From an uncultured Myxococcales bacterium (GTDB taxonomy: Bacteria > Myxococcota_A > UBA9042 > DTJE01), in NCBI GenBank assembly GCA_903936705.1, contig CAIZWN010000005.1:187883-251882 (forward strand): a stretch of 64,000 nt of DNA, read 5' to 3'. Positions 1-64,000 of this stretch are shown piece by piece. Each line of letters begins with the position of its first letter. The stretch's first letter is position 1. Below the pieces are notes generated by a model, which was not told the origin of the DNA, did no database searches, and saw nothing but the letters and a program-made list of their open reading frames with translations. The translations under genes and the position numbers were made by a program.

Positions 1-1619
1 ACCACGACTTCCAGGTTGATGCCAGCCGCATCGGGGGTGTAGGCGAACTGGCCCACGCCCGAGGCATCGGTCGACGTCTTGACTGCCGTATCGCCCAGAC
101 CCTTCACCGTCACTTCGGCGGCGACAGGCGCGCCGGACGGGTCCTCGACGAACACATAGACGACGTTCTCGACACCGGCCACCAGCGAACCAGACTCGGG
201 AATCAACAGGACATTCAACGGGTTCTGGGCCACTACCAGGGCGGCCTCCTTCGAAACCTTCTGGCCGGCAGTGTCCGTGACCTCTATCAGCGCACGCACC
301 AGAGCCTTGCCCTGCGTCAAGGTCTGGCCGACCAGATAGCTGGGCAGTTGAACCTTGAACCCGTAAAGGCCCTCCCCATCGGTCGCGCCGGTCACCGTCG
401 CAAAGTCGCTGAACTCGACGTCAAACGCCGACATGACGACCTTGACAGTCCCGCCGGCAACTGGCTTTCCGAAGAAATAGCGGGCATTCACGGTGCCCTT
501 GATCTCGCCCCCAACCTGGTACCACGGCCGATCCAGCGCCATGTCGATCCTGAACTTCGGAAGGGTATAGCGATCGACGGTAACGGCCTTCTCGGTCATG
601 GTGTCGCCAACGATAGCCCTGATCTTCCAGGTGCCCATGTTCACCTGGCTGGCGACCTGCATCTTGGCCGAGGCGATGCCGAAATCCGACGCGGTGGAAT
701 GCTGCTTGAAGACCTTGTTTCCCTTGGCGTCCAGCACCTCGATCCTGACGTCGGCACCGGCATCGGGGTGCAGATTCGGCTTGCGCAGGGCCAGCACGCG
801 TACGTGCATCTCCTGGCCCGGCTGGTACAGCGGCTTGTCGGTGGTGACCAGCACGCGGCGCAACCGCAGGACATCGGCCTTGCACAGGGCCTGGACCTGG
901 GTGCCGCCGACGGCGGTTGTAAGGGCCGAAAGGTCCAGCGTCCCGGCTTCGTCGAACTGCAGGTCGATATCGGCGGCCCCAAGCGCGTCGGTTGAAACAT
1001 CGATGGTCCGCTCGACAAGGCGCGGAGTGCCATTGTCGTCGACGGTCAGCACGGCCTTCACCGACACGGACTGTTCGGCCAAGGGCCTGCCCGAAACGGG
1101 GTTGCGCGCGAACAGCTTGACCCGCGTGGATTCGCCTTGCGTGTAGGACTTCGGCCCCAGCAGGACGACCTGGCCCTTGGGCATGACAACGAACATGCTG
1201 CGCATGCCGGTCAGCGCCCCGACGTTGGATTCGACGCGATAGCGCAGAATGTGGGCGGCCTGGCCGTCGGGACTGTCGATGCCCGCGGGCGCCGGAACGC
1301 GCATCACGATCGTCTGGGCACCGGCACTGAAGTTGAAATCCGACGTTCCCTGAGCCGAGGTCGCACCGTCAAGCGACGCAACCACAGCCAGGACGCTGCC
1401 CGTGATTCGCCCTTCGCCCTCGCGGCGCAGAACGACCGACACCAGGATGTCGGACCCGTCGATAACTCCCGAGATGTCAGCCTCATCAAGGCTCAAAGGT
1501 CCGGTCGCAGTGACCTCGGGCGGCGGAACCTCCGCGATCGGGGTGGAACCGCAACCGAGGGACACGGCCATCAGGCACGGAAGAACCCGCCAGAATGCTT
1601 TTGAAATACGGATTTCCAT
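1..1619 (-). CDS. Alpha-2-macroglobulin-like lipoprotein (partial, C-terminus outside window)
   Basis: The reading frame begins at an ATG complementary to 1617-1619 and stays open for about 539 codons to the window edge, so the C-terminal part is missing. A hydrophobic signal peptide ends in SLGC (Cys23), consistent with a lipoprotein although the -3 residue is not ideal. The rest is beta-rich, with the MG-domain hallmark DKPLYQPGQ near residue 262, followed by macroglobulin-like domains containing YTLPKF and AVAGG-like strands typical of bacterial alpha-2-macroglobulins. Known bacterial members trap proteases in the periplasm; the thioester or bait region that would confirm this lies outside the window. 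A GGAGG Shine-Dalgarno sits just upstream. The gene is divergent from the TolC-family gene across a 219-bp AT-richer gap in which I found no convincing promoter. The family is fairly secure; the function is inferred. Confidence 0.8.
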   Translation of the reverse strand, partial: MEIRISKAFWRVLPCLMAVSLGCGSTPIAEVPPPEVTATGPLSLDEADISGVIDGSDILVSVVLRREGEGRITGSVLAVVASLDGATSAQGTSDFNFSAGAQTIVMRVPAPAGIDSPDGQAAHILRYRVESNVGALTGMRSMFVVMPKGQVVLLGPKSYTQGESTRVKLFARNPVSGRPLAEQSVSVKAVLTVDDNGTPRLVERTIDVSTDALGAADIDLQFDEAGTLDLSALTTAVGGTQVQALCKADVLRLRRVLVTTDKPLYQPGQEMHVRVLALRKPNLHPDAGADVRIEVLDAKGNKVFKQHSTASDFGIASAKMQVASQVNMGTWKIRAIVGDTMTEKAVTVDRYTLPKFRIDMALDRPWYQVGGEIKGTVNARYFFGKPVAGGTVKVVMSAFDVEFSDFATVTGATDGEGLYGFKVQLPSYLVGQTLTQGKALVRALIEVTDTAGQKVSKEAALVVAQNPLNVLLIPESGSLVAGVENVVYVFVEDPSGAPVAAEVTVKGLGDTAVKTSTDASGVGQFAYTPDAAGINLEVV

Positions 1620-1838
1620 GTGGCCCTCCATTACCGACGACGATAACAATCTATGACGCGTACATTGTCGGGATCCGTCATCAAGGAATCAACTCGATTT
1701 GCGATTTTGACTGGATATTTTGTCGAAAGGCTGGCCGGGACTGCCGGTTGCTGTCGCGGACTTCTACATGGACGGCTGCATCACCTAACATCGGGCTTGA
1801 AGCCAATTCCAGTTTGAACGCGACCCATGGAGGTCAGA

Positions 1839-3176
1839 ATGATCGCTCGCTTCCTTCCGATTTTCGCAATTGTGGCCACGCTGATGCTGTGCCGCGCATC
1901 CCCGGCGCAGGTGCGCGTCCTGACGCTGGACGAAGCCGTGCGCATGGCCCTGGTCGATCATCCATCGATACAGGCAGCCCGCCTTGATTCATCGGCGGCC
2001 AAGGAGTCCGAAGGAGTTGCCCTGGCAGGGTTCCTGCCGCAGGTTGGGCTGGCGGCTGCGTACCAGCGCACCACTGCAAACTTCTCCTACCAGCCTGGCA
2101 TCACAGAAGTCGCCCAGACCCCAAGGTCGAACTCGGGCGCGACCTACAACTACTTCGTCTTCGGCGCGACTCTGGTCCAGCCGATCTGGGATTTCGGAAG
2201 GACTCTTGGGGCATACCGGGCAGCGCAGGCGCAGACCGTCGGGGCGCGCCTTGGGGTCGAGGTATCGATGCTGGATCGCTGGGCCAGCGTCGTCGCGCAG
2301 TACTACGGCGTGCTGGCGGCACAACGTCTGGTCGAGGTGGCCACCAGGACGCGCGACGCAGTCAAGCGGCACGCCGAGGTTTCCGAGGCGTTCTACAAGG
2401 TCGGTTCCCGACCGCGGCTGGACATGGTCAGGGCCAGGGCTGAGGCGGCCGCGGCCGAGGGCGCACTTGGCGTCGCAACGCAGGGCCTGGATCTTGCCAG
2501 GTCGGCCCTTCTTACGGCGATAGGGATGGAACAACGATTTGCCTACACGGTAGCGCCGGTCGGGACCAATCTGGCCGGGCCGATGCCGGAACTGGAAGCG
2601 GCCGTGACCGAGGCATTGGCCCGCCGCCCCGAACGCGAGCGCTTGAAAGCGGGCGTAACAGCGGCCGAGGCACGTGTGACGCAGGTTATGGGCGACTGGT
2701 TCCCCTTCCTGACAGCCGGGATGGGCCTGACCGACGCCGGCACCAGGATCAACCAGATGGCGTGGAACTGGAACGTGAACGTTGGATTGTCCTACCCGGT
2801 GTTTTCCGGCCTTGCGACCTGGCGCGCCTATCGAGCGGCAAAACTGGGCCTGGAGGCAATGAAGACGCGCATGAAGGAGTTTGACCTCACGGTGCGGGCC
2901 GAGGTCGAACAGGCTCGTCTGCGGGTGGTGGAAACCACCGCACGACTGGTACCACTGCAGGCCGGGGTTGAGGCGGCAAAGGAGGCACTGCGGCTGGCCG
3001 AGGAGCGCTACAAGGCTGGCGAGGGCAACGCCGTGGAATTCATGGACGCCCGACGAGGATCGGCTGACGCCGAGACCGAGATCGTTCGCGCCGAGTACGA
3101 CATCGGCCTGGCTTGGACAGCGTTGAAACGCGCCCTTGGATCGATGCCAGTACACGCGGAAGCCGGTGCCAATTGA
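1839..3176 (+). CDS. TolC-family outer membrane efflux/export protein
   Basis: A 445-residue protein with a signal peptide (MIARFLPIFAIVATLML...SPAQ) followed by LTLDEAVRMALVDHPSIQAA, the classic start of an OEP/TolC domain, and long Ala/Glu-rich helices in two halves, the second ending in EERYKAGEGNAVEFMDA. Length and pattern match trimeric outer-membrane channel proteins. I chose ATG 1839 because GGAGG at 1829-1833 is spaced five bases before it; the in-frame ATG at 1827 overlaps that site. It heads a plus-strand row of polysaccharide genes, with the Wzz-like gene 66 bp downstream. It therefore probably forms the outer-membrane exit for polysaccharide or a type I export path, though TolC proteins also serve drug efflux and no pump subunits lie nearby. 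Confidence 0.88.
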   Translation: MIARFLPIFAIVATLMLCRASPAQVRVLTLDEAVRMALVDHPSIQAARLDSSAAKESEGVALAGFLPQVGLAAAYQRTTANFSYQPGITEVAQTPRSNSGATYNYFVFGATLVQPIWDFGRTLGAYRAAQAQTVGARLGVEVSMLDRWASVVAQYYGVLAAQRLVEVATRTRDAVKRHAEVSEAFYKVGSRPRLDMVRARAEAAAAEGALGVATQGLDLARSALLTAIGMEQRFAYTVAPVGTNLAGPMPELEAAVTEALARRPERERLKAGVTAAEARVTQVMGDWFPFLTAGMGLTDAGTRINQMAWNWNVNVGLSYPVFSGLATWRAYRAAKLGLEAMKTRMKEFDLTVRAEVEQARLRVVETTARLVPLQAGVEAAKEALRLAEERYKAGEGNAVEFMDARRGSADAETEIVRAEYDIGLAWTALKRALGSMPVHAEAGAN

Positions 3177-3242
3177 CGTCCCATTCTTGACGACCATCGG
3201 CACTCCGGATTACCTTGCCTTCAAACGCCTCTGGAGGTACTG

Positions 3243-5270
3243 GTGCCTGAAGGCTACGGTGACGCACAGGGCGAGGAACTCAAACTGCCCTTCGATATCC
3301 GAACAGTCCTCGTAGCGATCCGACAACGAATCGTGTTTTTCGGCGTCCTTTTCGTGATATCCGTCGCTGCCGGGGCTGCTGCCGGGCTGTTTCTGGGCAA
3401 GCGGACCTACCAGGCCGAGACGCTGCTGCGCTATACCCCGGTGGGAGATCGGCTGGCCAGTGCCGGCACGGCTCTTCAGACCGAGCAGAACCAGGTCAAG
3501 ATTTCGCAGAACCTGGCTCGCGTAAGGATGCTGCTGTCCGTAAAGACGTCCCTGGAGAAGCTGGGGTCGGCCATATCGGTGACTACAGCCAACAACAGCA
3601 ACCTCATGACCATTCGTGCAACCTGGAACGACGGGAGCATGGCCGCAGCAATCGCAAACACCTTGCGGGACGTCTATCTGGACGCATGGCTATCGGCGCA
3701 GGCCGTGAACCTGCGACTGATGTACGACCACGCCTCGTCGGAACTGAAGAATCTGGACGCGCAGGCCGAAAAACTTGGAATGGTCATTAAGGATCTCGAG
3801 GGCAAGGCGCAGGCCGAACAGCAGGAGGCGGCCAAGGAAGGCAAGGGCAACGCCTCGTTCAAGCTGCAACGGTTACAGTCGGCAATCGCCGAAGACCAAT
3901 CCCGCCGATCAAACATGGCGGAACTGGCACGTCGCGAATCCGAAATCTCCCGAGCTCGCAGCCTACGCGCACAGGACCTGATCTCGCCGGCCGAATTCGA
4001 GCGAACCGTGGCCTCGTACAAGAGCCAGGCCGCGGTCACCGTTGACACCGGCCAGATCAAGAACTGGAAGGCCCAGATGGACCAGTTGTCACAACAACTG
4101 GCATCGCAAAGTCCCGAAGGTTCGTCCACGCTTTCGCTGCTGCAGTCCACGCTGCTGCGTTCGTTCGACATCGACATGCAGCGAGTCACCGTCCAGCAGA
4201 AGGTCGGCGACATCGGGGTGGCACTGGACCAACTGATCGAGGTCAAGGCACGCAACGACGTCCCCGAGAAGCCATCCAGCACGCTGGTTTCTTCCCTGAT
4301 GGCCGGCGGAAATGGCCCGGGTAACGAACCGGCTCAGGATCGGATGTCGCTGCAGCACACGCTTACGCGCGTCCTTACGGCCTATGGCAGCGAGGGCGGC
4401 GTCTTCGAGGTCATCGCCCAGGCGGACGAGCCGGTCTACCCTGCGAAATCTTCGCGCAAGATGCTGGCCATAGCCGTCTTTCTTGGCCTGCTGTTGATGG
4501 GCGTGCTGGGCGTGTCGGCAGTCGAGGCTTTGCACCCGGGGATGAGGTCCGCTGCCGAAGTTCGCGCGAAACTGGACATGCCGGTGCTGGGTATCATGCC
4601 ATTCGTCAGCAGGGAGGCTTTGGGACTGCCCTGGCAACCGGGAAGCCTTCTGGTCGAATCCGCCCGGCTTATGGCCGAGCGCATCCGAGCGATTGCGCCA
4701 CAGGCCGGCGCGCGGCTGGCAGTTACCAGCGCAGGTTTTGGGGATGGACGATCACTTGTGTCTTCACATCTGGCTGCCGCCCTGGGGCAGCGCGGCGAGC
4801 GGGTAATCCTGGTCGATGCGGAAATCCGGGAACCGCGTAATTCGTCCGGACTTGAATTCCTGAGCCCGGTTGGTCAGGACGCCGTTCGAGGACTGGGCGA
4901 CCTGGTCCAGGGAGATCGCATTCCGTTGCAGGAAGTCCTTCTGAAGACCGTGCTGCCCAACGTGTCGCTGCTGCCGAGAGGGCGCGCCTCGGCCACGCCT
5001 GAGCCGCTTGGTTCCACAACGATGCATAACGTAATGACACAGGCGTCCTCGCACGCCTCGATCGTGCTGGTGACCACAGCACCAGCGCTGCCTACGGTGG
5101 ATGCCGGACTGGTGACCCGTCACTGCGACGGAGTAATCGTGGCCATCCGCGCAGGAAGGACAAAGGCCGCAACCGTGCGTAGGGCAATCAAGCACCTGGA
5201 GCTGTCACAAGTTCCCGTCCTGGGCATGGTCCTGGTTGGAGTGCGCGAGGCCTTCCTGGACATAGACTAG
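3243..5270 (+). CDS. Polysaccharide chain-length (Wzz/GumC-like) protein with degenerate CpsD/BY-kinase domain
   Basis: A 675-residue inner-membrane protein. The N-terminus has the Wzz layout: cytosolic leader, TM1 near residues 30-52, a long periplasmic coiled-coil region rich in Gln/Glu/Ala (about 60-400), and TM2 near 405-430. After TM2 comes a P-loop fold resembling CpsD/Wzc tyrosine kinases. The Walker A region reads GFGDGRS (about 498-504), lacking the GK(S/T) lysine, while the Walker A' strand VILVDAE (about 521) is kept. There is no C-terminal tyrosine cluster. It is therefore probably a copolymerase that sets chain length without active kinase function. Start is GTG 3243 with GGAGG at 3233-3237. 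It sits between the TolC-like gene and the glycosyltransferase-deacetylase fusion, 14 bp before the latter. Confidence 0.85.
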   Translation: MPEGYGDAQGEELKLPFDIRTVLVAIRQRIVFFGVLFVISVAAGAAAGLFLGKRTYQAETLLRYTPVGDRLASAGTALQTEQNQVKISQNLARVRMLLSVKTSLEKLGSAISVTTANNSNLMTIRATWNDGSMAAAIANTLRDVYLDAWLSAQAVNLRLMYDHASSELKNLDAQAEKLGMVIKDLEGKAQAEQQEAAKEGKGNASFKLQRLQSAIAEDQSRRSNMAELARRESEISRARSLRAQDLISPAEFERTVASYKSQAAVTVDTGQIKNWKAQMDQLSQQLASQSPEGSSTLSLLQSTLLRSFDIDMQRVTVQQKVGDIGVALDQLIEVKARNDVPEKPSSTLVSSLMAGGNGPGNEPAQDRMSLQHTLTRVLTAYGSEGGVFEVIAQADEPVYPAKSSRKMLAIAVFLGLLLMGVLGVSAVEALHPGMRSAAEVRAKLDMPVLGIMPFVSREALGLPWQPGSLLVESARLMAERIRAIAPQAGARLAVTSAGFGDGRSLVSSHLAAALGQRGERVILVDAEIREPRNSSGLEFLSPVGQDAVRGLGDLVQGDRIPLQEVLLKTVLPNVSLLPRGRASATPEPLGSTTMHNVMTQASSHASIVLVTTAPALPTVDAGLVTRHCDGVIVAIRAGRTKAATVRRAIKHLELSQVPVLGMVLVGVREAFLDID

Positions 5271-5284
5271 TGTGAGGAATTGCG

Positions 5285-6901
5285 ATGTCCGGCGTGCTGC
5301 AGGAAGGAACGCCTACCGTTGACATCCTGGGAATCCGCTTCCCCCTTTGGACCCAGGACCAGGCGCTGGAAGTCCTGCTGGGACGCATCAGTCGTGGCGA
5401 GACCTCCGGAGTCTGCTTTCCCGACATGTCATCCATCAACGTCGCATGCCGCCAGCCGGACTTCAGGCGCCTGTTGCAGGAGAAATTCCTGGTACTGAAC
5501 GACGGAGCCGGGCTGTCATGGGCATCATGGCGCCGCGGAATGCCTTTCCCGGCAAACCTGAACGGCACCGATTTGATACCCAGAATCCTCGATTCGATAC
5601 CGCCAGGGACGAAAGTCTACGTTGTAGGTGGCCGTCCCAATGTAATCCATGGCGCCCGCGAGGCGCTGACGCGCCGGTTCCCTGGAATCGATTTTGTCGG
5701 CCATGACCACGGGTTCTTCGACGTGACCGGCGAGGAGGCGGTGGCCGCCGAAATCGCCCGGTGCAAGCCCCACATCGTGCTGGTGGGAATGGGGAATCCA
5801 AGGCAGGTGCGCTTCATCGGGCGTCGCCTGGACGACCCACGCCTTCAGGGAATCACCTGGCTGGCCGTGGGCGGGTTCTTCGATTACTGGGGTGGATCGC
5901 TGGTTCGTGCACCGGCCTGGGCACGCAAGGCGCGCCTGGAATGGCTGTTCATAGTGTCCCAGCAGCCGCACAAGGCGCGTCGATATTTCGAGGGCATCCC
6001 ACGCTTTCTGGCGCAGTGTATCGGAGCCGATATCCGTGGAGGCCACGAGTGGCCGGGCGACGACGATGCCTGCCACAGTCCGGCTGAGCCGACTCTTAAA
6101 AGCCATGTCAAGCGCCTGGCCAGAGTGGCCACGGCCAGGTTCACCCGGATGGTCGGGACTTTCGACCCCGACGCCCCGCGAATTCTTTGCTATCACGGAG
6201 TCAGCAAGCGCGGCGACGACGAGTGGTGTGTGACTCCCACCCAGCTTGGGGACCAGATGGCCTACCTGGCCGAGACCAGGGTCCCTGTGGACCTGGAACA
6301 TTTTCTTGCCTGGCTGCGTGGTGAAACGGATCTGCCCAGGAGGGCCGTCGCAGTCACGTTTGACGACGGGTATCTGGACGTGCTGCGCGAGGCCGCGCCG
6401 ATCCTGGCCCGGCACGACATTCCAGGGGCGGTGTTCGTGTCCCCGGCTCTGGCACGAGGCGGGGCGGCGGCAGCCCACCGGGATTTCCAGGTGCGCCGCC
6501 CGCTGATGAATCCGTCGCAAGTTCGCGAACTGGCAGACACGGGATGGACAATCGGTTCGCACGCGATGACACACGCCCCGCTGGCCAGGCTGGATTCGGC
6601 CCAGGCCAGGCACGAAATAGTCGATTCAAAGCGCGAACTTGAAGAAATGATTGGCAGGCCGGTCACGCTGATGGCCTATCCCTACGGCACCCCTGGAACG
6701 GTATCGATCCGGGAACATGCCCTGGCCGCCGAAGCGGGGTACCAGGCGGCCTTTATTGCAGTGACCGGCGTCGTTCGCAGGGACAACAACCGCTTTGCCC
6801 TGCCCCGCAGCAAGCTTCTGGGCACCGACAGCCCAGCGACGTTCCAGGCCATTCTGGACGGCGCTCTGGATTCCTGGAGTATCGTCGAACGTACGCACTG
6901 A
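5285..6901 (+). CDS. WecG/TagA/CpsF-type (GT26) glycosyltransferase fused to polysaccharide deacetylase
   Basis: A 538-residue two-domain protein. Residues about 15-235 are GT26-like: LNDGAGLSWASW, LNGTDLIPRIL, VYVVGGRPNV, and GMGNPRQ followed by VGGFFDYWGG, as in N-acetylmannosaminyl transferases that add a second sugar to a lipid-linked intermediate. Residues about 285-530 form a NodB/CE4-like domain: the PRILCYHGV start, TFDDGY with the metal/catalytic Asp pair (357-361), and SHAMTH giving the second metal-ligand motif (about 424). It probably extends and de-N- or de-O-acetylates the same repeat unit. No signal peptide is seen, so both activities would act in the cytoplasm or at the inner face. 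A GAGGAA ribosome site precedes ATG 5285. Usually these two activities are encoded by separate genes. Confidence 0.87.
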   Translation: MSGVLQEGTPTVDILGIRFPLWTQDQALEVLLGRISRGETSGVCFPDMSSINVACRQPDFRRLLQEKFLVLNDGAGLSWASWRRGMPFPANLNGTDLIPRILDSIPPGTKVYVVGGRPNVIHGAREALTRRFPGIDFVGHDHGFFDVTGEEAVAAEIARCKPHIVLVGMGNPRQVRFIGRRLDDPRLQGITWLAVGGFFDYWGGSLVRAPAWARKARLEWLFIVSQQPHKARRYFEGIPRFLAQCIGADIRGGHEWPGDDDACHSPAEPTLKSHVKRLARVATARFTRMVGTFDPDAPRILCYHGVSKRGDDEWCVTPTQLGDQMAYLAETRVPVDLEHFLAWLRGETDLPRRAVAVTFDDGYLDVLREAAPILARHDIPGAVFVSPALARGGAAAAHRDFQVRRPLMNPSQVRELADTGWTIGSHAMTHAPLARLDSAQARHEIVDSKRELEEMIGRPVTLMAYPYGTPGTVSIREHALAAEAGYQAAFIAVTGVVRRDNNRFALPRSKLLGTDSPATFQAILDGALDSWSIVERTH

Positions 6902-6942
6902 CCCGGGCCAATTCAGACCCATCGATTGCCTGGAGGTTCCCC

Positions 6943-9612
6943 TTGTTATTTAGACCTGTTCGCCAGCAAACGCTGCTGCCGGTTCTGGCCGTTCTTCTTG
7001 CGTTCTGCCTGGTTGCTTTCGACGCCGTCTCGGCGCAAAAGCGTTCGCCCGCCAGGTTCAACTCAGTGCTTCGAATCGATCGAGCCTCGGCCCTCGGCGT
7101 CTTACCCATCGGATCATGGGACTTCCGCGTGATATCCCCGGAGGTCCTTGAAATCAGCTTCGTCAACACGGCGTCAAAGGGTGCAGATCCGTCGTCCTGG
7201 GACTTCGTGGATGGCCAGCAGTCCCGCTTGCCGCCGCCTTCCTCGTTCCAGGTCCTGGCCGCAGGCAAGGCCATCGCGGTGAAGGAACTTGGGTTCAGAC
7301 GACGCCCTTCATTCGCGCCGAAGGGCCGCCGGGATTTAAGAATCACGAACGTACTCTACCTGCGCCTGGCCTCGCCGCTTCCGGCGGACGCCGAGGTGCG
7401 CATCGCCAATCCCGCGGCCGACGTCTGGATTGGCCCCCCGAGCCTGGAGGCTCGCAATGCGTCCATGCGCCTGTCCGCCGCAATCCATGTTCCGCATGTC
7501 GGCTATGCCCCAGGTTCAGTCAAGAAGGCTGCGGTTGGTGTCTGGATGGGAACCCTGGGAGAACTGCCGGTCCCCGAAGGCACGACGTTCCAGGTTCAGG
7601 ATGCTTCAACGCACGCCGTCGTGTTTTCTGGCCACCTGACCGCGACACACGAATCCGGCTTCGAGAACGAGGTCGAACCGAACCGGGAGGTTCGCGAGGC
7701 CGACTTCACGCACCTTGATCGACCTGGTGCCTACCGTCTTGTGGTGGCCGGACTTGGCGCCTCGATTGCCTTCAGGATCGACCCTGGCCTGCCGGCACTT
7801 TTGGCCCGCACCTTGGCACTTGGTCTGTACCACCAGCGTTGTGGCGCAGCCCTTCGCATGCCGTATTCCAGGTTTCAGCACGAGGCTTGCCACCTGGCGC
7901 CGGCAGCAATTCCGACACCCTCTGATGGCCGCTACAACGACCGCCTGTCGGGACTGCAGGAGGGGCAATCGCGCGACGGTCAGGCTGCCCCGCTGATGGA
8001 TTCGCTGCAGCACGCCCTTTTTCCTTTCGCCCGCAAGGGTTCGGTCGATGTTCACGGCGGCCACCATGATGCAGGCGACTACGGAAAATACGTCACGAAC
8101 AGTGCCGCACTGGTTCACGCGCTGATCCTGGCTGTTGATGCCTTCCCTGGGGTCTCGGGCCTGGACAACCTGGGCCTTCCCGAAAGCGGCGACGGCACTC
8201 CCGACATCCTCCAGATAGCCAAGCGGGAAGCCGACTTCCTGGCGCGCATGCAGGACCTGGACGGGGGGTTCTATTTCCTGGTCCACCCGAAAGACCGCGC
8301 CTATGAGGATGACGTTCCTCCTGACCGGGGCGATCCCCAGGTGGTGTTTCCAAAGAACACTTCTGGTACCGCTGCTGCGGTTGCGGCGCTGGCGCAGTCG
8401 GGATCGTCGCAGCACATGCGCCGGTTCTTCCCCTCGGACGCGGACGGGTACCTGGCTGCCGCACGAAAGGGGTGGGGATTCCTGGAAAACGCGTGGCGGG
8501 CCAGCGGGCGCAAGTCGTCGTACCAGCGAATCACGCACTACGGCGACAACTTTGGCGATGCCGACGAGATCGTCTGGGCCGCCATGGAACTGTGGCTGGC
8601 CACGGGCGAGGACCGCTTTGCAACGGTCGTCCGCGAGGGATTCGACCCGGTGGATCACCGTCGCACCCGGCGCTGGCAATGGGTTCCCATGACCGAAGGT
8701 TTCGGGAACGCCACTCGTTCGTGTGCGCTGGCTTCGCGCACCGGCAGGCAGTTCGCGTCGCGCCTTGATCCGGACCTGGCCTTGCGCTGCCGCAAGGAAC
8801 TTGACCAGGTCGGCGACGAACTGGCTGCGTGGGCACTTGCCTCGGCCTACGGCACATCGTTTCCACAAGAAAACAAGCGGTTCAGGACGGCTGCCTGGTA
8901 CTTCAGCCCCGAGAACGCCTTCGACCTGACGACAGCCTCGGTGGGCCGCAATCGCCCCGACCTTGATGCGGTGGCTGTAGGAAACTTCAACTACGCGCTG
9001 GGCGCAAACCCCGTGGACGTCAGTTTCATCACGGGGCTGGGACGCAACCGCCCACGAAACGTGGTCAGCCAGTGGGCAGCCAACGACGGCCGCGATCTGC
9101 CGCCAACCGGCCTCCTGGTGGGCGACGTGACGGCCGGCCCGGCATGGACACCGGATTACGAACGCGACCTGGGGCGGCTGGTATTCCCGCCTGACGGTGA
9201 CAAGGATGCCCGGAACCCCTATCCGATGTACGACCGCTGGCAGGATTCCTGGAACGTCCAGACCGAGGCAACCGTCATCGCCCAGGGACGGGCGCTTGCC
9301 GCCGCCGCAGCCTGGATGGCGCGAACGCCTGTGGCAAGCCAGCCGTGGAACCACGCTGATGCGCGTATCACGGGCCTGCCGAACGGGATCCGCGCGGGAC
9401 AGGCTTTCACGCCGCGCCTCGTAGTCGATGGTATGGACGCGTCAACCGCCGAAATCGTCTGGGAGATGAAAGGCGCCCCGACACAGGAAGGTACAAGCCC
9501 GATCCTGGCATTCGCCGCGGCCGGCGCGACCTGGCTGGAAGCCGAAGCCGTCTGGCCCGACGGCCGCCGTGCGTTCGCCCACTTGAATGTCGAGGTTGAC
9601 GCCACTCGTTGA
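6943..9612 (+). CDS. Secreted glycoside hydrolase family 9 (endoglucanase-like)
   Basis: An 889-residue exported protein. A signal peptide (residues 1-30, ending near VSAQ) is followed by an Ig-like CelD-N-type domain with the HVGYAPGSVKKA motif typical of GH9 N-domains. The (alpha/alpha)6 catalytic domain then shows GGHHDAGDYGKY (about 373-384), which carries the nucleophile/base aspartates, FNYALGANPVDVSFITG, and the DSWNVQTEA region (about 768-776) in which the general-acid Glu is expected. A short beta-domain closes the protein. Start is TTG 6943 with GGAGG at 6932-6936; no better start lies in frame. Placed in an exopolysaccharide operon, it more likely trims or releases a beta-linked self-made polymer than digests plant cellulose. 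That is inference; the family assignment is strong. Confidence 0.88.
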   Translation: MLFRPVRQQTLLPVLAVLLAFCLVAFDAVSAQKRSPARFNSVLRIDRASALGVLPIGSWDFRVISPEVLEISFVNTASKGADPSSWDFVDGQQSRLPPPSSFQVLAAGKAIAVKELGFRRRPSFAPKGRRDLRITNVLYLRLASPLPADAEVRIANPAADVWIGPPSLEARNASMRLSAAIHVPHVGYAPGSVKKAAVGVWMGTLGELPVPEGTTFQVQDASTHAVVFSGHLTATHESGFENEVEPNREVREADFTHLDRPGAYRLVVAGLGASIAFRIDPGLPALLARTLALGLYHQRCGAALRMPYSRFQHEACHLAPAAIPTPSDGRYNDRLSGLQEGQSRDGQAAPLMDSLQHALFPFARKGSVDVHGGHHDAGDYGKYVTNSAALVHALILAVDAFPGVSGLDNLGLPESGDGTPDILQIAKREADFLARMQDLDGGFYFLVHPKDRAYEDDVPPDRGDPQVVFPKNTSGTAAAVAALAQSGSSQHMRRFFPSDADGYLAAARKGWGFLENAWRASGRKSSYQRITHYGDNFGDADEIVWAAMELWLATGEDRFATVVREGFDPVDHRRTRRWQWVPMTEGFGNATRSCALASRTGRQFASRLDPDLALRCRKELDQVGDELAAWALASAYGTSFPQENKRFRTAAWYFSPENAFDLTTASVGRNRPDLDAVAVGNFNYALGANPVDVSFITGLGRNRPRNVVSQWAANDGRDLPPTGLLVGDVTAGPAWTPDYERDLGRLVFPPDGDKDARNPYPMYDRWQDSWNVQTEATVIAQGRALAAAAAWMARTPVASQPWNHADARITGLPNGIRAGQAFTPRLVVDGMDASTAEIVWEMKGAPTQEGTSPILAFAAAGATWLEAEAVWPDGRRAFAHLNVEVDATR

Positions 9613-9647
9613 TGCCGCGCCAGGATTCGCCGCGTTCAACCTGAACT

Positions 9648-11159
9648 CTATTCCCGACTGAACGCCTTGCGCAACGAGGCCCTTTCCTGGCGCCCGATGC
9701 CCAGCGCCATGAACACCAGCGCGTACAGCAGGCAACCGATTACGGCCTCGGTCAGCACGACTCCAAGATTGTCGGCAGGCACCAGAATCTTCATCCCGAC
9801 AATGGCAGCATAGGCGATCGGGGCAGGTATCGCGGCAGGCACGAACACGGCCCGAAGGTACTCGATGTACCCGATGCCGTAGGCCCGCCTGACAAGCCAA
9901 ACGACAACCAGAACGTCCACCAGCACCGTGGCAATCAGGGTCCCCAGCGCGACGCCTGGCAGGCCAATCCACCACGCAAGGATCAGGCTGGCCGCCACGT
10001 TCACGGTCATGCTCAGAAAGGCTGCCCAGGCGGTCAAGCGATGCTGCCCCGTCATGCTGAATACGCCCGAGGCGACCATCTGGGGGACCAGCATCGCCAC
10101 CGACATCATCAGGATCGACAGGACTCCGGCGGCGTCCCCGTAGCCTGGCCCCACCCAGGCAACCAGGCCCTCGCGCCCCAGGGCAAGTGCGGCCACGGCC
10201 ATCCCGACGGCTGGCGCCAGGGCGTACTTGGCGCCGCTGACCAGCAGCGCACGAACATCATCCTTCCGCCCGGCACCACTCATTTCCGCGGCCAGCGGCC
10301 CCAGGACATTCACACCCTGCTTGATCAGCATCAAAACGTTTTCGGCCACCTTCAAGGCAACCCCGTACAGGGCCACGGCCGACAACGGCAGGAAGGCGTT
10401 GACGATAATCGGGTCCGTGCGCAGCAGAACCAGCGACGATACGGTCACGACAAACTGGGCCGCGCTGATCCAGGCAGCAGAACGCAGCAGGGTCCGATCA
10501 AAGTGCCTGGGCGAAATGCGCAGGTCCGGCATCGTGATCATGGCCGTCACCACATATGCCAGGTTCTCGACGGCAAAGGCTGCCAGGTTTGCCCAGGCCA
10601 GCCCGATCAGCCCGCCACCCATCTCGATTGCGACAACAGAAGCCCCCGCGTACAGCAGCGTGCCCCCGGCCTGCAGCAGGTTGACCCAGCCTATCCTCCC
10701 GTGACCGAACAGGATCGATCGGAACATCCCGAAAGGCAGGCTGACCGCTATGGAACGGGCCGCCAGGACCCACAGCAAAGGCAGCGCTATGTCCTGGCGA
10801 GATTCGGGAATCTTCATCAGGTCCAGGTAGAACGGCGAGACCCCGGCAACCATCAAGGCCGCAAGCGCGGCCAGGCACAGGTAGACCACCAGGACCGTAC
10901 TCAGCATCGCGTTCCGGCGCTGGACATCCCCGGAACCCCTGGCCTCGGCCGTGAACCGCACGACGCTGGTGCCGAACCCGAAGTCCACCAGGGACAAAAG
11001 GCCCAGGACCGAAAATGTCAGGGTCCACAGGCCGAATCCCTCGTCCCCAAGATTGGTGATCAGATACGGGATCAGGGCCAACTGGACGATTATGACGATG
11101 CCGTATCGCAGGTACGACGTGGCTGTATCGGTAGCCAGCCGCCTTGACTTGCCGCTCAT
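9648..11159 (-). CDS. Wzx-like polysaccharide flippase (MATE/MOP superfamily)
   Basis: A 503-residue polytopic protein with about 12-14 predicted membrane segments, starting SGKSRRLATDTATSYLRYG and containing GDEGFGLWTL, LVDFGFGTSVVRF and a GRIGWVNLLQAGG loop, as in polysaccharide-type flippases that move lipid-linked repeat units across the inner membrane. I use ATG 11159 because it overlaps the stop of the upstream ligase-like gene as ATGA, which suggests translational coupling; the longer in-frame version would sit inside that gene. It is last in a minus-strand trio (phosphoesterase, ligase-like, flippase) and converges on the GH9 gene with a 35-bp gap that holds no clear terminator. Confidence 0.87.
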   Translation of the reverse strand: MSGKSRRLATDTATSYLRYGIVIIVQLALIPYLITNLGDEGFGLWTLTFSVLGLLSLVDFGFGTSVVRFTAEARGSGDVQRRNAMLSTVLVVYLCLAALAALMVAGVSPFYLDLMKIPESRQDIALPLLWVLAARSIAVSLPFGMFRSILFGHGRIGWVNLLQAGGTLLYAGASVVAIEMGGGLIGLAWANLAAFAVENLAYVVTAMITMPDLRISPRHFDRTLLRSAAWISAAQFVVTVSSLVLLRTDPIIVNAFLPLSAVALYGVALKVAENVLMLIKQGVNVLGPLAAEMSGAGRKDDVRALLVSGAKYALAPAVGMAVAALALGREGLVAWVGPGYGDAAGVLSILMMSVAMLVPQMVASGVFSMTGQHRLTAWAAFLSMTVNVAASLILAWWIGLPGVALGTLIATVLVDVLVVVWLVRRAYGIGYIEYLRAVFVPAAIPAPIAYAAIVGMKILVPADNLGVVLTEAVIGCLLYALVFMALGIGRQERASLRKAFSRE

Positions 11160-12658
11160 GTCATTCCCGTTGCAGGTGAAACAGGTGCCGCCGGGTCCTG
11201 TACCGGCACCCATTCTCCGGTTATCCGCCTGCCTGGCAGCGCAGTCCCCGCCTGCGGCCCGTCGTTCACCACGCCCGCGTCTGCCTCGCCTTTCCCTACC
11301 ACTTTGGCTGCCTCGATTTCGCGCCCGCCTGGTCCCCCTTTGCCCACGCGCCGGGCACGGCGATCCAGTCTGGACACGTCAGCCAGTCCCACCGACAGGC
11401 CGCAGCACACCAGGAACAAGAAGAAGATTGGCGTGATCCGGAACACCCATTCCAGGAAACCCGAAAGGTGCAAGGCCGCCATGCCCATGGCCAGTGCCGC
11501 CTGCAGCAGCCCTTCGAACCCGCTCTTTCTGAACGCCTCGAACGAGGCGTGCCACAAGAACCGCAGAATCACCAGAACGAATACCGCCAGACCGATCCAC
11601 CCCATCTCGGCTGCCGTAAGGTTGTAGACCTCGTGGCAGACGCCCTTCTGCTTTTCGGCGGCCATTATCCTGATGTAGTCCGAGTACTTCGGAGTGTTCG
11701 TAAGGACGTACGAGAACTGATTGATCCCGACCCCCAACGGGTTGTCCTGTGCCATGGCTTTCGCGGCGCGGTTGAATTCCTCGCGGGCAAGGTGGGAGGC
11801 CTCCGGCGCCTCCATGAAGCGTTCCACGATGCTGCGTCCGGTCACCATCAGCCCCAAACCCAGCCCGGCAACCACCACGATCGACACGATCGAAACCCGG
11901 ATCGAACCGGCCTTCCGGTTGGCCACCAGCAGCACACCCAGTATGGTCATCAGCGACAGGACCATGCCCGCACGGCTGAACGTCATCACGACCGTCATCA
12001 GCATGGCCAACGCAATGCCCACGCTGGCAACCGACCCCTTCGACGACATCCAACGGGCGGCGATGCCGAAAGCCAGGAGGACCGGCAACACCTGGTTCAC
12101 GAACATCGGCACCGTGTTCGAATGGTCGAACGTCACCGGGATCCGATAGATGCCCTGCCCGTATTTCTGATAGACCGCATACACGGCGAACACGACCCCG
12201 ATCACCACGATGCCGCGCCACACTGCCTTCAGGGGAACCCCCACGCGCAGCACGTTTACGACGGTCCAGTAGATCACGAACCCGCGAACCATCTTGTACA
12301 GGGTGAATGTTGCCAGCAGCCCCTGCGGGGCGTCGATTGCCGACAGCACGGCCACGCCGAAATACAGGACCATCAGAAAGGTGTTGTATGGAACCCATGC
12401 AATCCGCGACGGGCGACGCAGGACTATGGCCAAACTCAGCGACCATGCGATAAGGTCGGCCAGCGTCACCTCGAACCCGCGATCCGGGCCTCGATAGGTC
12501 TCGACCGACAGAAAATGGATGTTGCCGTGGTCGCCCAGGCTGGTCGCAAAGATCAGGGCGGACAGCAGGTAGCCTCGCAGTTTCTCTGACCGCCAGGCCA
12601 TGCCGGTCATGATCGGCATGGACACCAGCGCAATCAGGGTGAACAGCGCGTACTTCAT
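11156..12658 (-). CDS. O-antigen ligase/polymerase-like membrane protein (Wzy_C)
   Basis: A 500-residue polytopic membrane protein with about ten hydrophobic segments. The large loop and following segment, MTVVMTFSRAGM and then NPLGVGINQFSYV, are the Wzy_C signature found in O-antigen ligases and some polymerases. The loop between carries a conserved His-containing stretch (GVCHEVYNLTAAE). It acts in the inner membrane, joining or polymerising undecaprenyl-linked glycans on the periplasmic side. A hydrophilic Arg/Gly/Val-rich cytosolic tail follows the last segment. It overlaps the flippase start by four bases and begins 79 bp after the phosphoesterase gene. Ligase versus polymerase cannot be decided from sequence alone. 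Confidence 0.83.
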   Translation of the reverse strand: MKYALFTLIALVSMPIMTGMAWRSEKLRGYLLSALIFATSLGDHGNIHFLSVETYRGPDRGFEVTLADLIAWSLSLAIVLRRPSRIAWVPYNTFLMVLYFGVAVLSAIDAPQGLLATFTLYKMVRGFVIYWTVVNVLRVGVPLKAVWRGIVVIGVVFAVYAVYQKYGQGIYRIPVTFDHSNTVPMFVNQVLPVLLAFGIAARWMSSKGSVASVGIALAMLMTVVMTFSRAGMVLSLMTILGVLLVANRKAGSIRVSIVSIVVVAGLGLGLMVTGRSIVERFMEAPEASHLAREEFNRAAKAMAQDNPLGVGINQFSYVLTNTPKYSDYIRIMAAEKQKGVCHEVYNLTAAEMGWIGLAVFVLVILRFLWHASFEAFRKSGFEGLLQAALAMGMAALHLSGFLEWVFRITPIFFLFLVCCGLSVGLADVSRLDRRARRVGKGGPGGREIEAAKVVGKGEADAGVVNDGPQAGTALPGRRITGEWVPVQDPAAPVSPATGMT

Positions 12659-12737
12659 TCAGCCTCTCGGTCCCATCCAGCCAAGGTCATTCCCCCGAAC
12701 GCCTTGTTCGACATGACTTGAACCGGCACCGGCATCA

Positions 12738-13889
12738 TCACAGTCCCAACTCGGAAAGCACGACGCCCTTGAGATCAGCCAGGCCGATCGGGCGAGGCGC
12801 ATCGATTGTCGATGTCCCGTAGAAGGCAATCGAATCCTTGTCGTCCGGCGCGTATCCGTGCATCCCTGGGATCGGCTTCAACCCCATGTGCGACGGCACT
12901 ATCAGCACGCCTGGATCGGCCAGCCAGAACCTGTGACCGTATCTTTGCCCCGGGAAATCGACGCCCCACTCCTGCAACTGCCGCTGGTCCAGCATGCGGC
13001 CGCCCTTCGCGCCCGCAAGAACGGCTTCTATCCGCAGACCGGCGCCGTCCTTCAGATACCAGAACCTGGCCATCGTCGAATCGTAGACCGCCGCGTAGTC
13101 ATGCCCGAACCGCAGCCCGGTTGATTGAACCTGGCTCATCAGATCGCAGGTCGATGTCACGTCCGTCATTCCATGGTCAGAAAAGACGTGCACCCGTACC
13201 TCGTCATACCGGCTGCGCGCGATTTCCAGGATCTCGCGCAGCCGTTCCTCGTACCAGCGCAGACGATCCACGACTGCCGCGCCCGTGGTCCCGTGATCGT
13301 GCAGCACGGCATCCAGGCTGGCCAGGAACAGCCACCCCAGCGCGATGTTTCCCTGCGACACGTCGTTCTTCAATCGCGACAGGTTCTCGACCTCGGGTCG
13401 CCTCCAGTCGGACAGCGAAAACGGAATGCCCCGCTCGCGCAGCGGGTCGAAAACCGTCTTCTGCCCACCCAGGATGCCGCCCGGGAAATAGATGTCCTTC
13501 TTCTCGATGTAGTCCATCATCGGCAGGCAGTTCCAGGGCACGTTGTACAGCTGGAAGTACCCGTTCCAACCAAGCAGTGCGCCAACGCCACGACTGATCC
13601 ACGACCGGACACGCGCCCTGTCGGCAACCGCCGAAGGCAGCAGTCCCAGAGCACGCAACGGGCGAAAGGGCGACCTGGGCGGGTCGTACACGAAGAAGCT
13701 GAAATGCCCGTGCTGGCGCGGAGCAACGCCGGTCAGGATGGTCGGGTCGCAGGTAGACGAGTACCCGCAAACGGTCTGCAAGGGAGCCTTGTGCACCAGC
13801 ACGTCGTCCAGGAATGGAATGCGCCGCGCCAGTTCCCAGCCGAACGCATCAACGAATATCGCAAGCACCAACCGTCGCGGACTGCTCAC
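12738..13889 (-). CDS. Alkaline-phosphatase-superfamily phosphodiesterase/pyrophosphatase-like protein
   Basis: A 383-residue protein. The core shows FVDAFGWEL (first metal Asp), YSSTCDPTILTGVAPRQHGH (nucleophile Ser/Thr region as in type I phosphodiesterases), HVFSDHGMTDV (second metal site) and a C-terminal GMHGYAPDD in which the final metal His is expected. No signal peptide is apparent. I place the start at GTG 13889 because an extended GAGGGGGGGGGC ribosome site lies directly upstream and the longer frame would overlap the divergent neighbour. It heads the ligase/flippase operon. Members hydrolyse nucleotide or phospho-lipid bonds or transfer phospho-groups; here a role in modifying the polysaccharide or recycling its lipid carrier is plausible but unproven. 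Confidence 0.75.
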   Translation of the reverse strand: MSSPRRLVLAIFVDAFGWELARRIPFLDDVLVHKAPLQTVCGYSSTCDPTILTGVAPRQHGHFSFFVYDPPRSPFRPLRALGLLPSAVADRARVRSWISRGVGALLGWNGYFQLYNVPWNCLPMMDYIEKKDIYFPGGILGGQKTVFDPLRERGIPFSLSDWRRPEVENLSRLKNDVSQGNIALGWLFLASLDAVLHDHGTTGAAVVDRLRWYEERLREILEIARSRYDEVRVHVFSDHGMTDVTSTCDLMSQVQSTGLRFGHDYAAVYDSTMARFWYLKDGAGLRIEAVLAGAKGGRMLDQRQLQEWGVDFPGQRYGHRFWLADPGVLIVPSHMGLKPIPGMHGYAPDDKDSIAFYGTSTIDAPRPIGLADLKGVVLSELGL

Positions 13890-14008
13890 GCCCCCCCCCT
13901 CGCGGATCAGGCATCCCCCCAAAAACTCCGACGCATTCTTGACGCGAACGGATGCGATGCGCAACGATAGCACACACGTCCTCACAGGGACCTGATCACG
14001 GAGTTGCA

Positions 14009-15700
14009 ATGGCCTTCGATCCACAGTCTTCACCCTTGATGAAGCGGCCGCACCTTTTGACCGTAGTGGTCGAGGACTACTTCCAGCACGCCGCATTCAG
14101 CAACCTGATCCAGCACGAACGCTGGCGACGCTTCGAGGCCAGGGTCGGCACGAACACGCGGCGCGCCCTTGATCTGCTGGACGAGTACGGCATCAAGGCC
14201 ACCTTCTTCGCCGTCGGCTGGATCGCGGAAAAGATGCCTGACGTGCTGAGGGAAGTGGCGCGCCGCGGGCACGAGGTCGCGTCCAAGGGGTTTTATCATC
14301 GCGCCCTTCGCGAGATGTCCCCACGCGAATTCCGGGACGACCTGCGGCGATCCCGCGTGGCAATCGAGGCCGCATCGGGCGTTCGCTGCTGGGGGTATCG
14401 CGTCGCCCAGGGGTCGTTCCTCCCGGACGATCTTTGGGCGCTGGACATCCTGGCCGAGGAAGGCTTCGCGTACGACTCGTCGTTCTTCCCGCAACTGGCA
14501 GCCATCAGGAAGGAACCCTGGCGCCGCTACCCACACATTCACCATCACGCCGGTCGCGACCTGTGGGAGATTCCCCTTTCCAGCGTCGGACCTTCCTGGC
14601 TGTCGGTACCGGCGGCGGGGGGAAACTACTTCCGCCAGCTTCCCCACGACTTGATGCGCCGTGTGGTTGATCACTGGGACCAGACGCAGACCCACCCGTT
14701 CAACATGTATTTCCACGTGTGGGAGCTGGACCCCGAACTGCCCAGAATTGACGCCGTGGACCGTCTGACCCGCATCCGCCAGTATCGCAACCTGGACAAG
14801 ATGCAGGGCATCCTGCGCGACTACTTCGGCCGGTACTCGTTCACTAGCATCGCATCCCACCTGGGCCTGGACCCGGCCGCTGCCCCGGCGGCGCCTGGCG
14901 TCGATCCGATGCACAAGCCCGGTGCCGGCAAGTCGCGACGTCGCGCCCGGGAAGCACTTGCCCCCGTGGCGCCGCCAGTTCCGATAACGATCGTGGTGCC
15001 GCTGTTCAACGAGGAAGAGGCGCTGCCCTACCTGCGCAACACGCTGGACGAAATACTCCAGGACTTCCTGCCGGCCTACGACGTCAGGTTCGTGTTCGTG
15101 GATGACGGTTCGACTGACAGGACCTGGGAGGTTCTGAACGGGATGTTCGGCGATCGACCGAACTGTGCCTTCGTTCAGCAGCCCGCGAACAGCGGAGTGG
15201 CTGCCGCAATCCTGGCAGGAATCCGGGCGGCGGAAACGGACATCGTCTGCTCGATCGACTGCGACTGCACATACGACCCGCGCCAGTTGCTGGTGATGAT
15301 CCCGATGCTGGCCGACGGGGTCGACATGGTGACGGCGTCGCCGTACCACCCGCAAGGCCAGGTCATGAACGTGCCCGAATGGCGGCTGGCGCTGTCGAAG
15401 GGACTGTCGTTCCTGTATCGCCGTGTCCTGAACAACCGGCTGGCGACCTACACCGCTTGTTTCCGGGTGTATCGCAAGTCAGCCGTCGAACTGGTTCACG
15501 TCACCGAGGGCGGCTACCTGGGCGTCGTCGAGATGCTGGCTCGCATGGACCTGGCCGGGTCCCGTATCCTGGAGGCCCCTGCCCTTCTGGAGGTCCGGAT
15601 GATGGGCCAGTCCAAGATGAAAGTGCTGCGAACGATTCGCGGCCACCTGGGGCTGCTGGCCCGCATGACGGCGTCCCGATACCGGGGGGAGATCTCTTGA
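14009..15700 (+). CDS. XrtA-type polysaccharide deacetylase fused to GT2 (dolichol-phosphate mannosyltransferase-like)
   Basis: A 563-residue two-domain protein. Residues about 10-285 match the exosortase-A-associated deacetylase type: TVVVEDYFQHAAF, ATFFAVGWIAEKMP, RGHEVASKGFYHR, RCWGYRVAQGSF and the C-terminal DUF3473-like HVWELDPELPRI with RQYRNLDKM. Residues about 330-545 form a GT2 domain: VVPLFNEEEALPYL, FVDDGSTDRTWEVL, SIDCDCTYDP (the DxD-like site) and MMGQSKMKVLR. Start ATG 14009 has GGAG upstream; the earlier ATG 13952 lacks one and would enlarge the overlap with the divergent promoter region. The stop overlaps the next gene's ATG (TGATG). It probably transfers a sugar to polyprenyl phosphate and deacetylates glycan. 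No exosortase gene is visible in the window. Confidence 0.87.
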   Translation: MAFDPQSSPLMKRPHLLTVVVEDYFQHAAFSNLIQHERWRRFEARVGTNTRRALDLLDEYGIKATFFAVGWIAEKMPDVLREVARRGHEVASKGFYHRALREMSPREFRDDLRRSRVAIEAASGVRCWGYRVAQGSFLPDDLWALDILAEEGFAYDSSFFPQLAAIRKEPWRRYPHIHHHAGRDLWEIPLSSVGPSWLSVPAAGGNYFRQLPHDLMRRVVDHWDQTQTHPFNMYFHVWELDPELPRIDAVDRLTRIRQYRNLDKMQGILRDYFGRYSFTSIASHLGLDPAAAPAAPGVDPMHKPGAGKSRRRAREALAPVAPPVPITIVVPLFNEEEALPYLRNTLDEILQDFLPAYDVRFVFVDDGSTDRTWEVLNGMFGDRPNCAFVQQPANSGVAAAILAGIRAAETDIVCSIDCDCTYDPRQLLVMIPMLADGVDMVTASPYHPQGQVMNVPEWRLALSKGLSFLYRRVLNNRLATYTACFRVYRKSAVELVHVTEGGYLGVVEMLARMDLAGSRILEAPALLEVRMMGQSKMKVLRTIRGHLGLLARMTASRYRGEIS

Positions 15701-17076
15701 TGAAGGATGACTCAGGCGGACCAGCAAGACGCGGGCAACCGCAACGCTTTGCAGTCATCGGCGGCGGCATGCTGGGCCTGACCTTGGCCCACAGGCTTGC
15801 CGGCCAGGGTCGTGACGTCACCTTGATAGAGGGGGCGCCGCACCTGGGAGGGCTGGCCTCGGCCTGGTCGCTGGGAGACATCACCTGGGACCGCCACTAT
15901 CACGTCATCCTGGCATCGGACGGGCACCTTCGCCGGGTTCTGGCCGAGATCGGGCTGGACAGCGAAATCGAATGGACCACAACGCGAACCGGGGTCCTGG
16001 CCAACGGCCGCCTGCATTCGCTGTCGAACACGATCGAAATGGCGACCTTTCCGGTGCTGAACGTCGTGGACAAGGCCCGCCTGGCCGCGACAATCATGGG
16101 CGCCTCGCGCATCAAGGACGGGACACACCTGGAAAGGATTCCGCTAAGCGACTGGCTGATCCGCTGGTCGGGACAGCGCACATTTGACCGTTTCTGGCTG
16201 CCGCTGTTGCGCAGCAAGCTTGGCGAGAACTACCGGGAGACATCCGCGGCATTCATCTGGGCCACGATCCGCCGACTGTACGCGGCCAGACGCAGCGGCC
16301 TGAAGGAGGAGCGCTTCGGCTATGTCCGCGGCGGCTACGCGGGCATCCTTGAACGGCTGGGCCAGACCCTTGAAAACGAAGGCGTCCACATCCAACTGGG
16401 ACGTCCGGTGGCACGCGTATCCGTTATCCGAGGGCGCCCCGTGGTTTCCTTCGCGGACGGTACATCGCAGCCGTTCGATCGCGTTGTGGTGACCGCCGCA
16501 GCACCATTGGCCGCGCGCCTTTGCGAAGGCCTGTCGGCCGATGACCACGACCGGCTGGCAGGCGTCCGCTATCAGGGCATCGTATGCGCTTCGGTGCTGC
16601 TGACGCGCCCGCTGGGCGGGTTCTACGTAACAAATCTGCTGGACCCGGCGCCGTTCACAGGTGTAATCGAAATGTCGGCGCTGGTGGACCGCGACCGCTT
16701 CCTGGGCGGCCACCACCTGGTCTACCTGCCCCGCTATGTCGCATCTGACGACCCGTTCCTGAAGGTGCCGGACGCCGAGATTCGCGCCTCGTTCCTGCGG
16801 GCATTGACAGGCATGTATCCCGACCTTGTGCCCGCCCACGTCCTGGCCTTCCAGGTAAGCCGCGTACCCTACGTGATGGCGCTGCCCACGCTGAACTACT
16901 CGGATCGCATTCCTCCCGTGCGCACCTCGCTGCCCGGCGTCTTCACCGTGAACTCCGCTCATATCGTCAACGGCACCCTTAACGTCAACGAGACCGTCCA
17001 GCTGGCCGAGCGGGCCGCCATCGCCTTCGACGGCGAATGGGTCGGAAATTCCCTGCCGTCCTTGGACGGTCAATGA
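15700..17076 (+). CDS. FAD-dependent amine-oxidase/protoporphyrinogen-oxidase-like protein
   Basis: A 458-residue flavoprotein. VIGGGMLGLTLAHRLA (about 20-35) is the dinucleotide-binding GxGxxG fold, followed by DVTLIEGAPHLGGLASAW, which binds the FAD ribose. The C-terminal PGVFTVNSAHIVNGTLNVNETV completes the FAD site. The start overlaps the preceding gene as TGATG and has GGGGGAG upstream; the frame stays open upstream but runs inside the GT2 gene. Such proteins in polysaccharide loci include UDP-galactopyranose-mutase-like and sugar-oxidising enzymes, but the substrate cannot be told. It lies in a tight plus-strand run between the deacetylase-GT2 fusion and a third deacetylase (7-bp gap), so its substrate is probably a glycan intermediate. 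Confidence 0.82.
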   Translation: MKDDSGGPARRGQPQRFAVIGGGMLGLTLAHRLAGQGRDVTLIEGAPHLGGLASAWSLGDITWDRHYHVILASDGHLRRVLAEIGLDSEIEWTTTRTGVLANGRLHSLSNTIEMATFPVLNVVDKARLAATIMGASRIKDGTHLERIPLSDWLIRWSGQRTFDRFWLPLLRSKLGENYRETSAAFIWATIRRLYAARRSGLKEERFGYVRGGYAGILERLGQTLENEGVHIQLGRPVARVSVIRGRPVVSFADGTSQPFDRVVVTAAAPLAARLCEGLSADDHDRLAGVRYQGIVCASVLLTRPLGGFYVTNLLDPAPFTGVIEMSALVDRDRFLGGHHLVYLPRYVASDDPFLKVPDAEIRASFLRALTGMYPDLVPAHVLAFQVSRVPYVMALPTLNYSDRIPPVRTSLPGVFTVNSAHIVNGTLNVNETVQLAERAAIAFDGEWVGNSLPSLDGQ

Positions 17077-17083
17077 GGCACCC

Positions 17084-18064
17084 ATGAAACCGATAGCCAG
17101 CCTGTCCCTGGACCTCGACAACCTATGGTCCTACATGAAGGTACACAACGACCCTGGCTGGGAGTCGTTCCCGTCTTACCTGGATCTGGTGGTCCCCAGG
17201 GTGCTGGATTTCCTGGAATCCCGTCGCCAGGCCATCACCTTCTTCGTGGTCGGCCAGGACGCAGCCATCGACAGGAATCGCGAGGCGCTGGGGCGCATCG
17301 GAGTCACCCGTCACGAGGTTGGCAACCATTCGTTCGCTCACGAACCGTGGCTGCACCTGTACACCCGCGCACAAGTCGATGACGAGATTGCCCGCGCCGA
17401 GGACGCAATCCAGCGAGCCACCGGGCGCCGTCCTGTCGGGTTTCGCGGGCCAGGTTTCAGCGTTTCCACGACCGTGCTGGAGGTGCTGGCTGCGCGAGGG
17501 TACCGCTTTGACGCATCGACCCTGCCGACCTTCATCGGGCCGCTGGCCCGCACCTACTACTTCATGACGGCCCGACTTGGAAAACAGGAGCGCGAGCAGC
17601 GCGGCGCCCTGTTTGGCACTGTGCGCGACGGCCTGCGCCCCGTGACTCCCTACCGTTGGAGCCTTCCATCCGGCGCATCGATCATCGAGATCCCGGTAAC
17701 GGTCTTCCCGGTGGCACGCATACCATTCCACCTTTCGTACGTGCTGTACCTGTCGACGTTTTCGGAAAAAGGAGCGCGCGCATACTTCAGGGCGGCTCTG
17801 GAAGCCTGCCTCCGGACCGGAGTCGAACCGTCCATCCTCATGCACCCGCTGGACTTTCTTGGCGGCGACGACGTTGGCGAACTGGCGTTTTTCCCCGCAA
17901 TGAACCTCCCCGGGAAGGTCAAATTGCAACGCGTATCCCAGTATCTTTCCGACCTGACCGACCGTTTCGAGGCGCTGCCAATGGGAAGCCATTGCGGATC
18001 CCTGGAACTGCGAACCGATCTGAAGGTCCGCAAACCTGACTTTGCTGATGCAACTGTTACCTAG
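17084..18064 (+). CDS. Polysaccharide deacetylase (NodB/CE4-like)
   Basis: A 326-residue soluble-looking protein that begins IASLSLDLDNLWSY, where the Asp residues take the place of the usual catalytic DD. It continues with ITFFVVGQDA, then HEVGNHSFAHEPW, which gives the HxxxH metal ligands, and RPVGFRGPGFSVS, the motif 3 Arg/Gly. A C-terminal HPLDFLGGDD supplies the last motif (SILMHPLDF). It is about the normal family length. It is the third deacetylase domain within 13 kb, after those in the two fusion proteins, so the polymer or its intermediates are probably deacetylated at more than one position or stage. No signal peptide is seen. It is 7 bp after the flavoprotein gene and 17 bp before the next membrane protein. 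Confidence 0.85.
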   Translation: MKPIASLSLDLDNLWSYMKVHNDPGWESFPSYLDLVVPRVLDFLESRRQAITFFVVGQDAAIDRNREALGRIGVTRHEVGNHSFAHEPWLHLYTRAQVDDEIARAEDAIQRATGRRPVGFRGPGFSVSTTVLEVLAARGYRFDASTLPTFIGPLARTYYFMTARLGKQEREQRGALFGTVRDGLRPVTPYRWSLPSGASIIEIPVTVFPVARIPFHLSYVLYLSTFSEKGARAYFRAALEACLRTGVEPSILMHPLDFLGGDDVGELAFFPAMNLPGKVKLQRVSQYLSDLTDRFEALPMGSHCGSLELRTDLKVRKPDFADATVT

Positions 18065-18081
18065 CAACTTGTGAGGCAGGA

Positions 18082-19644
18082 ATGCCTGGACCACTCGGCC
18101 ATCGAGATACGGTCGTTGACTTGAATCAACGATCATCGATCGCCTCGCAAACACTGGGCCGTCTGGCGGGTTCGATGCCTCTGCACATCGCCATGCTGCT
18201 GGGGGTGACGTTTCTGACCTGGGGCACGCCGGTGCCAACCGGGAACGAACAGCACTACCTCGCGGTCCTGCAGCGGATGTGGGATCCTGCCTTCCTGGCC
18301 AACGACTGGACGTTCTCGACCTCCCTGCCCGACCGCTGGACCTTCGACGCGATTTTTGGCGCGCTGGCACTGTTCCTGCCGGTACAGGCAATCGGCTGGG
18401 GGGGCAGAATCGCCTGCTGGATTTTGTCATCGTGGGCAATCCTGCGCATCGGACGACGGCTTGGCATCCCGCTGCCACTGGCGGCCATGGGCACGGCCGT
18501 CTGGCTGCTGCTGGGCCAGTCCCTGGTGGGCGGCGAGTGGATGCTGGGATGGTTCGAGGCCAAGGCAGTTGCGTGGGTATTCCTGCTGTTTGCAATCGAC
18601 GGCGCCATGGCGGGCCGACTGATTCGATCTTGCGCATTTGCCGGTCTGGCGGCCACCTTCCACCCGGCAGTCGGCGTCGTTGGGGGCGCCTCCCTGGCCG
18701 TGGCAATCGTAGCCATGCACAGGCCGGTCCGCGACCTTTGGCGACCGGCGCTGGCCGGTGTTGCCTGCGGCCTTCCCGGCTTGATCCAGGCGGGGCTGAT
18801 GACGCTGGGCGCCGAGCCGTCGACAGCGGACGACTGGCATTTCCTGGCAGGCACGTTCATGAGGATCCATTTCGACGCCCGGACCTTCGACATCGGGTTG
18901 CTTGCGGCCCTGGTTTTGTCCGTCGCCTTCACGCTGGCCTGGGCGCGATGGATGCGCGAACGGCCCGCGTTCAGGCTGGTCGCATGGATGCACCTGGTGC
19001 CGGCAGTTTTGTTCCTTTTCGGCCTGGCCTCCCAGGCAGCCGGCGCCTGGAACTTCATGACGCTGACACCTTACAGACTGCTGCCGGTCATCAGCCTGTT
19101 GTCATTCTGCCTGTTTGTGGCATCGATGGGATTTCAGGCGATGGCCGCCCCGGTGGGCCGTCTAGCACCGCTGGCCGCGATGGCCGCGTTCCTTTGCATG
19201 CCGGCGCTGCCACCACTGGTGAAGGCGGACGCCTCTCGCCTGATCGACACGTGGACTTCGGCCCCCGACCCGTACGAACAGGCATTCGAATGGATCGCCG
19301 CCAACATCCCGCAGGGTGAAACGGGGCTGATCCCTCCTTGGCGCGGGGACGCCGTGCTGCTGGCCAGACGCGGCCAGATTGCCCACTGTGCGATGCCGCG
19401 CTATGACCGACTGGCAGCGTGGACCGGCAGGATCCGGGATCAACTGGGCGACGTCACGGCGGAAGATTCGCGCGACCTGGCCCTGCCGTGGAACCGCGCC
19501 AAGGCCGCATGGAAAGCGATGACCTCGGACCAGGCCTTGCGCCTGGCATCCCGATACTCGGCCACATTCCTGGTGTCCGAAGCCGAACTGCCATTTGCAC
19601 AATCCTGCCGTTTTGGGCCCGTAAAGGTCTATCGCCTTCCATAA
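18082..19644 (+). CDS. Polytopic membrane protein of the polysaccharide locus (GT-C/DUF6798-like), function unknown
   Basis: A 520-residue protein with about ten to eleven hydrophobic segments between residues 35 and 370 and a C-terminal soluble domain of about 140 residues (EQAFEWIAANIPQGETGLIPPW) ending in FGPVKVYRLP. The first loop carries GNEQHYLAVLQRMWDP and NDWTFSTSLPDRW. This layout of a multi-TM N-part and a soluble periplasmic tail resembles GT-C-type glycosyltransferases and the DUF6798 group, but I see no catalytic motif that settles it. A GAGGCAGGA ribosome site precedes ATG 18082. It is the last gene of the plus-strand row that starts at 14.0 kb. It may modify or transfer lipid-linked glycan in the periplasm. 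Confidence 0.6.
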   Translation: MPGPLGHRDTVVDLNQRSSIASQTLGRLAGSMPLHIAMLLGVTFLTWGTPVPTGNEQHYLAVLQRMWDPAFLANDWTFSTSLPDRWTFDAIFGALALFLPVQAIGWGGRIACWILSSWAILRIGRRLGIPLPLAAMGTAVWLLLGQSLVGGEWMLGWFEAKAVAWVFLLFAIDGAMAGRLIRSCAFAGLAATFHPAVGVVGGASLAVAIVAMHRPVRDLWRPALAGVACGLPGLIQAGLMTLGAEPSTADDWHFLAGTFMRIHFDARTFDIGLLAALVLSVAFTLAWARWMRERPAFRLVAWMHLVPAVLFLFGLASQAAGAWNFMTLTPYRLLPVISLLSFCLFVASMGFQAMAAPVGRLAPLAAMAAFLCMPALPPLVKADASRLIDTWTSAPDPYEQAFEWIAANIPQGETGLIPPWRGDAVLLARRGQIAHCAMPRYDRLAAWTGRIRDQLGDVTAEDSRDLALPWNRAKAAWKAMTSDQALRLASRYSATFLVSEAELPFAQSCRFGPVKVYRLP

Positions 19645-19652
19645 CCCGACTG

Positions 19653-19680
19653 ATGGCCCTGGTCACATGGCCCTGGTCAC
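19653..19680. repeat. 14-bp perfect tandem duplication
   Basis: The 14-mer ATGGCCCTGGTCAC occurs twice head-to-tail (19653-19666 and 19667-19680), directly after the stop of the membrane-protein gene. The rest of the 233-bp gap to the sugar transferase has no clear promoter or terminator. Confidence 0.8.
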
Positions 19681-19877
19681 ATTGATGCTTTCTCGCTGGC
19701 TGCGGGCCATGAAGCGCCTATATAACAGTCGGCTGCCCAGGACCATTTTCAACCCGCACCCTAATCCTGGACGAGCATTGTGCCGAATGTTTAACGGTAA
19801 TCGGCAGCACGAGTGGTCTTCTGGGGCCCTCCCCGGCAGAAACGCGGTCGATTCGAAAAGGGTGACGGGGGTTCATC

Positions 19878-21065
19878 ATGATGCTTGCCTCACTTGGCCA
19901 AAGAGGGCGACGACGGGCTGCGCAGCTTTTGATGGGACGTCTTCCCGGCATCATCAGCCGTGATGAATTTCAGCGATTGATGGCTCGTGAGAGGTCCCGC
20001 GCGGATCGGAACTCGCACGTATTCTCGCTGGTGGTCTTTCGTACCTCCGAGGCGCCGGTAATCGACGCGAAACGCGCAGCGCAGATACTCCGGGATTCCA
20101 GGCGCCTGACGGACGACGTGGGCTGGGTCAACCCGCCTGACGTTGGCGTACTGTTGCCGGATACCACAGCAGCAGGGGCACGCAGCTACGCCGAGAAGAT
20201 GCACGCCACGCTGGGAGATGCAGGCTGCGACGTCGCCGATCTGCTGTACACCTACCAGGGCAATACCGACGAATCCACGATGTGGGCGCCAGCCAAAGGT
20301 CCCGGGGACGACGGCGACGCCTTGGGGCCGGTACAGTTCCCCAATTCGGCCAGTCTGGAAGGCACCGGCGTTGCGGGTTTTCAATTGTCTGACCTTGAAA
20401 CCGCGCCCGTCGGCAAACCCACGTCGATCGTCAGGGCCAACGACATGCGGGACCTCTTTCTGCAGCCCTTGCCAGGCTGGAAGCGCGCGATGGATCTAGT
20501 GGTGTCAACGGCAATGCTGCTGGCCCTGTCGCCGGTCTTTCTGACCATCGCGATTGCGGTGCGTCTGTCCAGCCCCGGACCGGTGTTTTTCCGCCAGTTG
20601 CGGGCTGGCCCTGGCGGACGGCCTTTCGACTTCTACAAGTTCCGCACTATGGTGCCGAACGCCGAGGCCCTGAAGGAATCCCTGCGCGTTGCAAACGAGG
20701 CCGATGGTCCGGTGTTCAAGATGAAGGACGACCCTCGGGTGACACGAGTCGGGCGATTCCTGCGTCGCACCAGCCTGGATGAACTGCCCCAACTGTGGAA
20801 CGTCCTGAAGGGGGACATGTCGCTGGTTGGCCCCAGGCCGCCGACGATGGACGAGATTCCATCCTACGCCCCGTGGCAGAACCGTCGCCTGGAACTGACG
20901 GGAGGCATCACGGGAATCTGGCAAACTAGCGGCCGCCACGAGATCGGGTTCACCGACTGGATGCGCATGGACGTGCGGTACTCGAAACACCGTTCACTGT
21001 TGATGGACGTCAAGCTGCTGGCCAAGACTGTGGTGGCGGTGGTGTCGGGCCGCGGCGCCTCCTGA
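19878..21065 (+). CDS. Initiating sugar transferase (WbaP/PssY-type, PF02397) with N-terminal GGDEF-like domain
   Basis: A 395-residue protein. The C-terminal half (about 200-395) is a classic bacterial sugar transferase: PGWKRAMDLVVS then a hydrophobic hairpin (about 212-235), SPGPVFFRQLRAG, FDFYKFRTMV, DDPRVTRVGRFLRRTSLDELPQLWNVL, MSLVGPRPP and LTGGITGIWQ. It moves a sugar-1-phosphate from UDP-sugar to undecaprenyl phosphate and so starts repeat-unit assembly at the inner membrane. The N-terminal ~130 residues (ISRDEFQRLMARERSRADR, then VFSLVVFR and VGVLLPDT) look like a degenerate nucleotide-cyclase-type domain and may be regulatory. Two adjacent ATGs (19878, 19881) are possible; GGGGG lies upstream at about 19867-19871. 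It stands apart from the row above by 233 bp and probably has its own promoter. Confidence 0.9.
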   Translation: MMLASLGQRGRRRAAQLLMGRLPGIISRDEFQRLMARERSRADRNSHVFSLVVFRTSEAPVIDAKRAAQILRDSRRLTDDVGWVNPPDVGVLLPDTTAAGARSYAEKMHATLGDAGCDVADLLYTYQGNTDESTMWAPAKGPGDDGDALGPVQFPNSASLEGTGVAGFQLSDLETAPVGKPTSIVRANDMRDLFLQPLPGWKRAMDLVVSTAMLLALSPVFLTIAIAVRLSSPGPVFFRQLRAGPGGRPFDFYKFRTMVPNAEALKESLRVANEADGPVFKMKDDPRVTRVGRFLRRTSLDELPQLWNVLKGDMSLVGPRPPTMDEIPSYAPWQNRRLELTGGITGIWQTSGRHEIGFTDWMRMDVRYSKHRSLLMDVKLLAKTVVAVVSGRGAS

Positions 21066-21160
21066 ACCAACTCTCCACATCGCAACACTGCAAAACAGGT
21101 ATTGACTGGACACGCAGGCAAGGGTATTCCGGTGGCCGCCTTCTTTGAATGAGGAATCTA

Positions 21161-21439
21161 ATGGGCGCCAAGACGTACCGTTTCCCGCATGCCCTGGGAG
21201 CCGAGGAAGCCAAGAAGCGCGCCGCGCCGATGGCCGAAAACCTCGCCCGCAAGTACATGATGCAGGTCAAGCCCACGGACACCGGTTTCGAGATGTCCGG
21301 CAAAGGCACCAGCGCCAAGGTCGTGGTGACCGACACTTCCGTCGAGATTACGATGGAGCTGCCGTTCCTGATCGAGAAGCTGGCCGGCAACCAGATCGAA
21401 TCCGAACTGAACTACAAGGTTCCGAAGGCGCTGGCCTAG
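21161..21439 (+). CDS. Polyhydroxyalkanoate-system protein (PHA_gran_rgn family)
   Basis: A 92-residue protein: KTYRFPHALGAEEAKKRA, then GFEMSGKGTSAKVVVTDTSVEI, and PFLIEKLAGNQIESELNYKV. This matches the small proteins annotated as putative polyhydroxyalkanoic acid system proteins, usually near PHA synthesis or division-associated genes. GAGGA at 21151-21155 selects ATG 21161 over the in-frame ATG at 21149. No PHA synthase or phasin lies in the window, so the role in granules is by family name only. It probably forms a short plus-strand pair with the DUF302 gene about 110 bp downstream. Confidence 0.75.
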   Translation: MGAKTYRFPHALGAEEAKKRAAPMAENLARKYMMQVKPTDTGFEMSGKGTSAKVVVTDTSVEITMELPFLIEKLAGNQIESELNYKVPKALA

Positions 21440-21547
21440 AAACGTGCATTCTGCAGCCCCAGTCAACTGAGCGTTCCCCGGCCGGCCGACATCTTGCCAA
21501 ACAACGTGCCCCGACTCACCTTATGACAGTCAGATTGGGGGGAACAA

Positions 21548-21943
21548 ATGAATCATCCATCGTACGGCCTGACCAGGGAGTTTCCAGGCGTCAAATGGGC
21601 CGATGCGGTTGATCGCGCGGTGTCGGCACTGAAGACCGAAGGTTTTGGCATTCTGACCAGAATAGACGTGCACGAGGTCATGAAGGCGAAACTTGGCGTC
21701 GATCTGCAGCAGTACGTGATCCTTGGCGCATGCAACCCGGTTCTGGCCCACCAGGCACTGACCGGCGAGCCCTGGGCCGGACTGCTGCTGCCATGCAACG
21801 TGGTAGTTGCGGAAACCGACGATGGCGCCGCGGTCAGCATCGCCTCGCCAAAGGCCATGTTCAGCGTGGTGAACAACCCGCAGGTGGCCCCGCTGGCGGC
21901 CGACGTCGAACAACGCCTGCTGCTGGTCCTGCAGCGAATCTAG
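21548..21943 (+). CDS. DUF302-family protein
   Basis: A 131-residue protein with the DUF302 pattern: AVDRAVSALKTEGFGILTRIDVHEVMKAKLG, then YVILGACNPVLAHQAL, followed by LLLPCNVVVAE. The conserved Cys residues in GACNP and LPCNV are present. GGGGGGAA precedes the ATG. Function of the family is not established, although it is often linked to redox or metal stress. Its stop TAG overlaps, on the opposite strand, the stop codon of the truncated nucleotide-sugar-dehydrogenase remnant that begins the 116-bp repeat. Confidence 0.82.
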   Translation: MNHPSYGLTREFPGVKWADAVDRAVSALKTEGFGILTRIDVHEVMKAKLGVDLQQYVILGACNPVLAHQALTGEPWAGLLLPCNVVVAETDDGAAVSIASPKAMFSVVNNPQVAPLAADVEQRLLLVLQRI

Positions 21944-22055
21944 GCCCCAGGCCCCCGCCCGAAGGCGCAATCGACCAGTGTGGATTCAAGGTCCTCGAAG
22001 TGGGCGAAAGGATCCGGCTGGATGGGATCGACTATCGCGCACCCGGTTCCGCAGG
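21940..22055. repeat. Left copy of 116-bp direct repeat flanking the island
   Basis: This copy matches 26347-26462 over 116 bp with two visible mismatches (21949-21950 region A/T and the GTGGGC versus GGGGGC position). The repeat is the 3' end of the nucleotide-sugar dehydrogenase gene. The two copies bound the 4.3-kb segment that carries the metalloprotease, lipoprotein and ATPase pseudogene. Confidence 0.9.
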
Positions 22056-22107
22056 CTTTCATGACACGCTTGACGTCAGCGAAGGCTTCCCGTGGTTTCG
22101 AACCTGA
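21940..22107 (-). pseudogene. 3'-end remnant of a second nucleotide-sugar dehydrogenase gene
   Basis: On the minus strand this stretch encodes, after an in-frame stop at 22108-22110, a peptide running REAFADVKRVMKACGTGCAI and ending DCAFGRGPGA-stop. The last 38 or so residues are nearly identical to the C-terminus of the intact dehydrogenase at 26347-28080. The upstream 17 residues are only similar: FADVKRVMKACGTG here versus FADVQRIAGTCGTG there. That pattern fits a remnant of a different allele or paralogue whose end was copied or recombined with the intact gene. No start codon context is left. Confidence 0.75.
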
Positions 22108-22177
22108 TCATTGGCGCGACGAAACATCGTAACATCATGTTTTACACGCATTATTCCGCAGGTACATAATCCGCCTG

Positions 22178-23131
22178 TCACCAGATGGGCGGCACCCAAT
22201 CAAATTCCCCATTCGTTGGACCGATCCAGTCTTTCGGTTGGACCCGAATGTCACCCGGGCCAAGAGGACTTGAGATGAGTTCCTCGCCCGACTCGGACGA
22301 AAGCCCCGTGGCAATTTGAAGAAGCACGTCATTCTTCAATGAGATAGAAGCGCACTGGAGGCCAGTCTTGTCCGCGCCATACTTGCTCCAATCATCGGCC
22401 GGAATCGTAACTTCGCATCCGAAGTTGGCAAGCCCATCGCCCGCAACAAATTTTGGCACGGCGACACTAGAAAAAACCCTTTCCGAAAAGAAGAAGTAAA
22501 ACTTCGCCTCACTTGGGACCGCAATTACTCGCTGAATTGTCGGGTGCGAACCTAGGGAAAACCGAAGGGCAGCCGTTCGGTCCTGGCCCACAGCGATGGC
22601 GCGAGATGCCGATCCAAGGTCCACTGACTCCGGGATGTCGCTGATGAACAGAACATACCAAGCCTTGGGATCAAGAGGTTCATCGGGTTCAAAGGCCAAG
22701 TCGACGTAACTTACAACCTTGCCCTCATAATGAACAACAACCGTAGAACTGCCGCGGACCTGATCGCCTTCGGCGAGAGTCCTTAACGCCAGGCGGCCAG
22801 AAAGGAAATCAGCCACTTCAACAGGGGACGATGTCTGGCCGAACAACTCAAAGGTCGGAATCTTCTTAAGGCCCGAGGACACGTCAACATGCGACGCACC
22901 AAGGACATAAGGGAGTACTTCAGAATCGGTCGTCAGGCCGACTGCAACGGAAAGCAGTTGGCCGTTATGATTTGACCACCTGCCAACAGGTTGTGGCTGG
23001 ATCTGGACCAGACCTGGAGAGCCGCGACCCAGGGTCAGGGTATGTTTCGCATCAACCCCATCTTCCGAACGAGAAGCACCGCACGAAAGGATAACGGCCA
23101 TGACAGAGATGATCGGGACTGCCCTATACAT
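22178..23131 (-). CDS. Lipoprotein of unknown function, island gene
   Basis: A 317-residue protein with signal peptide and lipobox (MAVILSCGAS, Cys17). The body is beta-rich, with no motif that I recognise; it ends in PTNGEFDWVPPIW. The stretch FELFGQTSSPVEVADFLSG followed by VVVHYEGKVVSYVDLAFEPDEPLDPKAW recalls Ig-like domains that describe an ideal extreme-value strand, but this is weak. GGAGG at 23137-23141 lies in the 12-bp gap after the metalloprotease stop, so the two genes are very likely co-transcribed and may work together at the cell surface. Codon and base composition are more AT-rich than in flanking genes, consistent with acquisition. Confidence 0.6.
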   Translation of the reverse strand: MYRAVPIISVMAVILSCGASRSEDGVDAKHTLTLGRGSPGLVQIQPQPVGRWSNHNGQLLSVAVGLTTDSEVLPYVLGASHVDVSSGLKKIPTFELFGQTSSPVEVADFLSGRLALRTLAEGDQVRGSSTVVVHYEGKVVSYVDLAFEPDEPLDPKAWYVLFISDIPESVDLGSASRAIAVGQDRTAALRFSLGSHPTIQRVIAVPSEAKFYFFFSERVFSSVAVPKFVAGDGLANFGCEVTIPADDWSKYGADKTGLQCASISLKNDVLLQIATGLSSESGEELISSPLGPGDIRVQPKDWIGPTNGEFDWVPPIW

Positions 23132-23143
23132 GTCATCCTCCGT

Positions 23144-24808
23144 TCAGTTAGTGAATGTAACCACGCCAAGCCGAGAATGGAAATCCATTTGAGGCGATGC
23201 AAAATGATACGCATCTGGCGTCTCGGTAGGATAGTAGCCCGTCGGCAACACCCCAGCTAAGGACGCGTCGTCCCAAGACCCATAAGGTTGGCACAAGGCG
23301 TCAGAAGCAACTGGCGGATTCCAGGTGTAATTGATAGGGTCCCACCCATGATCGCAGTTGTAGGCGCCAGTAGAGAAGCAGGCATTTCGCAAGTAACGGC
23401 TCTTCCCGTTAGTATTTGCAAGGATCGAGTGGGTGCACTTAATCTGAGTACCAGAGTATTCGTCATTCGCACAAAACAGGGTGTGCATCGCCTCGTGGGC
23501 GATTGTTTGTGGAAGATTTGAGTAGTCGTCAAAGATTGCGGCCAAATAGTTGTAAACGTCGAAGTACGCATTCTCGCCAGGCGACACACAGACACCACTT
23601 GCAGCCCCATGCAGCCCACTCCGTGATGCCAAATGAATACACTGCCTGCAAACACCTGCGGCGTTGAACCCGTCACAAATGCACCGAATCGGAAGTCCGC
23701 TGGGGTAGTTCGTGCAACCGACAGTATTCCAATTACCGTCGGCGCACGGTGTCAACAGTGTTACTTTGAAGCTCTCGACGTAGACCGCGCCCTCGGTTGC
23801 AGCAAATAGAAATGCCGCTGCATCGCGCAAAGTGTCCGGAATCTTGGTCTTCATGTCTACCCAAGAAAAGCTTGGAACATGAAACACGTTCTGGGGAAAG
23901 TCAGTTCCAACGCGAAACTCAGCAAAGTGCATCGATGGGCGATGCTTAGTAGCGTATATGTTAAATACGCCATTAATTGGGTTAACCGCTGCCAGCGCGC
24001 GTGCATTAATGGCGATATGCCAGGTTCCATTACTGCACACGTTGCTTGGAATGTGAACTAGGTCTGAATCGCCCGCGTAGGGACCGCCGTAGTCGTAGGA
24101 TGTCGTTGTCGGAACCTGATTGCATCTGACGTAAATATCGAAATCGTTGCCCTCGATGTGGTCTCCCCACAGAGCGATGGCAAGATGAGACGCAGTATTG
24201 TCAGCAGGAAGAGTGAGATACACGACATCGTTGGTTGCGAGAAGAAAACCCTGAACTCGCTGCATGTACTCAATTTGAGCGGGACTCGAGTAGCCGCTGA
24301 CGTTGCAGCAGGCTCGAGCGCCAGTGAACTGGAAACCACTAGAGTTGACAGTACGATTCGTAACGAACTTGAAGAAGGCTGGCCCAGCCTGCATAGATGA
24401 TGGCGATTCAATGTCGATCCAGAGGTTGCTTCTCGAGCCGCCGATCAAGTCGTATAGCAACCAGTCGGCTCCATACATGAGTGAGTCAGAGTAGTCAGGA
24501 GTGCTGAAGCTGGAAAGATAGAAGCCGAGTTCATGAACATATTTGTTGGCGACGATGAGGCGGAAGTTGGAACTACTGTTTGCGTACCTTCCAGGCGCCA
24601 CACTTTCGACTGACGGCATGAGTTCCCAGTTGGTGAATTGCTCCTTCCCCAGCAAGGACAGGTTCCCTGTCGCATTAAAATGATAAGCAAGTGACTTGAA
24701 TTGCGATGCAGAGCATTGAGGGCACTGGGCCGCGATGAATGTTTGGCCAAGGATATTAGTTGGGATAAATATGATTGAAATTGAGAGAAATATAGCAACC
24801 CTGGCCAT
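23144..24808 (-). CDS. Secreted zinc-metalloprotease-like protein (HExxH), island gene
   Basis: A 554-residue protein with a signal peptide (ARVAIFLSISIIFIPTNILG, cleavage near residue 22). The only enzymatic motif is HEAMHTLFCANDEY near residues 440-455: the gluzincin/metzincin-type HExxH followed by DEY, as in M64-like peptidases. It is preceded by a Cys-rich segment (CICDGFNAAGVCRQC) and many paired Cys residues, suggesting a disulfide-stabilised extracellular protein. The N-terminal 300 residues look beta-rich and may bind ligand. A long GAGGGGGGGGT ribosome site and a good sigma70-type promoter lie upstream. It is first in a two-gene unit with the lipoprotein. The substrate is unknown; protease function is inferred from the motif only. 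Confidence 0.65.
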   Translation of the reverse strand: MARVAIFLSISIIFIPTNILGQTFIAAQCPQCSASQFKSLAYHFNATGNLSLLGKEQFTNWELMPSVESVAPGRYANSSSNFRLIVANKYVHELGFYLSSFSTPDYSDSLMYGADWLLYDLIGGSRSNLWIDIESPSSMQAGPAFFKFVTNRTVNSSGFQFTGARACCNVSGYSSPAQIEYMQRVQGFLLATNDVVYLTLPADNTASHLAIALWGDHIEGNDFDIYVRCNQVPTTTSYDYGGPYAGDSDLVHIPSNVCSNGTWHIAINARALAAVNPINGVFNIYATKHRPSMHFAEFRVGTDFPQNVFHVPSFSWVDMKTKIPDTLRDAAAFLFAATEGAVYVESFKVTLLTPCADGNWNTVGCTNYPSGLPIRCICDGFNAAGVCRQCIHLASRSGLHGAASGVCVSPGENAYFDVYNYLAAIFDDYSNLPQTIAHEAMHTLFCANDEYSGTQIKCTHSILANTNGKSRYLRNACFSTGAYNCDHGWDPINYTWNPPVASDALCQPYGSWDDASLAGVLPTGYYPTETPDAYHFASPQMDFHSRLGVVTFTN

Positions 24809-24835
24809 TCTACCCCCCCCTCATCCACTAACGTG

Positions 24836-24865
24836 ATTATTGGCTCGAACCTAAGCTGATGTCAA
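24836..24865 (-). promoter_or_regulatory. Sigma70-type promoter of the metalloprotease-lipoprotein unit
   Basis: On the minus strand TTGACA (24860-24865) is separated by 18 bp from AATAAT (24836-24841). Transcription would begin about 20 bases before the metalloprotease ATG. A perfect -35 box in otherwise GC-rich surroundings supports it. Confidence 0.6.
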
Positions 24866-25013
24866 GACCATTCATTACTTTAGAAAGATCTGTGTGGGCT
24901 ATAATCGTGCTGCGTGTCCCCGACGCTGGTAGCGTCACCCCCGCAGGAACCGTACCTTCGTCAAGCATCGTCTCATGACAAACCTCATGCCTGTCCCGTC
25001 AGGATGATCACCT

Positions 25014-26178
25014 TCAGGAATTGAGACCTGTTCCCATCATTTCCCGCCAGGCTGTGACCTGAATGCCCTCGCGGACGTAGCTGCCGTCACCACCAAAGAT
25101 CAGGACAGGCTGGGTTGTAGTCTGCGAGATCGCCTGCCATTTCTTCAAGGTTCGAAACATGTCAGGAACGACGGTCTGGCCTGACTTGATTTCGACTGCA
25201 TAAAGCACGCCGGCCTTGTCAACAAAGGTCAACCTCGTTACCAGTGCTGTCGCGCCAGAAGTACAGACAGGAGTCTTCGCCACGATTCCACATGGCACGC
25301 AAGTATTAGGAAACTATCATGGTTTCAAACATGGCGCCCCTGGCCGGATGCGTCGCAAGCTGGTCCGGTGTCTGGATACCCATCAGGAAAGCAGCCAGCC
25401 CGGTATCATGAAAGTACAACTTCGGCGTCTTGACCAGGCGCTTACCAAAGTTGGCAAAGTGTGGGGGCAGGCGGAAGACGATGTAACTGGCCTCAAGAAT
25501 GCTGAGCCATGCGTTGGCCGTACTTTGGGCAATACCGCAATCGTTGGCAAGGGAGAGAACGTTCAGTATCTGTGCGGTTCTGGACGCACATAGCCGCAGG
25601 AAGCGTTGGAAGGCTATCAGGTCGCGTACAGCAGTCAGGTCCCTGACATCCCGCTCCAGGTAGGTCGAAACGTAGCTGGAGAACCAGTCTGAGCATCTGA
25701 CCTAAGTGCTGTGCAGCGCAGGATAGCCTCCTGTGAACAGCCAGTCGTCGAGGACTGGCGGGAGAAGTCCTGCGCTGCGAAGTTCCGTTCCAGACAAGGG
25801 CAGCAGTCTGGCGATACCGGCGCGTCCAGCAAGGCTCTGGCTTATCTGTCTGTTGAGCGCGAAATTCTGAGACCCGGTCAGGACAAACCTGCCTGGACTA
25901 CGATTTTCATCAACAATTACCTGAATATATGACAGCGGATCCGGAACCCGTTGGACCTCGTCAAGTATTGCGCCATCAGGATAAGTCGCCAGAAACCCGC
26001 GCGGGTCGACGGATGCGAGCATCCTGGTGTCGGGGGCCTCCAGGGACACGTATGGCTTGTCTGGAAAGGTGTCGCGTACCAACGTAGTCTTTCCCGACTG
26101 GCGAGGCCCAGTCAGCACAACAACCGGGAATCCCCCTGCCAGACGCTGAATCGTTGATGTAAGTAACCGTGGAATCAT
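25014..26178 (-). pseudogene. Decayed AAA ATPase of the DUF4143 (AAA_14) family
   Basis: Translated on the minus strand from ATG 26178, the frame gives a normal DUF4143-type protein. It has Walker A GPRQSGKTTL, Walker B-like AILDEVQR, then GSQNFAL and GGYPALH, STYLERDVRDL, FLRLCA, STANAWLSILEASYIVFRLPP, KLYFHDTGLAAFLMG, GNEVDL and EIKSGQT. It is broken by an in-frame TAG at 25702-25704, an in-frame TAA at 25306-25308 and a frameshift near 25225-25235. All family motifs are still readable, so inactivation is recent. Intact relatives are common, often horizontally moved, and of uncertain function. Annotators may list its pieces as separate small ORFs. Confidence 0.9.
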
Positions 26179-26346
26179 GGCTATTTCCAGATCTTGACCA
26201 GCGTCTTGCAATTTAACGAAATTTTCGTGGATTTGTAATCATTTGCACTGTCGTCAGCAATCACACGACCACACTGCCGCGTGCATGTGACAGGTATTCA
26301 GCGCCAGATAAGGGACTGGACCAATCTTTAGGACGTGAACTTCGGT

Positions 26347-26462
26347 CTAGGCCCCTGGCCCCCGCCCGAAGGCGCAATCGACCAGTGTGGATTCAAGGTC
26401 CTCGAAGGGGGCGAAAGGATCCGGCTGGATGGGATCGACTATCGCGCACCCGGTTCCGCAGG
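26347..26462. repeat. Right copy of 116-bp direct repeat (3' end of the dehydrogenase gene)
   Basis: This copy is the last 116 bp of the intact dehydrogenase gene and is nearly identical to 21940-22055. Beyond it the two loci diverge at the nucleotide level but remain similar at protein level for a further 17 residues. Confidence 0.9.
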
Positions 26463-28080
26463 TTCCTGCGATACGCTGAACGTCCGCGAAGTCAACCTTC
26501 TGGAAGGCGGTTTCGGCATAACGGGCGTTGCAGAATTCCACCAGGTCCGCGACCTCGCGGGCAACGCCGCGTTCGACCGCTTGAAACCCGCCAAGCACGG
26601 CGGTGACAAGGGCTTCGGGGGGCGCCGCATGACCTCGGCCTATGCCGGTGTACCCGATGTGCAACGACTGGACCGCGTCGCGCTGGCACAGGTTGCAGGC
26701 ATCGACGAAACCCTTCAGTGTCGGAGCACCCTCGGCAATGATCCCCGGAACGTCGTCGGCGTACACGCGATGCCCGGTGCAGGCGAAGACAACCTCTGCG
26801 CCCGCCATCGCCTGCGCCCTGTCGGGCACGAAGATCGGGTCAAGTCCGGTTCGCACAAGGTTCTGGTCGCCTGGACGCACGTAGGGATCGGTCGCAGCCA
26901 CCCTGGCGCCCCTGTCCAGCAGCAGCCGCGCCAAAACCAGCGTGGGGGAATTCCTGGTATCCTCGGAATCAAACCGATAGGCCGTTCCCAGCAGCGCCAC
27001 CTTCCGCCCACGAAGGCTGCCGAACGCCTTCTCGGCCAGGGCTATCGTCGCTGCCGGAGAAGCGTCATTCACCTTGCGCGCTTGCAGGATCAAGCTGTTC
27101 CTGCCGTCGTGACCGGATTCCAGGCGGCGCCACCACAGCAGGATTCCATCCTTGGGCAGGCAGTGGCCGCCAACGCCTACGGTTGGCACCAGCAGGCCGC
27201 CGGTCGGCACCGATGTCGGATTCGAGGACGCCGCGTCGGTTTGCGACAGGCGCAGGTTCACCAGATCCCTGAGAGCAAAGAAGTCGATATCACGCGCGTC
27301 ACACCAGCGCACCACCTCGGCGGCATAGGCGATCCGGACGTCGCGATACGCGTTTTCCAGGGTCTTGACGATCTCGCCCGTCAGGCTGTTCGTCGCATGC
27401 AGCACGCCGCACGTGACGATGCGGGAGTACAGCCGATGGATCAGCCCCGGCGTCGCCTGGTGCAGTCCGGCCACGATCTTGTCCGAGTCTCGAACACGCT
27501 GGACCAGCCGGCCCGGCATGACCCGGTTTGGACTGTTGCCCAGCAGGATGTCGCGGCCGTCCACAAGGCCGTGGCGCAGGAACAAGTCGCGGACCAGCGT
27601 GGCCATCGATGACGGGGCCAGTGTGGATTCGAAGATGACCAGCGGAATGTTGCCCGCAGGCCGACGAACAAGTGCCGCCGCCAATCCCTCCAGGGCGTCG
27701 AACAAAGGCCCGTAGTCCGGCCCAAACCCCTTCTTGTCGGTCTGGACGCAAACCAGCACCACGTCGGCGTCGGAAAGGGCAGCTATGTCGTGCGATGCAT
27801 CCAGCAGGCCGGCCGCTACCGATTCCTGCACGACGCGGTCCAGATCTGGCTCGATACCGCCGATCGGGGACTTCCCGGCGTTGATTGCATCCACCTTCCA
27901 ACCGGAAGTCGGGGACGCGCGCTGGATGACGGTCACGCGGGCAGGCGCATCGCCGCCTTCGCGGATCCGGGCATGCGCCAGCATCGCGGCCATTGGCATC
28001 CCCACGATACCTGGACCTATGACGCCGATTCGTCGAATCAGCCAGCCTTCGGGCCGGCCATCAACCAGGGAAAGGGGCAT
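26347..28080 (-). CDS. UDP-glucose/GDP-mannose (UDP-ManNAc-type) nucleotide-sugar dehydrogenase
   Basis: A 577-residue NAD-dependent enzyme that oxidises a nucleotide sugar C6 hydroxyl to a uronate. Seen: Rossmann motif GVIGPGIVGMPMAAML near residue 16, DADVVLVCVQTDKKGFGPDYGP, FESTLAPSSM, EIVKTLENAYRDVRIAYAAEV, the catalytic loop GVGGHCLPKDG with its Cys, then a second Rossmann domain (VALLGTAYRFDSEDTRNSP). It is about 130 residues longer than typical enzymes because of a C-terminal extension ending DCAFGRGPGA. ATG 28080 is chosen for its GAGGAGG site. It follows the asparagine-synthase gene by 29 bp. Its last 116 bp are duplicated at 21940-22055. It probably feeds a uronic-acid precursor to the exopolysaccharide pathway. 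Confidence 0.9.
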   Translation of the reverse strand: MPLSLVDGRPEGWLIRRIGVIGPGIVGMPMAAMLAHARIREGGDAPARVTVIQRASPTSGWKVDAINAGKSPIGGIEPDLDRVVQESVAAGLLDASHDIAALSDADVVLVCVQTDKKGFGPDYGPLFDALEGLAAALVRRPAGNIPLVIFESTLAPSSMATLVRDLFLRHGLVDGRDILLGNSPNRVMPGRLVQRVRDSDKIVAGLHQATPGLIHRLYSRIVTCGVLHATNSLTGEIVKTLENAYRDVRIAYAAEVVRWCDARDIDFFALRDLVNLRLSQTDAASSNPTSVPTGGLLVPTVGVGGHCLPKDGILLWWRRLESGHDGRNSLILQARKVNDASPAATIALAEKAFGSLRGRKVALLGTAYRFDSEDTRNSPTLVLARLLLDRGARVAATDPYVRPGDQNLVRTGLDPIFVPDRAQAMAGAEVVFACTGHRVYADDVPGIIAEGAPTLKGFVDACNLCQRDAVQSLHIGYTGIGRGHAAPPEALVTAVLGGFQAVERGVAREVADLVEFCNARYAETAFQKVDFADVQRIAGTCGTGCAIVDPIQPDPFAPFEDLESTLVDCAFGRGPGA

Positions 28081-28109
28081 GAAATCCTCCTCGTAGTCGG
28101 TTGCCGCTT

Positions 28110-29993
28110 CTACGCGGCGTCGATGAACGTACGGTGCCACAGTTCCAGGTTCAGCAGGCCCCACAGACGCCGCCCGAAGGCGTTCTCGCGGTCCATCTGG
28201 CGCTCGACCGATGCCACATCGAACAACCCGCGCTGGCGGCAGCGATCGGACAGCAGGACGTCCGCAAAAAAGTCGCGAGCCTTCGACTTGGCCCACAAGT
28301 GCAACGGAACCGGGAATCCCATCTTTTCCTTTCTTGCCAGGATCGCCGCCGGAATGATGTCGCCGACTGCGCGCTTCAGGACGTACTTCATCTCGGCGCC
28401 CTTGAACTTCATCGATGGCGGCATGCTGGTCACCAGGTCGGCCAGGCGCCGGTCCAGCAAGGGAACGCGCGACTCCAGCGAATGGGCCATGCTGACCCGA
28501 TCCTCGACGTGCAGCAAGGCAGGCAGGCTGGCCACAATGTCGAAATGGGTCATGCGGTTGAAATACGACTGGGTTTCAGGGTGGTTGAACACCGACTGGA
28601 ACCTTGCGAAAGTGCCCTCGTGGTCGAAGGCGGCAGCAAAATCACCCGAGAACAGCCCGGTCATCCCGCCGCTTCGATCGACCAGCCGGAAGTAGCGTCG
28701 GTCCATGGGTTCGAATGCGCCATCTGCCCAAAAGTCCCTGATCATAGGGACATACTGCTTGAGGTACGGCAGGTTAGGCAGGATCGATTTCAGCGAGACG
28801 ATGTGTTCTCCCTCTTCGTTGTTCTCGAAGATGGCTCCCTTGATGGCCTGCTCGAGGTACGCCACTACATAACGCGCGTACCCCCCGAAGATCTCGTCAC
28901 CCCCCTGCCCTCCCAGCGACACTGTCACCTGCTGCCGTGCAAAACCGGATACCACGTACTGCGGAAACAGCCCCGGCCCGGCAACCGGTTCGTCCATCTG
29001 CCACGCCAGCCGCGGCATCAGATCGACAAACTGCTGCTCGGTCGGATAGATGACAAACGACTTTGCATTGCAGGCGTCGGCAGCAATCCGGGCATAGCTG
29101 GACTCGTCGAACTCGGGCCCCTCCCTGAAGGCGCCGGTGAACGTCTTCAGCGGCTCGCCTGCGTGACGCGAGGCCAGCATCGTCACCAGCGACGAATCGG
29201 TGCCGCCCGAAAGGTACGTTCCGACAGGCACGTCCGAACGCATCTGCAAGCGCACCGAATCGCACAGGGTTTCGCGAATGCGGTCCTTGAAGTACAGCTC
29301 GGTGTGGTCGTGATCGACGTCGAATTTGGGTTCCCAGTACAGATTGTCCCGCACCGACAGATCCCCCAGATCGATGACCAGGTAGTGCCCGGGAAGGACC
29401 TTCCGGATGCCATGGAACAATGTGGCGTCCGAAAGGCAGAACTGGAACGTCAGATAGTCGCGTATGGCGGAAGGTTCGGGCGTGGCATGTACATCAGGGT
29501 GACGCAGCAGCGCCTTGATTTCCGAAGCGAACAGCAGGCGTTCGGACGTTGCATGAAAGTACAGGGGCTTGATCCCGAAATGGTCCCGGGCTGCCACAAC
29601 AATCCCGCGAGCCCGGTCCACCAGCAGGAAAGCGAACATGCCATTCAGTCGTTCGACAAATCCTGGCCCGTAACGCATGTAGCCCTGCAGGATGACCTCG
29701 GTATCGGACGACGTGCGAAATTCGGCGCCACCAGCTTTCAACTCGTCGCGCAACTCGACGTAGTTGTATATCTCCCCGTTGAACGCCACCACCGCTGGCC
29801 CAAAAGTCATCGGCTGGTGCCCGGTCTGAAGGTCGATGACCGACAGCCGCAAATGGTGCAGGCCGACCTCGCCATCAATCCACTGGCCCTCGTCGTCAGG
29901 CCCGCGGTGCCGCAAAACCTGTGCCATCCCAGACAGCACGGAACCATCTACATGGTTTCCAGGACGCTGGAAGATCCCCACCAGGCCGCACAT
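28110..29993 (-). CDS. asnB: Asparagine synthase (glutamine-hydrolysing) family amidotransferase
   Basis: A 627-residue protein. ATG 29993 puts Cys2 (MCGLVGIF) at the N-terminus, as needed for the class II glutaminase nucleophile; the longer frame upstream is ignored for that reason. The glutaminase domain has LRHRGPDDEG and FNGEIYNYVELR; the synthetase domain has VGTYLSGGTDSSLVT (the SGGxDSS ATP-pyrophosphatase loop) and SLGGQGGDEIFGGY. In exosortase or exopolysaccharide loci, homologues of this size (amidotransferase 1) amidate a glycan or uronic acid rather than aspartate. Together with the adjacent dehydrogenase (28-bp gap), amidation of a uronate residue is an attractive but unproven idea. 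Confidence 0.9.
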   Translation of the reverse strand: MCGLVGIFQRPGNHVDGSVLSGMAQVLRHRGPDDEGQWIDGEVGLHHLRLSVIDLQTGHQPMTFGPAVVAFNGEIYNYVELRDELKAGGAEFRTSSDTEVILQGYMRYGPGFVERLNGMFAFLLVDRARGIVVAARDHFGIKPLYFHATSERLLFASEIKALLRHPDVHATPEPSAIRDYLTFQFCLSDATLFHGIRKVLPGHYLVIDLGDLSVRDNLYWEPKFDVDHDHTELYFKDRIRETLCDSVRLQMRSDVPVGTYLSGGTDSSLVTMLASRHAGEPLKTFTGAFREGPEFDESSYARIAADACNAKSFVIYPTEQQFVDLMPRLAWQMDEPVAGPGLFPQYVVSGFARQQVTVSLGGQGGDEIFGGYARYVVAYLEQAIKGAIFENNEEGEHIVSLKSILPNLPYLKQYVPMIRDFWADGAFEPMDRRYFRLVDRSGGMTGLFSGDFAAAFDHEGTFARFQSVFNHPETQSYFNRMTHFDIVASLPALLHVEDRVSMAHSLESRVPLLDRRLADLVTSMPPSMKFKGAEMKYVLKRAVGDIIPAAILARKEKMGFPVPLHLWAKSKARDFFADVLLSDRCRQRGLFDVASVERQMDRENAFGRRLWGLLNLELWHRTFIDAA

Positions 29994-30255
29994 CCCCAGT
30001 TCCCATTCATTGCCAGAAGGCCTTGATTCTAGGGTAGAAGCTGCCATTCGCAAAGATCGCGACAGGGAGAGTCGGAACTGGCAGGTGAGAACGGGACGGT
30101 TCAAGGACGGCCAACGGTTGGCAGTTCGGATATCGACGGCACTGAAATGGGGCTTCCTAAAGTAGCAACTCCCCTTCGGATTGATTGGGGTGCGGGCAGC
30201 TTTGACCTGACCAAGAAAAACGCGATCAAACCAGAGAGTCCTCGGTCAGGATACG
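29994..30255. other. Gap between asnB and hipBA without a clear gene
   Basis: This 262-bp stretch, with the 80 bp of promoter and leader that follow, holds no convincing gene. Open frames run through it but have no ribosome site and no recognisable protein. It becomes AT-richer towards the hipB promoter, marking the edge of the toxin-antitoxin cluster. Confidence 0.5.
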
Positions 30256-30323
30256 TTGACAGCCATGACGTTTTTGGCGACAATCACGCTTATTGGACTG
30301 TTTACTTGGTTTTAGACGCTAAA
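30256..30323 (+). promoter_or_regulatory. hipBA promoter with palindromic operator candidate
   Basis: TTGACA (30256-30261) and GACAAT (30279-30284) are 17 bp apart, a good sigma70 fit. Between them and the hipB ATG lies the inverted repeat TTTAG-ACG-CTAAA (30311-30323), a likely binding site for the HipB homologue in autorepression. The sequence differs from the E. coli HipB operator, so this is inference from position and symmetry. Confidence 0.5.
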
Positions 30324-30335
30324 TTTGGTGTTTTA

Positions 30336-30659
30336 ATGGACATACCAATTCCAGTGCCAGTTGACAGAACTCTAAAGAAACTGGGTCGCGACTTGTCGCT
30401 AGCGAGGAGGCGCCGCAACCTGAGCCAGGCAATGCTGGCCGAACGGATTGGAACATCGGTCAGCACGGTCAGACGCATGGAGGAAGGCTATCCCGGCATT
30501 GCGATTCAGCATGTGGCGCGGGCGCTTCATGTCTTTGGCGAGCTTGACAGGATTAACAACCTCCTGGACTCGGCCAGGGACGACATCGGTCTGGTCCTGA
30601 TGGACGAGAGACTGCCGGTCCGAGTGCGCAGGCCACGACCCGGCGTGGAGGCTTTGTGA
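30336..30659 (+). CDS. hipB: HipB-like XRE-family antitoxin
   Basis: A 107-residue protein with a helix-turn-helix of XRE type: LGRDLSLARRRRNLSQAMLAERIGTSVSTVRRMEEG followed by HVARALHVFGELDRI. This is the usual HipB layout, with DNA binding and neutralisation of HipA. The longer in-frame ATG at 30147 would lie upstream of the predicted promoter, so 30336 is preferred. The stop overlaps the hipA start as TGATG, which suggests translational coupling and a fixed ratio of the two proteins. The C-terminal tail (RLPVRVRRPRPG) is basic. Confidence 0.8.
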   Translation: MDIPIPVPVDRTLKKLGRDLSLARRRRNLSQAMLAERIGTSVSTVRRMEEGYPGIAIQHVARALHVFGELDRINNLLDSARDDIGLVLMDERLPVRVRRPRPGVEAL

Positions 30660-31972
30660 TGGCTTTGTCAAAAGACGCCCGCCAGCCACAGAAAAGACAT
30701 GTGGAAATTTGTATAGGCGACAGTGCCTTGACGGTGGGCGACCTGACCTGGGTGAAGGACGGTAACCGCGAGTATTCCACATTTGCCTATCGCGAGGGCT
30801 GGCTGCGAAACCCTTCGAGGTTCAAGGTTTCCCCAGACCTGGAACTGGTGACGTACTTTCAGGTAAGGAAGGCCCCGACAAAGGAAGATTCATGTTTTCC
30901 TTTCGCGCTGGCCGACACCCAGCCGGATTCCTGGGGACGGCGAGTGATTGCCAGGGCTAGCGCGAAGGAACGCGGTTTGAATCCTGGTCTGGGTGTTTTG
31001 ACCGAGATGGATTATCTGTGCGCTGTTGACGACTTCAGTCGCGTTGGGGCACTGCGGTTGCGCGACGAAAACGGCGGTTTTCTTCGCACCACGCGGCCGG
31101 ATGAACGAACCACGCCGCCGCTGGTGAATCTGAAACTGATATACCAAGCCAGCCGGGCCGTCGAGTCCGGCAACGAATCCCTCGATGACCTTCGGTACCT
31201 TCAAGGCAAGGGCACCTCGCTGGGCGGAATGCGGCCGAAATGCACCGTCCTTGACGACGATGGGTCGCTCGCCATCGGCAAGTTTCCGAGCGTCCACGAC
31301 GAACGCGCCGTGACCCGCGGGGAAGTGCTGGCCATGCGGCTAGCGGCCTTGGCGGGCATTGAAGTAGCCCATGCCCGGGTCGTCGTGATTGAAGATGTAC
31401 CCGTGGCGGTAATAAAGCGATTCGACCGTGCGGTGGGGACCGGTCGGATTCACTATCTTTCCGCCTCATCCCTGCTGCAGGCGAACCGCGGCGAGGAAAG
31501 AACATACACGGAACTTGTTGATGCCATGAGAAGTGTCTGTCTTGACGCGCAGGCTGACGCCCGGCAGTTATGGAGGCGGCTGGCCTTCAACCTGCTGATC
31601 ACGAACATCGACGACCATCTGCACAACACCGGCTTCCTATATGCCGGAAATGGCCTGTGGCGCCTGTCACCGGCTTTCGACCTGAACCCTTTTCCTGACA
31701 AGCACCGCGAGTCGAAGACATGGCTCAGCGAGGATACCGGCCCGCTGACGTCAGTAGAAACTCTGCTGGACAAGGCCCGGTACTTTCATCTCTCCCGGGA
31801 TGCAGCCGTGACCGTGCTGGCTGAAGTCGTGACTGCCGTTTCCAGATGGCGCTGGCTGGCTGCAAAACAAGAAATCGCCTTCACCGTGCAGGATATCAAG
31901 GACTTTGAACCGGCATTTGATCACGGCGAGATGGAGAAGGCCAGGGCTCTTGTCGGCTGTCCCAGGCCATAA
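30659..31972 (+). CDS. hipA: HipA-family serine/threonine kinase toxin
   Basis: A 437-residue protein of the HipA fold. Seen: the N-terminal couple-hipA domain (about 15-110), the P-loop-like GTSLGGMRPKCTVL, the lysine strand IKRFDR, catalytic NIDDHLHNTG (HxxxN type) and SPAFDLNPFP in place of the DFG segment. Known HipA proteins phosphorylate glutamyl-tRNA synthetase or other tRNA synthetases and slow growth; the target here is unknown. Start ATG 30659 overlaps the hipB stop. All motifs are intact, so it is probably functional. It sits with two other small toxin-antitoxin-type units between polysaccharide and peptidase genes. Confidence 0.9.
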   Translation: MALSKDARQPQKRHVEICIGDSALTVGDLTWVKDGNREYSTFAYREGWLRNPSRFKVSPDLELVTYFQVRKAPTKEDSCFPFALADTQPDSWGRRVIARASAKERGLNPGLGVLTEMDYLCAVDDFSRVGALRLRDENGGFLRTTRPDERTTPPLVNLKLIYQASRAVESGNESLDDLRYLQGKGTSLGGMRPKCTVLDDDGSLAIGKFPSVHDERAVTRGEVLAMRLAALAGIEVAHARVVVIEDVPVAVIKRFDRAVGTGRIHYLSASSLLQANRGEERTYTELVDAMRSVCLDAQADARQLWRRLAFNLLITNIDDHLHNTGFLYAGNGLWRLSPAFDLNPFPDKHRESKTWLSEDTGPLTSVETLLDKARYFHLSRDAAVTVLAEVVTAVSRWRWLAAKQEIAFTVQDIKDFEPAFDHGEMEKARALVGCPRP

Positions 31973-31991
31973 CTCCGTCCGGCATGACTTC

Positions 31992-32303
31992 GTGGGATTC
32001 ACTTACGTTCTGAAGTCCGGTGTAGAGGGTTCCGTTCATGCGGACCAGATTCTCGACTACAACAAGGCACCTTCCTTCCTACGGGACATGCTTGTCTACA
32101 AGTTGACGATCGATGTGCAAAATCGAGTCGCGACGACTGGCCTCAGCAAACGAGAGATCATTCGACGACTTGGGACCTCGGCCTCCCAGTTCTACCGGCT
32201 TATGGATCAAACGAATTACGCCAAGTCTGTAGACCAATTGTTACGGTTGCTGAACGTTCTCGATTGCGACATCGAGTTCATCGTTCACGCCAAGACCGCC
32301 TGA
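31992..32303 (+). CDS. Small HTH-domain protein, possible antitoxin
   Basis: About 103 residues if it starts at GTG 31992; a longer frame from ATG 31905 overlaps the hipA end by 68 bp and neither start has a good ribosome site. The C-terminal half is HTH-like: LSKREIIRRLGTSASQFYRLMD, followed by LLRLLNVLDCDIEFIV. The N-terminal part, TYVLKSGVEGSVHADQILDYNKAP, may be a partner-binding or DUF2442-like region. Its position directly after hipA suggests it belongs to the same unit or is a solitary antitoxin whose partner was lost. Assignment beyond HTH is speculative. Confidence 0.5.
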   Translation: MGFTYVLKSGVEGSVHADQILDYNKAPSFLRDMLVYKLTIDVQNRVATTGLSKREIIRRLGTSASQFYRLMDQTNYAKSVDQLLRLLNVLDCDIEFIVHAKTA

Positions 32304-32366
32304 CCAATACAAGGCCACATTTTAAATGCGTACTTCACGGCGTTTTCGACTAGGTTGCCGACGATA

Positions 32367-32756
32367 TCAGCCCCCCCAGCCCTTCTGCAGATTCAACCCG
32401 GGCATCGGGAAGTGCTTCGTGTTCTGGGTGACCAACCTGCCCCCCGCCTTGAGTACGGCCGCCGCCAGTAGAGCGTCGTACTCGTCGATGCCGTGGCTGG
32501 CGTGCCAGCGCTGGAAGAGCTGTGCCGCTGCATCGACGGCGGAACCATCCACCGGGGCCGTCCGAAACTGGTCCAGCAGTCGTCGCGTAGCTTGCAGTTC
32601 GTTCGGACGTGCAAAGAACAGTACCTCGGCCCGCTGCATCGCGCCGGTCCACAATTCGTTCCCCTCAGCATCGCGCAGGCCGCGCAGCAGGTCCAGGGCC
32701 CGGGCGTCGCCACGCAGGTGCCAGATAAGCAGGTCGGAATCTACGAAAACCTTCAT
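32367..32756 (-). CDS. vapC: VapC-like PIN-domain ribonuclease toxin
   Basis: A 129-residue PIN protein. The acidic active-site residues expected for metal-dependent RNA cleavage are visible: VDSDLL (Asp6), QRAEVLFFA (Glu), and DEYDALLAAAVLKAG (Asp), then NTKHFPMPGL, which matches the terminal PIN motif. Its start overlaps the antitoxin stop by four bases (ATGA), so it is translated from the same transcript. Target RNA is unknown; family members cleave tRNAs or rRNA. Confidence 0.85.
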   Translation of the reverse strand: MKVFVDSDLLIWHLRGDARALDLLRGLRDAEGNELWTGAMQRAEVLFFARPNELQATRRLLDQFRTAPVDGSAVDAAAQLFQRWHASHGIDEYDALLAAAVLKAGGRLVTQNTKHFPMPGLNLQKGWGG

Positions 32757-33010
32757 GCCCGCCTCCGCGCGAAGGCCGCGCGAGAGCGCGTCCTGGCAGC
32801 CTCAATGGTGGTCTCGGGGGACTCGTCGCGGGCCCAGGCACCGCTGGTTGCCTCGAATGCGTCGGCCTCCAAATTGGGCGCGTTCCGCGCCGCGTATTCA
32901 CGGATAGCCTGCTCGATAACCGCCTTGCGGGTCGTATGCAACGTCGCTGCAACCCGCGCGATCTCCCGCACCACTTCCGGATCAAGGCGGGCTGAGATGA
33001 CCTGATCCAC
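32753..33010 (-). CDS. vapB: VapB-type ribbon-helix-helix antitoxin
   Basis: An 85-residue protein with an N-terminal ribbon-helix-helix: ISARLDPEVVREIARVAATLHTTRKAVIEQAIREYAARN. The C-terminal part is Glu/Arg-rich and would wrap the toxin. GGAGG precedes the ATG, and a pair of direct repeats at 33036-33058 upstream is a candidate autoregulatory site. Pairing with the PIN protein by overlap makes the VapBC assignment strong, though the antitoxin family label (RHH) is a structural guess. Confidence 0.8.
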   Translation of the reverse strand: MDQVISARLDPEVVREIARVAATLHTTRKAVIEQAIREYAARNAPNLEADAFEATSGAWARDESPETTIEAARTRSRAAFARRRA

Positions 33011-33035
33011 GACGTCCTCCCTGGGAATTTGAAAC

Positions 33036-33058
33036 CTGTAAGAACGCTACTGTAAGAA
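33036..33058. promoter_or_regulatory. Direct-repeat operator candidate upstream of vapBC
   Basis: CTGTAAGAA occurs at 33036-33044 and again at 33050-33058 in the same orientation, a 14-bp period. It sits just before the vapB ribosome site, where RHH antitoxins usually bind. On the minus strand, TTGACG (about 33068-33073) and a weak -10 straddle the repeats. Confidence 0.45.
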
Positions 33059-33175
33059 TGCACCTTCGTCAATTTTGTGGTTGATGTGTCTCATACTCAC
33101 GCCAGCCTGACGCCCGACAAATCCCCAACAAGCAACCGCGGGCCGGGTCCGGGGATGCTCCGGAGGGAGCCGTCG

Positions 33176-33223
33176 GAGGCGCGGCCCACCATACGGGGGA
33201 AATAGATGATTGGGCCGCGCCTC
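33176..33223. repeat. 13-bp inverted repeat in the leader of the M20 peptidase gene
   Basis: A perfect 13-bp arm (33176-33188) is mirrored at 33211-33223 with a 22-bp loop, followed by TTTCCCTT. It could be a terminator-like or attenuator hairpin before the peptidase gene at 33288; no plus-strand gene ends just upstream, so a simple terminator role is less likely. A shorter hairpin (TCCGG...CCGGA) precedes it. Confidence 0.6.
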
Positions 33224-33287
33224 TTTCCCTTGCCGCGCGGCCAGGATACGCTTGACCGGGCTTTGGCAATCCCCCAGGGAGGAAGTG

Positions 33288-34688
33288 ATGCTGGACGTTC
33301 TTGAATACGCAGCCAGGAACCAGGAACGATACCTGTCGCAACTGTTCGAAATTCTGCGCATCCAAAGCGTTTCCGCCGACCCTGCCCGTGCCGGCGAGGT
33401 TCGAAGGGCCGGCCAGTGGGTCGCCGACTTCCTGGCCGGAACCGGTTTCGAACACATTTCCGTGATGGAGACCGGCGGACACCCAGCCGTCTACGCGGAC
33501 TGGCTGCACGCGCCGGGGACGCCGACAATAATGGTCTACGGCCACTATGACGTGCAGCCCGAGGACCCGATCGACAAGTGGGTAATCCACCCCACACCGT
33601 TCGAACCAACCGTGAAGGATGGCCAGATATGGGGACGCGGCACTTCCGACGACAAGGCGCAGTTCATGCCGCACATCTTCGCGCTGGAGGCATGGCTGAA
33701 GGTTCGCGGCAGCCTGCCTTGCAACGTCAAGATATTCATCGAGGGCGAGGAGGAAGGCGGGACCGGTGGTACCCACGACTTTGTTCGCAGCCATCGCGAC
33801 CTGCTGGCTTGTGACGCGGTGGCCCTGTCGGACACGTCGTGGTTCAGCCCCGAACAGCCGACGATCGTCTATGCGCTGCGCGGCATTTCGTACTTCCAGG
33901 TGGACGTCAAGGGACCGGCACGCGACCTGCATTCGGGCGTCTATGGCGGGATGCTCCGCAACCCACTGAACGCCATCGGGCAGATCATCGCGGGACTGCA
34001 GGACGATCAAGGGCGCCTGACGGTGCCGGGATTCTACGACGATGTCGTGCCGCTGACCGAAGTCGAAAAGGACGAGTTCCGCAAGGTCGCCATCAACGAC
34101 GATGAAAGGCGCAAGGACCTGGGCGTTGAAGCGCTGTTCGGCGAGGCCGGATACACGTCGCTGGAACGCAACTGGGCGCGCCCATCCTTTGACGTGCACG
34201 GGATCTGGGGGGGGTTCTCGGGCGAGGGTTCGAAGACCGTCATTGCCTCCGAGGGCGGATTCAAGTTCTCGTGCCGACTGGTGGCAAACCAGGACCCCGA
34301 AAAGATCCGCGGGCTGGTCGAGGACCACGTACGGCACCTGGCTCCGTCCGGCGTCAAGGTCGATGTGAAGGGTCTGCACGGCGGCACTCCCGTGATGGTC
34401 CCAGTGGACAACCCGTTTCTGAAAGCCGGGCAGGACGCGGTAGAGGCGGCGTTCGGAAAGCGCCCCGTCCTGGTACGCGAAGGAGCCTCGATCCCGATCA
34501 CGGCAGTATTCCTGGAAGACCTGAACGCACCGTCCATAATGGTCGGTTTCGGGCTGGACAGCGACAACATCCACGGCCCCGACGAGCACATGCCGCTGTC
34601 CCATTTTCGCAACGGGATTGCAGCCTGCGTGCACCTGTACAAGGCGTTCGCCGGAGTCGTGATCCCCAGCCATTCGCGGGTTCCTTGA
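33288..34688 (+). CDS. M20-family zinc dipeptidase/deacylase
   Basis: A 466-residue protein with all M20 metal-site motifs: YGHYDVQP (His), GRGTSDDKAQ (bridging Asp), EGEEEGG (general-base Glu pair), and the terminal GLDSDNIHGPDEH (His). The LHSG...YGG lid segment is present. It looks like a cytosolic dinuclear-zinc dipeptidase. ATG 33288 follows GAGGAA; the longer frame to 33210 has no ribosome site. Its stop overlaps the next gene's ATG as TGATG, linking it to a lipoprotein. The exact peptide substrate cannot be deduced. Confidence 0.9.
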   Translation: MLDVLEYAARNQERYLSQLFEILRIQSVSADPARAGEVRRAGQWVADFLAGTGFEHISVMETGGHPAVYADWLHAPGTPTIMVYGHYDVQPEDPIDKWVIHPTPFEPTVKDGQIWGRGTSDDKAQFMPHIFALEAWLKVRGSLPCNVKIFIEGEEEGGTGGTHDFVRSHRDLLACDAVALSDTSWFSPEQPTIVYALRGISYFQVDVKGPARDLHSGVYGGMLRNPLNAIGQIIAGLQDDQGRLTVPGFYDDVVPLTEVEKDEFRKVAINDDERRKDLGVEALFGEAGYTSLERNWARPSFDVHGIWGGFSGEGSKTVIASEGGFKFSCRLVANQDPEKIRGLVEDHVRHLAPSGVKVDVKGLHGGTPVMVPVDNPFLKAGQDAVEAAFGKRPVLVREGASIPITAVFLEDLNAPSIMVGFGLDSDNIHGPDEHMPLSHFRNGIAACVHLYKAFAGVVIPSHSRVP

Positions 34689-35338
34689 TGGAAACGGCAT
34701 TGAAACGAAGCGCGTCGATGCTGGCTATCTCGATCCTGTTGCAGGCCGCCCTGGCGACGTCCGCATGCAAGTCAGTTTCGAAGGATGATGAACAATCCAC
34801 ATCCGTATCCACCGAGTCCGACATACGGGCCGGATTCAACGAGATGCTGGATGTGACCGAAGGGTGCGATCCAGCGCGCTTCCTGGAGGCCCATACCCAG
34901 AAGGCCCGGGGGGCAATGGAGGCCATTGACCGTTTCGTTGACCTTTCCGAGATGGGCCTGGATCAGGCAGCCACCAACCCCGGTGCGAGATGGGCATGCG
35001 AACTGGGTCGGCTGGCCGGTTTCGGCAAGTCAAACGTCCAGGTGGTTCAGGTGGTCATGAATGCCAAGATTGGGACCGCCCGAGTCGTTTTCACCATGCG
35101 GGACCGGGAGTACGGATTTCCCATGATGCGCCAGTTCGGCAAATGGCGTGCGCCGTTCCCTGGATTCATCTTCCTGGCCAGCGAGTTCCGGGACTGGCAG
35201 AAGGCCATCCAGAAGGCCCTGCCCGACCAGGCAAAATGGCCGGATCTAGCTACGCGTCTTGGCAAAGCGATCACTATGCTGGAACCTTTCCAACCAAACT
35301 GGGCCGAGTTCCCTGATATGGCGCCAAAGGTGGACTAG
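34688..35338 (+). CDS. Lipoprotein of unknown function
   Basis: A 216-residue protein with a signal peptide and lipobox (QAALATSACKS, Cys near residue 27). The mature part is mixed alpha/beta, with NARVVFTMRD-like strands (VVMNAKIGTARVVFTMRDRE) and GFPMMRQFGKWRAPF; I do not recognise a family. It starts within the M20 stop codon (TGATG), so the two are translated together. It converges on the Cys-rich lipoprotein gene with only 15 bp between, leaving no room for a conventional terminator. Confidence 0.6.
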   Translation: METALKRSASMLAISILLQAALATSACKSVSKDDEQSTSVSTESDIRAGFNEMLDVTEGCDPARFLEAHTQKARGAMEAIDRFVDLSEMGLDQAATNPGARWACELGRLAGFGKSNVQVVQVVMNAKIGTARVVFTMRDREYGFPMMRQFGKWRAPFPGFIFLASEFRDWQKAIQKALPDQAKWPDLATRLGKAITMLEPFQPNWAEFPDMAPKVD

Positions 35339-35353
35339 AGCGGACCAGAAGGA

Positions 35354-38191
35354 TCAGAGCAAGGTCCCCGTCACGATTGTGAACGGCAGCCCGATCGAGG
35401 CGGAATCATTGCCGGTCTTGCCGTCGGTATCCAGATCGCCGCATTCCGTCCCGGTGCATAGACGCTGATCCATCGCGGTACGAACCTGGTCCCTGGTATA
35501 CGGGTTGAACTGGTTCTCGGGAACAGTGTCGAGATCCATAATGAGTTTCCTGACGTCGATCGCACCGGCCAGAATTCCAGACCCTCCCACCACCTTTCCA
35601 TTGCCATCCAGTGTCACGGTAGCCCGAATCCGGGCCCACTTCAGCACCTCGGGCACCAGCGTACAGACCGACCCGGTGGTGTTGCAGAAGGCGAAATAGA
35701 TCATCGCCTGGTATTCCTTGCCACCGGCCGTCAGCACGTTGCCCACGATCGTGGCGTTTGCCATGGCGTAGCGAGGCTGGCACGGGGTAAGCATTTCAGC
35801 CGGGAACGGAGAATAGTTGCATCCCGCGGTCGCTGGGTTGCAGGTAGTGGGGGCAGCCAATTGCCCGAACAGCACGTTCAACTTGTAGGGACCCGCGCCC
35901 GGCCCTGGAGACTCGTGCTCCATCAGCAACGATAGCCTGCCGTCCACGACCACATGATTCAGGTCAAGCGCAAACTGCTCGTCCAGGAAAATCCCCATCT
36001 TCCCGAAGAAGTTATCGATGCCACCGCTGCAACCTGGAGAAGGCGAGCACGTATTGACGTTTTCATCGACGTCCAAACCGAACCCGGCAGTGCCATTTCG
36101 GGTCATGACAAGGGTACCTGCCTTCGAGAACGGGTTGGCGAACACATCGGCAACCCCGGCGCAAACACCGTTCGAGCATCGGTCGTTAATGGTGCAGCCA
36201 AGACCGTCGTTGCACTCGTAGGTGTTGTATTCGTACTTGCAACCCTTCGCGATATCGCAGTAATCGTTCGTGCAGAAGTTTTTGTCATCGCAATCCACCG
36301 GAGTCGTGACGCACGACCCTTCCGCGCAATGATCGCCCGAGGTACATGCACTGCGATCATCACAGGGGGCGTCGTTCGGCGGGAACACGCAACCAACCGT
36401 TGGATCGCATACATCGTCGGTACAAACTTCGTTGTCGAAGCAGGTTACCGCCCACCCGCCCTGGCATATGCCTTCAAGGCATCTTTCGCCCGTGGTGCAT
36501 TCGTCGCCGTCGTTGCAAAAGCCGGTCTGGGTTTCATGGACGCAGACGCCGTTGACACAGGAATCCAAGGTGCAGGGTTTGTCATCCACGCAATTCATCG
36601 GGGTTCCCGCGCAAACGGAATCAGAGCATTGATCGTTCAACGTGCACGGGTCATCATCGTCACATAGAGCCGAATTAGCCGTGTAATAGCAGCCGTTGAG
36701 CGGATCACAAAAATCGTCGGTACAAAGCTTGCCGTCATCGCAGGACCGAGGGGTCGAGGAACAGCCGACGAACGGGACGCATGTATCATCAGTGCACGCA
36801 TCATTATCGTCGCACCCCAGGTACGCGGTCGGCATGCACTTCGCGGCGATGCATCGATCGCCGATGGAACACAGGTCGCCGTCGTCGCACAAGATGCCGT
36901 TCTGGACGGCAAGGCTGAGGCATGTCCCTCGCACGCACGAGTCGCTGGTGCAAGGGTTGTGGTCGTCGCAGTCCTTTGCCGAACCCTTGCACACCCCGGC
37001 GGCGCACCTGTCGCTGGAAGTGCACGGGTCACCGTCGTCGCAACCTCGTTCATGCTGGGTGAAAATGCATCCCACAGAGGCTTCACAGGAATCATCCGTG
37101 CACTGGTTATTGTCGTTGCAGATGCGATTCACGCCGGTATGACAAACCAGATTCTCATCGCACATGTCATTCGAAGTACAAAGGTTCCCATCCTCGCAAA
37201 CCGCACCTGGATCAGGATCCTGCCGGCAGATCCCGGCACCAGGCCCCTGCTGAACGCACACGCCCTTCTTGCAAATCGTGCCATCCGAACAGTCCCTGTT
37301 CTTTCCGACGCAATTGCCGTCGGAACAGGCATCATCGATCGTGCACCAATTGCCGTCTTCGCAAAGCTGGGTGTTGAACGTCCGCGTGCACGAACCGGTT
37401 GCCGGGTTGCAGGCGTCGTCAGTGCAGATGTTGTTGTCGGGCGTACATGTCTTCGGCGTCCCGACACATTCGCCATCGACGCAGGTGTCCTGCAGGGTAC
37501 ATCTGTCGCCGTCGTCGCAAGAACCGCTGACCACGTGCGGGTGGGTGCAGGATCCATCAACGCAGTAGTCATAGGTGCATGAGTTGCCGTCATCGCAGGG
37601 TTTCAGGACCAGCGCGCAGGTCGCCAGCGCCGTACACTGCCCACCGGGACTGCACGGGGTAGGGTCGTCGCAAGGAAGACCGACCTCGGCGACGAAGGCC
37701 TCGGTATCCGTATCTGGCTGACAAGTCCTGCACGGGTTCGTCGGGTCCACTGCGTCCTTCTCGATACAGGCACCTTCAATCAGGCACCAGTCGGCCTTCA
37801 GGACCTGGATGCAGCTCGCAGTATCGTCACGCGCAACCTCCGTGCACTCGAGGTCGTCATCGGGGCATGGAACGCACTCGGGCCCCTCGCAGGCATCGCC
37901 AGGTTCGGGGGACAAGTCCTTGCCTGAAATCTCAGGTGGCGCATCCAGGTCAAATCCGCCCCCTTGATCGTCCGTCAAGTTGGCATCTGGTCCAGGATCC
38001 GCGTCGGAACGCGCATCAACCATGTCCGCTGAAACCAGGTCCGACACATCGGCCTGAACCTGTTCTGCGCCTGGGTCTCCCTGGTCAGCGGTATCACGCC
38101 CGGTGTCGGTTCCGGACTGCCCGCCACCGCCACAGGAAGCCAGGGACACCAGCGCAAGCCACAGGATCCAGCCGCTTCGATCAGCCTTCAT
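35354..38191 (-). CDS. Large lipoprotein with about twenty Cys-rich CDDGxxCTxxxC repeats
   Basis: About 945 residues. Signal peptide and lipobox (LALVSLASCGGG) are followed by an Asp/Gly-rich linker (to about residue 95), then roughly twenty tandem units of the form C-D-D-G-x-x-C-T-x-x-D-x-C-x(n)-C-x-x-T (about 100-680). A C-terminal ~250-residue beta domain ends with Asp-rich LDTDGKTGND. The repeats resemble EGF/dickkopf-like units seen in surface proteins of Myxococcota-type bacteria and are expected to be rigid and disulfide-bonded. ATG 38191 is chosen over 38227 for the signal peptide. Adhesion or structural shell functions are possible; nothing proves them. Confidence 0.75.
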   Translation of the reverse strand: MKADRSGWILWLALVSLASCGGGGQSGTDTGRDTADQGDPGAEQVQADVSDLVSADMVDARSDADPGPDANLTDDQGGGFDLDAPPEISGKDLSPEPGDACEGPECVPCPDDDLECTEVARDDTASCIQVLKADWCLIEGACIEKDAVDPTNPCRTCQPDTDTEAFVAEVGLPCDDPTPCSPGGQCTALATCALVLKPCDDGNSCTYDYCVDGSCTHPHVVSGSCDDGDRCTLQDTCVDGECVGTPKTCTPDNNICTDDACNPATGSCTRTFNTQLCEDGNWCTIDDACSDGNCVGKNRDCSDGTICKKGVCVQQGPGAGICRQDPDPGAVCEDGNLCTSNDMCDENLVCHTGVNRICNDNNQCTDDSCEASVGCIFTQHERGCDDGDPCTSSDRCAAGVCKGSAKDCDDHNPCTSDSCVRGTCLSLAVQNGILCDDGDLCSIGDRCIAAKCMPTAYLGCDDNDACTDDTCVPFVGCSSTPRSCDDGKLCTDDFCDPLNGCYYTANSALCDDDDPCTLNDQCSDSVCAGTPMNCVDDKPCTLDSCVNGVCVHETQTGFCNDGDECTTGERCLEGICQGGWAVTCFDNEVCTDDVCDPTVGCVFPPNDAPCDDRSACTSGDHCAEGSCVTTPVDCDDKNFCTNDYCDIAKGCKYEYNTYECNDGLGCTINDRCSNGVCAGVADVFANPFSKAGTLVMTRNGTAGFGLDVDENVNTCSPSPGCSGGIDNFFGKMGIFLDEQFALDLNHVVVDGRLSLLMEHESPGPGAGPYKLNVLFGQLAAPTTCNPATAGCNYSPFPAEMLTPCQPRYAMANATIVGNVLTAGGKEYQAMIYFAFCNTTGSVCTLVPEVLKWARIRATVTLDGNGKVVGGSGILAGAIDVRKLIMDLDTVPENQFNPYTRDQVRTAMDQRLCTGTECGDLDTDGKTGNDSASIGLPFTIVTGTLL

Positions 38192-38249
38192 AAGCCGCCC
38201 CGATGCAGGTTCGCGGGTATTGTACACGGAACCAAGCGATATCGCCCCG

Positions 38250-39653
38250 TCACTCCTTTGTGGCCGCCCGATCGATTACATCCGACGATGGCGTCGCCTT
38301 CAACGCATCGGCGCGCAGCCATCGGACCGCAAAGCCCCGCACGTTCGACGCACCGTCGGAACTCTCGACGATGCGAACGACCTCTCCAGTCGTTCTGGCG
38401 ACGCTGGTATCGCCTGTCTGGTGCAACAAAATGATCTCCAGCCTACAGCCCATGGATGGCAGAACACGGCTGGCCAGAAAAGCCCCGCCAACACCGACGT
38501 CGGTCGTCGTGGCCCGGTGTTCGACCCCGTCCACCCGGAAGGCGACCTGCAGCATGCGAGCAGCCCGTGGATTCCGGCGGCGATCTGCAGGTCTCTTGGG
38601 TGCAGGAGGTGGTTCGGGCACAACAGGGGCAGGGCGAGGGGCATACCGCGTCGTACGGGTTCGGCGCGCTGGTTCGGTCGCCAGTCGCCTGGATTCGTCC
38701 GAGATGTGGTCTTCGACGGCCATCGTCAAGAGATTCCTGAACTCGGTCGCAGTCGCGCATCTGTCTTCGGGATTCGGCGAAAGGCTGCGCTCCATGAACA
38801 TCTCGACTTCGGGGGGGACAACCACCGCCGGATTCGCCCCGTAAAGAGTAGGCGCCTTCTCGGTTGATTTCTTGACAGCCAAGGCAAGGGAACTGGGCTC
38901 GTCGAACGGAGGAAATCCTGTCAGCAGTTCGAACAGAACCGTGGCAAGAGAATACAGGTCAGATCTTGCATCCAGCACCTTGCCGGACATCTGTTCTGGG
39001 CTCATGTAGCGCGGAGTACCAACCACCATCCCGCTGGGATTGGCCTTCAAATCCGACTCGTCTCCAAGCTGTGCAATGCCGAAGTCCAGAACCTTGCCAA
39101 ACTCCTTTGAAGTGGCACTCTCGACAATGAAGATGTTCTCGGGTTTCAGGTCGCGGTGCAAAACGCCGCTGGCATGCGCTTCGGCAAGGCTTTCGAGAAC
39201 CTGATCAATGATGTTTACAGCCCGCCCCAAGGCCATCGGCCCTGGTTCGTCGGACATCACCTGGAACAGGGAACGCCCGCGCAGCAGTTCCATCGCGATG
39301 AACAGCATCCCTTCGGGGGTGCGACCAACGTCGTACACGGAAACCGTATGCGGGCTGGTCAGGCGGCTTATGGCGCGAACCTCACGCACGAAACGATCTG
39401 TCGCCTGCTCGTGGGAGATCAGTTCCGAACGCAGAACCTTCAGCGCCACATCGCGGCCCATTGAAGTCTGTTCTGCGACGTAGACGGCTGACGTGCCTCC
39501 GATCCCAAGGAGGCCCTTGATGGCGAAACGTCCATCCACCACCACGCCATCACCAAGCATGGTCGCGGTTGGGCCCAACGGCTGTTTCCTGCCCCCACGC
39601 AGGCGGCCCCATAAGTTTGCAAGCCGTTCACCCACGAGCACGCCCACAATCAT
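38250..39653 (-). CDS. Serine/threonine protein kinase with C-terminal PilZ domain
   Basis: A 467-residue protein. The kinase domain has the Gly-rich loop LLGIGGTSAVYVAEQ (about 48-62), VALK (Lys72), HRDLKPEN (about 176), DFG (about 197), GTPRYMSPEQ and SDLYSLATVLFELL: all catalytic elements are present. A Pro/Arg-rich linker (about 330-360) leads to a PilZ domain (about 362-455) with RRNPR and TTDVGVGGAFLAS; the usual Ser of the DxSxxG motif is Gly. It may couple c-di-GMP to phosphorylation, but the altered motif could weaken ligand binding. The start has a weak ribosome site; a later Met32 (39560) is an alternative. It lies 58 bp before the Cys-rich lipoprotein on the same strand. Confidence 0.85.
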   Translation of the reverse strand: MIVGVLVGERLANLWGRLRGGRKQPLGPTATMLGDGVVVDGRFAIKGLLGIGGTSAVYVAEQTSMGRDVALKVLRSELISHEQATDRFVREVRAISRLTSPHTVSVYDVGRTPEGMLFIAMELLRGRSLFQVMSDEPGPMALGRAVNIIDQVLESLAEAHASGVLHRDLKPENIFIVESATSKEFGKVLDFGIAQLGDESDLKANPSGMVVGTPRYMSPEQMSGKVLDARSDLYSLATVLFELLTGFPPFDEPSSLALAVKKSTEKAPTLYGANPAVVVPPEVEMFMERSLSPNPEDRCATATEFRNLLTMAVEDHISDESRRLATEPARRTRTTRYAPRPAPVVPEPPPAPKRPADRRRNPRAARMLQVAFRVDGVEHRATTTDVGVGGAFLASRVLPSMGCRLEIILLHQTGDTSVARTTGEVVRIVESSDGASNVRGFAVRWLRADALKATPSSDVIDRAATKE

Positions 39654-39717
39654 CCCAGGTCAGCATTGTGCGATCATGCGGTCCGGATCGTCAAGAATAC
39701 CAGCTGAACGTCTTGCC

Positions 39718-41754
39718 TCACGGGGCAGGAAGGTATTCAGGTTGTTCTGCGCCCTGAGTCAATCGAACACCATAATTTGCTCGAACCCCTTCATGAACCT
39801 GGGTCGTCAGCGCCTGGTCCGGCCAGCGAACCTCGATTCTGTCGATGTCGCAATTTGCAGCCAGACCGAAGTTCAGCGCCAGATCATGCTGAATGCCGAA
39901 GTGCCCGTAGCCACCGCCGACCTCCTGAGTCTGGGTGACCCCGCCGGCTGTCACTCGCACCCTGGCCCCTATCGCGGAACGGTTGGTTCCGGGCCCGCCC
40001 GCCAGATGGACCCGCAACCAGTTGGCATCCTGGCCCACCTGGTTGCGAAACAGATGAACCTCGGAGGTCTTGTAGCAGGACGGATCCCCGCTGCACCGTG
40101 CCAGGCCATGCCCCAGAGCCACGTCCACGTCACCGTCACCATCGAAGTCCGCGATTGCCACTCCGTGCGCCCGCGGGTGGTCTATCCCATCGGCGACGGA
40201 CACCTCCTCGAACGTCCCGTCGAGCTTCTGGTGAAAAAGCGCCGCACGCGTTCCCGGATAGTCGGATGACGCAATAAGTATGTCCTGCCGCCCGTCCGAA
40301 TCGAAATCAAGGAAGGTCCCGGTCATGTCGCCGGCATTCCAGTCAATCCGGCCGAAATCACGAACCAGGCCGATGGCTTCGTTCCCGGGTCGGTCGAATC
40401 TAGGTTCATTTTCTCCCCTGTTCATCAACAACTCGGACGGGTCGGACGTGGAACCAACGTCCCAATGAACGATCGTGAACGTCATCAGGTCCATGTTGCC
40501 ATCGTTGTTCACGTCTCCGCACGCCGTCGAAAAATGGTTGCCGCCCAGCCGGTAGTCTCTGCGGTCGTTCACGTGATCCCAACGCAGGTTCTGGACCGAG
40601 TCGCACACGAAGTAGTCGGGAGGCGCAGGAACGCCAACGCATCCGTCGGCGGTAGGCTGCAGCATGCAGTAGCACCTGGCATTCAGGTTGGTGGTCCAGT
40701 CCTTGCGATCGTCGGCGGCAAAGCCCGATTCGAATGAACGATCAACATAGCTGCCTCCCGGGCCTCCCATCCACAATGCCGAAAAGTACCTACCGTACAC
40801 GGAAGACATCAACTCGGGCCAGCCGTCGCCGTTCAGATCGCACGCGGTGACCCCCCAGGTATTCCGATGAACCTTGCCGTCCCAGATGTCGTGAAGAAGA
40901 ATCCAAGAAAGCGTCATCAGGCCAGCCGGTTCTGTAACGTCCGAAAAACCTCCAGCCCCGTCGCCCCTGAAGAGGCGGTCCGGATCCGGCTCGGCAATTC
41001 CCAGCGCCGTCCCCACCCACACATCGAGGTTTCCGTCGCGATCCGTGTCCACCAGAGAAGCCGCGAACGCTGGAATCCTGTCCTTCGTGTTCCCCTGGAT
41101 GGCACTTTCCGGCCCCAGTTGGAAGGTCCCGTCGCCACTGTTCAGCATGACTTCGGTCCTGTCTCCCGTGTCCGCCGCCGACGGATCCGGGTTCACGTTC
41201 ACCAACGTCAGCGCATCCAGGTTTCCGTCGTTGTTGATGTCGCCCCACACCACCGTATGTACCAGGCGGCCCTCTTTCTGGTCACGTGTCGCAAGAAAAC
41301 CGGACTGGCGCGTGGCGTCGGTAAAGGAGAATCCCCCGTCGTTGTGCAGCAGCCAGGTGTTGCGAACGGTGTTTACCAGGAGGTCGTCACGACGGTTGTC
41401 GTAACCGCGAACCGACAGGTCCGGACGACCGTCCGCATCGTAGTCAACCGCCCCAAGGCGGACACCGGCCACGCCCAGTGCCTTCAGACCGGACTGCTGG
41501 GTCACGTCCACGAACGCCTTCCGTCCCGGCACCCACGGCTGTGGCGTACGACAAATTCTGGGCGGAAGTTCCATCCCTGGGTCCAGCGGCGACAGGTCTG
41601 AAATCGCCTCGAAGACATCGACGGCATCGCCATCGGATGAGTCGCCACCGGAGGCACCTCGATCAAAAGCATCGCGATCGGATGCGTCACCACCGTTGGC
41701 GCAGGAGGACAAAAGGCCGATCAAGACGAACAACACTGGCGGAAACTGACGCAC
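39718..41754 (-). CDS. CRTAC1/UnbV-type lipoprotein with FG-GAP (VCBS) repeats
   Basis: A 678-residue lipoprotein (lipobox LIGLLSSCANG). After an Asp/Ser-rich linker it has a run of integrin-like repeats, each with the calcium-binding type DxDxDGxxD (DYDADGRPD, DINNDGNLD, DTDRDGNLD, DLNGDGWPE, DVNNDGNMD, DFDSDGRQD, DFDGDGDVD). It ends in an ASPIC/UnbV domain (SAIGARVRVTAGGVTQTQEV and IDRIEVRWPDQ). A beta-propeller surface protein, probably for binding partners or polysaccharide. GTG start at 41754 with AGGA upstream. It lies just downstream of the MBOAT operon terminator and is transcribed in the same direction as the kinase gene. Confidence 0.85.
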   Translation of the reverse strand: MRQFPPVLFVLIGLLSSCANGGDASDRDAFDRGASGGDSSDGDAVDVFEAISDLSPLDPGMELPPRICRTPQPWVPGRKAFVDVTQQSGLKALGVAGVRLGAVDYDADGRPDLSVRGYDNRRDDLLVNTVRNTWLLHNDGGFSFTDATRQSGFLATRDQKEGRLVHTVVWGDINNDGNLDALTLVNVNPDPSAADTGDRTEVMLNSGDGTFQLGPESAIQGNTKDRIPAFAASLVDTDRDGNLDVWVGTALGIAEPDPDRLFRGDGAGGFSDVTEPAGLMTLSWILLHDIWDGKVHRNTWGVTACDLNGDGWPELMSSVYGRYFSALWMGGPGGSYVDRSFESGFAADDRKDWTTNLNARCYCMLQPTADGCVGVPAPPDYFVCDSVQNLRWDHVNDRRDYRLGGNHFSTACGDVNNDGNMDLMTFTIVHWDVGSTSDPSELLMNRGENEPRFDRPGNEAIGLVRDFGRIDWNAGDMTGTFLDFDSDGRQDILIASSDYPGTRAALFHQKLDGTFEEVSVADGIDHPRAHGVAIADFDGDGDVDVALGHGLARCSGDPSCYKTSEVHLFRNQVGQDANWLRVHLAGGPGTNRSAIGARVRVTAGGVTQTQEVGGGYGHFGIQHDLALNFGLAANCDIDRIEVRWPDQALTTQVHEGVRANYGVRLTQGAEQPEYLPAP

Positions 41755-41837
41755 GAATAATTCCTGAAAAAGCCGCCTAGGCAGTCTGAAGGGGGGCTGC
41801 CCTATGTGTCAACGATGGTTCGGCCTGGATGTGGCCC

Positions 41838-41859
41838 AAAAATGGTCAAAAACGACCAT
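41838..41859 (-). terminator. Rho-independent terminator overlapping the MBOAT stop codon
   Basis: On the minus strand ATGGTC (41854-41859) pairs with GACCAT (41842-41847) across a six-base T-rich loop, followed by TTTT(T)GGG. The MBOAT stop TGA (41846-41848) lies inside the stem. Confidence 0.65.
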
Positions 41860-43333
41860 ATATGGGGGTCGATGCGCCAACCGGCGTGAACAGCATGAGG
41901 TAGACGAAGGCCGCACCGTAGACCAACCCCCTGACCGGACCTGGCAGCGACAGGAAACGGGCCTTCAGTGCAGGTCCAGGCCCTACCTCCAGCAAATGAT
42001 AGGCAAGAACGAACAGCGAAATTGCCCCAAGGTGAAAGGCGAATGCCTCGGGATGCGGCGTCCCGCCTCCAAGACCCAGAAGGCCCACGGCAAAATCGGC
42101 AGCGGCCGACAGGTCAGGCGCCCGAAACGGTATCAGGGTCAGCAGGAAGAAGAGCTGCGTGACGACCCAGGACACCAGCAGATACGGACGCGCCTTGCGC
42201 CATGCGACGTAACGGCGATCCCCCCGGCAACGCCCCTTGTACCACCCGTCGTAAGCATTGTGGATCGCCAGTGCCACCCCGTGCGCCAGCCCCCACAGCA
42301 CGAACGTCCAGGTCGCCCCGTGCCACAGACCAGACACGAGGAATACGACCAGAAACCCGGCTCCAGCACGGCCCCGGAACCACGATCGACCTGTCGTAAG
42401 CGGCGCAAACAGGTAGTCGAACAACCAGGTATTCAGGCTGATGTGCCACCGACGCCAGAATTCAGCCAGGTTCTTCGAAAGGAACGGGTGGCGGAAGTTC
42501 TCGGGAAGTTCCAGCCCGAACAGCCTGCCCGTCCCGATTGCCATCAGCGAATACCCGGCAAAATCGCAGAAAAGCTGTGTCGCATATCCCGCCAGGGTCA
42601 GCCACAGCGCCCCGGCCGAGAACCCTGCAGGCCTGGCGAACACCGGGTCCACTATCCAGCTTGCAAGCCAGTCGGCAGCATATGCCTTCATGGCAAATCC
42701 CAGCATGAAGGCCCCGGCCCCCGCTGCGACCATGTCCGGGGTCAGACGCCGAGGCGTCCCGTACTGCGGCAACATCCGACCCACCCGCACGATCGGGCCT
42801 GCGATCAACTGCGGGAAGAACCCCACGAAAACCGCGTAGGCAAGCGGGTCACGCGACGCCGGCACCCGCTGCCAGTACACATCCAGGAGGTATCCCACCT
42901 GGATCAACGTGGTGTACGAAATCCCCAGCGGCAGGACAAGTTGCAGCACCGGCAGCATGTCCGGCATGCCGGACGCCGTCAGCAACGAGTTCAGGGTACC
43001 CGCAAAGAACCCGGCATACTTGAACACCCCCAGCAGTCCAAGCTGGGCAGCAACGGCCAACGTGACGACAGCCAGCCGCCAACGCCCAACCACGGTTGCC
43101 CGGGCTGCGGATCGGCCTTCGGTCGACAGCGCCGCTAGAACAACCCCAGCTGTAAAAGACACAGCTATCGCACCCGCCAGAATCCCCATCAGCGACAGGT
43201 CCCAGCTCGCGTAGAACACGGCACTGGCCAGCAACAGCACCGCGTTTTGCCAGGTCGCGCGACGCGGCCCAAGCCAGTACAGCAGCAGCACGGCCGGCAG
43301 GAAATAGAAGAACTCGACGGCGGACGGGCTCAT
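41846..43333 (-). CDS. MBOAT-family O-acyltransferase (AlgI/DltB-like)
   Basis: A 495-residue polytopic membrane protein, about eleven hydrophobic segments. Typical MBOAT landmarks: FKYAGFF near the N-terminal third, GISYTTLIQVGYLLDVY, FVGFFPQLIAGPIVR, EFWRRWHISLNTWLFDYLF, and the catalytic histidine in SGLWHGATWTFVLWG. It passes an acyl group across the membrane to an extracytoplasmic glycan or teichoic-type polymer, usually in concert with an SGNH-like partner. That partner is the next gene, overlapping its start by four bases (ATGA at 43330-43333). A terminator overlaps its stop. Likely acetylates the cell-surface polysaccharide. Confidence 0.9.
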   Translation of the reverse strand: MSPSAVEFFYFLPAVLLLYWLGPRRATWQNAVLLLASAVFYASWDLSLMGILAGAIAVSFTAGVVLAALSTEGRSAARATVVGRWRLAVVTLAVAAQLGLLGVFKYAGFFAGTLNSLLTASGMPDMLPVLQLVLPLGISYTTLIQVGYLLDVYWQRVPASRDPLAYAVFVGFFPQLIAGPIVRVGRMLPQYGTPRRLTPDMVAAGAGAFMLGFAMKAYAADWLASWIVDPVFARPAGFSAGALWLTLAGYATQLFCDFAGYSLMAIGTGRLFGLELPENFRHPFLSKNLAEFWRRWHISLNTWLFDYLFAPLTTGRSWFRGRAGAGFLVVFLVSGLWHGATWTFVLWGLAHGVALAIHNAYDGWYKGRCRGDRRYVAWRKARPYLLVSWVVTQLFFLLTLIPFRAPDLSAAADFAVGLLGLGGGTPHPEAFAFHLGAISLFVLAYHLLEVGPGPALKARFLSLPGPVRGLVYGAAFVYLMLFTPVGASTPIYGRF

Positions 43334-44397
43334 GGCGTTTTCCCCCCGTTCCCATCCAGTTCCGCGACATCACCAGCCAGGAAGCCCAGCGCCGAATCAA
43401 GTATCCAGGGCGCGAACCGGCGATTGGCATCGTCGGTGGGATGGTCCAGATCCATCCCGAAGTCGGGGTCTGCAAGCGGATGGTCCCATGACAGGTCCAC
43501 CAGACGCACCCCGCGCTGCCGGCAGCGCAGGGACATCCACTCCGAGAAGCGTCCGATCGGCGATTCGCGAGCCCGATCCGTCAACATCCCGTGCATGCGC
43601 GGAAAAAGCAGGACCGTCACGTCCAGGCCCCTGGACCGAAAGTCATCCAGCAGCGCATCAAACGACTGGACGTCGCCCGGGTCGAACAGGCGTTCGCCAC
43701 CGCGCTGAACGTACTCGCGAAAATGTCCCAGCCGATCCTTGTACCGGGTCTCCATGGATTCTCGTGCCGATTCGGGAGACAGGACGCCCTTCAGCCAGTC
43801 CAGCAGGACGGTCCGGCCGCGGAACTGCACCAGCGACGAACCATGAAAAAGGCGTGTCCACCGATGCAGGACGTAGTTCTGGTTGTATGGGGTGACACCC
43901 TCACGCCAGACGTCTTCCAGCCAGTCCAGGAAGTCCCAGGATCTGGCTGGGAGGTTGACCAAAGGGTCGTCGTCGGGACCCATGACCCGAAAATCCCACC
44001 ACTGAGTTACCAGGATCACCTGTCGCAAGGACGGGATGGTGCCGGTGCCGGTTTTGGCGCCATCGACCTCGTCCAGAATCGGCCTGACGCGATGTTCCCA
44101 GGTCCAACGGTAGGAGGACATCTTCCCCCAGTCCACGGGAATGGAAACCATCCGGCGAACTCCCGCGGTGCGCCGGTCAAGTTCCCTGGCAACCGCATCG
44201 AAAGTCCGAAGGTGGCTGGATCCCAATACCAGGACCGTGGGGTCGTTGGATTGAAGCGCCGCAAGCCCGTCTTCGACCTCTGGATATCGAGGTGGGGGCA
44301 CCGCCGCCGAAAATGCCAGGTCAACCCCGACTACCAGAACCGCCACCACGATGACGACGCCGGCAAGACCGCTGAAGGTTCTTGCTCCGGGAGCCAC
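43330..44397 (-). CDS. SGNH-like acyltransferase partner of the MBOAT protein
   Basis: A 355-residue protein with one N-terminal membrane segment (about 8-30) and a periplasmic domain that begins VLVLGSSHLRTFDAVA, containing the GSSH catalytic-Ser motif of DltD/AlgX/AlgJ-like proteins. The other catalytic pair appears as DLDHPTDDANRRFAPW near the C-terminus. It likely receives the acyl group from the MBOAT protein and hands it to a polysaccharide in the periplasm. GTG 44397 is the start; the ribosome site is weak. Upstream is a 93-bp gap to the RNase H gene. The function is inferred from pairing and motifs. Confidence 0.75.
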   Translation of the reverse strand: MAPGARTFSGLAGVVIVVAVLVVGVDLAFSAAVPPPRYPEVEDGLAALQSNDPTVLVLGSSHLRTFDAVARELDRRTAGVRRMVSIPVDWGKMSSYRWTWEHRVRPILDEVDGAKTGTGTIPSLRQVILVTQWWDFRVMGPDDDPLVNLPARSWDFLDWLEDVWREGVTPYNQNYVLHRWTRLFHGSSLVQFRGRTVLLDWLKGVLSPESARESMETRYKDRLGHFREYVQRGGERLFDPGDVQSFDALLDDFRSRGLDVTVLLFPRMHGMLTDRARESPIGRFSEWMSLRCRQRGVRLVDLSWDHPLADPDFGMDLDHPTDDANRRFAPWILDSALGFLAGDVAELDGNGGKTP

Positions 44398-44490
44398 TCG
44401 TTACCGTCCGATTTCAGAATGAGCAAGCCTACCTCACCGGCCGGCTGATCGCCCACACGAAGAAGGGCAGCTTCAAGCGACAACCCGCTT

Positions 44491-45132
44491 TCAGTCGCGG
44501 TGAAACCCCAGATCCGCGGGGTTCTGACCGCCAGGGACGTGGGCCATGCTGCCGCCTTCCGACTCGAATGCACGACGTTCGCGAGCCGTCATTGCCGCCA
44601 GCTTGGCAAGGTCAGGATCCGTAGACCGCTTCTCGGCACTAAGGTGGTCCTTGGACCAGTAGTCCAGCACCAGCGCCGAATCCCCCAGCACCTTCCGGAC
44701 TCCCAGACGCCGTGCAATCTTGAGCGCGTACAAGCACCCCAGGAGTTCCCCGTAGTTGTTCGTGCGACCCGGCGAAAGAAGAATCGTCCCGAACTTAGTC
44801 AGCACGTTGGCAGGGGCCTCCAGATGCGCAAGCGGCGTTCCACCCCGATCGGTCACGTTCGCTTCGGTGCCGTCCCCGCGACCCGTCCCGGCGTCAAAGT
44901 AGATGGCGTCCTCCGGAAGGTCCAGCCTCTCCATAGCCTTGCGTTTTCCCTTGTCCTCGTAAAGGGCGCCGGAATCCAGCCAGGCCCGAGCCTCCTGGCG
45001 GGTTGCGAACCCCCGATAGCGAACCCCTTTGCGCCCGCTGACCCGCGCCTCGCACTCGGACCAGGAATCGACAATCCCCTCCTCGCCATCACCGACCCAC
45101 GCATACGCATTATTGGAATTCTTGGAACCCAC
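44491..45132 (-). CDS. Ribonuclease H type 1 with N-terminal viroplasmin domain
   Basis: A 213-residue protein. The N-terminus (AYAWVGDGEEGIVDSWSECEARVSG and GVRYRGFATRQEARAWL) is the viroplasmin/RNH-N domain that binds RNA-DNA hybrids. The catalytic domain shows YFDAGTGRGDG (first Asp), TNNYGELLGCLYAL (Glu), VLGDSALVLDYW (Asp) and GGQNPADLGFHRD (last Asp), completing the four acidic residues. It removes RNA from hybrids during replication. The ATG 45132 is the first start. The gene is divergent from the HhH envelope-protein gene across a 158-bp gap. Confidence 0.88.
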   Translation of the reverse strand: MGSKNSNNAYAWVGDGEEGIVDSWSECEARVSGRKGVRYRGFATRQEARAWLDSGALYEDKGKRKAMERLDLPEDAIYFDAGTGRGDGTEANVTDRGGTPLAHLEAPANVLTKFGTILLSPGRTNNYGELLGCLYALKIARRLGVRKVLGDSALVLDYWSKDHLSAEKRSTDPDLAKLAAMTARERRAFESEGGSMAHVPGGQNPADLGFHRD

Positions 45133-45290
45133 CGAAAAACCGCCATCCTGGAGAATCGCCCATCGGGCCTGACAAGAAGCCGTATTCGACGGCTGGCGAC
45201 CAACTCTGTCAACCCCGGATGCGGCTGCGGGTCACACAGCCTCGGTGAAACAGTCCAGCAAATGCAGCGATATCCCAGGTACGCGTCTAC

Positions 45291-47552
45291 ATGGACCAAA
45301 CCATGCCGCTGTCTGGCCTGCCGCCGGTTGTCCTGGTTCTGGTTCTTCTGCTGTCCCGACCTTCACTCGCCATCCCGTACCCGATAGATCTGCGCATCGA
45401 CGACGAGTCGGAACTGGACCAGGCGTGGCTGGACGGGGATCTATCCGAGGACCAGCGCGACCGTTTGCGCTTGCTGCTTGGCCGACCGATCGACCTGAAC
45501 ACCGCAAGCCGGGACGTTCTGTACGACCTTCCGGGCATGACGTACGCGATTGCTGACTTGATCATCGCCGCGCGTTCGACCATTGGCCTGTTTTCCGGCG
45601 TCGAGGACCTGGCAGCAGTTCCAGGCCTGCCCCGGGATGTCTACGACCAGGCGCTTCCTTTCATCCAGGCTTCTGTCCAGGCAAAAACACGGGATTGGTC
45701 GGCAGAAACGACGGTCGGGGCCGCCTGGAAGACCGAGGTTCAGCATCCGGATGGCGAGATGCCCGAACTGGCATTCCAGGGCCGTGTGATCTTCCTGCGT
45801 CAGGGATCAGCGGGATTTCTGGTTGCAGTCAAGCCGCGCATCGGCCAGGTCAACGGCGCACCACGCGGCGAGTCGTTGTCGGCGACGCCCATGGCAATGC
45901 GCCTGAACCCTGGCGCGATATGGCTGGCTTGGGACGCGCCGGGCTGGTCGGTAATCGCCGGTTCCTACCGGATCGGCTTTGGCTGCAGCCTGACCATCAG
46001 CAACAGCCTTGTTAATCGGCCGCACGGCTGGTCCGTGGCCGGCGATGCCTCCTGGGACCTGAACTCGGGAACCGTCAGCCCGGGCAAGTCCTTCAATGGC
46101 CTTGTCCTGCGGGCAAAACAGATCAACCTGCCGTTGGGCTGGCTGGACATCAGCGCCTTCATCAGCGCCTGGCCGAAGGACATGTCAACCAACGATTTTG
46201 TTTACAACCGCTGCCCGACAGGGGAATCGAAATGCAGCGCGCCTGCGCCCTTCCTGGTCGATTCGCGATTGCCACCCGACCCGCAGACGGGAGTGCATCG
46301 CAGCCTGTACTGTGACTTCCCGACCCTGCCGAACGCGATGTGGGAGGTTATCGGCGGTGCCAACATCGGCTGGTGGTACGACGACCGCAACGCCGTCGGA
46401 GCTACCGGCTACGTGTCGTGGCTGCACCTGCGCCCCAGGGCGACCGATCTGCGCCTGACCGCAGCATCGCCCTACCCCGAGGATCACACACTGTTCGGCG
46501 CTGCCGGGCTGGACTTCCGCGTGGGACGCGGGATTTTTGATCTGGCTGGAGAGGCAACAATCACTGGCCAAAGCAGCCCTGCTGCGGTTCTTACCGCACG
46601 CATTGCCCCGGTTCAAAATCTCGAGATCCTGCCGTCATTCAGGTACTACTCACCTGGCTACGACAACCCGTACGCACGTTCCGACGCAGATGCCGACGAA
46701 TTCCTGGGCAACAGGACGCGCGACGAACTGGGAGGCCGCCTCCAGCTTTCGTGGCAACCCCATCAGGTGGTGCGCCTGGGAGCGCACGTGGACGTCTGGC
46801 ACCACCGGTATCCAAACACCACCTGCGACCCGACCGTTTCGGATCCTGACGACCTGCTGGCGTGCCCTACGGGCGACGAGGTGTTGCCGATTCGGCCCAC
46901 AACCAACCTCGAGACGCTTGTGCGAATCCAGTTGTACCCGACTCGCAAGGAACACCTGGCCGTATCGGCGACCTACAACGACCGCGACATATTGCGTTCT
47001 GGAAGAAGGCTGTCCTACGCCTCGTATCAGAATACCCAGGGCGACTTTTCGGGAGGCGAAAAGATCTCCTGGGCAATCTCGGGCAGCACCACTCGAATCA
47101 GACGGATGTCCATCTCGTTCATGGTCAGGCAGGTGTTCGAGGACGTCCATGCCCTGACGGGGAAATTCGACCAGTCCTGGTACGCCTGGCTGCGGGTGGC
47201 TGCGAACTTGTCGCCCGGGCCAAAGCTGGCGCTGCGTCTTAAATACCTGGACGAATCCACAGTGGCAGATCCCGAGCGATCGGCAGGCCAGGTCTGCGAC
47301 TTCGAGACGCGCGGGGCAGATCTTCCGGCCAGACTGCCTGCGTCCTGCCGGGGACAGACCTACGTCCAGGCAAGCTTGCTGGTCTTGCAACGATTCGCAA
47401 TGGGTCCGGGGCGCTGGGGCCTGGCCCGGGTGCAGGCAGCCTGGACCCGCTGGCTGGATCATCGCGGTTCCTGGCGGTATTGCGCATCCTGCGATACCGG
47501 CCCCTCCCGGGACCAGGTCGCGCTGCAGGGGTCACTGGCGTTCCATTTCTAG
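45291..47552 (+). CDS. ComEA-like helix-hairpin-helix protein with probable outer-membrane beta-barrel
   Basis: A 753-residue exported protein. A signal peptide (about 1-28) is followed by a double helix-hairpin-helix: PIDLNTASRDVLYDLPGMTYAIADLIIAAR and LFSGVEDLAAVPGLPRDVYDQAL (about 65-125), close to DNA-binding ComEA repeats. The remaining 600 residues have alternating hydrophobic strands with aromatic ends (AGFLVAVKPRIG, AIWLAWDAPGWSV, GSYRIGFGCSL) and finish in a terminal strand LQGSLAFHF, typical of a beta-barrel. It could bind DNA at the cell surface. The start is ATG 45291, with ATG 45303 an alternative. It is followed by lamin-tail and thermonuclease lipoproteins on the same strand. 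Confidence 0.75.
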   Translation: MDQTMPLSGLPPVVLVLVLLLSRPSLAIPYPIDLRIDDESELDQAWLDGDLSEDQRDRLRLLLGRPIDLNTASRDVLYDLPGMTYAIADLIIAARSTIGLFSGVEDLAAVPGLPRDVYDQALPFIQASVQAKTRDWSAETTVGAAWKTEVQHPDGEMPELAFQGRVIFLRQGSAGFLVAVKPRIGQVNGAPRGESLSATPMAMRLNPGAIWLAWDAPGWSVIAGSYRIGFGCSLTISNSLVNRPHGWSVAGDASWDLNSGTVSPGKSFNGLVLRAKQINLPLGWLDISAFISAWPKDMSTNDFVYNRCPTGESKCSAPAPFLVDSRLPPDPQTGVHRSLYCDFPTLPNAMWEVIGGANIGWWYDDRNAVGATGYVSWLHLRPRATDLRLTAASPYPEDHTLFGAAGLDFRVGRGIFDLAGEATITGQSSPAAVLTARIAPVQNLEILPSFRYYSPGYDNPYARSDADADEFLGNRTRDELGGRLQLSWQPHQVVRLGAHVDVWHHRYPNTTCDPTVSDPDDLLACPTGDEVLPIRPTTNLETLVRIQLYPTRKEHLAVSATYNDRDILRSGRRLSYASYQNTQGDFSGGEKISWAISGSTTRIRRMSISFMVRQVFEDVHALTGKFDQSWYAWLRVAANLSPGPKLALRLKYLDESTVADPERSAGQVCDFETRGADLPARLPASCRGQTYVQASLLVLQRFAMGPGRWGLARVQAAWTRWLDHRGSWRYCASCDTGPSRDQVALQGSLAFHF

Positions 47553-47639
47553 GTTGTGTCTTATTGCCGACCAAAAGTTCCCGTGCGGCTGCAAATCCCA
47601 CATAATCATCGCAGCCAGTTTGCGCTCGGAGGCCACGGG

Positions 47640-48896
47640 ATGCGAGGTACCTTCCTGGGCTCGATGCCAGCGATACCAGCCATGTTGATGCTTGTCGGCC
47701 AAATTGCGCTGGGCCAGGTTGGATGCAGTGGCGATGGCGAAGTTTCACCCCCGGCAGAAACATGCAGCCTGTCTGCTGGCGAACTTCTGATCACCGAAGT
47801 GATGGCCAACCCGAACCCGTCCGACCCGAGTGTGGAATGGTTCGAGATCTACAGCGCCAGCAGTCGCGCGATTGAACTGACAGGCGTGGTGCTGGAGGCT
47901 GGCACCCAGTCCAATCCAAGGGTACATGCCATTCCTTCGGTGCTTGACCCAGGCATCCAGCCTGGGGCGTTCCTGGTCGTAGGCAGCGGCACTCTGGGCG
48001 ACGGGATAACCGGATACTCGTGGCCAAAAATGGTCCTGGCCAACGATGGAGCCACGATTCGAATCAGATGCGGACAGGTCGTCATCGACGAAGTGGTCTA
48101 TGGCGCCGGCGCGGCAGGTCCTGGCAAGGCGAACCAGGGCGTTTCATGGCAGTTGTCGTCCAGCAGGTTTCCGGCCTCGGGCGCCACGGCAGACCAGTCA
48201 TTGAACGACTTCTCCGACGTATGGTGCTTGTCGGAGGACGAGGCGGTGTTCAGCCAGGCCGGGGATCGAGGCTCCCCTGGCGCCTGGAACCGCGAATGTC
48301 CGGGAACTGGAGATTGCCTGGACGGAGACGTGATACGGGTGCCGGTCCATCCAGTAGCTGGCGACCTGGTGATAACGGAGGTATTCGCGAACTCCCGCAG
48401 CGCCTTTGGTAGCGCCGACGACAAGCGGAAGGAATGGATTGAAATCCATGCCTTGAGGGATGTGGACCTGGTCGGAATGGTTGTCGAGAACCGCAACGGA
48501 ACGACGACTGAAGCGACCACGAAGTCCTACCCCATCGAGTCAGCCTCGTGCCTGCGACTGGCGGCTGGGTCCTGGGGGCTGCTTGCCGGATCAGCGGATC
48601 CGGAACAGAACGGTCACCTCCCCGCTGTCCTTCATGCATTCGAGGAAGGATTTCTGCCGTTCTACGGAAGCAATGCCGAGGATCTGGCCACCATCTCGAT
48701 CCTGGATGCTAATGGAAACGTTCTGTCACGGGCGGTTCACCCGACTTGCACCGAGGGCGCATCGCTGAACCTGATGCCGGAGCACTGCTCGAACCCGCCA
48801 GCAGCCGAGGATCCGTTGAACTGGTGCTCGTCCCTCCACACCGGCAGCTTTGATGGCCTTGGAACGCCAGGCGCTCCTAATGCGGTGTGCCCTTGA
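47640..48896 (+). CDS. Lipoprotein with two lamin-tail-like (LTD) domains
   Basis: A 418-residue lipoprotein: signal peptide with lipobox LGQVGCSG (Cys near residue 29), then two LTD-type beta-sandwiches. The first opens AGELLITEVMANPNPSDPSVEWFEIY (about 45), the second AGDLVITEVFANSRSAFG then RKEWIEIHALRDVDL (about 235). LTD domains in bacteria often accompany extracellular nucleases. ATG 47640 is chosen over 47556 because it gives the signal peptide and has GGAGG upstream. Its stop overlaps the start of the thermonuclease gene by ten bases, so the two are coupled. It follows the HhH gene by 87 bp, and all three are on the same strand. Confidence 0.8.
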   Translation: MRGTFLGSMPAIPAMLMLVGQIALGQVGCSGDGEVSPPAETCSLSAGELLITEVMANPNPSDPSVEWFEIYSASSRAIELTGVVLEAGTQSNPRVHAIPSVLDPGIQPGAFLVVGSGTLGDGITGYSWPKMVLANDGATIRIRCGQVVIDEVVYGAGAAGPGKANQGVSWQLSSSRFPASGATADQSLNDFSDVWCLSEDEAVFSQAGDRGSPGAWNRECPGTGDCLDGDVIRVPVHPVAGDLVITEVFANSRSAFGSADDKRKEWIEIHALRDVDLVGMVVENRNGTTTEATTKSYPIESASCLRLAAGSWGLLAGSADPEQNGHLPAVLHAFEEGFLPFYGSNAEDLATISILDANGNVLSRAVHPTCTEGASLNLMPEHCSNPPAAEDPLNWCSSLHTGSFDGLGTPGAPNAVCP

Positions 48897-49384
48897 GGTT
48901 TACCGCAGGATTTCCGGGCCTCTGCCTGCTGGCTTTCGTGCTGCCAGGCTGCTCCGGGGAATCGCCCTGCGGACCGTCGCATGGCATTGTGGAAATCGTC
49001 GTGGATGGTGACACCGTCGTTCTGGCAGGCGGAATCAGGGTCAGATACCTGAACGTCGATACCCCCGAGGACACGTCGATTGTCGAATGTTTTGGACCGG
49101 AGGCAACCGCCTTCAACGAATCCAGCGTACTGGGACGCGAGGTTGATCTTACCTACGACCAGCAATGCACTGATCGTTACGGCCGCCTTCTGGCGCACGT
49201 CTGGTCTGAAGGTCAAGACGTCGGCCTGGATTTAGTGACCGAAGGTCACGGCTGCGCGATGATCATGGCGCCAAACGTGACGGACCAGCAGGCTTTCATC
49301 GATGCCCAGAAGGTGGCTATGGCCAATGGTCGCGGGGTCTGGAAATGGGGCGGCTGCCATGAGCCATGGCCATGCCGGGAATAG
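48887..49384 (+). CDS. Thermonuclease (staphylococcal nuclease-like) lipoprotein
   Basis: A 165-residue protein. Lipobox FVLPGCSG is followed by an SNase fold: VDGDTVVLAGGIRVRYLNVDTPE (calcium-binding Asp and first catalytic Arg), VECFGPEATAF (Glu) and DRYGRLLAHVW (second Arg). Members cut DNA and RNA in a calcium-dependent manner. It begins at GTG 48887, inside the end of the lamin-tail gene; TTG 48893 is also possible. As a lipoprotein it would act at the envelope. Order HhH protein, LTD protein, nuclease suggests joint handling of extracellular DNA. Confidence 0.85.
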   Translation: MPLRFTAGFPGLCLLAFVLPGCSGESPCGPSHGIVEIVVDGDTVVLAGGIRVRYLNVDTPEDTSIVECFGPEATAFNESSVLGREVDLTYDQQCTDRYGRLLAHVWSEGQDVGLDLVTEGHGCAMIMAPNVTDQQAFIDAQKVAMANGRGVWKWGGCHEPWPCRE

Positions 49385-49500
49385 TTTTGGCAAACCGCGG
49401 TTTTTGCGCTCCGGAAGCCATGGGTTTGTGGGGTCACAATTCGATCAACAACGGCTATCATGCCTTCGGGTGTTCGACCCCCCGACACAAGGAGGTTTTC

Positions 49501-51267
49501 ATGACCCGGCTCTTGACGCTTCATGTTTTGGCAGCGGCCGTGCTGGCTCTGGGTTGTTCCGACGACGACGCGACTGCCGATACGACTGGGCAGGACCACG
49601 GCATTACCGACGTGAACCTGATTGACGTGGTATACCCCGAAGACGTCACTGTGGATCTACCCGACGTGGCTCCCGAAGCCGCAGGGGATGTCGAGACCGA
49701 CATTTTACAGGACGTTCAGGCTGATCCGGCGACTGACTCGACCGCGGATGTGCAACCGGACACGCTGCCTGGCGATGCATCCGAGGTTCAGGTGATCCCG
49801 GAAATAACCCCCGGACCCTTCCCACCCAGGGGGCTCCCGTTCACGTTCACGCGCCCCGCCGAGGGCGAAGCCGTTACCCCCGCAGACGTGACGGCGTTCA
49901 CCAAGAAGGTCACAGGCCTGTGGAAGAAGATCGGATACGCCCGATGGCTGCTGCGAACCAGCACCGGCGTGGACGCTACGACCGGCAAGGACGATTACCT
50001 GGCCTGGCACAATGATATCCAGGCGGAAAAGGCCGGCGACACCGTCACCTTCCGCCACATGGGCGGCGAGCACAACATGTGGATCCCGGGTTCCAAGGTG
50101 CTGTCCGAGGTGATCGGCGGTTACCTGCTGACCGGCGACTGGGAGTTCGCCAAGCTGACGGAACAGTACTGCAAGGGATTGTCGGCCGTGATCAAGGGCT
50201 TCCGCTGGGGCGACAACGACCCGGCGCCGTTCCTCATGGCGCGCGCGATCTTTCCGATGGACCACTCGTTCACACTGGACGCCGCGACCTGGAAAGACGA
50301 CGGCAGGAAGAAGAACGTGAAGTTCAGCGACATGTACCAGGTGCAGGACGGCTGGAATGCCCACACCTTCGCCTGGCCGAACAACCCAACATGGGGCAGC
50401 CTGTGGATCACCAACATGCGCAGCAAGGACGACGTGCGGGCCATCGTCCGAACCACGACGTTCCTGCCATACGTCCTGGAGGACGCCAAGGACGAATGGG
50501 TCAAGAGCGCCTGCCAGGAGACCTACGACCTGATGAAGGCTTTCAACAAGGACATCGTCGATAACGGGTACAACATCCGGACCAAGGACAAGGAAGGCAA
50601 CGCCTATATCATCCCGTGCGACGACCAGGATCTTGGCAGCTATATGTGCTACACCGACCTGGACCCGACGAACGAATGCTGCCAGCGCTACACGGCCGAC
50701 CTCATCGGATACGGCGAGCGCAAGACCGAGGAATGCGGCAACGGAACAGGCAGCGTCTACGATGCTTTTGCCAGCGCCGCGCATTTCTACAATATCCCGA
50801 TCATCTGGGACTACCACATGGCCGCAGTGGGCAATGCGCTGGTCTACCGCCGCGCACGCTTGGCGTACACCTTGCTGGAAGGACTGCAGCAACGGATCGA
50901 CAGCTATATGCACCCGGCAGCCGACATGCCTGGCCCCGAGGATTCCGCGTGGAACAAGGAACTGGCGGTACTGCTGGTGCAGACGGCGTCGGTTGGCCTG
51001 CCGCTGACGTGGCTTGAGGCTCGCCATGTGCAATCGCACTGGACCCAGGCCGTGGCCGACTTTGAGAACTGGCCGAACTGGGACCTATGGGCCCAGACAG
51101 TTTCCGACGGCGTCGTCCAGGCCAGACCTCCTGCCTCGGCAGGTGGTATTGATATCGAGGGCCTGGCAACATTCCTTGAGTACTGCAACTCTCCCTTCAA
51201 GAACTCCGACGGTGTTGCGTTCGTCGATTGCGAAATCGTGAAGGACATGACGAAGTGGGGCGAGTGA
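49501..51267 (+). CDS. Lipoprotein of unknown function with Asp/Thr-rich linker
   Basis: A 588-residue protein. Signal peptide and lipobox AVLALGCSDD are followed by a low-complexity Asp/Val/Thr linker (about 20-100) and then an all-helical domain with repeated Trp/Tyr motifs: YARWLLRTSTGVD, GEHNMWIPGSKVLSE, WGDNDPAPFLMARA, WPNNPTWGSLWI and DGWNAHTFAWP. The pattern recalls (alpha/alpha) toroid enzymes, for example alginate lyases or heparinases, but I cannot assign one. AAGGAGG precedes ATG 49501. Upstream (49385-49500) is a 116-bp gap with no clear regulatory site. Downstream, the 51.3-51.5 kb gap holds an operator-like palindrome for the decahaem gene. Confidence 0.6.
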   Translation: MTRLLTLHVLAAAVLALGCSDDDATADTTGQDHGITDVNLIDVVYPEDVTVDLPDVAPEAAGDVETDILQDVQADPATDSTADVQPDTLPGDASEVQVIPEITPGPFPPRGLPFTFTRPAEGEAVTPADVTAFTKKVTGLWKKIGYARWLLRTSTGVDATTGKDDYLAWHNDIQAEKAGDTVTFRHMGGEHNMWIPGSKVLSEVIGGYLLTGDWEFAKLTEQYCKGLSAVIKGFRWGDNDPAPFLMARAIFPMDHSFTLDAATWKDDGRKKNVKFSDMYQVQDGWNAHTFAWPNNPTWGSLWITNMRSKDDVRAIVRTTTFLPYVLEDAKDEWVKSACQETYDLMKAFNKDIVDNGYNIRTKDKEGNAYIIPCDDQDLGSYMCYTDLDPTNECCQRYTADLIGYGERKTEECGNGTGSVYDAFASAAHFYNIPIIWDYHMAAVGNALVYRRARLAYTLLEGLQQRIDSYMHPAADMPGPEDSAWNKELAVLLVQTASVGLPLTWLEARHVQSHWTQAVADFENWPNWDLWAQTVSDGVVQARPPASAGGIDIEGLATFLEYCNSPFKNSDGVAFVDCEIVKDMTKWGE

Positions 51268-51451
51268 CCGACAAACCGCACTGCCCCTTCATCTGTATCT
51301 GGTGAAATCACCGGACTGGTTTTCGTCGCTATACTCGGATATTATCCATCCTAGTTAAACCTGTAATTTCCTGGTTTTCGCATCAGATGGATTGACACGA
51401 TTCACATGGGATCCTGGCCTCCAGTAAAGGCCGGAACAGAAACTCTTGACC

Positions 51452-51472
51452 TTCGGACCCAAATTGTCCGAA
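51452..51472. promoter_or_regulatory. Palindrome upstream of the decahaem cytochrome gene
   Basis: TTCGGAC and GTCCGAA (51452-51458 and 51466-51472) form perfect 7-bp arms with a 7-bp centre, directly after a TTGACC (51446-51451) that could be a -35 box. Position and symmetry suggest a regulator site; no binding protein is identified. The rest of the 255-bp gap shows nothing else distinct. Confidence 0.45.
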
Positions 51473-51522
51473 ACTACCGCCGATATTGGTTTCCAAAGGT
51501 CGGTTTTTCAATTGGAGGTGCC

Positions 51523-54500
51523 ATGAGACGGGCTATGTCTGGTTCAGGGACTATCGGGGTGATCTTGTTCTCAGTGATGTTCCTTGCCGCCTGCGAAGGC
51601 GCGAAGGGTCCTGTCGGCGACGCGGGAACGCCGGGCAAGTCGTGTACGGCGACCGAAGACGCCACTGCCGGAACCGTGACGATCACGTGCGAAGGCGGTG
51701 CGTCTGTAACCCTGAAGAACGGGACGGATGGCACAGCCGGACTGGCCGGTGTCGATGGCAGGCCGTGCGCCTCGACCGAGGATACCGTGGCCGGAACGGT
51801 CACGATTACCTGTCCGGGTTCCGAGGCTGTCGTCCTGTCTAACGGCAAGGACGGAACCAACGGAACCAACGGAACCAACGGAACCAACGGAGACAACGGC
51901 ACCAACGGCACCAACGGCGAATCCTGCACGGCGACCAAGGACGCCGAGACGGGCGACGTTACGATCACGTGCCCCGATGCCGAGCCAATCGTTCTGAAGG
52001 ACGGCGTTGACGGCACCAACGGCCTGCCCTGCACGGCCGTGCGTGATGCCGAGACGACGTTCGTTACGATCACCTGCCCCGACGTCGAGCCCGTTGTCGT
52101 AAACGACGGTACGAACGGCCTGGACGGCGTGAACTGCTCGGTCGTTGACAACCTCAACGGCAGCAAGACGATCACGTGCGGCTCGACCCTGGTGACTGTA
52201 TTCGACGGCGCCACAGGCCCGTCGGCCGCCGCCGTTTTCAACCTGGCCGCCGATGCGGTCCCGACCCTCGTCGCGACCGTGACCAGCGTAACGATCACCG
52301 GCAAGCCGGTCATCAAGTTCACCCTGAAGGATGGGCTGGGCCGCGGAGCGGTTGGCCTGCGCGTCGGCAGCAGCGGCGGCAACGCCCGTTTCGCCCTCGC
52401 CAAGCTGGTCCCCTTCAACGCAACCACCGGCGAGCCTGCCGATTGGGTTGATTACGTCCTTTCCGCCTCGGGCAGCCCCAGCTCGGACCGCACGGGAACC
52501 CTGAAGGACAACGGCGACGGCAGCTACGAGTACACATTCGCCATTGACGTGACCACCGTCACAACTCCGAAAGTCATCCTTTGGGAGCCGACGCTGACGA
52601 CCCGTCTGGCGATCCAGATTTCCGGCACCGGCGGCGGCATCGCCGCGGCGTCTGGCGGCATCGCCCTGCCATACGTCAACAAGATCTACGACTTCATCCC
52701 CGCGGGCGGCGCGGTCGCTGACACTCACTCGGTTGTCACGACTGCCGCCTGCAATGAGTGCCATGGTCAGTTGGCCCTTCACGGCAGCCGCATCGAGACC
52801 GGCTATTGCGTCGTATGTCATAACCCAGCCGGCCTTGGTGCCGAGCTCGACATGGCGTACATGACCCACGCGATTCACGGCGCCGCCGTCCGCAAGTCGA
52901 ACGGAGCCCCGGCGTACATGATCGGCTCGGCCAGCTTTGCCGAGGTCACCTACCCGCAGTCCCCCAACCTCTGCAAGAAGTGCCACGACGGTACGACCTC
53001 GGCCCAGGGTAACAACTGGAAGCTGTACCCGACGAAGGACGATTGTGGCGCTTGCCACCAGAACGCGCTGCTTACGGATGGCGTTGCGACCTACGAGAGT
53101 CATGTCGCCGATGCCACCAACGACACCTGCATCGGGTGCCACGGCGCTGGCAAGATGAAGGACATCGAAAAGGTCCACGCGGTCGAAAACAACAGCCCCC
53201 ATGCAACTGGCGTGGTGACTGGCGCCTCGAACTTCACGTACGAGGTCAAGACCGTAACGATGGCGGGAGATGCCACGCACCCGATCATCACCTTCAAGAT
53301 CACCCGTGACGGCGTTGCGATCGACGCCACCGCAGCGCTTCCCGCCGAACTCAGCGGCGGCCCGTCGTTCCTGCTGGCCTACGCCTTGCCGCAGGGTGAC
53401 ATCACGGACCCGTCCGACTACAACAATCTCGGCCGTGCCGCTGGCCAGCCACTGAGCGTTTCTCTGGCGAACCTTCGCGCCGGCACTGCCGGCACCTTGG
53501 CCGCAGATTCAGTCAACGCCGGCTACTACATCGCCACGTTGACCGGCGCCAACGCCTTCCCGGTTGGTGCGAAGCTGCGCGCGGTCGGCCTGCAGGGCTA
53601 CTTCTCCCAGACGGGAGTGCCCGGCTACGGCACCACAGCCCTTGGTCGCCACACTCTGGCGTCGGTTGCGCCGGTAACCGGCGACACCGTTCGTCGCGAC
53701 GTTATCGATTCCGCAAAGTGCGGCGCCTGCCACGAGTGGTTTGAGGGTCACGGCGGCAACCGCCTGGCCGGCCTCGGCACCACCGGCCAGAACATCTGCG
53801 TTCTGTGCCACGTTCAGAACCTGAGCACGGGTGGCCGCGGTGCGGACCCGGCCACAGTCCTGGCTCGCCTCAGGACGGCAGGCGGAGCAGCCCTTGACCG
53901 GAACGGCAACGGCGTCTGCGACATCACGACAGACCCGCTTACGACCGACGACCTGTACGTCGACGGCGTTTGCGACGTCCTGGACAGGATGTCGGCAGAT
54001 GGCTTCGATCCTGCTGACCCGATGACCTTCCCCGAGGTGTCCAACAACCTGAAGGACATGCTGCACGGGATCCACGGCTCGGCCAAGCGTGTGAACCCCT
54101 TCCGCGAAGTCCGTGACCGCGGCACCAGCGGCGTGTTCTTCTATGACTTCAGCGAAGTCACCTACCCGAACGAACACGACGCCTGCCTTGCCTGCCACAA
54201 GACTGGGACCTACTACCCCAATCTGCCGGCTGGCGTTCTGGCTTCGACCCTGGTGACCTACAATGGCGACGCCAACGAGAGCGGTACTATCACCTTCGCC
54301 GACATCGTCGCGGCGCGCGCCTCGGTCCCGAACGGCCTGGACACAGTCTCGACGCCCGCAGCGGCGACCTGCTCGGGCTGCCATGACTCGGACCTGGCGA
54401 TCGCCCACATGGAGCAGAACGGCGGCGCCGTGTCCAAGACCCGTGGAACCCTGGACCCGACTGCCATCGAGACCTGCGTTCTTTGCCACGGTGCGGGCCG

Positions 54501-54534
54501 TGCCGAGGACGTCAAGGTTGCCCACGGATTCTGA
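51523..54534 (+). CDS. OmcA/MtrC-family decahaem c-type cytochrome lipoprotein
   Basis: A 1003-residue lipoprotein (lipobox FLAACEG). Residues about 25-230 contain about five degenerate Cys-pair repeats with VTITC cores (DUF7151-like), interrupted by a collagen-like GTN repeat. The rest is beta-barrel segments with two pentahaem domains. Ten CxxCH motifs are visible: CNECH, CVVCH, CKKCH, CGACH and CIGCH in the first (about 408-540), CGACH, CVLCH, CLACH, CSGCH and CVLCH in the second (about 733-990). Cell-surface decahaem proteins of this type pass electrons to metals or electrodes. ATG 51523 has GGAGG; earlier in-frame ATG 51406 is upstream of the palindrome. A strong hairpin follows the stop. 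It faces the cytochrome operon. Confidence 0.9.
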   Translation: MRRAMSGSGTIGVILFSVMFLAACEGAKGPVGDAGTPGKSCTATEDATAGTVTITCEGGASVTLKNGTDGTAGLAGVDGRPCASTEDTVAGTVTITCPGSEAVVLSNGKDGTNGTNGTNGTNGDNGTNGTNGESCTATKDAETGDVTITCPDAEPIVLKDGVDGTNGLPCTAVRDAETTFVTITCPDVEPVVVNDGTNGLDGVNCSVVDNLNGSKTITCGSTLVTVFDGATGPSAAAVFNLAADAVPTLVATVTSVTITGKPVIKFTLKDGLGRGAVGLRVGSSGGNARFALAKLVPFNATTGEPADWVDYVLSASGSPSSDRTGTLKDNGDGSYEYTFAIDVTTVTTPKVILWEPTLTTRLAIQISGTGGGIAAASGGIALPYVNKIYDFIPAGGAVADTHSVVTTAACNECHGQLALHGSRIETGYCVVCHNPAGLGAELDMAYMTHAIHGAAVRKSNGAPAYMIGSASFAEVTYPQSPNLCKKCHDGTTSAQGNNWKLYPTKDDCGACHQNALLTDGVATYESHVADATNDTCIGCHGAGKMKDIEKVHAVENNSPHATGVVTGASNFTYEVKTVTMAGDATHPIITFKITRDGVAIDATAALPAELSGGPSFLLAYALPQGDITDPSDYNNLGRAAGQPLSVSLANLRAGTAGTLAADSVNAGYYIATLTGANAFPVGAKLRAVGLQGYFSQTGVPGYGTTALGRHTLASVAPVTGDTVRRDVIDSAKCGACHEWFEGHGGNRLAGLGTTGQNICVLCHVQNLSTGGRGADPATVLARLRTAGGAALDRNGNGVCDITTDPLTTDDLYVDGVCDVLDRMSADGFDPADPMTFPEVSNNLKDMLHGIHGSAKRVNPFREVRDRGTSGVFFYDFSEVTYPNEHDACLACHKTGTYYPNLPAGVLASTLVTYNGDANESGTITFADIVAARASVPNGLDTVSTPAAATCSGCHDSDLAIAHMEQNGGAVSKTRGTLDPTAIETCVLCHGAGRAEDVKVAHGF
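51853..51915 (+). repeat. Seven 9-bp tandem units in the decahaem gene
   Basis: GGAACCAAC is repeated four times perfectly (51853-51888), then GGAGACAAC and two GGCACCAAC units follow. They encode Gly-Thr/Asp-Asn triplets of a collagen-like spacer. Replication slippage could change the spacer length without shifting the frame. Confidence 0.9.
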
Positions 54535-54546
54535 TCCACGAGAATG

Positions 54547-54572
54547 GGCCGGGTCCCGAAAGGGGCCCGGCC
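54547..54572 (+). terminator. Terminator-like hairpin after the decahaem gene
   Basis: An 11-bp GC-rich stem (54547-54557 with 54562-54572, one G-T pair) with a GAAA tetraloop begins 12 bp after the stop. A true U-tract is missing, so termination may need Rho, or the hairpin may guard the mRNA end. Confidence 0.6.
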
Positions 54573-54574
54573 TA

Positions 54575-55006
54575 TTCAACCATCCACCAAGAATCTAATC
54601 TTCCATATACGACGCGACCAGACTGGTGCTTCCCTGCATCAGGTTCACAGAAGCACCAGGGAGAACCCTGCATGCCTACATCTGCGGCCGCGTGCCTTGC
54701 CGATACTCACGCACCCTACGCAAGCCTGACGCGTGACAGCCTCTCAACGAACATCCGCAGGCCGGCTCCAGGTGTGCTTTGGAGGCAGGTAGTGGCAAAG
54801 CCAGTGCCGGCCGAAACTCCGATCCCTTTGTGGCAACCCCGGGACCGGCCCTCCACAGCGCCACGCCATCAACCACGGGCGATCAGTCAACACGAGGGTT
54901 CATCGATCAGGCTTGTCGGCTGTTTTGTAACTGGGTCTATGACCAGGCGCCTGGTTACCAGATTGAAGTGATTCATATTGCGCAATGCACGAGGGGTAAG
55001 GAGACG
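54575..55006. other. Non-coding gap between converging cytochrome genes with a 10-bp inverted repeat
   Basis: This 432-bp region contains short open frames but none with a convincing start or protein. It holds a 10-bp inverted repeat (CTGGTGCTTC at 54623-54632, GAAGCACCAG at 54650-54659) and a direct repeat of CCCTGCAT (about 54632 and 54666). It may include terminators for both sides or a small RNA; I see no more. Confidence 0.5.
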
Positions 55007-56383
55007 TCAGTGACCGCCGCCCTTCTTGCCTGATCGGCGCAGGCGGACGTTCCTGATGATGTCCATGATGATGTAGGTCAGAAAGAACCCCATCGTAGCG
55101 ACAATCAGCAGCGTGTAGAGTTTTTCAATGATACCGGGCACCCAGTGCCGATCCTCGGCCAAGGTCGCGTGAATCTTGCCGGTAATCAGGGGCTTGGCCC
55201 GATCCTGCACCGAGTGGCACTTGCCACATGTCTTGCTCATGTTTGCAGGATTCGTGGACGATTTCGGGTCGGCTGATGCCCGGATATCGTGAGATTCGTG
55301 GCAACTGGCGCAGTTCGCTACCCGGGTGTCGCCCAGCTTCGATGCTGCTCCGTGATAGGACTCGAGATACGTAGGCACCCTGGCCTCGGGAATCCCGTAT
55401 TTGTTGACGACGTTCGCCTGCGAGTGGCATTTCAAGCACGTCGCTGCCACATGCGTCGTATATGTCGCTGCCCCCGAATCGAAATGCGACCGGATCTGGT
55501 GGGATCTGTGACAGTCGGTGCAGACCGGCACGTCCAGGTTCCCGTCCAGGAAGGGCTTGCCATGAACGCTCTCGAGGTAGACCTTGACGACGCCCGCATG
55601 GCACTTTCCACACGTCTCGGGAATCTTGGCCCGCGAAATGCGGTTCTTGCCGCCGTCGCGTCCGTGGGTCACGTCGTGGCTGCCGTGGCAGTCGATGCAG
55701 GTAGCCGACACCATCAGTCCGGCCTTGGTCACAGCCAGGCCGTGGATGCTGCCAAAGTAATCCTTCACCGCGCTGACCATCGCCGGGTTGAAACCCCGCT
55801 CCTCGTCAGTATGGCACTTGGCGCATGCCTGGGCCTGGTTCAACCGGAATACGGTGGACTGCGGGTCTGCTGGACGAAGAACATCATGAGCGCCGTGGCA
55901 ATCGCTGCAGGTGGCAACCTTGTCGTTCGGCGCCTTGCCATGCCAACTGTTCGTGTAGATCCCCAATTCCTTGTCGTGGCAGGCGCCGCACTGCGCTGCG
56001 ATACGCTGGTTACGGTTGTGATTCGCCCCCTTCCTGACGACGTCGTGGGTTCCATGGCAATCGACACACTTGGGAGCATCGACATTGCCGGCGCCATGAA
56101 CGCTGATCGACATCTGCGCCTCAACTGCCCCGTGGCACTTCACGCAGTTGACCTTGGGAGGCTTCGCATGGCCGTCGTCGCTGACATCGAATTCGCCGTG
56201 GCAAGCGACGCAAGACCCGCCGGCCTTCCCTTCGCCCAGTTTCATGTGGGGAGATGCCTTCAGGGCCGCACCCGAGGACACACCATCGTGGCAGTCGATG
56301 CATTCGGCTGCAGCAACAGTGAACGGGGCCGAAAAAGCAAGAACCACGACCGCGCATAGCCCGAAGCCTGGATTCGCCTTCAT
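55007..56383 (-). CDS. Membrane-anchored 13-haem c-type cytochrome
   Basis: A 458-residue protein. An N-terminal signal peptide (about 1-25) leads into a periplasmic part with thirteen CxxCH motifs: CIDCH, CVACH, CVKCH, CVDCH, CGACH, CSDCH, CAKCH, CIDCH, CGKCH, CTDCH, CLKCH, CASCH and CGKCH. The repeated SxHG and CxDCHGxHDV pattern is as in quinol-linked multihaem proteins. A single C-terminal membrane helix (LLIVATMGFFLTYIIMDII) anchors it, with a basic tail. It overlaps the receiver-cytochrome-b gene by four bases (ATGA), so they are coupled and probably form one complex: cytochrome b in the membrane, this protein as periplasmic electron exit. Confidence 0.9.
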   Translation of the reverse strand: MKANPGFGLCAVVVLAFSAPFTVAAAECIDCHDGVSSGAALKASPHMKLGEGKAGGSCVACHGEFDVSDDGHAKPPKVNCVKCHGAVEAQMSISVHGAGNVDAPKCVDCHGTHDVVRKGANHNRNQRIAAQCGACHDKELGIYTNSWHGKAPNDKVATCSDCHGAHDVLRPADPQSTVFRLNQAQACAKCHTDEERGFNPAMVSAVKDYFGSIHGLAVTKAGLMVSATCIDCHGSHDVTHGRDGGKNRISRAKIPETCGKCHAGVVKVYLESVHGKPFLDGNLDVPVCTDCHRSHQIRSHFDSGAATYTTHVAATCLKCHSQANVVNKYGIPEARVPTYLESYHGAASKLGDTRVANCASCHESHDIRASADPKSSTNPANMSKTCGKCHSVQDRAKPLITGKIHATLAEDRHWVPGIIEKLYTLLIVATMGFFLTYIIMDIIRNVRLRRSGKKGGGH

Positions 56384-57528
56384 TTGGCCCCTCCCTGCCG
56401 GGTCGCCCGGTCCTCAGACTTCCCATCGTCGGGCCCACCCGCGCCGTGCTCTGCATCGGCAGATCGGCCGGTCAGCGCCTCGAACTCCAGAGGGTGCTCG
56501 TGCAGCATTTCGGCCCGGCTGATCCGTCCCGTCAGCCAGATCCGGCTCATCGGGAACACCCCTGCCTTCAGGTGAACGTTGTACATATGCCATATGGCAA
56601 TCGTCAGGATGGCCAGAATGGCCTCGTACCTGTGAACAACCTTGGCCACGTCAAAGAACCACAGCGGTGCGATCAGCAGGACCTGGTCCTTGAACCACAT
56701 CACAAGACCCGTCAAAACCATGACGAGGGAGCCCCAGACCACACCGAAGTACTCGAATTTCTCGAAGAAACTATACTTCCCGGCCTTGGGCCGATCCTTG
56801 CGCAACCCGAAGGTGAACATGATGTTGCCGCCCGCCTCCTTCAGGTCCTTGGGAATGCTGGGCAGGATAGCACGCAGGTTCTTGTTTCCGTCCTCGGTCA
56901 AAAGGATGTACCCGATGTGGTAGAAGCTAAGGAACATCAGTCCAACAGCCGAGATTCGGTGCATCAGCCCGCGCAGGTAACTGCTGTCATCGAAGAAAAA
57001 CACACCCTTGAATGTCTCTGGAAAAAACAACGGAACGCCGGTGATGCTGAGCAACGTGAACGTAAGGATCAGCACGATGTGCTGGGTCAGCATCGGCCGC
57101 GAGAAACGCTCGAATCCGGCCTCCTCCTCCCGCTTGCGGATCCTGGAAAACCGCAGCTCGGCCAGGGAACGCACAAAACGAACCAGCTCGTCCTGCGAGA
57201 ACGGCTTCTCTATGAAGTCGGTTGCTCCAAACTTCATCGCTCCAACCGCCGAGTCCACCGATGCATAGCCGGTCATCATGGCGAAGTCGGTGTCCGGGCG
57301 AATCTTGCGGCCTTGCTCCAGCACGCCAAGGCCGTCAAGCCCCGGCATTTTTAGATCTGTGATGACAAGGTCGAACGGAGTTTCTCGAAGCTTTGCCAGA
57401 CCCGCCTCTCCCGAAGGAGCGGTTGTCACGTCGAACTCAGCACGCAACGGACTGAATACCTTTAGATAACTTTCCAGAATGATCGGTTCGTCATCGATGA
57501 CCAGCATCTTCAGCGGGGCTTGCGCCAT
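56380..57528 (-). CDS. Response-regulator receiver domain fused to diheme cytochrome b (CbcL-like)
   Basis: A 382-residue protein of unusual build. Residues 1-125 form a complete REC domain: acidic pair Asp12/Asp13, phosphoacceptor Asp58 (VITDLKMPG), Thr86 (MMTGYAS), Lys108 (FIEKPFS). After a charged linker (about 126-145) come four membrane helices (about 147-167, 188-212, 262-282, 302-322). They contain His150, His190, His204, His299 and His314, the expected haem-b ligands. The C-terminal portion (FEYFGVVWGSLVM, VVHRYEAILAIL, AIWHMYNVH, MLHEHPLEFEAL) is paralogous to the membrane part of the nine-haem fusion at 59666-61651. There is no DNA-binding domain. The likely output of phosphorylation is the cytochrome b itself. 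The operon's histidine kinase is the natural partner. Confidence 0.88.
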   Translation of the reverse strand: MAQAPLKMLVIDDEPIILESYLKVFSPLRAEFDVTTAPSGEAGLAKLRETPFDLVITDLKMPGLDGLGVLEQGRKIRPDTDFAMMTGYASVDSAVGAMKFGATDFIEKPFSQDELVRFVRSLAELRFSRIRKREEEAGFERFSRPMLTQHIVLILTFTLLSITGVPLFFPETFKGVFFFDDSSYLRGLMHRISAVGLMFLSFYHIGYILLTEDGNKNLRAILPSIPKDLKEAGGNIMFTFGLRKDRPKAGKYSFFEKFEYFGVVWGSLVMVLTGLVMWFKDQVLLIAPLWFFDVAKVVHRYEAILAILTIAIWHMYNVHLKAGVFPMSRIWLTGRISRAEMLHEHPLEFEALTGRSADAEHGAGGPDDGKSEDRATRQGGAK

Positions 57529-57591
57529 GAATGCCTCCCGAGTTCGCGGTGCAGTATTATCCGAATTGTCCAGGAGTTTCCAGTACCGATT

Positions 57592-59664
57592 TCACCTGGA
57601 TGTTGCAGGTGCCTGTTCGACGGCAGTATGGGCATCCCCGGCATCTCCCTTCAGGAGCTTCTCGATTGCCTCCATGATCTTGCGGGCGTATGCCGGATTG
57701 TGAGCGCCACCCGAACGATCCTCGTCAATGGCGGCCAGGTCACCCTTGGCCTTTACAAGGCTCTTCAGCGGCAGGCTCTTCGCCAGTTCGGCGGCCGCGA
57801 CCGCAGCCTTCAGGACGTCCAGCCGCTTGCCGACTTCCTCCTGCCAGGCCGTTGGCATTGCGCCGTACTTCTGATCGTGGCATCCGACACAGGCCTCGCG
57901 AATCTTGGCCTTGTCGTTGCCCTCGCCGATATCCACATGGCAATCCTTGCACGCAGCCTGGTCAACCATCGCGTCGGGCGTCTTCGGCACGCCAAGCGCC
58001 GAGGCCGTTCCCTGGATGAAGCCTACCTGCTTCTGATGACACGCCTCGCCGCACTCGCTGGTCTGCTGGGTGTGGTGGCAGTGCACGCACGACTTCTTCT
58101 GCAGACGCACAGCGCCGTGCCTGGTGCTGTTGTCGTGGCAGTACACGCACTGCAGACCATGCTTGGTGATGTGATCACGGTGGGACAGTTCCAGGTCGTC
58201 GTACTTGACCTTCAGCACCTTGTCCATGCTGCTATGGCAGACCTGCGTACACTTTGCCGTGATGGGCGCGGGATCGAAGCCCAGCGCACTGGCCAGAGTC
58301 TCGCCACCGGGCTTTGCCGCCTGCATGATGGCGTCAAGGTCCGACTGGACGGCCACCAGGATACGCTCGGCGTACAGCACGTTGTGCTCGCCACGCCCCT
58401 CGCGCAGGAACCTCAGGTTGTATTCCGCGCGGTCCAGGTGCGCCTTGGCTTCCTTTCGGACCGCCTCGTCCGCGATGGCGTCAGGCAGGTTTTTCACCAG
58501 TTCCCGCTTGGCCTCCACGCCATCGGTGGACGACTTCAGCAGGGACTTCCACTTGTCAAGCATCACGTCGAAGCCCTCGCCGTGGCATGCGACGCAGGCA
58601 CTGCGCGTCCCGAAGTTCACGGTTTCGCCCTCGACCGACCCTGCCATCGCACGGACTTCGCGCTTCTCGCGATGACACCCGTCGCAGCCCACCTGGGCCT
58701 TGAACATTACGTCTGGCGACGGTTCCACACCCTTCGCACCAACCCCCATGTACATGTCGCGATGCGGGTCGTGGGTATTGGAATGGCACGTGGCGCAGGA
58801 CACCTCCAGCGTTCGCACCATCTTGACCTGGCGATGCTCGATTGGCTTGTGACAGCGGTCGCAAGCGATGTGATGCTTGGCCACATGGTTATCGTGGATG
58901 GTCGCCTTGTCGAACTTCTCGACGTGCTGCTGCAAGTGACACTGGCTGCATCGCCCCGGCGGAACCTCACCCTTGCCGGACGTTACTTCCAGGTGGCAGT
59001 CGCTGCACTTCATGCCCAGGCCCACGAACTTTTCGTGACTGACCGAGAATCCCTTGTGCGAAACCGGGGCGTCAGGCGCACCGTGGCACTTGCACCCGGC
59101 AATTGCCACACCCTTCGACAAATCCTTGAAATGGCACAGGAAGCACGACTCCTTCGTGACCTTCATGTGTTCGCCCTGGACGATACGCGAGTGGCACGCC
59201 ACGCACGGCAATTCCATGCCACGAGGACGGCCGGTCAAGTGGGCCTTGTGATCGAAATCGATTGTCTTGTCGAACTTCACCGGGCCTGACAACGTGCGGC
59301 CTTCGTGGCAGCCCGACTTCAGGCAGGACGAGTCCGGCACTTCGGCGCGAGGCATGTAATCGTAGGCGCCGACCAAATACTTTGCCGTGTTCCACACATT
59401 GCGGGACTGCTGGGCAATCGTCCCAGGGACACTGTCCGAGTTGTGACACTTCCAGCAGGGCACGTCCGAATGAGCGGAATCCTTCCACTCCTTCACGAAC
59501 GGCTCCTCGAAGTGGCACGTCGAGCAAAAGCCTGTCGATCGCGAAAGAAAGTAGGCTGCCGATATCATGGCAACGTACAGGCCCAAAACCACGGCCCCGA
59601 CGGTAGCCAGAACCTTCCAGTTTCGGACGACCCAGGTTCGAATGGTTCCCTTTGTGGCGTTCAT
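57592..59664 (-). CDS. Multihaem NapC/NirT-type membrane-anchored cytochrome c (about 18 haem motifs)
   Basis: A 690-residue protein with one N-terminal membrane anchor (about 17-38), then the NapC-like FCSTCHFEEPFVKEWKDSAH. I count 14 canonical CxxCH motifs. Four non-standard sites follow the same spacing: CLKSGCH (CX4CH), CTQVCH and CGEACH (CX3CH) and CKCH (CX1CH). If all carry haem the total is 18. A Cys-free helical stretch (about 360-460) and an Ala/Lys-rich C-terminal tail separate haem blocks. It could move electrons from quinol to outer periplasmic carriers. Its stop and start are 1-63 bp from the neighbours, so it is co-transcribed with the cytochrome-b genes. Confidence 0.85.
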   Translation of the reverse strand: MNATKGTIRTWVVRNWKVLATVGAVVLGLYVAMISAAYFLSRSTGFCSTCHFEEPFVKEWKDSAHSDVPCWKCHNSDSVPGTIAQQSRNVWNTAKYLVGAYDYMPRAEVPDSSCLKSGCHEGRTLSGPVKFDKTIDFDHKAHLTGRPRGMELPCVACHSRIVQGEHMKVTKESCFLCHFKDLSKGVAIAGCKCHGAPDAPVSHKGFSVSHEKFVGLGMKCSDCHLEVTSGKGEVPPGRCSQCHLQQHVEKFDKATIHDNHVAKHHIACDRCHKPIEHRQVKMVRTLEVSCATCHSNTHDPHRDMYMGVGAKGVEPSPDVMFKAQVGCDGCHREKREVRAMAGSVEGETVNFGTRSACVACHGEGFDVMLDKWKSLLKSSTDGVEAKRELVKNLPDAIADEAVRKEAKAHLDRAEYNLRFLREGRGEHNVLYAERILVAVQSDLDAIMQAAKPGGETLASALGFDPAPITAKCTQVCHSSMDKVLKVKYDDLELSHRDHITKHGLQCVYCHDNSTRHGAVRLQKKSCVHCHHTQQTSECGEACHQKQVGFIQGTASALGVPKTPDAMVDQAACKDCHVDIGEGNDKAKIREACVGCHDQKYGAMPTAWQEEVGKRLDVLKAAVAAAELAKSLPLKSLVKAKGDLAAIDEDRSGGAHNPAYARKIMEAIEKLLKGDAGDAHTAVEQAPATSR

Positions 59665-59665
59665 A

Positions 59666-61651
59666 TCAGTCTTCCTCCCCGGACGAGGCGCGACGGGCGG
59701 CTTCCTCGGCCCCGAATGCCTCCACCAGCACGGCAGCAGCGGTCGGATCGTGGCCCTGGATCTCCTCCAGTAGTTCGCGCTTGACGCGGCCCTTGCGCAA
59801 CAAGGAGATCAACTCCTTAGGATGCTCTTCCAGCAGTTCGCCTATATTGGTCCAGCCGTTCCAGAAGACCTTGTTCATCGGGAATTTATCGGGATTGATG
59901 TGCGCGTTGAACATGTGCCAGATGACAATTGCCAGGGTGGCCAGCATCGCCTCGTCCGAATGCATTTCCTTGGCGACGTCCAGCCAGTCCTTGGAAATGA
60001 AACGCATGGCGTCGGTCTGGAACCACAGTACGGCCCCCGACAGGATCATCACGACGCAACCCCAGTAAACGGCCCAGTAGTCGAATTTTTCCAGGTACGA
60101 GAATCGCGGGAACCGGGGCTTGTCCTTCTTGAAACCCAGGAAATAGCTGATGTTATGAAACACATCCTCAAGATCGCTGGGCCCTGGCAGCATGTTCCAG
60201 AAGTTGTAGCGGCCGGGACGCGTGAAGATGATGTAGAAAAGGTGGGTCAGCGACACCAGGATCAACTGCGTCGCGGCCAGACGATGGATTACACTGGTTA
60301 CCGTCAGGCCTCCGATCACCGACATCAGACTGGCAGCCCAGGCAGACTCGTGGAACTTGACCGGAATGCCCGTGAAGATCAGCAGGATGCACGCGATTGC
60401 CATGTTCGCATGCTGGATGCGCACGAACAGGTCCAGGCGGCGGACCGGGGTTGCCAGAATCTCGGCCAGGCGCGACCCTGGCTTGGGATGATGGTGACCG
60501 TCCTTCTTCCCGCGCCTGCGGTTCAACCATCGCCGCAGCAGGTCCAAGGCAATGTGCAGGACCAGGCCGGCCATGACCGAAATCGTCAGCAGCATGAAGG
60601 CCCGGGCGATCCAATAGATCTTGCCGGACGATTCGTCATGCGACGACACGTGCATCTTGCCACGGGCGAAGTTTGCCGAGGCGCCTGGATGGCACTCGGC
60701 CTTGCCGCACGTCTCGGGAACGCGCACCGGGCTGACTGTTGACCGAGGGTCATCAGGCGGCAGGATCCGGTGATGTTCGTGGCAGGAAGTGCAGTTGGCG
60801 ACCTTGGTCACGCCGAACTTCAGCGCAACCCCGTGGAACGACGACTTGAAGGTCGCGACGTTCTTGGCGTTCAGGCCATAACGGTCCATGACCTGCTGAT
60901 CCTCGTGGCACCGACCGCATGCCTCGGGAATATGGGTAGAAAATACCTTCGACGTCGGGTCCGATGGGCGCTGGATCTCGTGCTCGGAATGGCAATCCGT
61001 GCAGACCGGGGCATCCACGTTGCCCTTGGCCGCCTGCTGCCCGTGGAGGCCCTCAAGGTACTCGGCCTTGGACCTCGAATGACATCGACCGCAGTCATCC
61101 GGAAGGTTCTTTCGGTGTACACGGGACGTTGGATCGTCGGCAGGCCGGACCTCGTGTGTGCCGTGGCAATCCTGACAAAGCGGGGCACGTGCATCGCCTG
61201 ATGCCGCCAGCCTGCCATGAACGCTTTCCTGGTACTGCTTGTAGCGACGCGACTCGGGGGCACCAACCGTGTTGCCAACGTAGTGACAGCGCACGCACTG
61301 GACGCGTTCCAGTCCTTTCTTGTGCGGGACCACGTCGGCATCAGCATGGCACTCCCAGCAATTGCGCTTGCCGTGAACCGACGCGCCGAACGCCTCGGTA
61401 TCAACGAATAGTCCCTTCCTCCCGTCAGATCTAGCCTTGTCCTTGAACTCCTCGCGGGAGTGGCAGAAGAGGCATCGCCGATTGCCGCCGTCACTTGGTA
61501 TAACCGCGCCCGATGGCACACCATCGGTTGCGATACCGACTGCAGCACTGTCAGCGGCGATCCTTGGTGGTGCCGCGCTGGAACCGGAAGGCACCGCCAA
61601 AAATACCAGCGCCGCAGTGGCAGACAACAGGAACGAGGGATAGGTCCTCAT
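59666..61651 (-). CDS. CbcL-like nine-haem cytochrome c fused to diheme cytochrome b
   Basis: A 661-residue protein. Signal peptide (RTYPSFLLSATAALVFLAV), then eight CxxCH motifs (CLFCH, CWECH, CVRCH, CQDCH, CGRCH, CTDCH, CGRCH, CTSCH) and one CX4CH (CGKAECH), with the SxHG repeats between. From about residue 340 onward there are about five membrane helices with haem-b histidines (LHIALDLL, IQHANMAIA, VIHRLAATQL, MHSDEAMLATL, IWHMFNAH). This is the layout of the inner-membrane quinone oxidoreductase CbcL of Geobacter. I use ATG 61651 because it gives a signal peptide; an upstream ATG at 61672 is possible. It lies two bases from the next gene. Confidence 0.88.
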   Translation of the reverse strand: MRTYPSFLLSATAALVFLAVPSGSSAAPPRIAADSAAVGIATDGVPSGAVIPSDGGNRRCLFCHSREEFKDKARSDGRKGLFVDTEAFGASVHGKRNCWECHADADVVPHKKGLERVQCVRCHYVGNTVGAPESRRYKQYQESVHGRLAASGDARAPLCQDCHGTHEVRPADDPTSRVHRKNLPDDCGRCHSRSKAEYLEGLHGQQAAKGNVDAPVCTDCHSEHEIQRPSDPTSKVFSTHIPEACGRCHEDQQVMDRYGLNAKNVATFKSSFHGVALKFGVTKVANCTSCHEHHRILPPDDPRSTVSPVRVPETCGKAECHPGASANFARGKMHVSSHDESSGKIYWIARAFMLLTISVMAGLVLHIALDLLRRWLNRRRGKKDGHHHPKPGSRLAEILATPVRRLDLFVRIQHANMAIACILLIFTGIPVKFHESAWAASLMSVIGGLTVTSVIHRLAATQLILVSLTHLFYIIFTRPGRYNFWNMLPGPSDLEDVFHNISYFLGFKKDKPRFPRFSYLEKFDYWAVYWGCVVMILSGAVLWFQTDAMRFISKDWLDVAKEMHSDEAMLATLAIVIWHMFNAHINPDKFPMNKVFWNGWTNIGELLEEHPKELISLLRKGRVKRELLEEIQGHDPTAAAVLVEAFGAEEAARRASSGEED

Positions 61652-61804
61652 GCCAATTTGACCCCGGCACATGGCGACTCGATCCTTAATCACGTCGTCA
61701 ATCTCCAATCAAGAAAGGATCCCAACCGGTTCCATTGCCCTTGGAGCCACGCCCCAGGGCAGATCCGCCAGTCATCCGGCCCGGGCCGGCCGACCATGCC
61801 AGCA

Positions 61805-63310
61805 TCACGTCCCAGCCGCACTGCCTTGCACTGCGGCCTTCACCGGCAACCTCAACGTAAATGTAGAACCGGACCCGGGCTGAGAGCGCGCAGACAACTT
61901 GCCCCCGTGACCCTCGGCAATACCCCAACTGATGGACAGCCCCAGACCGGTGCCCTTCCCTTCCTTCGTCGTGTAGAACGGCTCGAAGATGCGGTGTAAT
62001 TCATCGGACGGCATTCCGGTGCCTGCATCCGCGACGTCGATCTCCACCGCATTTCCGTCATCCACCAGTCGGCGGGTTATCGTGATTTCGCCACCATCCG
62101 GCATCGCGTCCATCGCGTTCACCAGCAGGTTCAGGAACACCTGCTGGATCTGGGCAGCGTCCATCTCGATCTCGGGCAGGTCGCCCCCTACTTCCAATAT
62201 TTGTATGCCCGACTTCGACGCCTGGGTCCTGACAACCTGCAGGACCTTGCCAATGACACCCTCGATCCTCGCCGGAATTCTCTGCGGCATGGTTTGACGC
62301 GAAAAATCCAGCAGCCCCTTCACTATCTCGCGACAGCGCTGAGCCTCGCGAGAGATTGTCTCCAGGTCGGCACGACGAGGGTCAGAAGGATCACTCGAAT
62401 CCAGCATGTTGCTGGAAATCAGCATCAGGCCGGTCAGCGGATTGTTGATTTCGTGGGCCACGCCAGCGGCCAACCGTCCGACTACCGCCAGCTTTTCCGA
62501 GTGCAACAAGTGGCCGCGAGCCTCGGACAAGCTGCGGGTCATGCTGTTGAACTCCTGTGCAACATGGGCGAATTCGTCGTCGCCCGACGTCCGAATCGGC
62601 TGATCCAGATTACCCCCGGACACGCTCGCCATGCCCTTTAACAGGACGCGAATGCGGCGGGTAACAAACCGGTGAACAAACCCGAAGATTACCAGGGCAA
62701 TCAGGATGGTTAGAACCAGTGCCGACGCCAACGATGCGGCCCGGAACTTCTCGAGTTCGACGTCGAAGGGCGCCAGAGACAGTGTCAAATCCATGACGCC
62801 CAGAATCTTCTGATCAGCGGGATGCACGTGGCACGGAGCCGACGAACAATCCGGTTCGTTGTACAAAGGCTCGATCAGCGTGAACAGGCGTCGTCCCTGC
62901 GCGTCACGATAGATGAACGTCCGCTGGGCCGGATCCATCGACGCAACTGGCGCGCCATTTCCATGACACCCCTTGCAGGCATCATCTGTCGTTGGAACCC
63001 GCGAACCCGTAACCGCAGGGTCCGAAGCGAACTGGACAACGCCGTCCTTGTTGAAGATCCGAAGACCCGTGACGTCCTGCCCGCCTGCCAGTGTTCGGAC
63101 CGTCGTCTTCACGCCCTCGCGGTCATCGTGCAGCATGGCATACCGCAGGCTGCGTTTGACCGTGTCCGACAGGCGGATTCCGCCCCCCTGAACCTCTCCG
63201 ATAACCTGTTGCTCGAGGCTTCGAACTGCCACCCAGGCGCCGATGCCAAGGCCGACTGCCAGCGTCAGCCCCACTGCCACTACCAGGCGGACGGCAATCA
63301 ACTGTCTCAT
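61805..63310 (-). CDS. Sensor histidine kinase with c-haem motifs in its periplasmic domain
   Basis: A 501-residue kinase. TM1 (about 8-29), periplasmic sensor (about 30-190), TM2 (about 193-213), HAMP (about 214-268), HisKA with phosphorylatable His286 (GVAHEINNPLTG), N-box NLLVNAMDAM, G1 DAGTGMP and G2 GKGTGLGLSI. In the sensor there is a canonical CKGCH (Cys112-His116) and a CSSAPCH (Cys155-His161), the second with the CX4CH spacing also seen in this operon's cytochromes. It is thus likely to sense redox state or a small ligand via c-type haem. It is first in the operon behind a good promoter, and no separate response regulator gene is present in the window. Confidence 0.9.
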   Translation of the reverse strand: MRQLIAVRLVVAVGLTLAVGLGIGAWVAVRSLEQQVIGEVQGGGIRLSDTVKRSLRYAMLHDDREGVKTTVRTLAGGQDVTGLRIFNKDGVVQFASDPAVTGSRVPTTDDACKGCHGNGAPVASMDPAQRTFIYRDAQGRRLFTLIEPLYNEPDCSSAPCHVHPADQKILGVMDLTLSLAPFDVELEKFRAASLASALVLTILIALVIFGFVHRFVTRRIRVLLKGMASVSGGNLDQPIRTSGDDEFAHVAQEFNSMTRSLSEARGHLLHSEKLAVVGRLAAGVAHEINNPLTGLMLISSNMLDSSDPSDPRRADLETISREAQRCREIVKGLLDFSRQTMPQRIPARIEGVIGKVLQVVRTQASKSGIQILEVGGDLPEIEMDAAQIQQVFLNLLVNAMDAMPDGGEITITRRLVDDGNAVEIDVADAGTGMPSDELHRIFEPFYTTKEGKGTGLGLSISWGIAEGHGGKLSARSQPGSGSTFTLRLPVKAAVQGSAAGT

Positions 63311-63351
63311 GAACGCTCCCGGAAAACGTCGGCTAGACCCTGGCGGGCGCG

Positions 63352-63380
63352 AGTATAGTCAAGAGGAGTCTGCTTGTCCA
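63352..63380 (-). promoter_or_regulatory. Sigma70-type promoter of the kinase-cytochrome operon
   Basis: On the minus strand TGGACA (63375-63380) and TATACT (63352-63357) are separated by 17 bp, each differing from consensus at one base. The start would be about 35 bp upstream of the kinase ATG, with GGGAG as ribosome site. The 207-bp gap up to the S1 gene shows nothing else distinct. Confidence 0.6.
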
Positions 63381-63517
63381 CGTTCGAGGTACCGAAAATA
63401 CCGATTTACTGAATCCCGCCTACAGCAGGTTATCAGGCAGTCTGGCGGCATGACCCGAATCGCAATCACGAGTCTGAAACGGGAGAAAGCCGATTTGAAA
63501 ACGTGGTCACGACAACG

Positions 63518-64000
63518 CTATTTTTTCTCGTCGCTGGCGCTCTTGCGCTTCTGGGCACGCAGGAGCGCTTCACCGAGAGCGGTGACCGCAGGGACTGCGG
63601 GCTGGTTCTGGGGCGCGGTCGGGGTCCATCGCCGCTGGGTGCCTGCATCCCGATCGACAACAAAGCGGGCGCGAACCTCGGGATCCACCTCTTCTTCCTT
63701 GGCCTCCAGCGCCTTCAGCGACAGGGACACGCGACGCGACGCGGGATCAACCGTCAAAACTGAAACGTCGATTTCCTGATTGATCTTGAGAAGTTCACCC
63801 GCCGAACGCAGGTGTTTCTTTCCCGTGAACTCCGAGATGTGCAGCAGGCCCTCGATGCCGCCACCCACATCCACGAAAGCCCCATAGGTCGTCAGCCGGG
63901 TCACCTTCCCGCGTACGGTACTGCCTACCATCAAACGGTCCGATACGTCCGTCCACGGGCTGTCGCCGGCTTGGCGCAGGCTGGCGCTGATTCGGGGGCG
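63518..64000 (-). CDS. S1 RNA-binding-domain protein, RpsA-like (partial, N-terminus outside window)
   Basis: The minus-strand frame is open to the window edge; about 160 residues are visible. It begins within the end of one S1 repeat (RISASLRQAGDSPW), then a full S1 domain: MVGSTVRGKVTRLTTYGAFVDVGGGIEGLLHISEF, then DVSVLTVDPASRRVSLSLKAL. A Lys/Glu-rich tail ends SASDEKK. The RISASLRQAG-DPW junction between domains is typical of ribosomal protein S1. An internal Met at 63934 should not be taken as the start. It lies 207 bp upstream of the kinase operon on the same strand and has its own transcription unit. Confidence 0.82.
   Translation of the reverse strand, partial: RPRISASLRQAGDSPWTDVSDRLMVGSTVRGKVTRLTTYGAFVDVGGGIEGLLHISEFTGKKHLRSAGELLKINQEIDVSVLTVDPASRRVSLSLKALEAKEEEVDPEVRARFVVDRDAGTQRRWTPTAPQNQPAVPAVTALGEALLRAQKRKSASDEKK

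Follow-up and report, generated by a model that had tools for sequence, protein, structure and literature searches.

Among described systems, the nearest enzymes to the locus reported here that were found in a literature search are the quinone oxidoreductases CbcL and CbcBA. CbcL of Geobacter sulfurreducens is an inner-membrane quinone oxidoreductase in which a HydC/FdnI-like dihaem cytochrome b comes after a nine-haem periplasmic head (PMC9129911, PMC6295460). A second set of relevant proteins is the c-haem sensors GSU0935 and GSU0582, for which signalling by a redox-linked change at the haem has been reported (PMC8396549). All three kinds of protein have counterparts in a single minus-strand gene run of an uncultured Myxococcales bacterium, found in a 64,000-nucleotide stretch of DNA (the window) from a metagenome-assembled genome (MAG) of 4.85 Mb. 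The run comprises, in order of transcription, a sensor histidine kinase (HK), a fused cytochrome protein (F), a multihaem cytochrome with a membrane anchor (N), a receiver-cytochrome b fusion (RB) and a 13-haem protein (H13), with coordinates as given in Table 1. Compared by its described layout, CbcL has the same architecture as F.

The reading favored here, and held with moderate confidence, is that RB and H13 would form an oxidoreductase whose cytochrome b has become the output of a two-component response regulator, one that HK would phosphorylate and that would thereby gate electron flow between quinone and cytochrome.

Table 1. Features of the multihaem operon and its surroundings, in window coordinates
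Feature	Position	Strand	Evidence
HK, sensor histidine kinase with periplasmic PAS-like domain, HAMP, HisKA and HATPase_c	61805..63310	-	Pfam
F, fused nine-haem c head and dihaem cytochrome b, CbcL-like architecture	59666..61651	-	motifs, Pfam, alignments, trees
N, NapC/NrfH-like membrane anchor and multihaem cytochrome	57592..59664	-	motif counts, Pfam
RB, REC-cytochrome b fusion, 382 aa	56380..57528	-	Pfam, alignment, AF2 model
REC domain of RB, residues 1-122	57163..57528	-	Pfam PF00072, alignment
Relay helix and linker of RB, residues 112-143	57100..57195	-	AF2 model, sequences
Four-helix cytochrome b of RB, residues 144-353	56470..57099	-	Pfam, AF2 model, alignment
H13, 13-haem periplasmic head with C-terminal membrane anchor	55007..56383	-	motif count, alignments
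Weak sigma-70-like promoter match upstream of HK, TGGACA-17-TATACT	63352..63380	-	pattern search

Gene content of the operon

The F gene starts with an ATG at 61651 and encodes a signal peptide. Eight CxxCH motifs and one CX4CH in its N-terminal half account for nine c-type haems, while the C-terminus of the same chain matches the PF01292 cytochrome b family (E 2.9e-13) and retains the conserved histidine columns of that family. A search of PDB sequences with F returned no match. RB combines a PF00072 receiver (E 3.9e-24) with a PF01292 cytochrome b (E 5.7e-14), and H13, whose start codon overlaps the RB stop as ATGA, carries 13 CxxCH motifs and a C-terminal membrane helix. These motif counts and Pfam matches bear out the original prediction that a fused nine-haem/cytochrome b protein shares an operon with a REC-cytochrome b/13-haem pair, including its claim that the split cytochrome b had gained a REC domain. 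Since its cytochrome b and its multihaem c protein are encoded by separate, adjacent genes, the RB-H13 pair has the makeup of a split oxidoreductase, and domain homology predicts that it acts as a quinone/cytochrome c oxidoreductase of this split kind.

N lies between the paralogues F and RB, and its relatives accompany F-type genes in other phyla. It holds 14 CxxCH motifs, one CX4CH, one CXCH and two CX3CH (18 CH motifs in total, the last four being unusual and haem-like), and Pfam matched multihaem cytochrome families in N as well as in F and H13. Sigma-70-like promoter matches, including the weak one upstream of HK, were no more frequent than in shuffles, and the sigma-54 promoter pattern occurred no more often than expected by chance.

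Two other genes of the window deserve mention. An OmcA/MtrC-family decahaem cytochrome (TIGR03507, 398.6 bits) with collagen-like G-T-N repeats in its N-terminal part is encoded at 51406-54534 on the plus strand, so that it and the operon meet tail to tail; a search of the genome for an MtrB/PioB porin found none. Farther away, at 35354-38227 on the minus strand, is a gene for a very cysteine-rich, secreted-type protein with many short repeats (CDDGNxCT and similar).

Homology and descent of F and RB

The shared cytochrome b C-terminus that had been noticed from a few motif pairs is substantiated by alignment, in which those pairs are present and F matches RB at 38% over 210 aa (E 8e-45). The two heads are homologous as well (32% over 361 aa, E 1e-54), H13 having four extra haems, much as had been suspected. 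With the heads aligned, the nine motifs of F correspond to H13 motifs 1, 4 and 7-13, and the eleven-haem relatives have all H13 motifs except 2 and 3. Because the match holds haem by haem, H13 can be viewed as an F-type head with added haems.

The cytochrome b domains are clearly homologous, as are the heads, which is what would be expected had F and RB arisen by duplication within this lineage, with one copy fused throughout and the other losing the fusion and gaining a receiver. This was the history originally proposed, and a tree of the cytochrome b domains had been named as its check, with placement in distant, unrelated clades counting against it. Such a tree was built from 73 domains of family, class, phylum and other-phylum genomes, each classed by architecture; its root is arbitrary and the Geobacter CbcL sequence itself lies outside it. 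The nine REC-cytochrome b proteins formed one clade (100/100) within a larger clade that otherwise contained only split cytochrome b genes (99/95). F and four family orthologues formed another (100/100), whose sister group was five split F-type genes (99/90). The branch that separates the RB group from the F group had support of 100/98, and forcing RB and F into a joint clade cost 44 log units (AU p = 3.8e-5). RB and F thus fall into different well-supported clades, which comes near the outcome named beforehand as contrary. The head tree recovered the same two groups, H13 with split 11-haem heads and the F head with split 9-haem heads (both SH-aLRT 93). What stands of the proposed history is that F and RB are paralogues, one fused and one split; a duplication within the lineage followed by loss of fusion is rejected by the tree and the AU test, and we regard that history as extremely improbable. 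A single fusion behind all fused proteins was also rejected (AU p = 5.6e-10), the fused proteins not forming one clade.

The trees and the gene neighborhoods point to a different history. The nearest relatives of RB are all separate cytochrome b genes, and those of F outside the family are also separate genes, in other phyla, for a 9-haem head, a cytochrome b and an NrfH-like protein. Moreover, in four loci (L139, L141, L150 and L190) a head/cytochrome b pair sister to RB stands in a row with a split 9-haem head, the cytochrome b of that head and an NrfH-like gene of 16-17 haems, and the same row is partly present in two more (L140 and L132). Because this row recurs in several genomes of other phyla, the presence of both paralogues in one locus is an old partnership. 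The separate clades of RB and F indicate that their duplication is older than this family. With split genes surrounding both proteins, the fusion seen in F looks secondary; it is probably the derived state, and the split arrangement the state around both. F differs from CbcL in this respect, in that its nearest relatives found are split genes with an NrfH-like partner, and its fusion may be independent of that in CbcL.

The receiver-cytochrome b fusion

RB was found in 9 of the 13 genomes searched from this Myxococcota family, and since nine genomes carry it, the possibility that the fusion is an assembly artefact of one MAG is ruled out. For those orthologues that have named records, the MAGs were submitted under the names Myxococcales, Myxococcota or Deltaproteobacteria. 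When 84,980 species genomes were scanned by peptide, REC-cytochrome b proteins turned up only in this family and in one locus beyond it (L073), and no intact form outside the family occurred in the inspected loci, drawn from samples of 379 Myxococcota and of the groups of the closest relatives, with 78, 3, 249 and 3 genomes. L073 belongs to RBG_13_61_14, from a small phylum sampled by three genomes. There, a REC domain and the first half of a cytochrome b are joined to what appears to be the C-terminal anchor of an H13-like head (L073:5926-6825, the same as L150:6012-6911), a join that arose through a real deletion or else in the assembly. The REC domains of all REC-cytochrome b proteins formed one clade in the REC tree (99/94), which indicates that the fusion arose once and was then inherited or transferred. 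The nearest regulator to these receivers in that tree was weakly supported (89/67).

The receiver in the window has all of the residues of a phosphorylation site: an acidic pocket (D12, D13), the phosphoacceptor D58 (codon 57355-57357), T86 and K108. All but one of the 9 family members retain D58, T86 and K108, even though the family is deeply diverged; the G006 protein, for example, matches other members at 48-54% identity in REC and 61-69% in cytochrome b. The AF2 model of RB (mean pLDDT 87) has a canonical receiver and four membrane helices at residues 144-168, 182-210, 254-278 and 289-320, with the alpha-5 helix of the receiver (residues 112-137) leading to the first of them. The spacing from K108 to Q149, the first conserved QH, is 41 residues in 10 of 10 REC-cytochrome b proteins. 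In the membrane part, the histidine columns at 150, 190, 204, 299 and 314 are conserved in at least 94% of the whole cytochrome b set. The best 60 of 310 PDB sequence matches of RB were receiver-type proteins; receivers likewise predominated among the Foldseek matches of RB, and the four-helix cytochrome b is predicted from Pfam and the AF2 model. A positively charged stretch precedes the first membrane helix and would place the receiver in the cytoplasm, on the side where the kinase domain of HK should lie.

The same structural features might be read in terms of assembly. Receivers commonly dimerise through the alpha-4/beta-5/alpha-5 face, and the alpha-5 helix is the very linker of RB in the AF2 model, so phosphorylation could conceivably set the meeting of RB with H13, the localisation of RB or the formation of dimers, any effect on catalysis being indirect. 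This is in most respects a sub-version of gating by phosphorylation, and as a distinct explanation it seems unlikely.

A second receiver fusion was found in operons of the same kind. In all four sampled genomes of the small phylum of G425, the F-type and RB-sister genes share their locus with the gene for a 600-aa protein (L141:1202-3001; also L180-L183). This protein begins with a receiver (PF00072, E 4.4e-15), continues with a membrane helix and a NapC/NrfH domain, and has 11 CxxCH motifs. Its phosphoacceptor aspartate (LDYxIPD) and lysine (KP) are invariant in all four, and its relatives in neighboring phyla match only from about residue 125-175 onward, leaving out most or all of the receiver. 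These REC-NrfH receivers formed their own clade (100/100), and a common source for them and the REC-cytochrome b receivers had an AU p of 0.50. That receivers have been joined to the cytoplasmic end of two different quinone-side partners within one kind of operon argues that such an arrangement is useful.

The kinase, its loss and a possible route of control

The sensor domain of HK contains a CxxCH (C112-H116) and a CX4CH (C155-H161), both invariant in 15 sensor sequences, and the H-box of the kinase reads AHEINNPLTG. The model of the sensor is PAS-like and matches WalK-type domains; by fold it also matched the c-haem sensor GSU0935 (3B42, E 2.7e-5) as well as GSU0582 (3B47), and against Pfam PF21563 the domain scored 24.2 bits, below the cut-off of 27. 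HK therefore shares with the two Geobacter proteins a PAS-like periplasmic fold bearing a c-haem motif, but its domain drives a histidine kinase rather than a chemoreceptor and has the second, invariant CX4CH. In the HK tree, HK1 was monophyletic in 25% of bootstraps. The same genome encodes a second haem-sensor kinase of this type, followed by a sigma-54 NtrC-type regulator (L128:4082-7173; G000:C5, about 308 kb), and similar kinase-regulator loci occur in other genomes of the family.

HK and RB are closely linked. The distance between them is 14 nt in G011, 18 nt in G005, 7 nt in G007 and -23 nt in G006, while in the genus of the window the F-N pair lies between them within the same gene run; the -4 ATGA overlap of H13 with RB is present in all seven readable homologous loci. 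A close HK orthologue occurs in 7 of the 9 genomes with RB. As for the other two, the contig of G009 ends inside RB and G012 is without HK. In the four family genomes that are without RB, the HK sensor domain had no match.

G012 provides a natural case of kinase loss. Its flanking genes are syntenic with those of G006 (71-73% identity), only 146 nt are left at the position of HK, and tblastn with the sensor domain gave no significant match elsewhere in this 68%-complete MAG. The receiver of its RB carries D58A, T86A, K108R and D13P. Compared with its congener G006, it is 36% identical in REC and 68% in cytochrome b; its REC branch measures 1.76 versus 0.33 for its sister, and its cytochrome b branch is ordinary. 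Cytochrome b and H13 are intact, and REC alone has decayed. A functional HK-REC pair predicts exactly such a loss of kinase and phosphosite with the enzyme left intact, so G012 counts as support, and this coupled loss, coming from one lineage and a single incomplete MAG, is strong but not conclusive evidence for the pair. It also points to an enzyme that is kept for its own sake, as it survives without the kinase. At L073, the REC-cytochrome b protein, truncated in its cytochrome b, is without a detectable HK of this type. In G006, the RB locus adjoins genes for a divergent PAS-sigma54 activator and an 8-haem PF11783 cytochrome (L045:2082-5387 and L047:608-3898), which have homologues in G012; the activator is possibly a transcriptional regulator of the locus.

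The lost phosphosite of G012 could also be taken to mean that REC is carried along as a vestige, without a role in present-day members. Set against this are the retention of the phosphosite in every other member over deep divergence and of the kinase alongside it, and the idea seems very improbable. Alternatively, signaling might flow in reverse, with the cytochrome b sensing the quinone pool and altering the receiver, which would in turn titrate or dephosphorylate HK, making RB a respiratory feedback sensor and phosphate sink. The constant-length helix between REC and cytochrome b would suit such a flow, and the second haem-sensor kinase with its NtrC-type regulator could conceivably receive the altered signal. 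However, the minimal module of HK, RB and H13 includes no other output gene linked to HK, and after kinase loss it is the receiver that decays while the cytochrome b and H13 persist. A reverse flow is thus a doubtful alternative.

In the favored reading, in which HK acts on RB, the kinase would sense the periplasmic redox state by means of the c-type haem in its PAS-like domain, autophosphorylate, and pass the phosphoryl group to D58 of the RB receiver. Phosphorylation of D58 would then displace alpha-5, the helix running into the first membrane helix, and so could switch on or off the passage of electrons between the quinone pool and the periplasmic 13-haem wire. The signal, the phosphotransfer and the gating, which could take either sign, are put forward here on the strength of sequence and model comparisons. 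Weighing against this reading are the placement of F and N between HK and RB in the genus of the window, the L073 protein with no detectable HK of this type, and the low bootstrap frequency of HK1 monophyly. F and N would make up a second oxidoreductase of older, separate descent that does without a receiver. Because one lineage has lost both kinase and phosphosite naturally, the gating idea can be tested with single-residue mutants.

Metal- and electrode-respiring bacteria possess several quinone oxidoreductases of the inner membrane that differ in the potential to which they are tuned, and how a cell chooses between them is usually described in terms of gene regulation. In the present cells, phosphorylation probably acts directly on a respiratory enzyme as a switch, beyond gene control alone. 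If so, a receiver fused to the oxidoreductase and an adjoining redox-sensing kinase would amount to control within seconds at the enzyme itself. The four-helix cytochrome b that forms the output region of RB matches no described type of response-regulator output, whether DNA- or RNA-binding, enzymatic or protein-binding, and a literature search of limited coverage found no precedent for a receiver-cytochrome b protein. With RB, the range of outputs that receiver domains can drive would extend to a membrane redox enzyme. The broader proposition is evenly balanced: that membrane respiratory quinone oxidoreductases constitute a new class of response-regulator output, that fusion of receivers to different subunits of one multihaem operon type has occurred at least twice, and that a kinase here controls outflow from the quinone pool by phosphorylation, bypassing transcription.

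Compared by description only, CbcBA resembles RB and H13 in having a cytochrome b gene and a separate multihaem c gene, and it differs in that H13 has 13 haems and RB has a receiver; to our knowledge, CbcB is without a receiver domain. In two Gemmatimonadota (L071, L072), a sensor-kinase/NtrC-type pair sits beside genes for an 11-haem head and a split cytochrome b related to H13 and RB. Like the second kinase locus described above (L128), these systems resemble the one in the window in the kind of sensor kinase and in the broad group to which the receiver belongs, but their regulator is a sigma-54 transcription activator, whereas here the receiver is joined to a respiratory protein. The pairing of same-type kinases with NtrC-type regulators elsewhere suggests that control may have moved from transcription to the enzyme once a receiver became joined to the cytochrome b.
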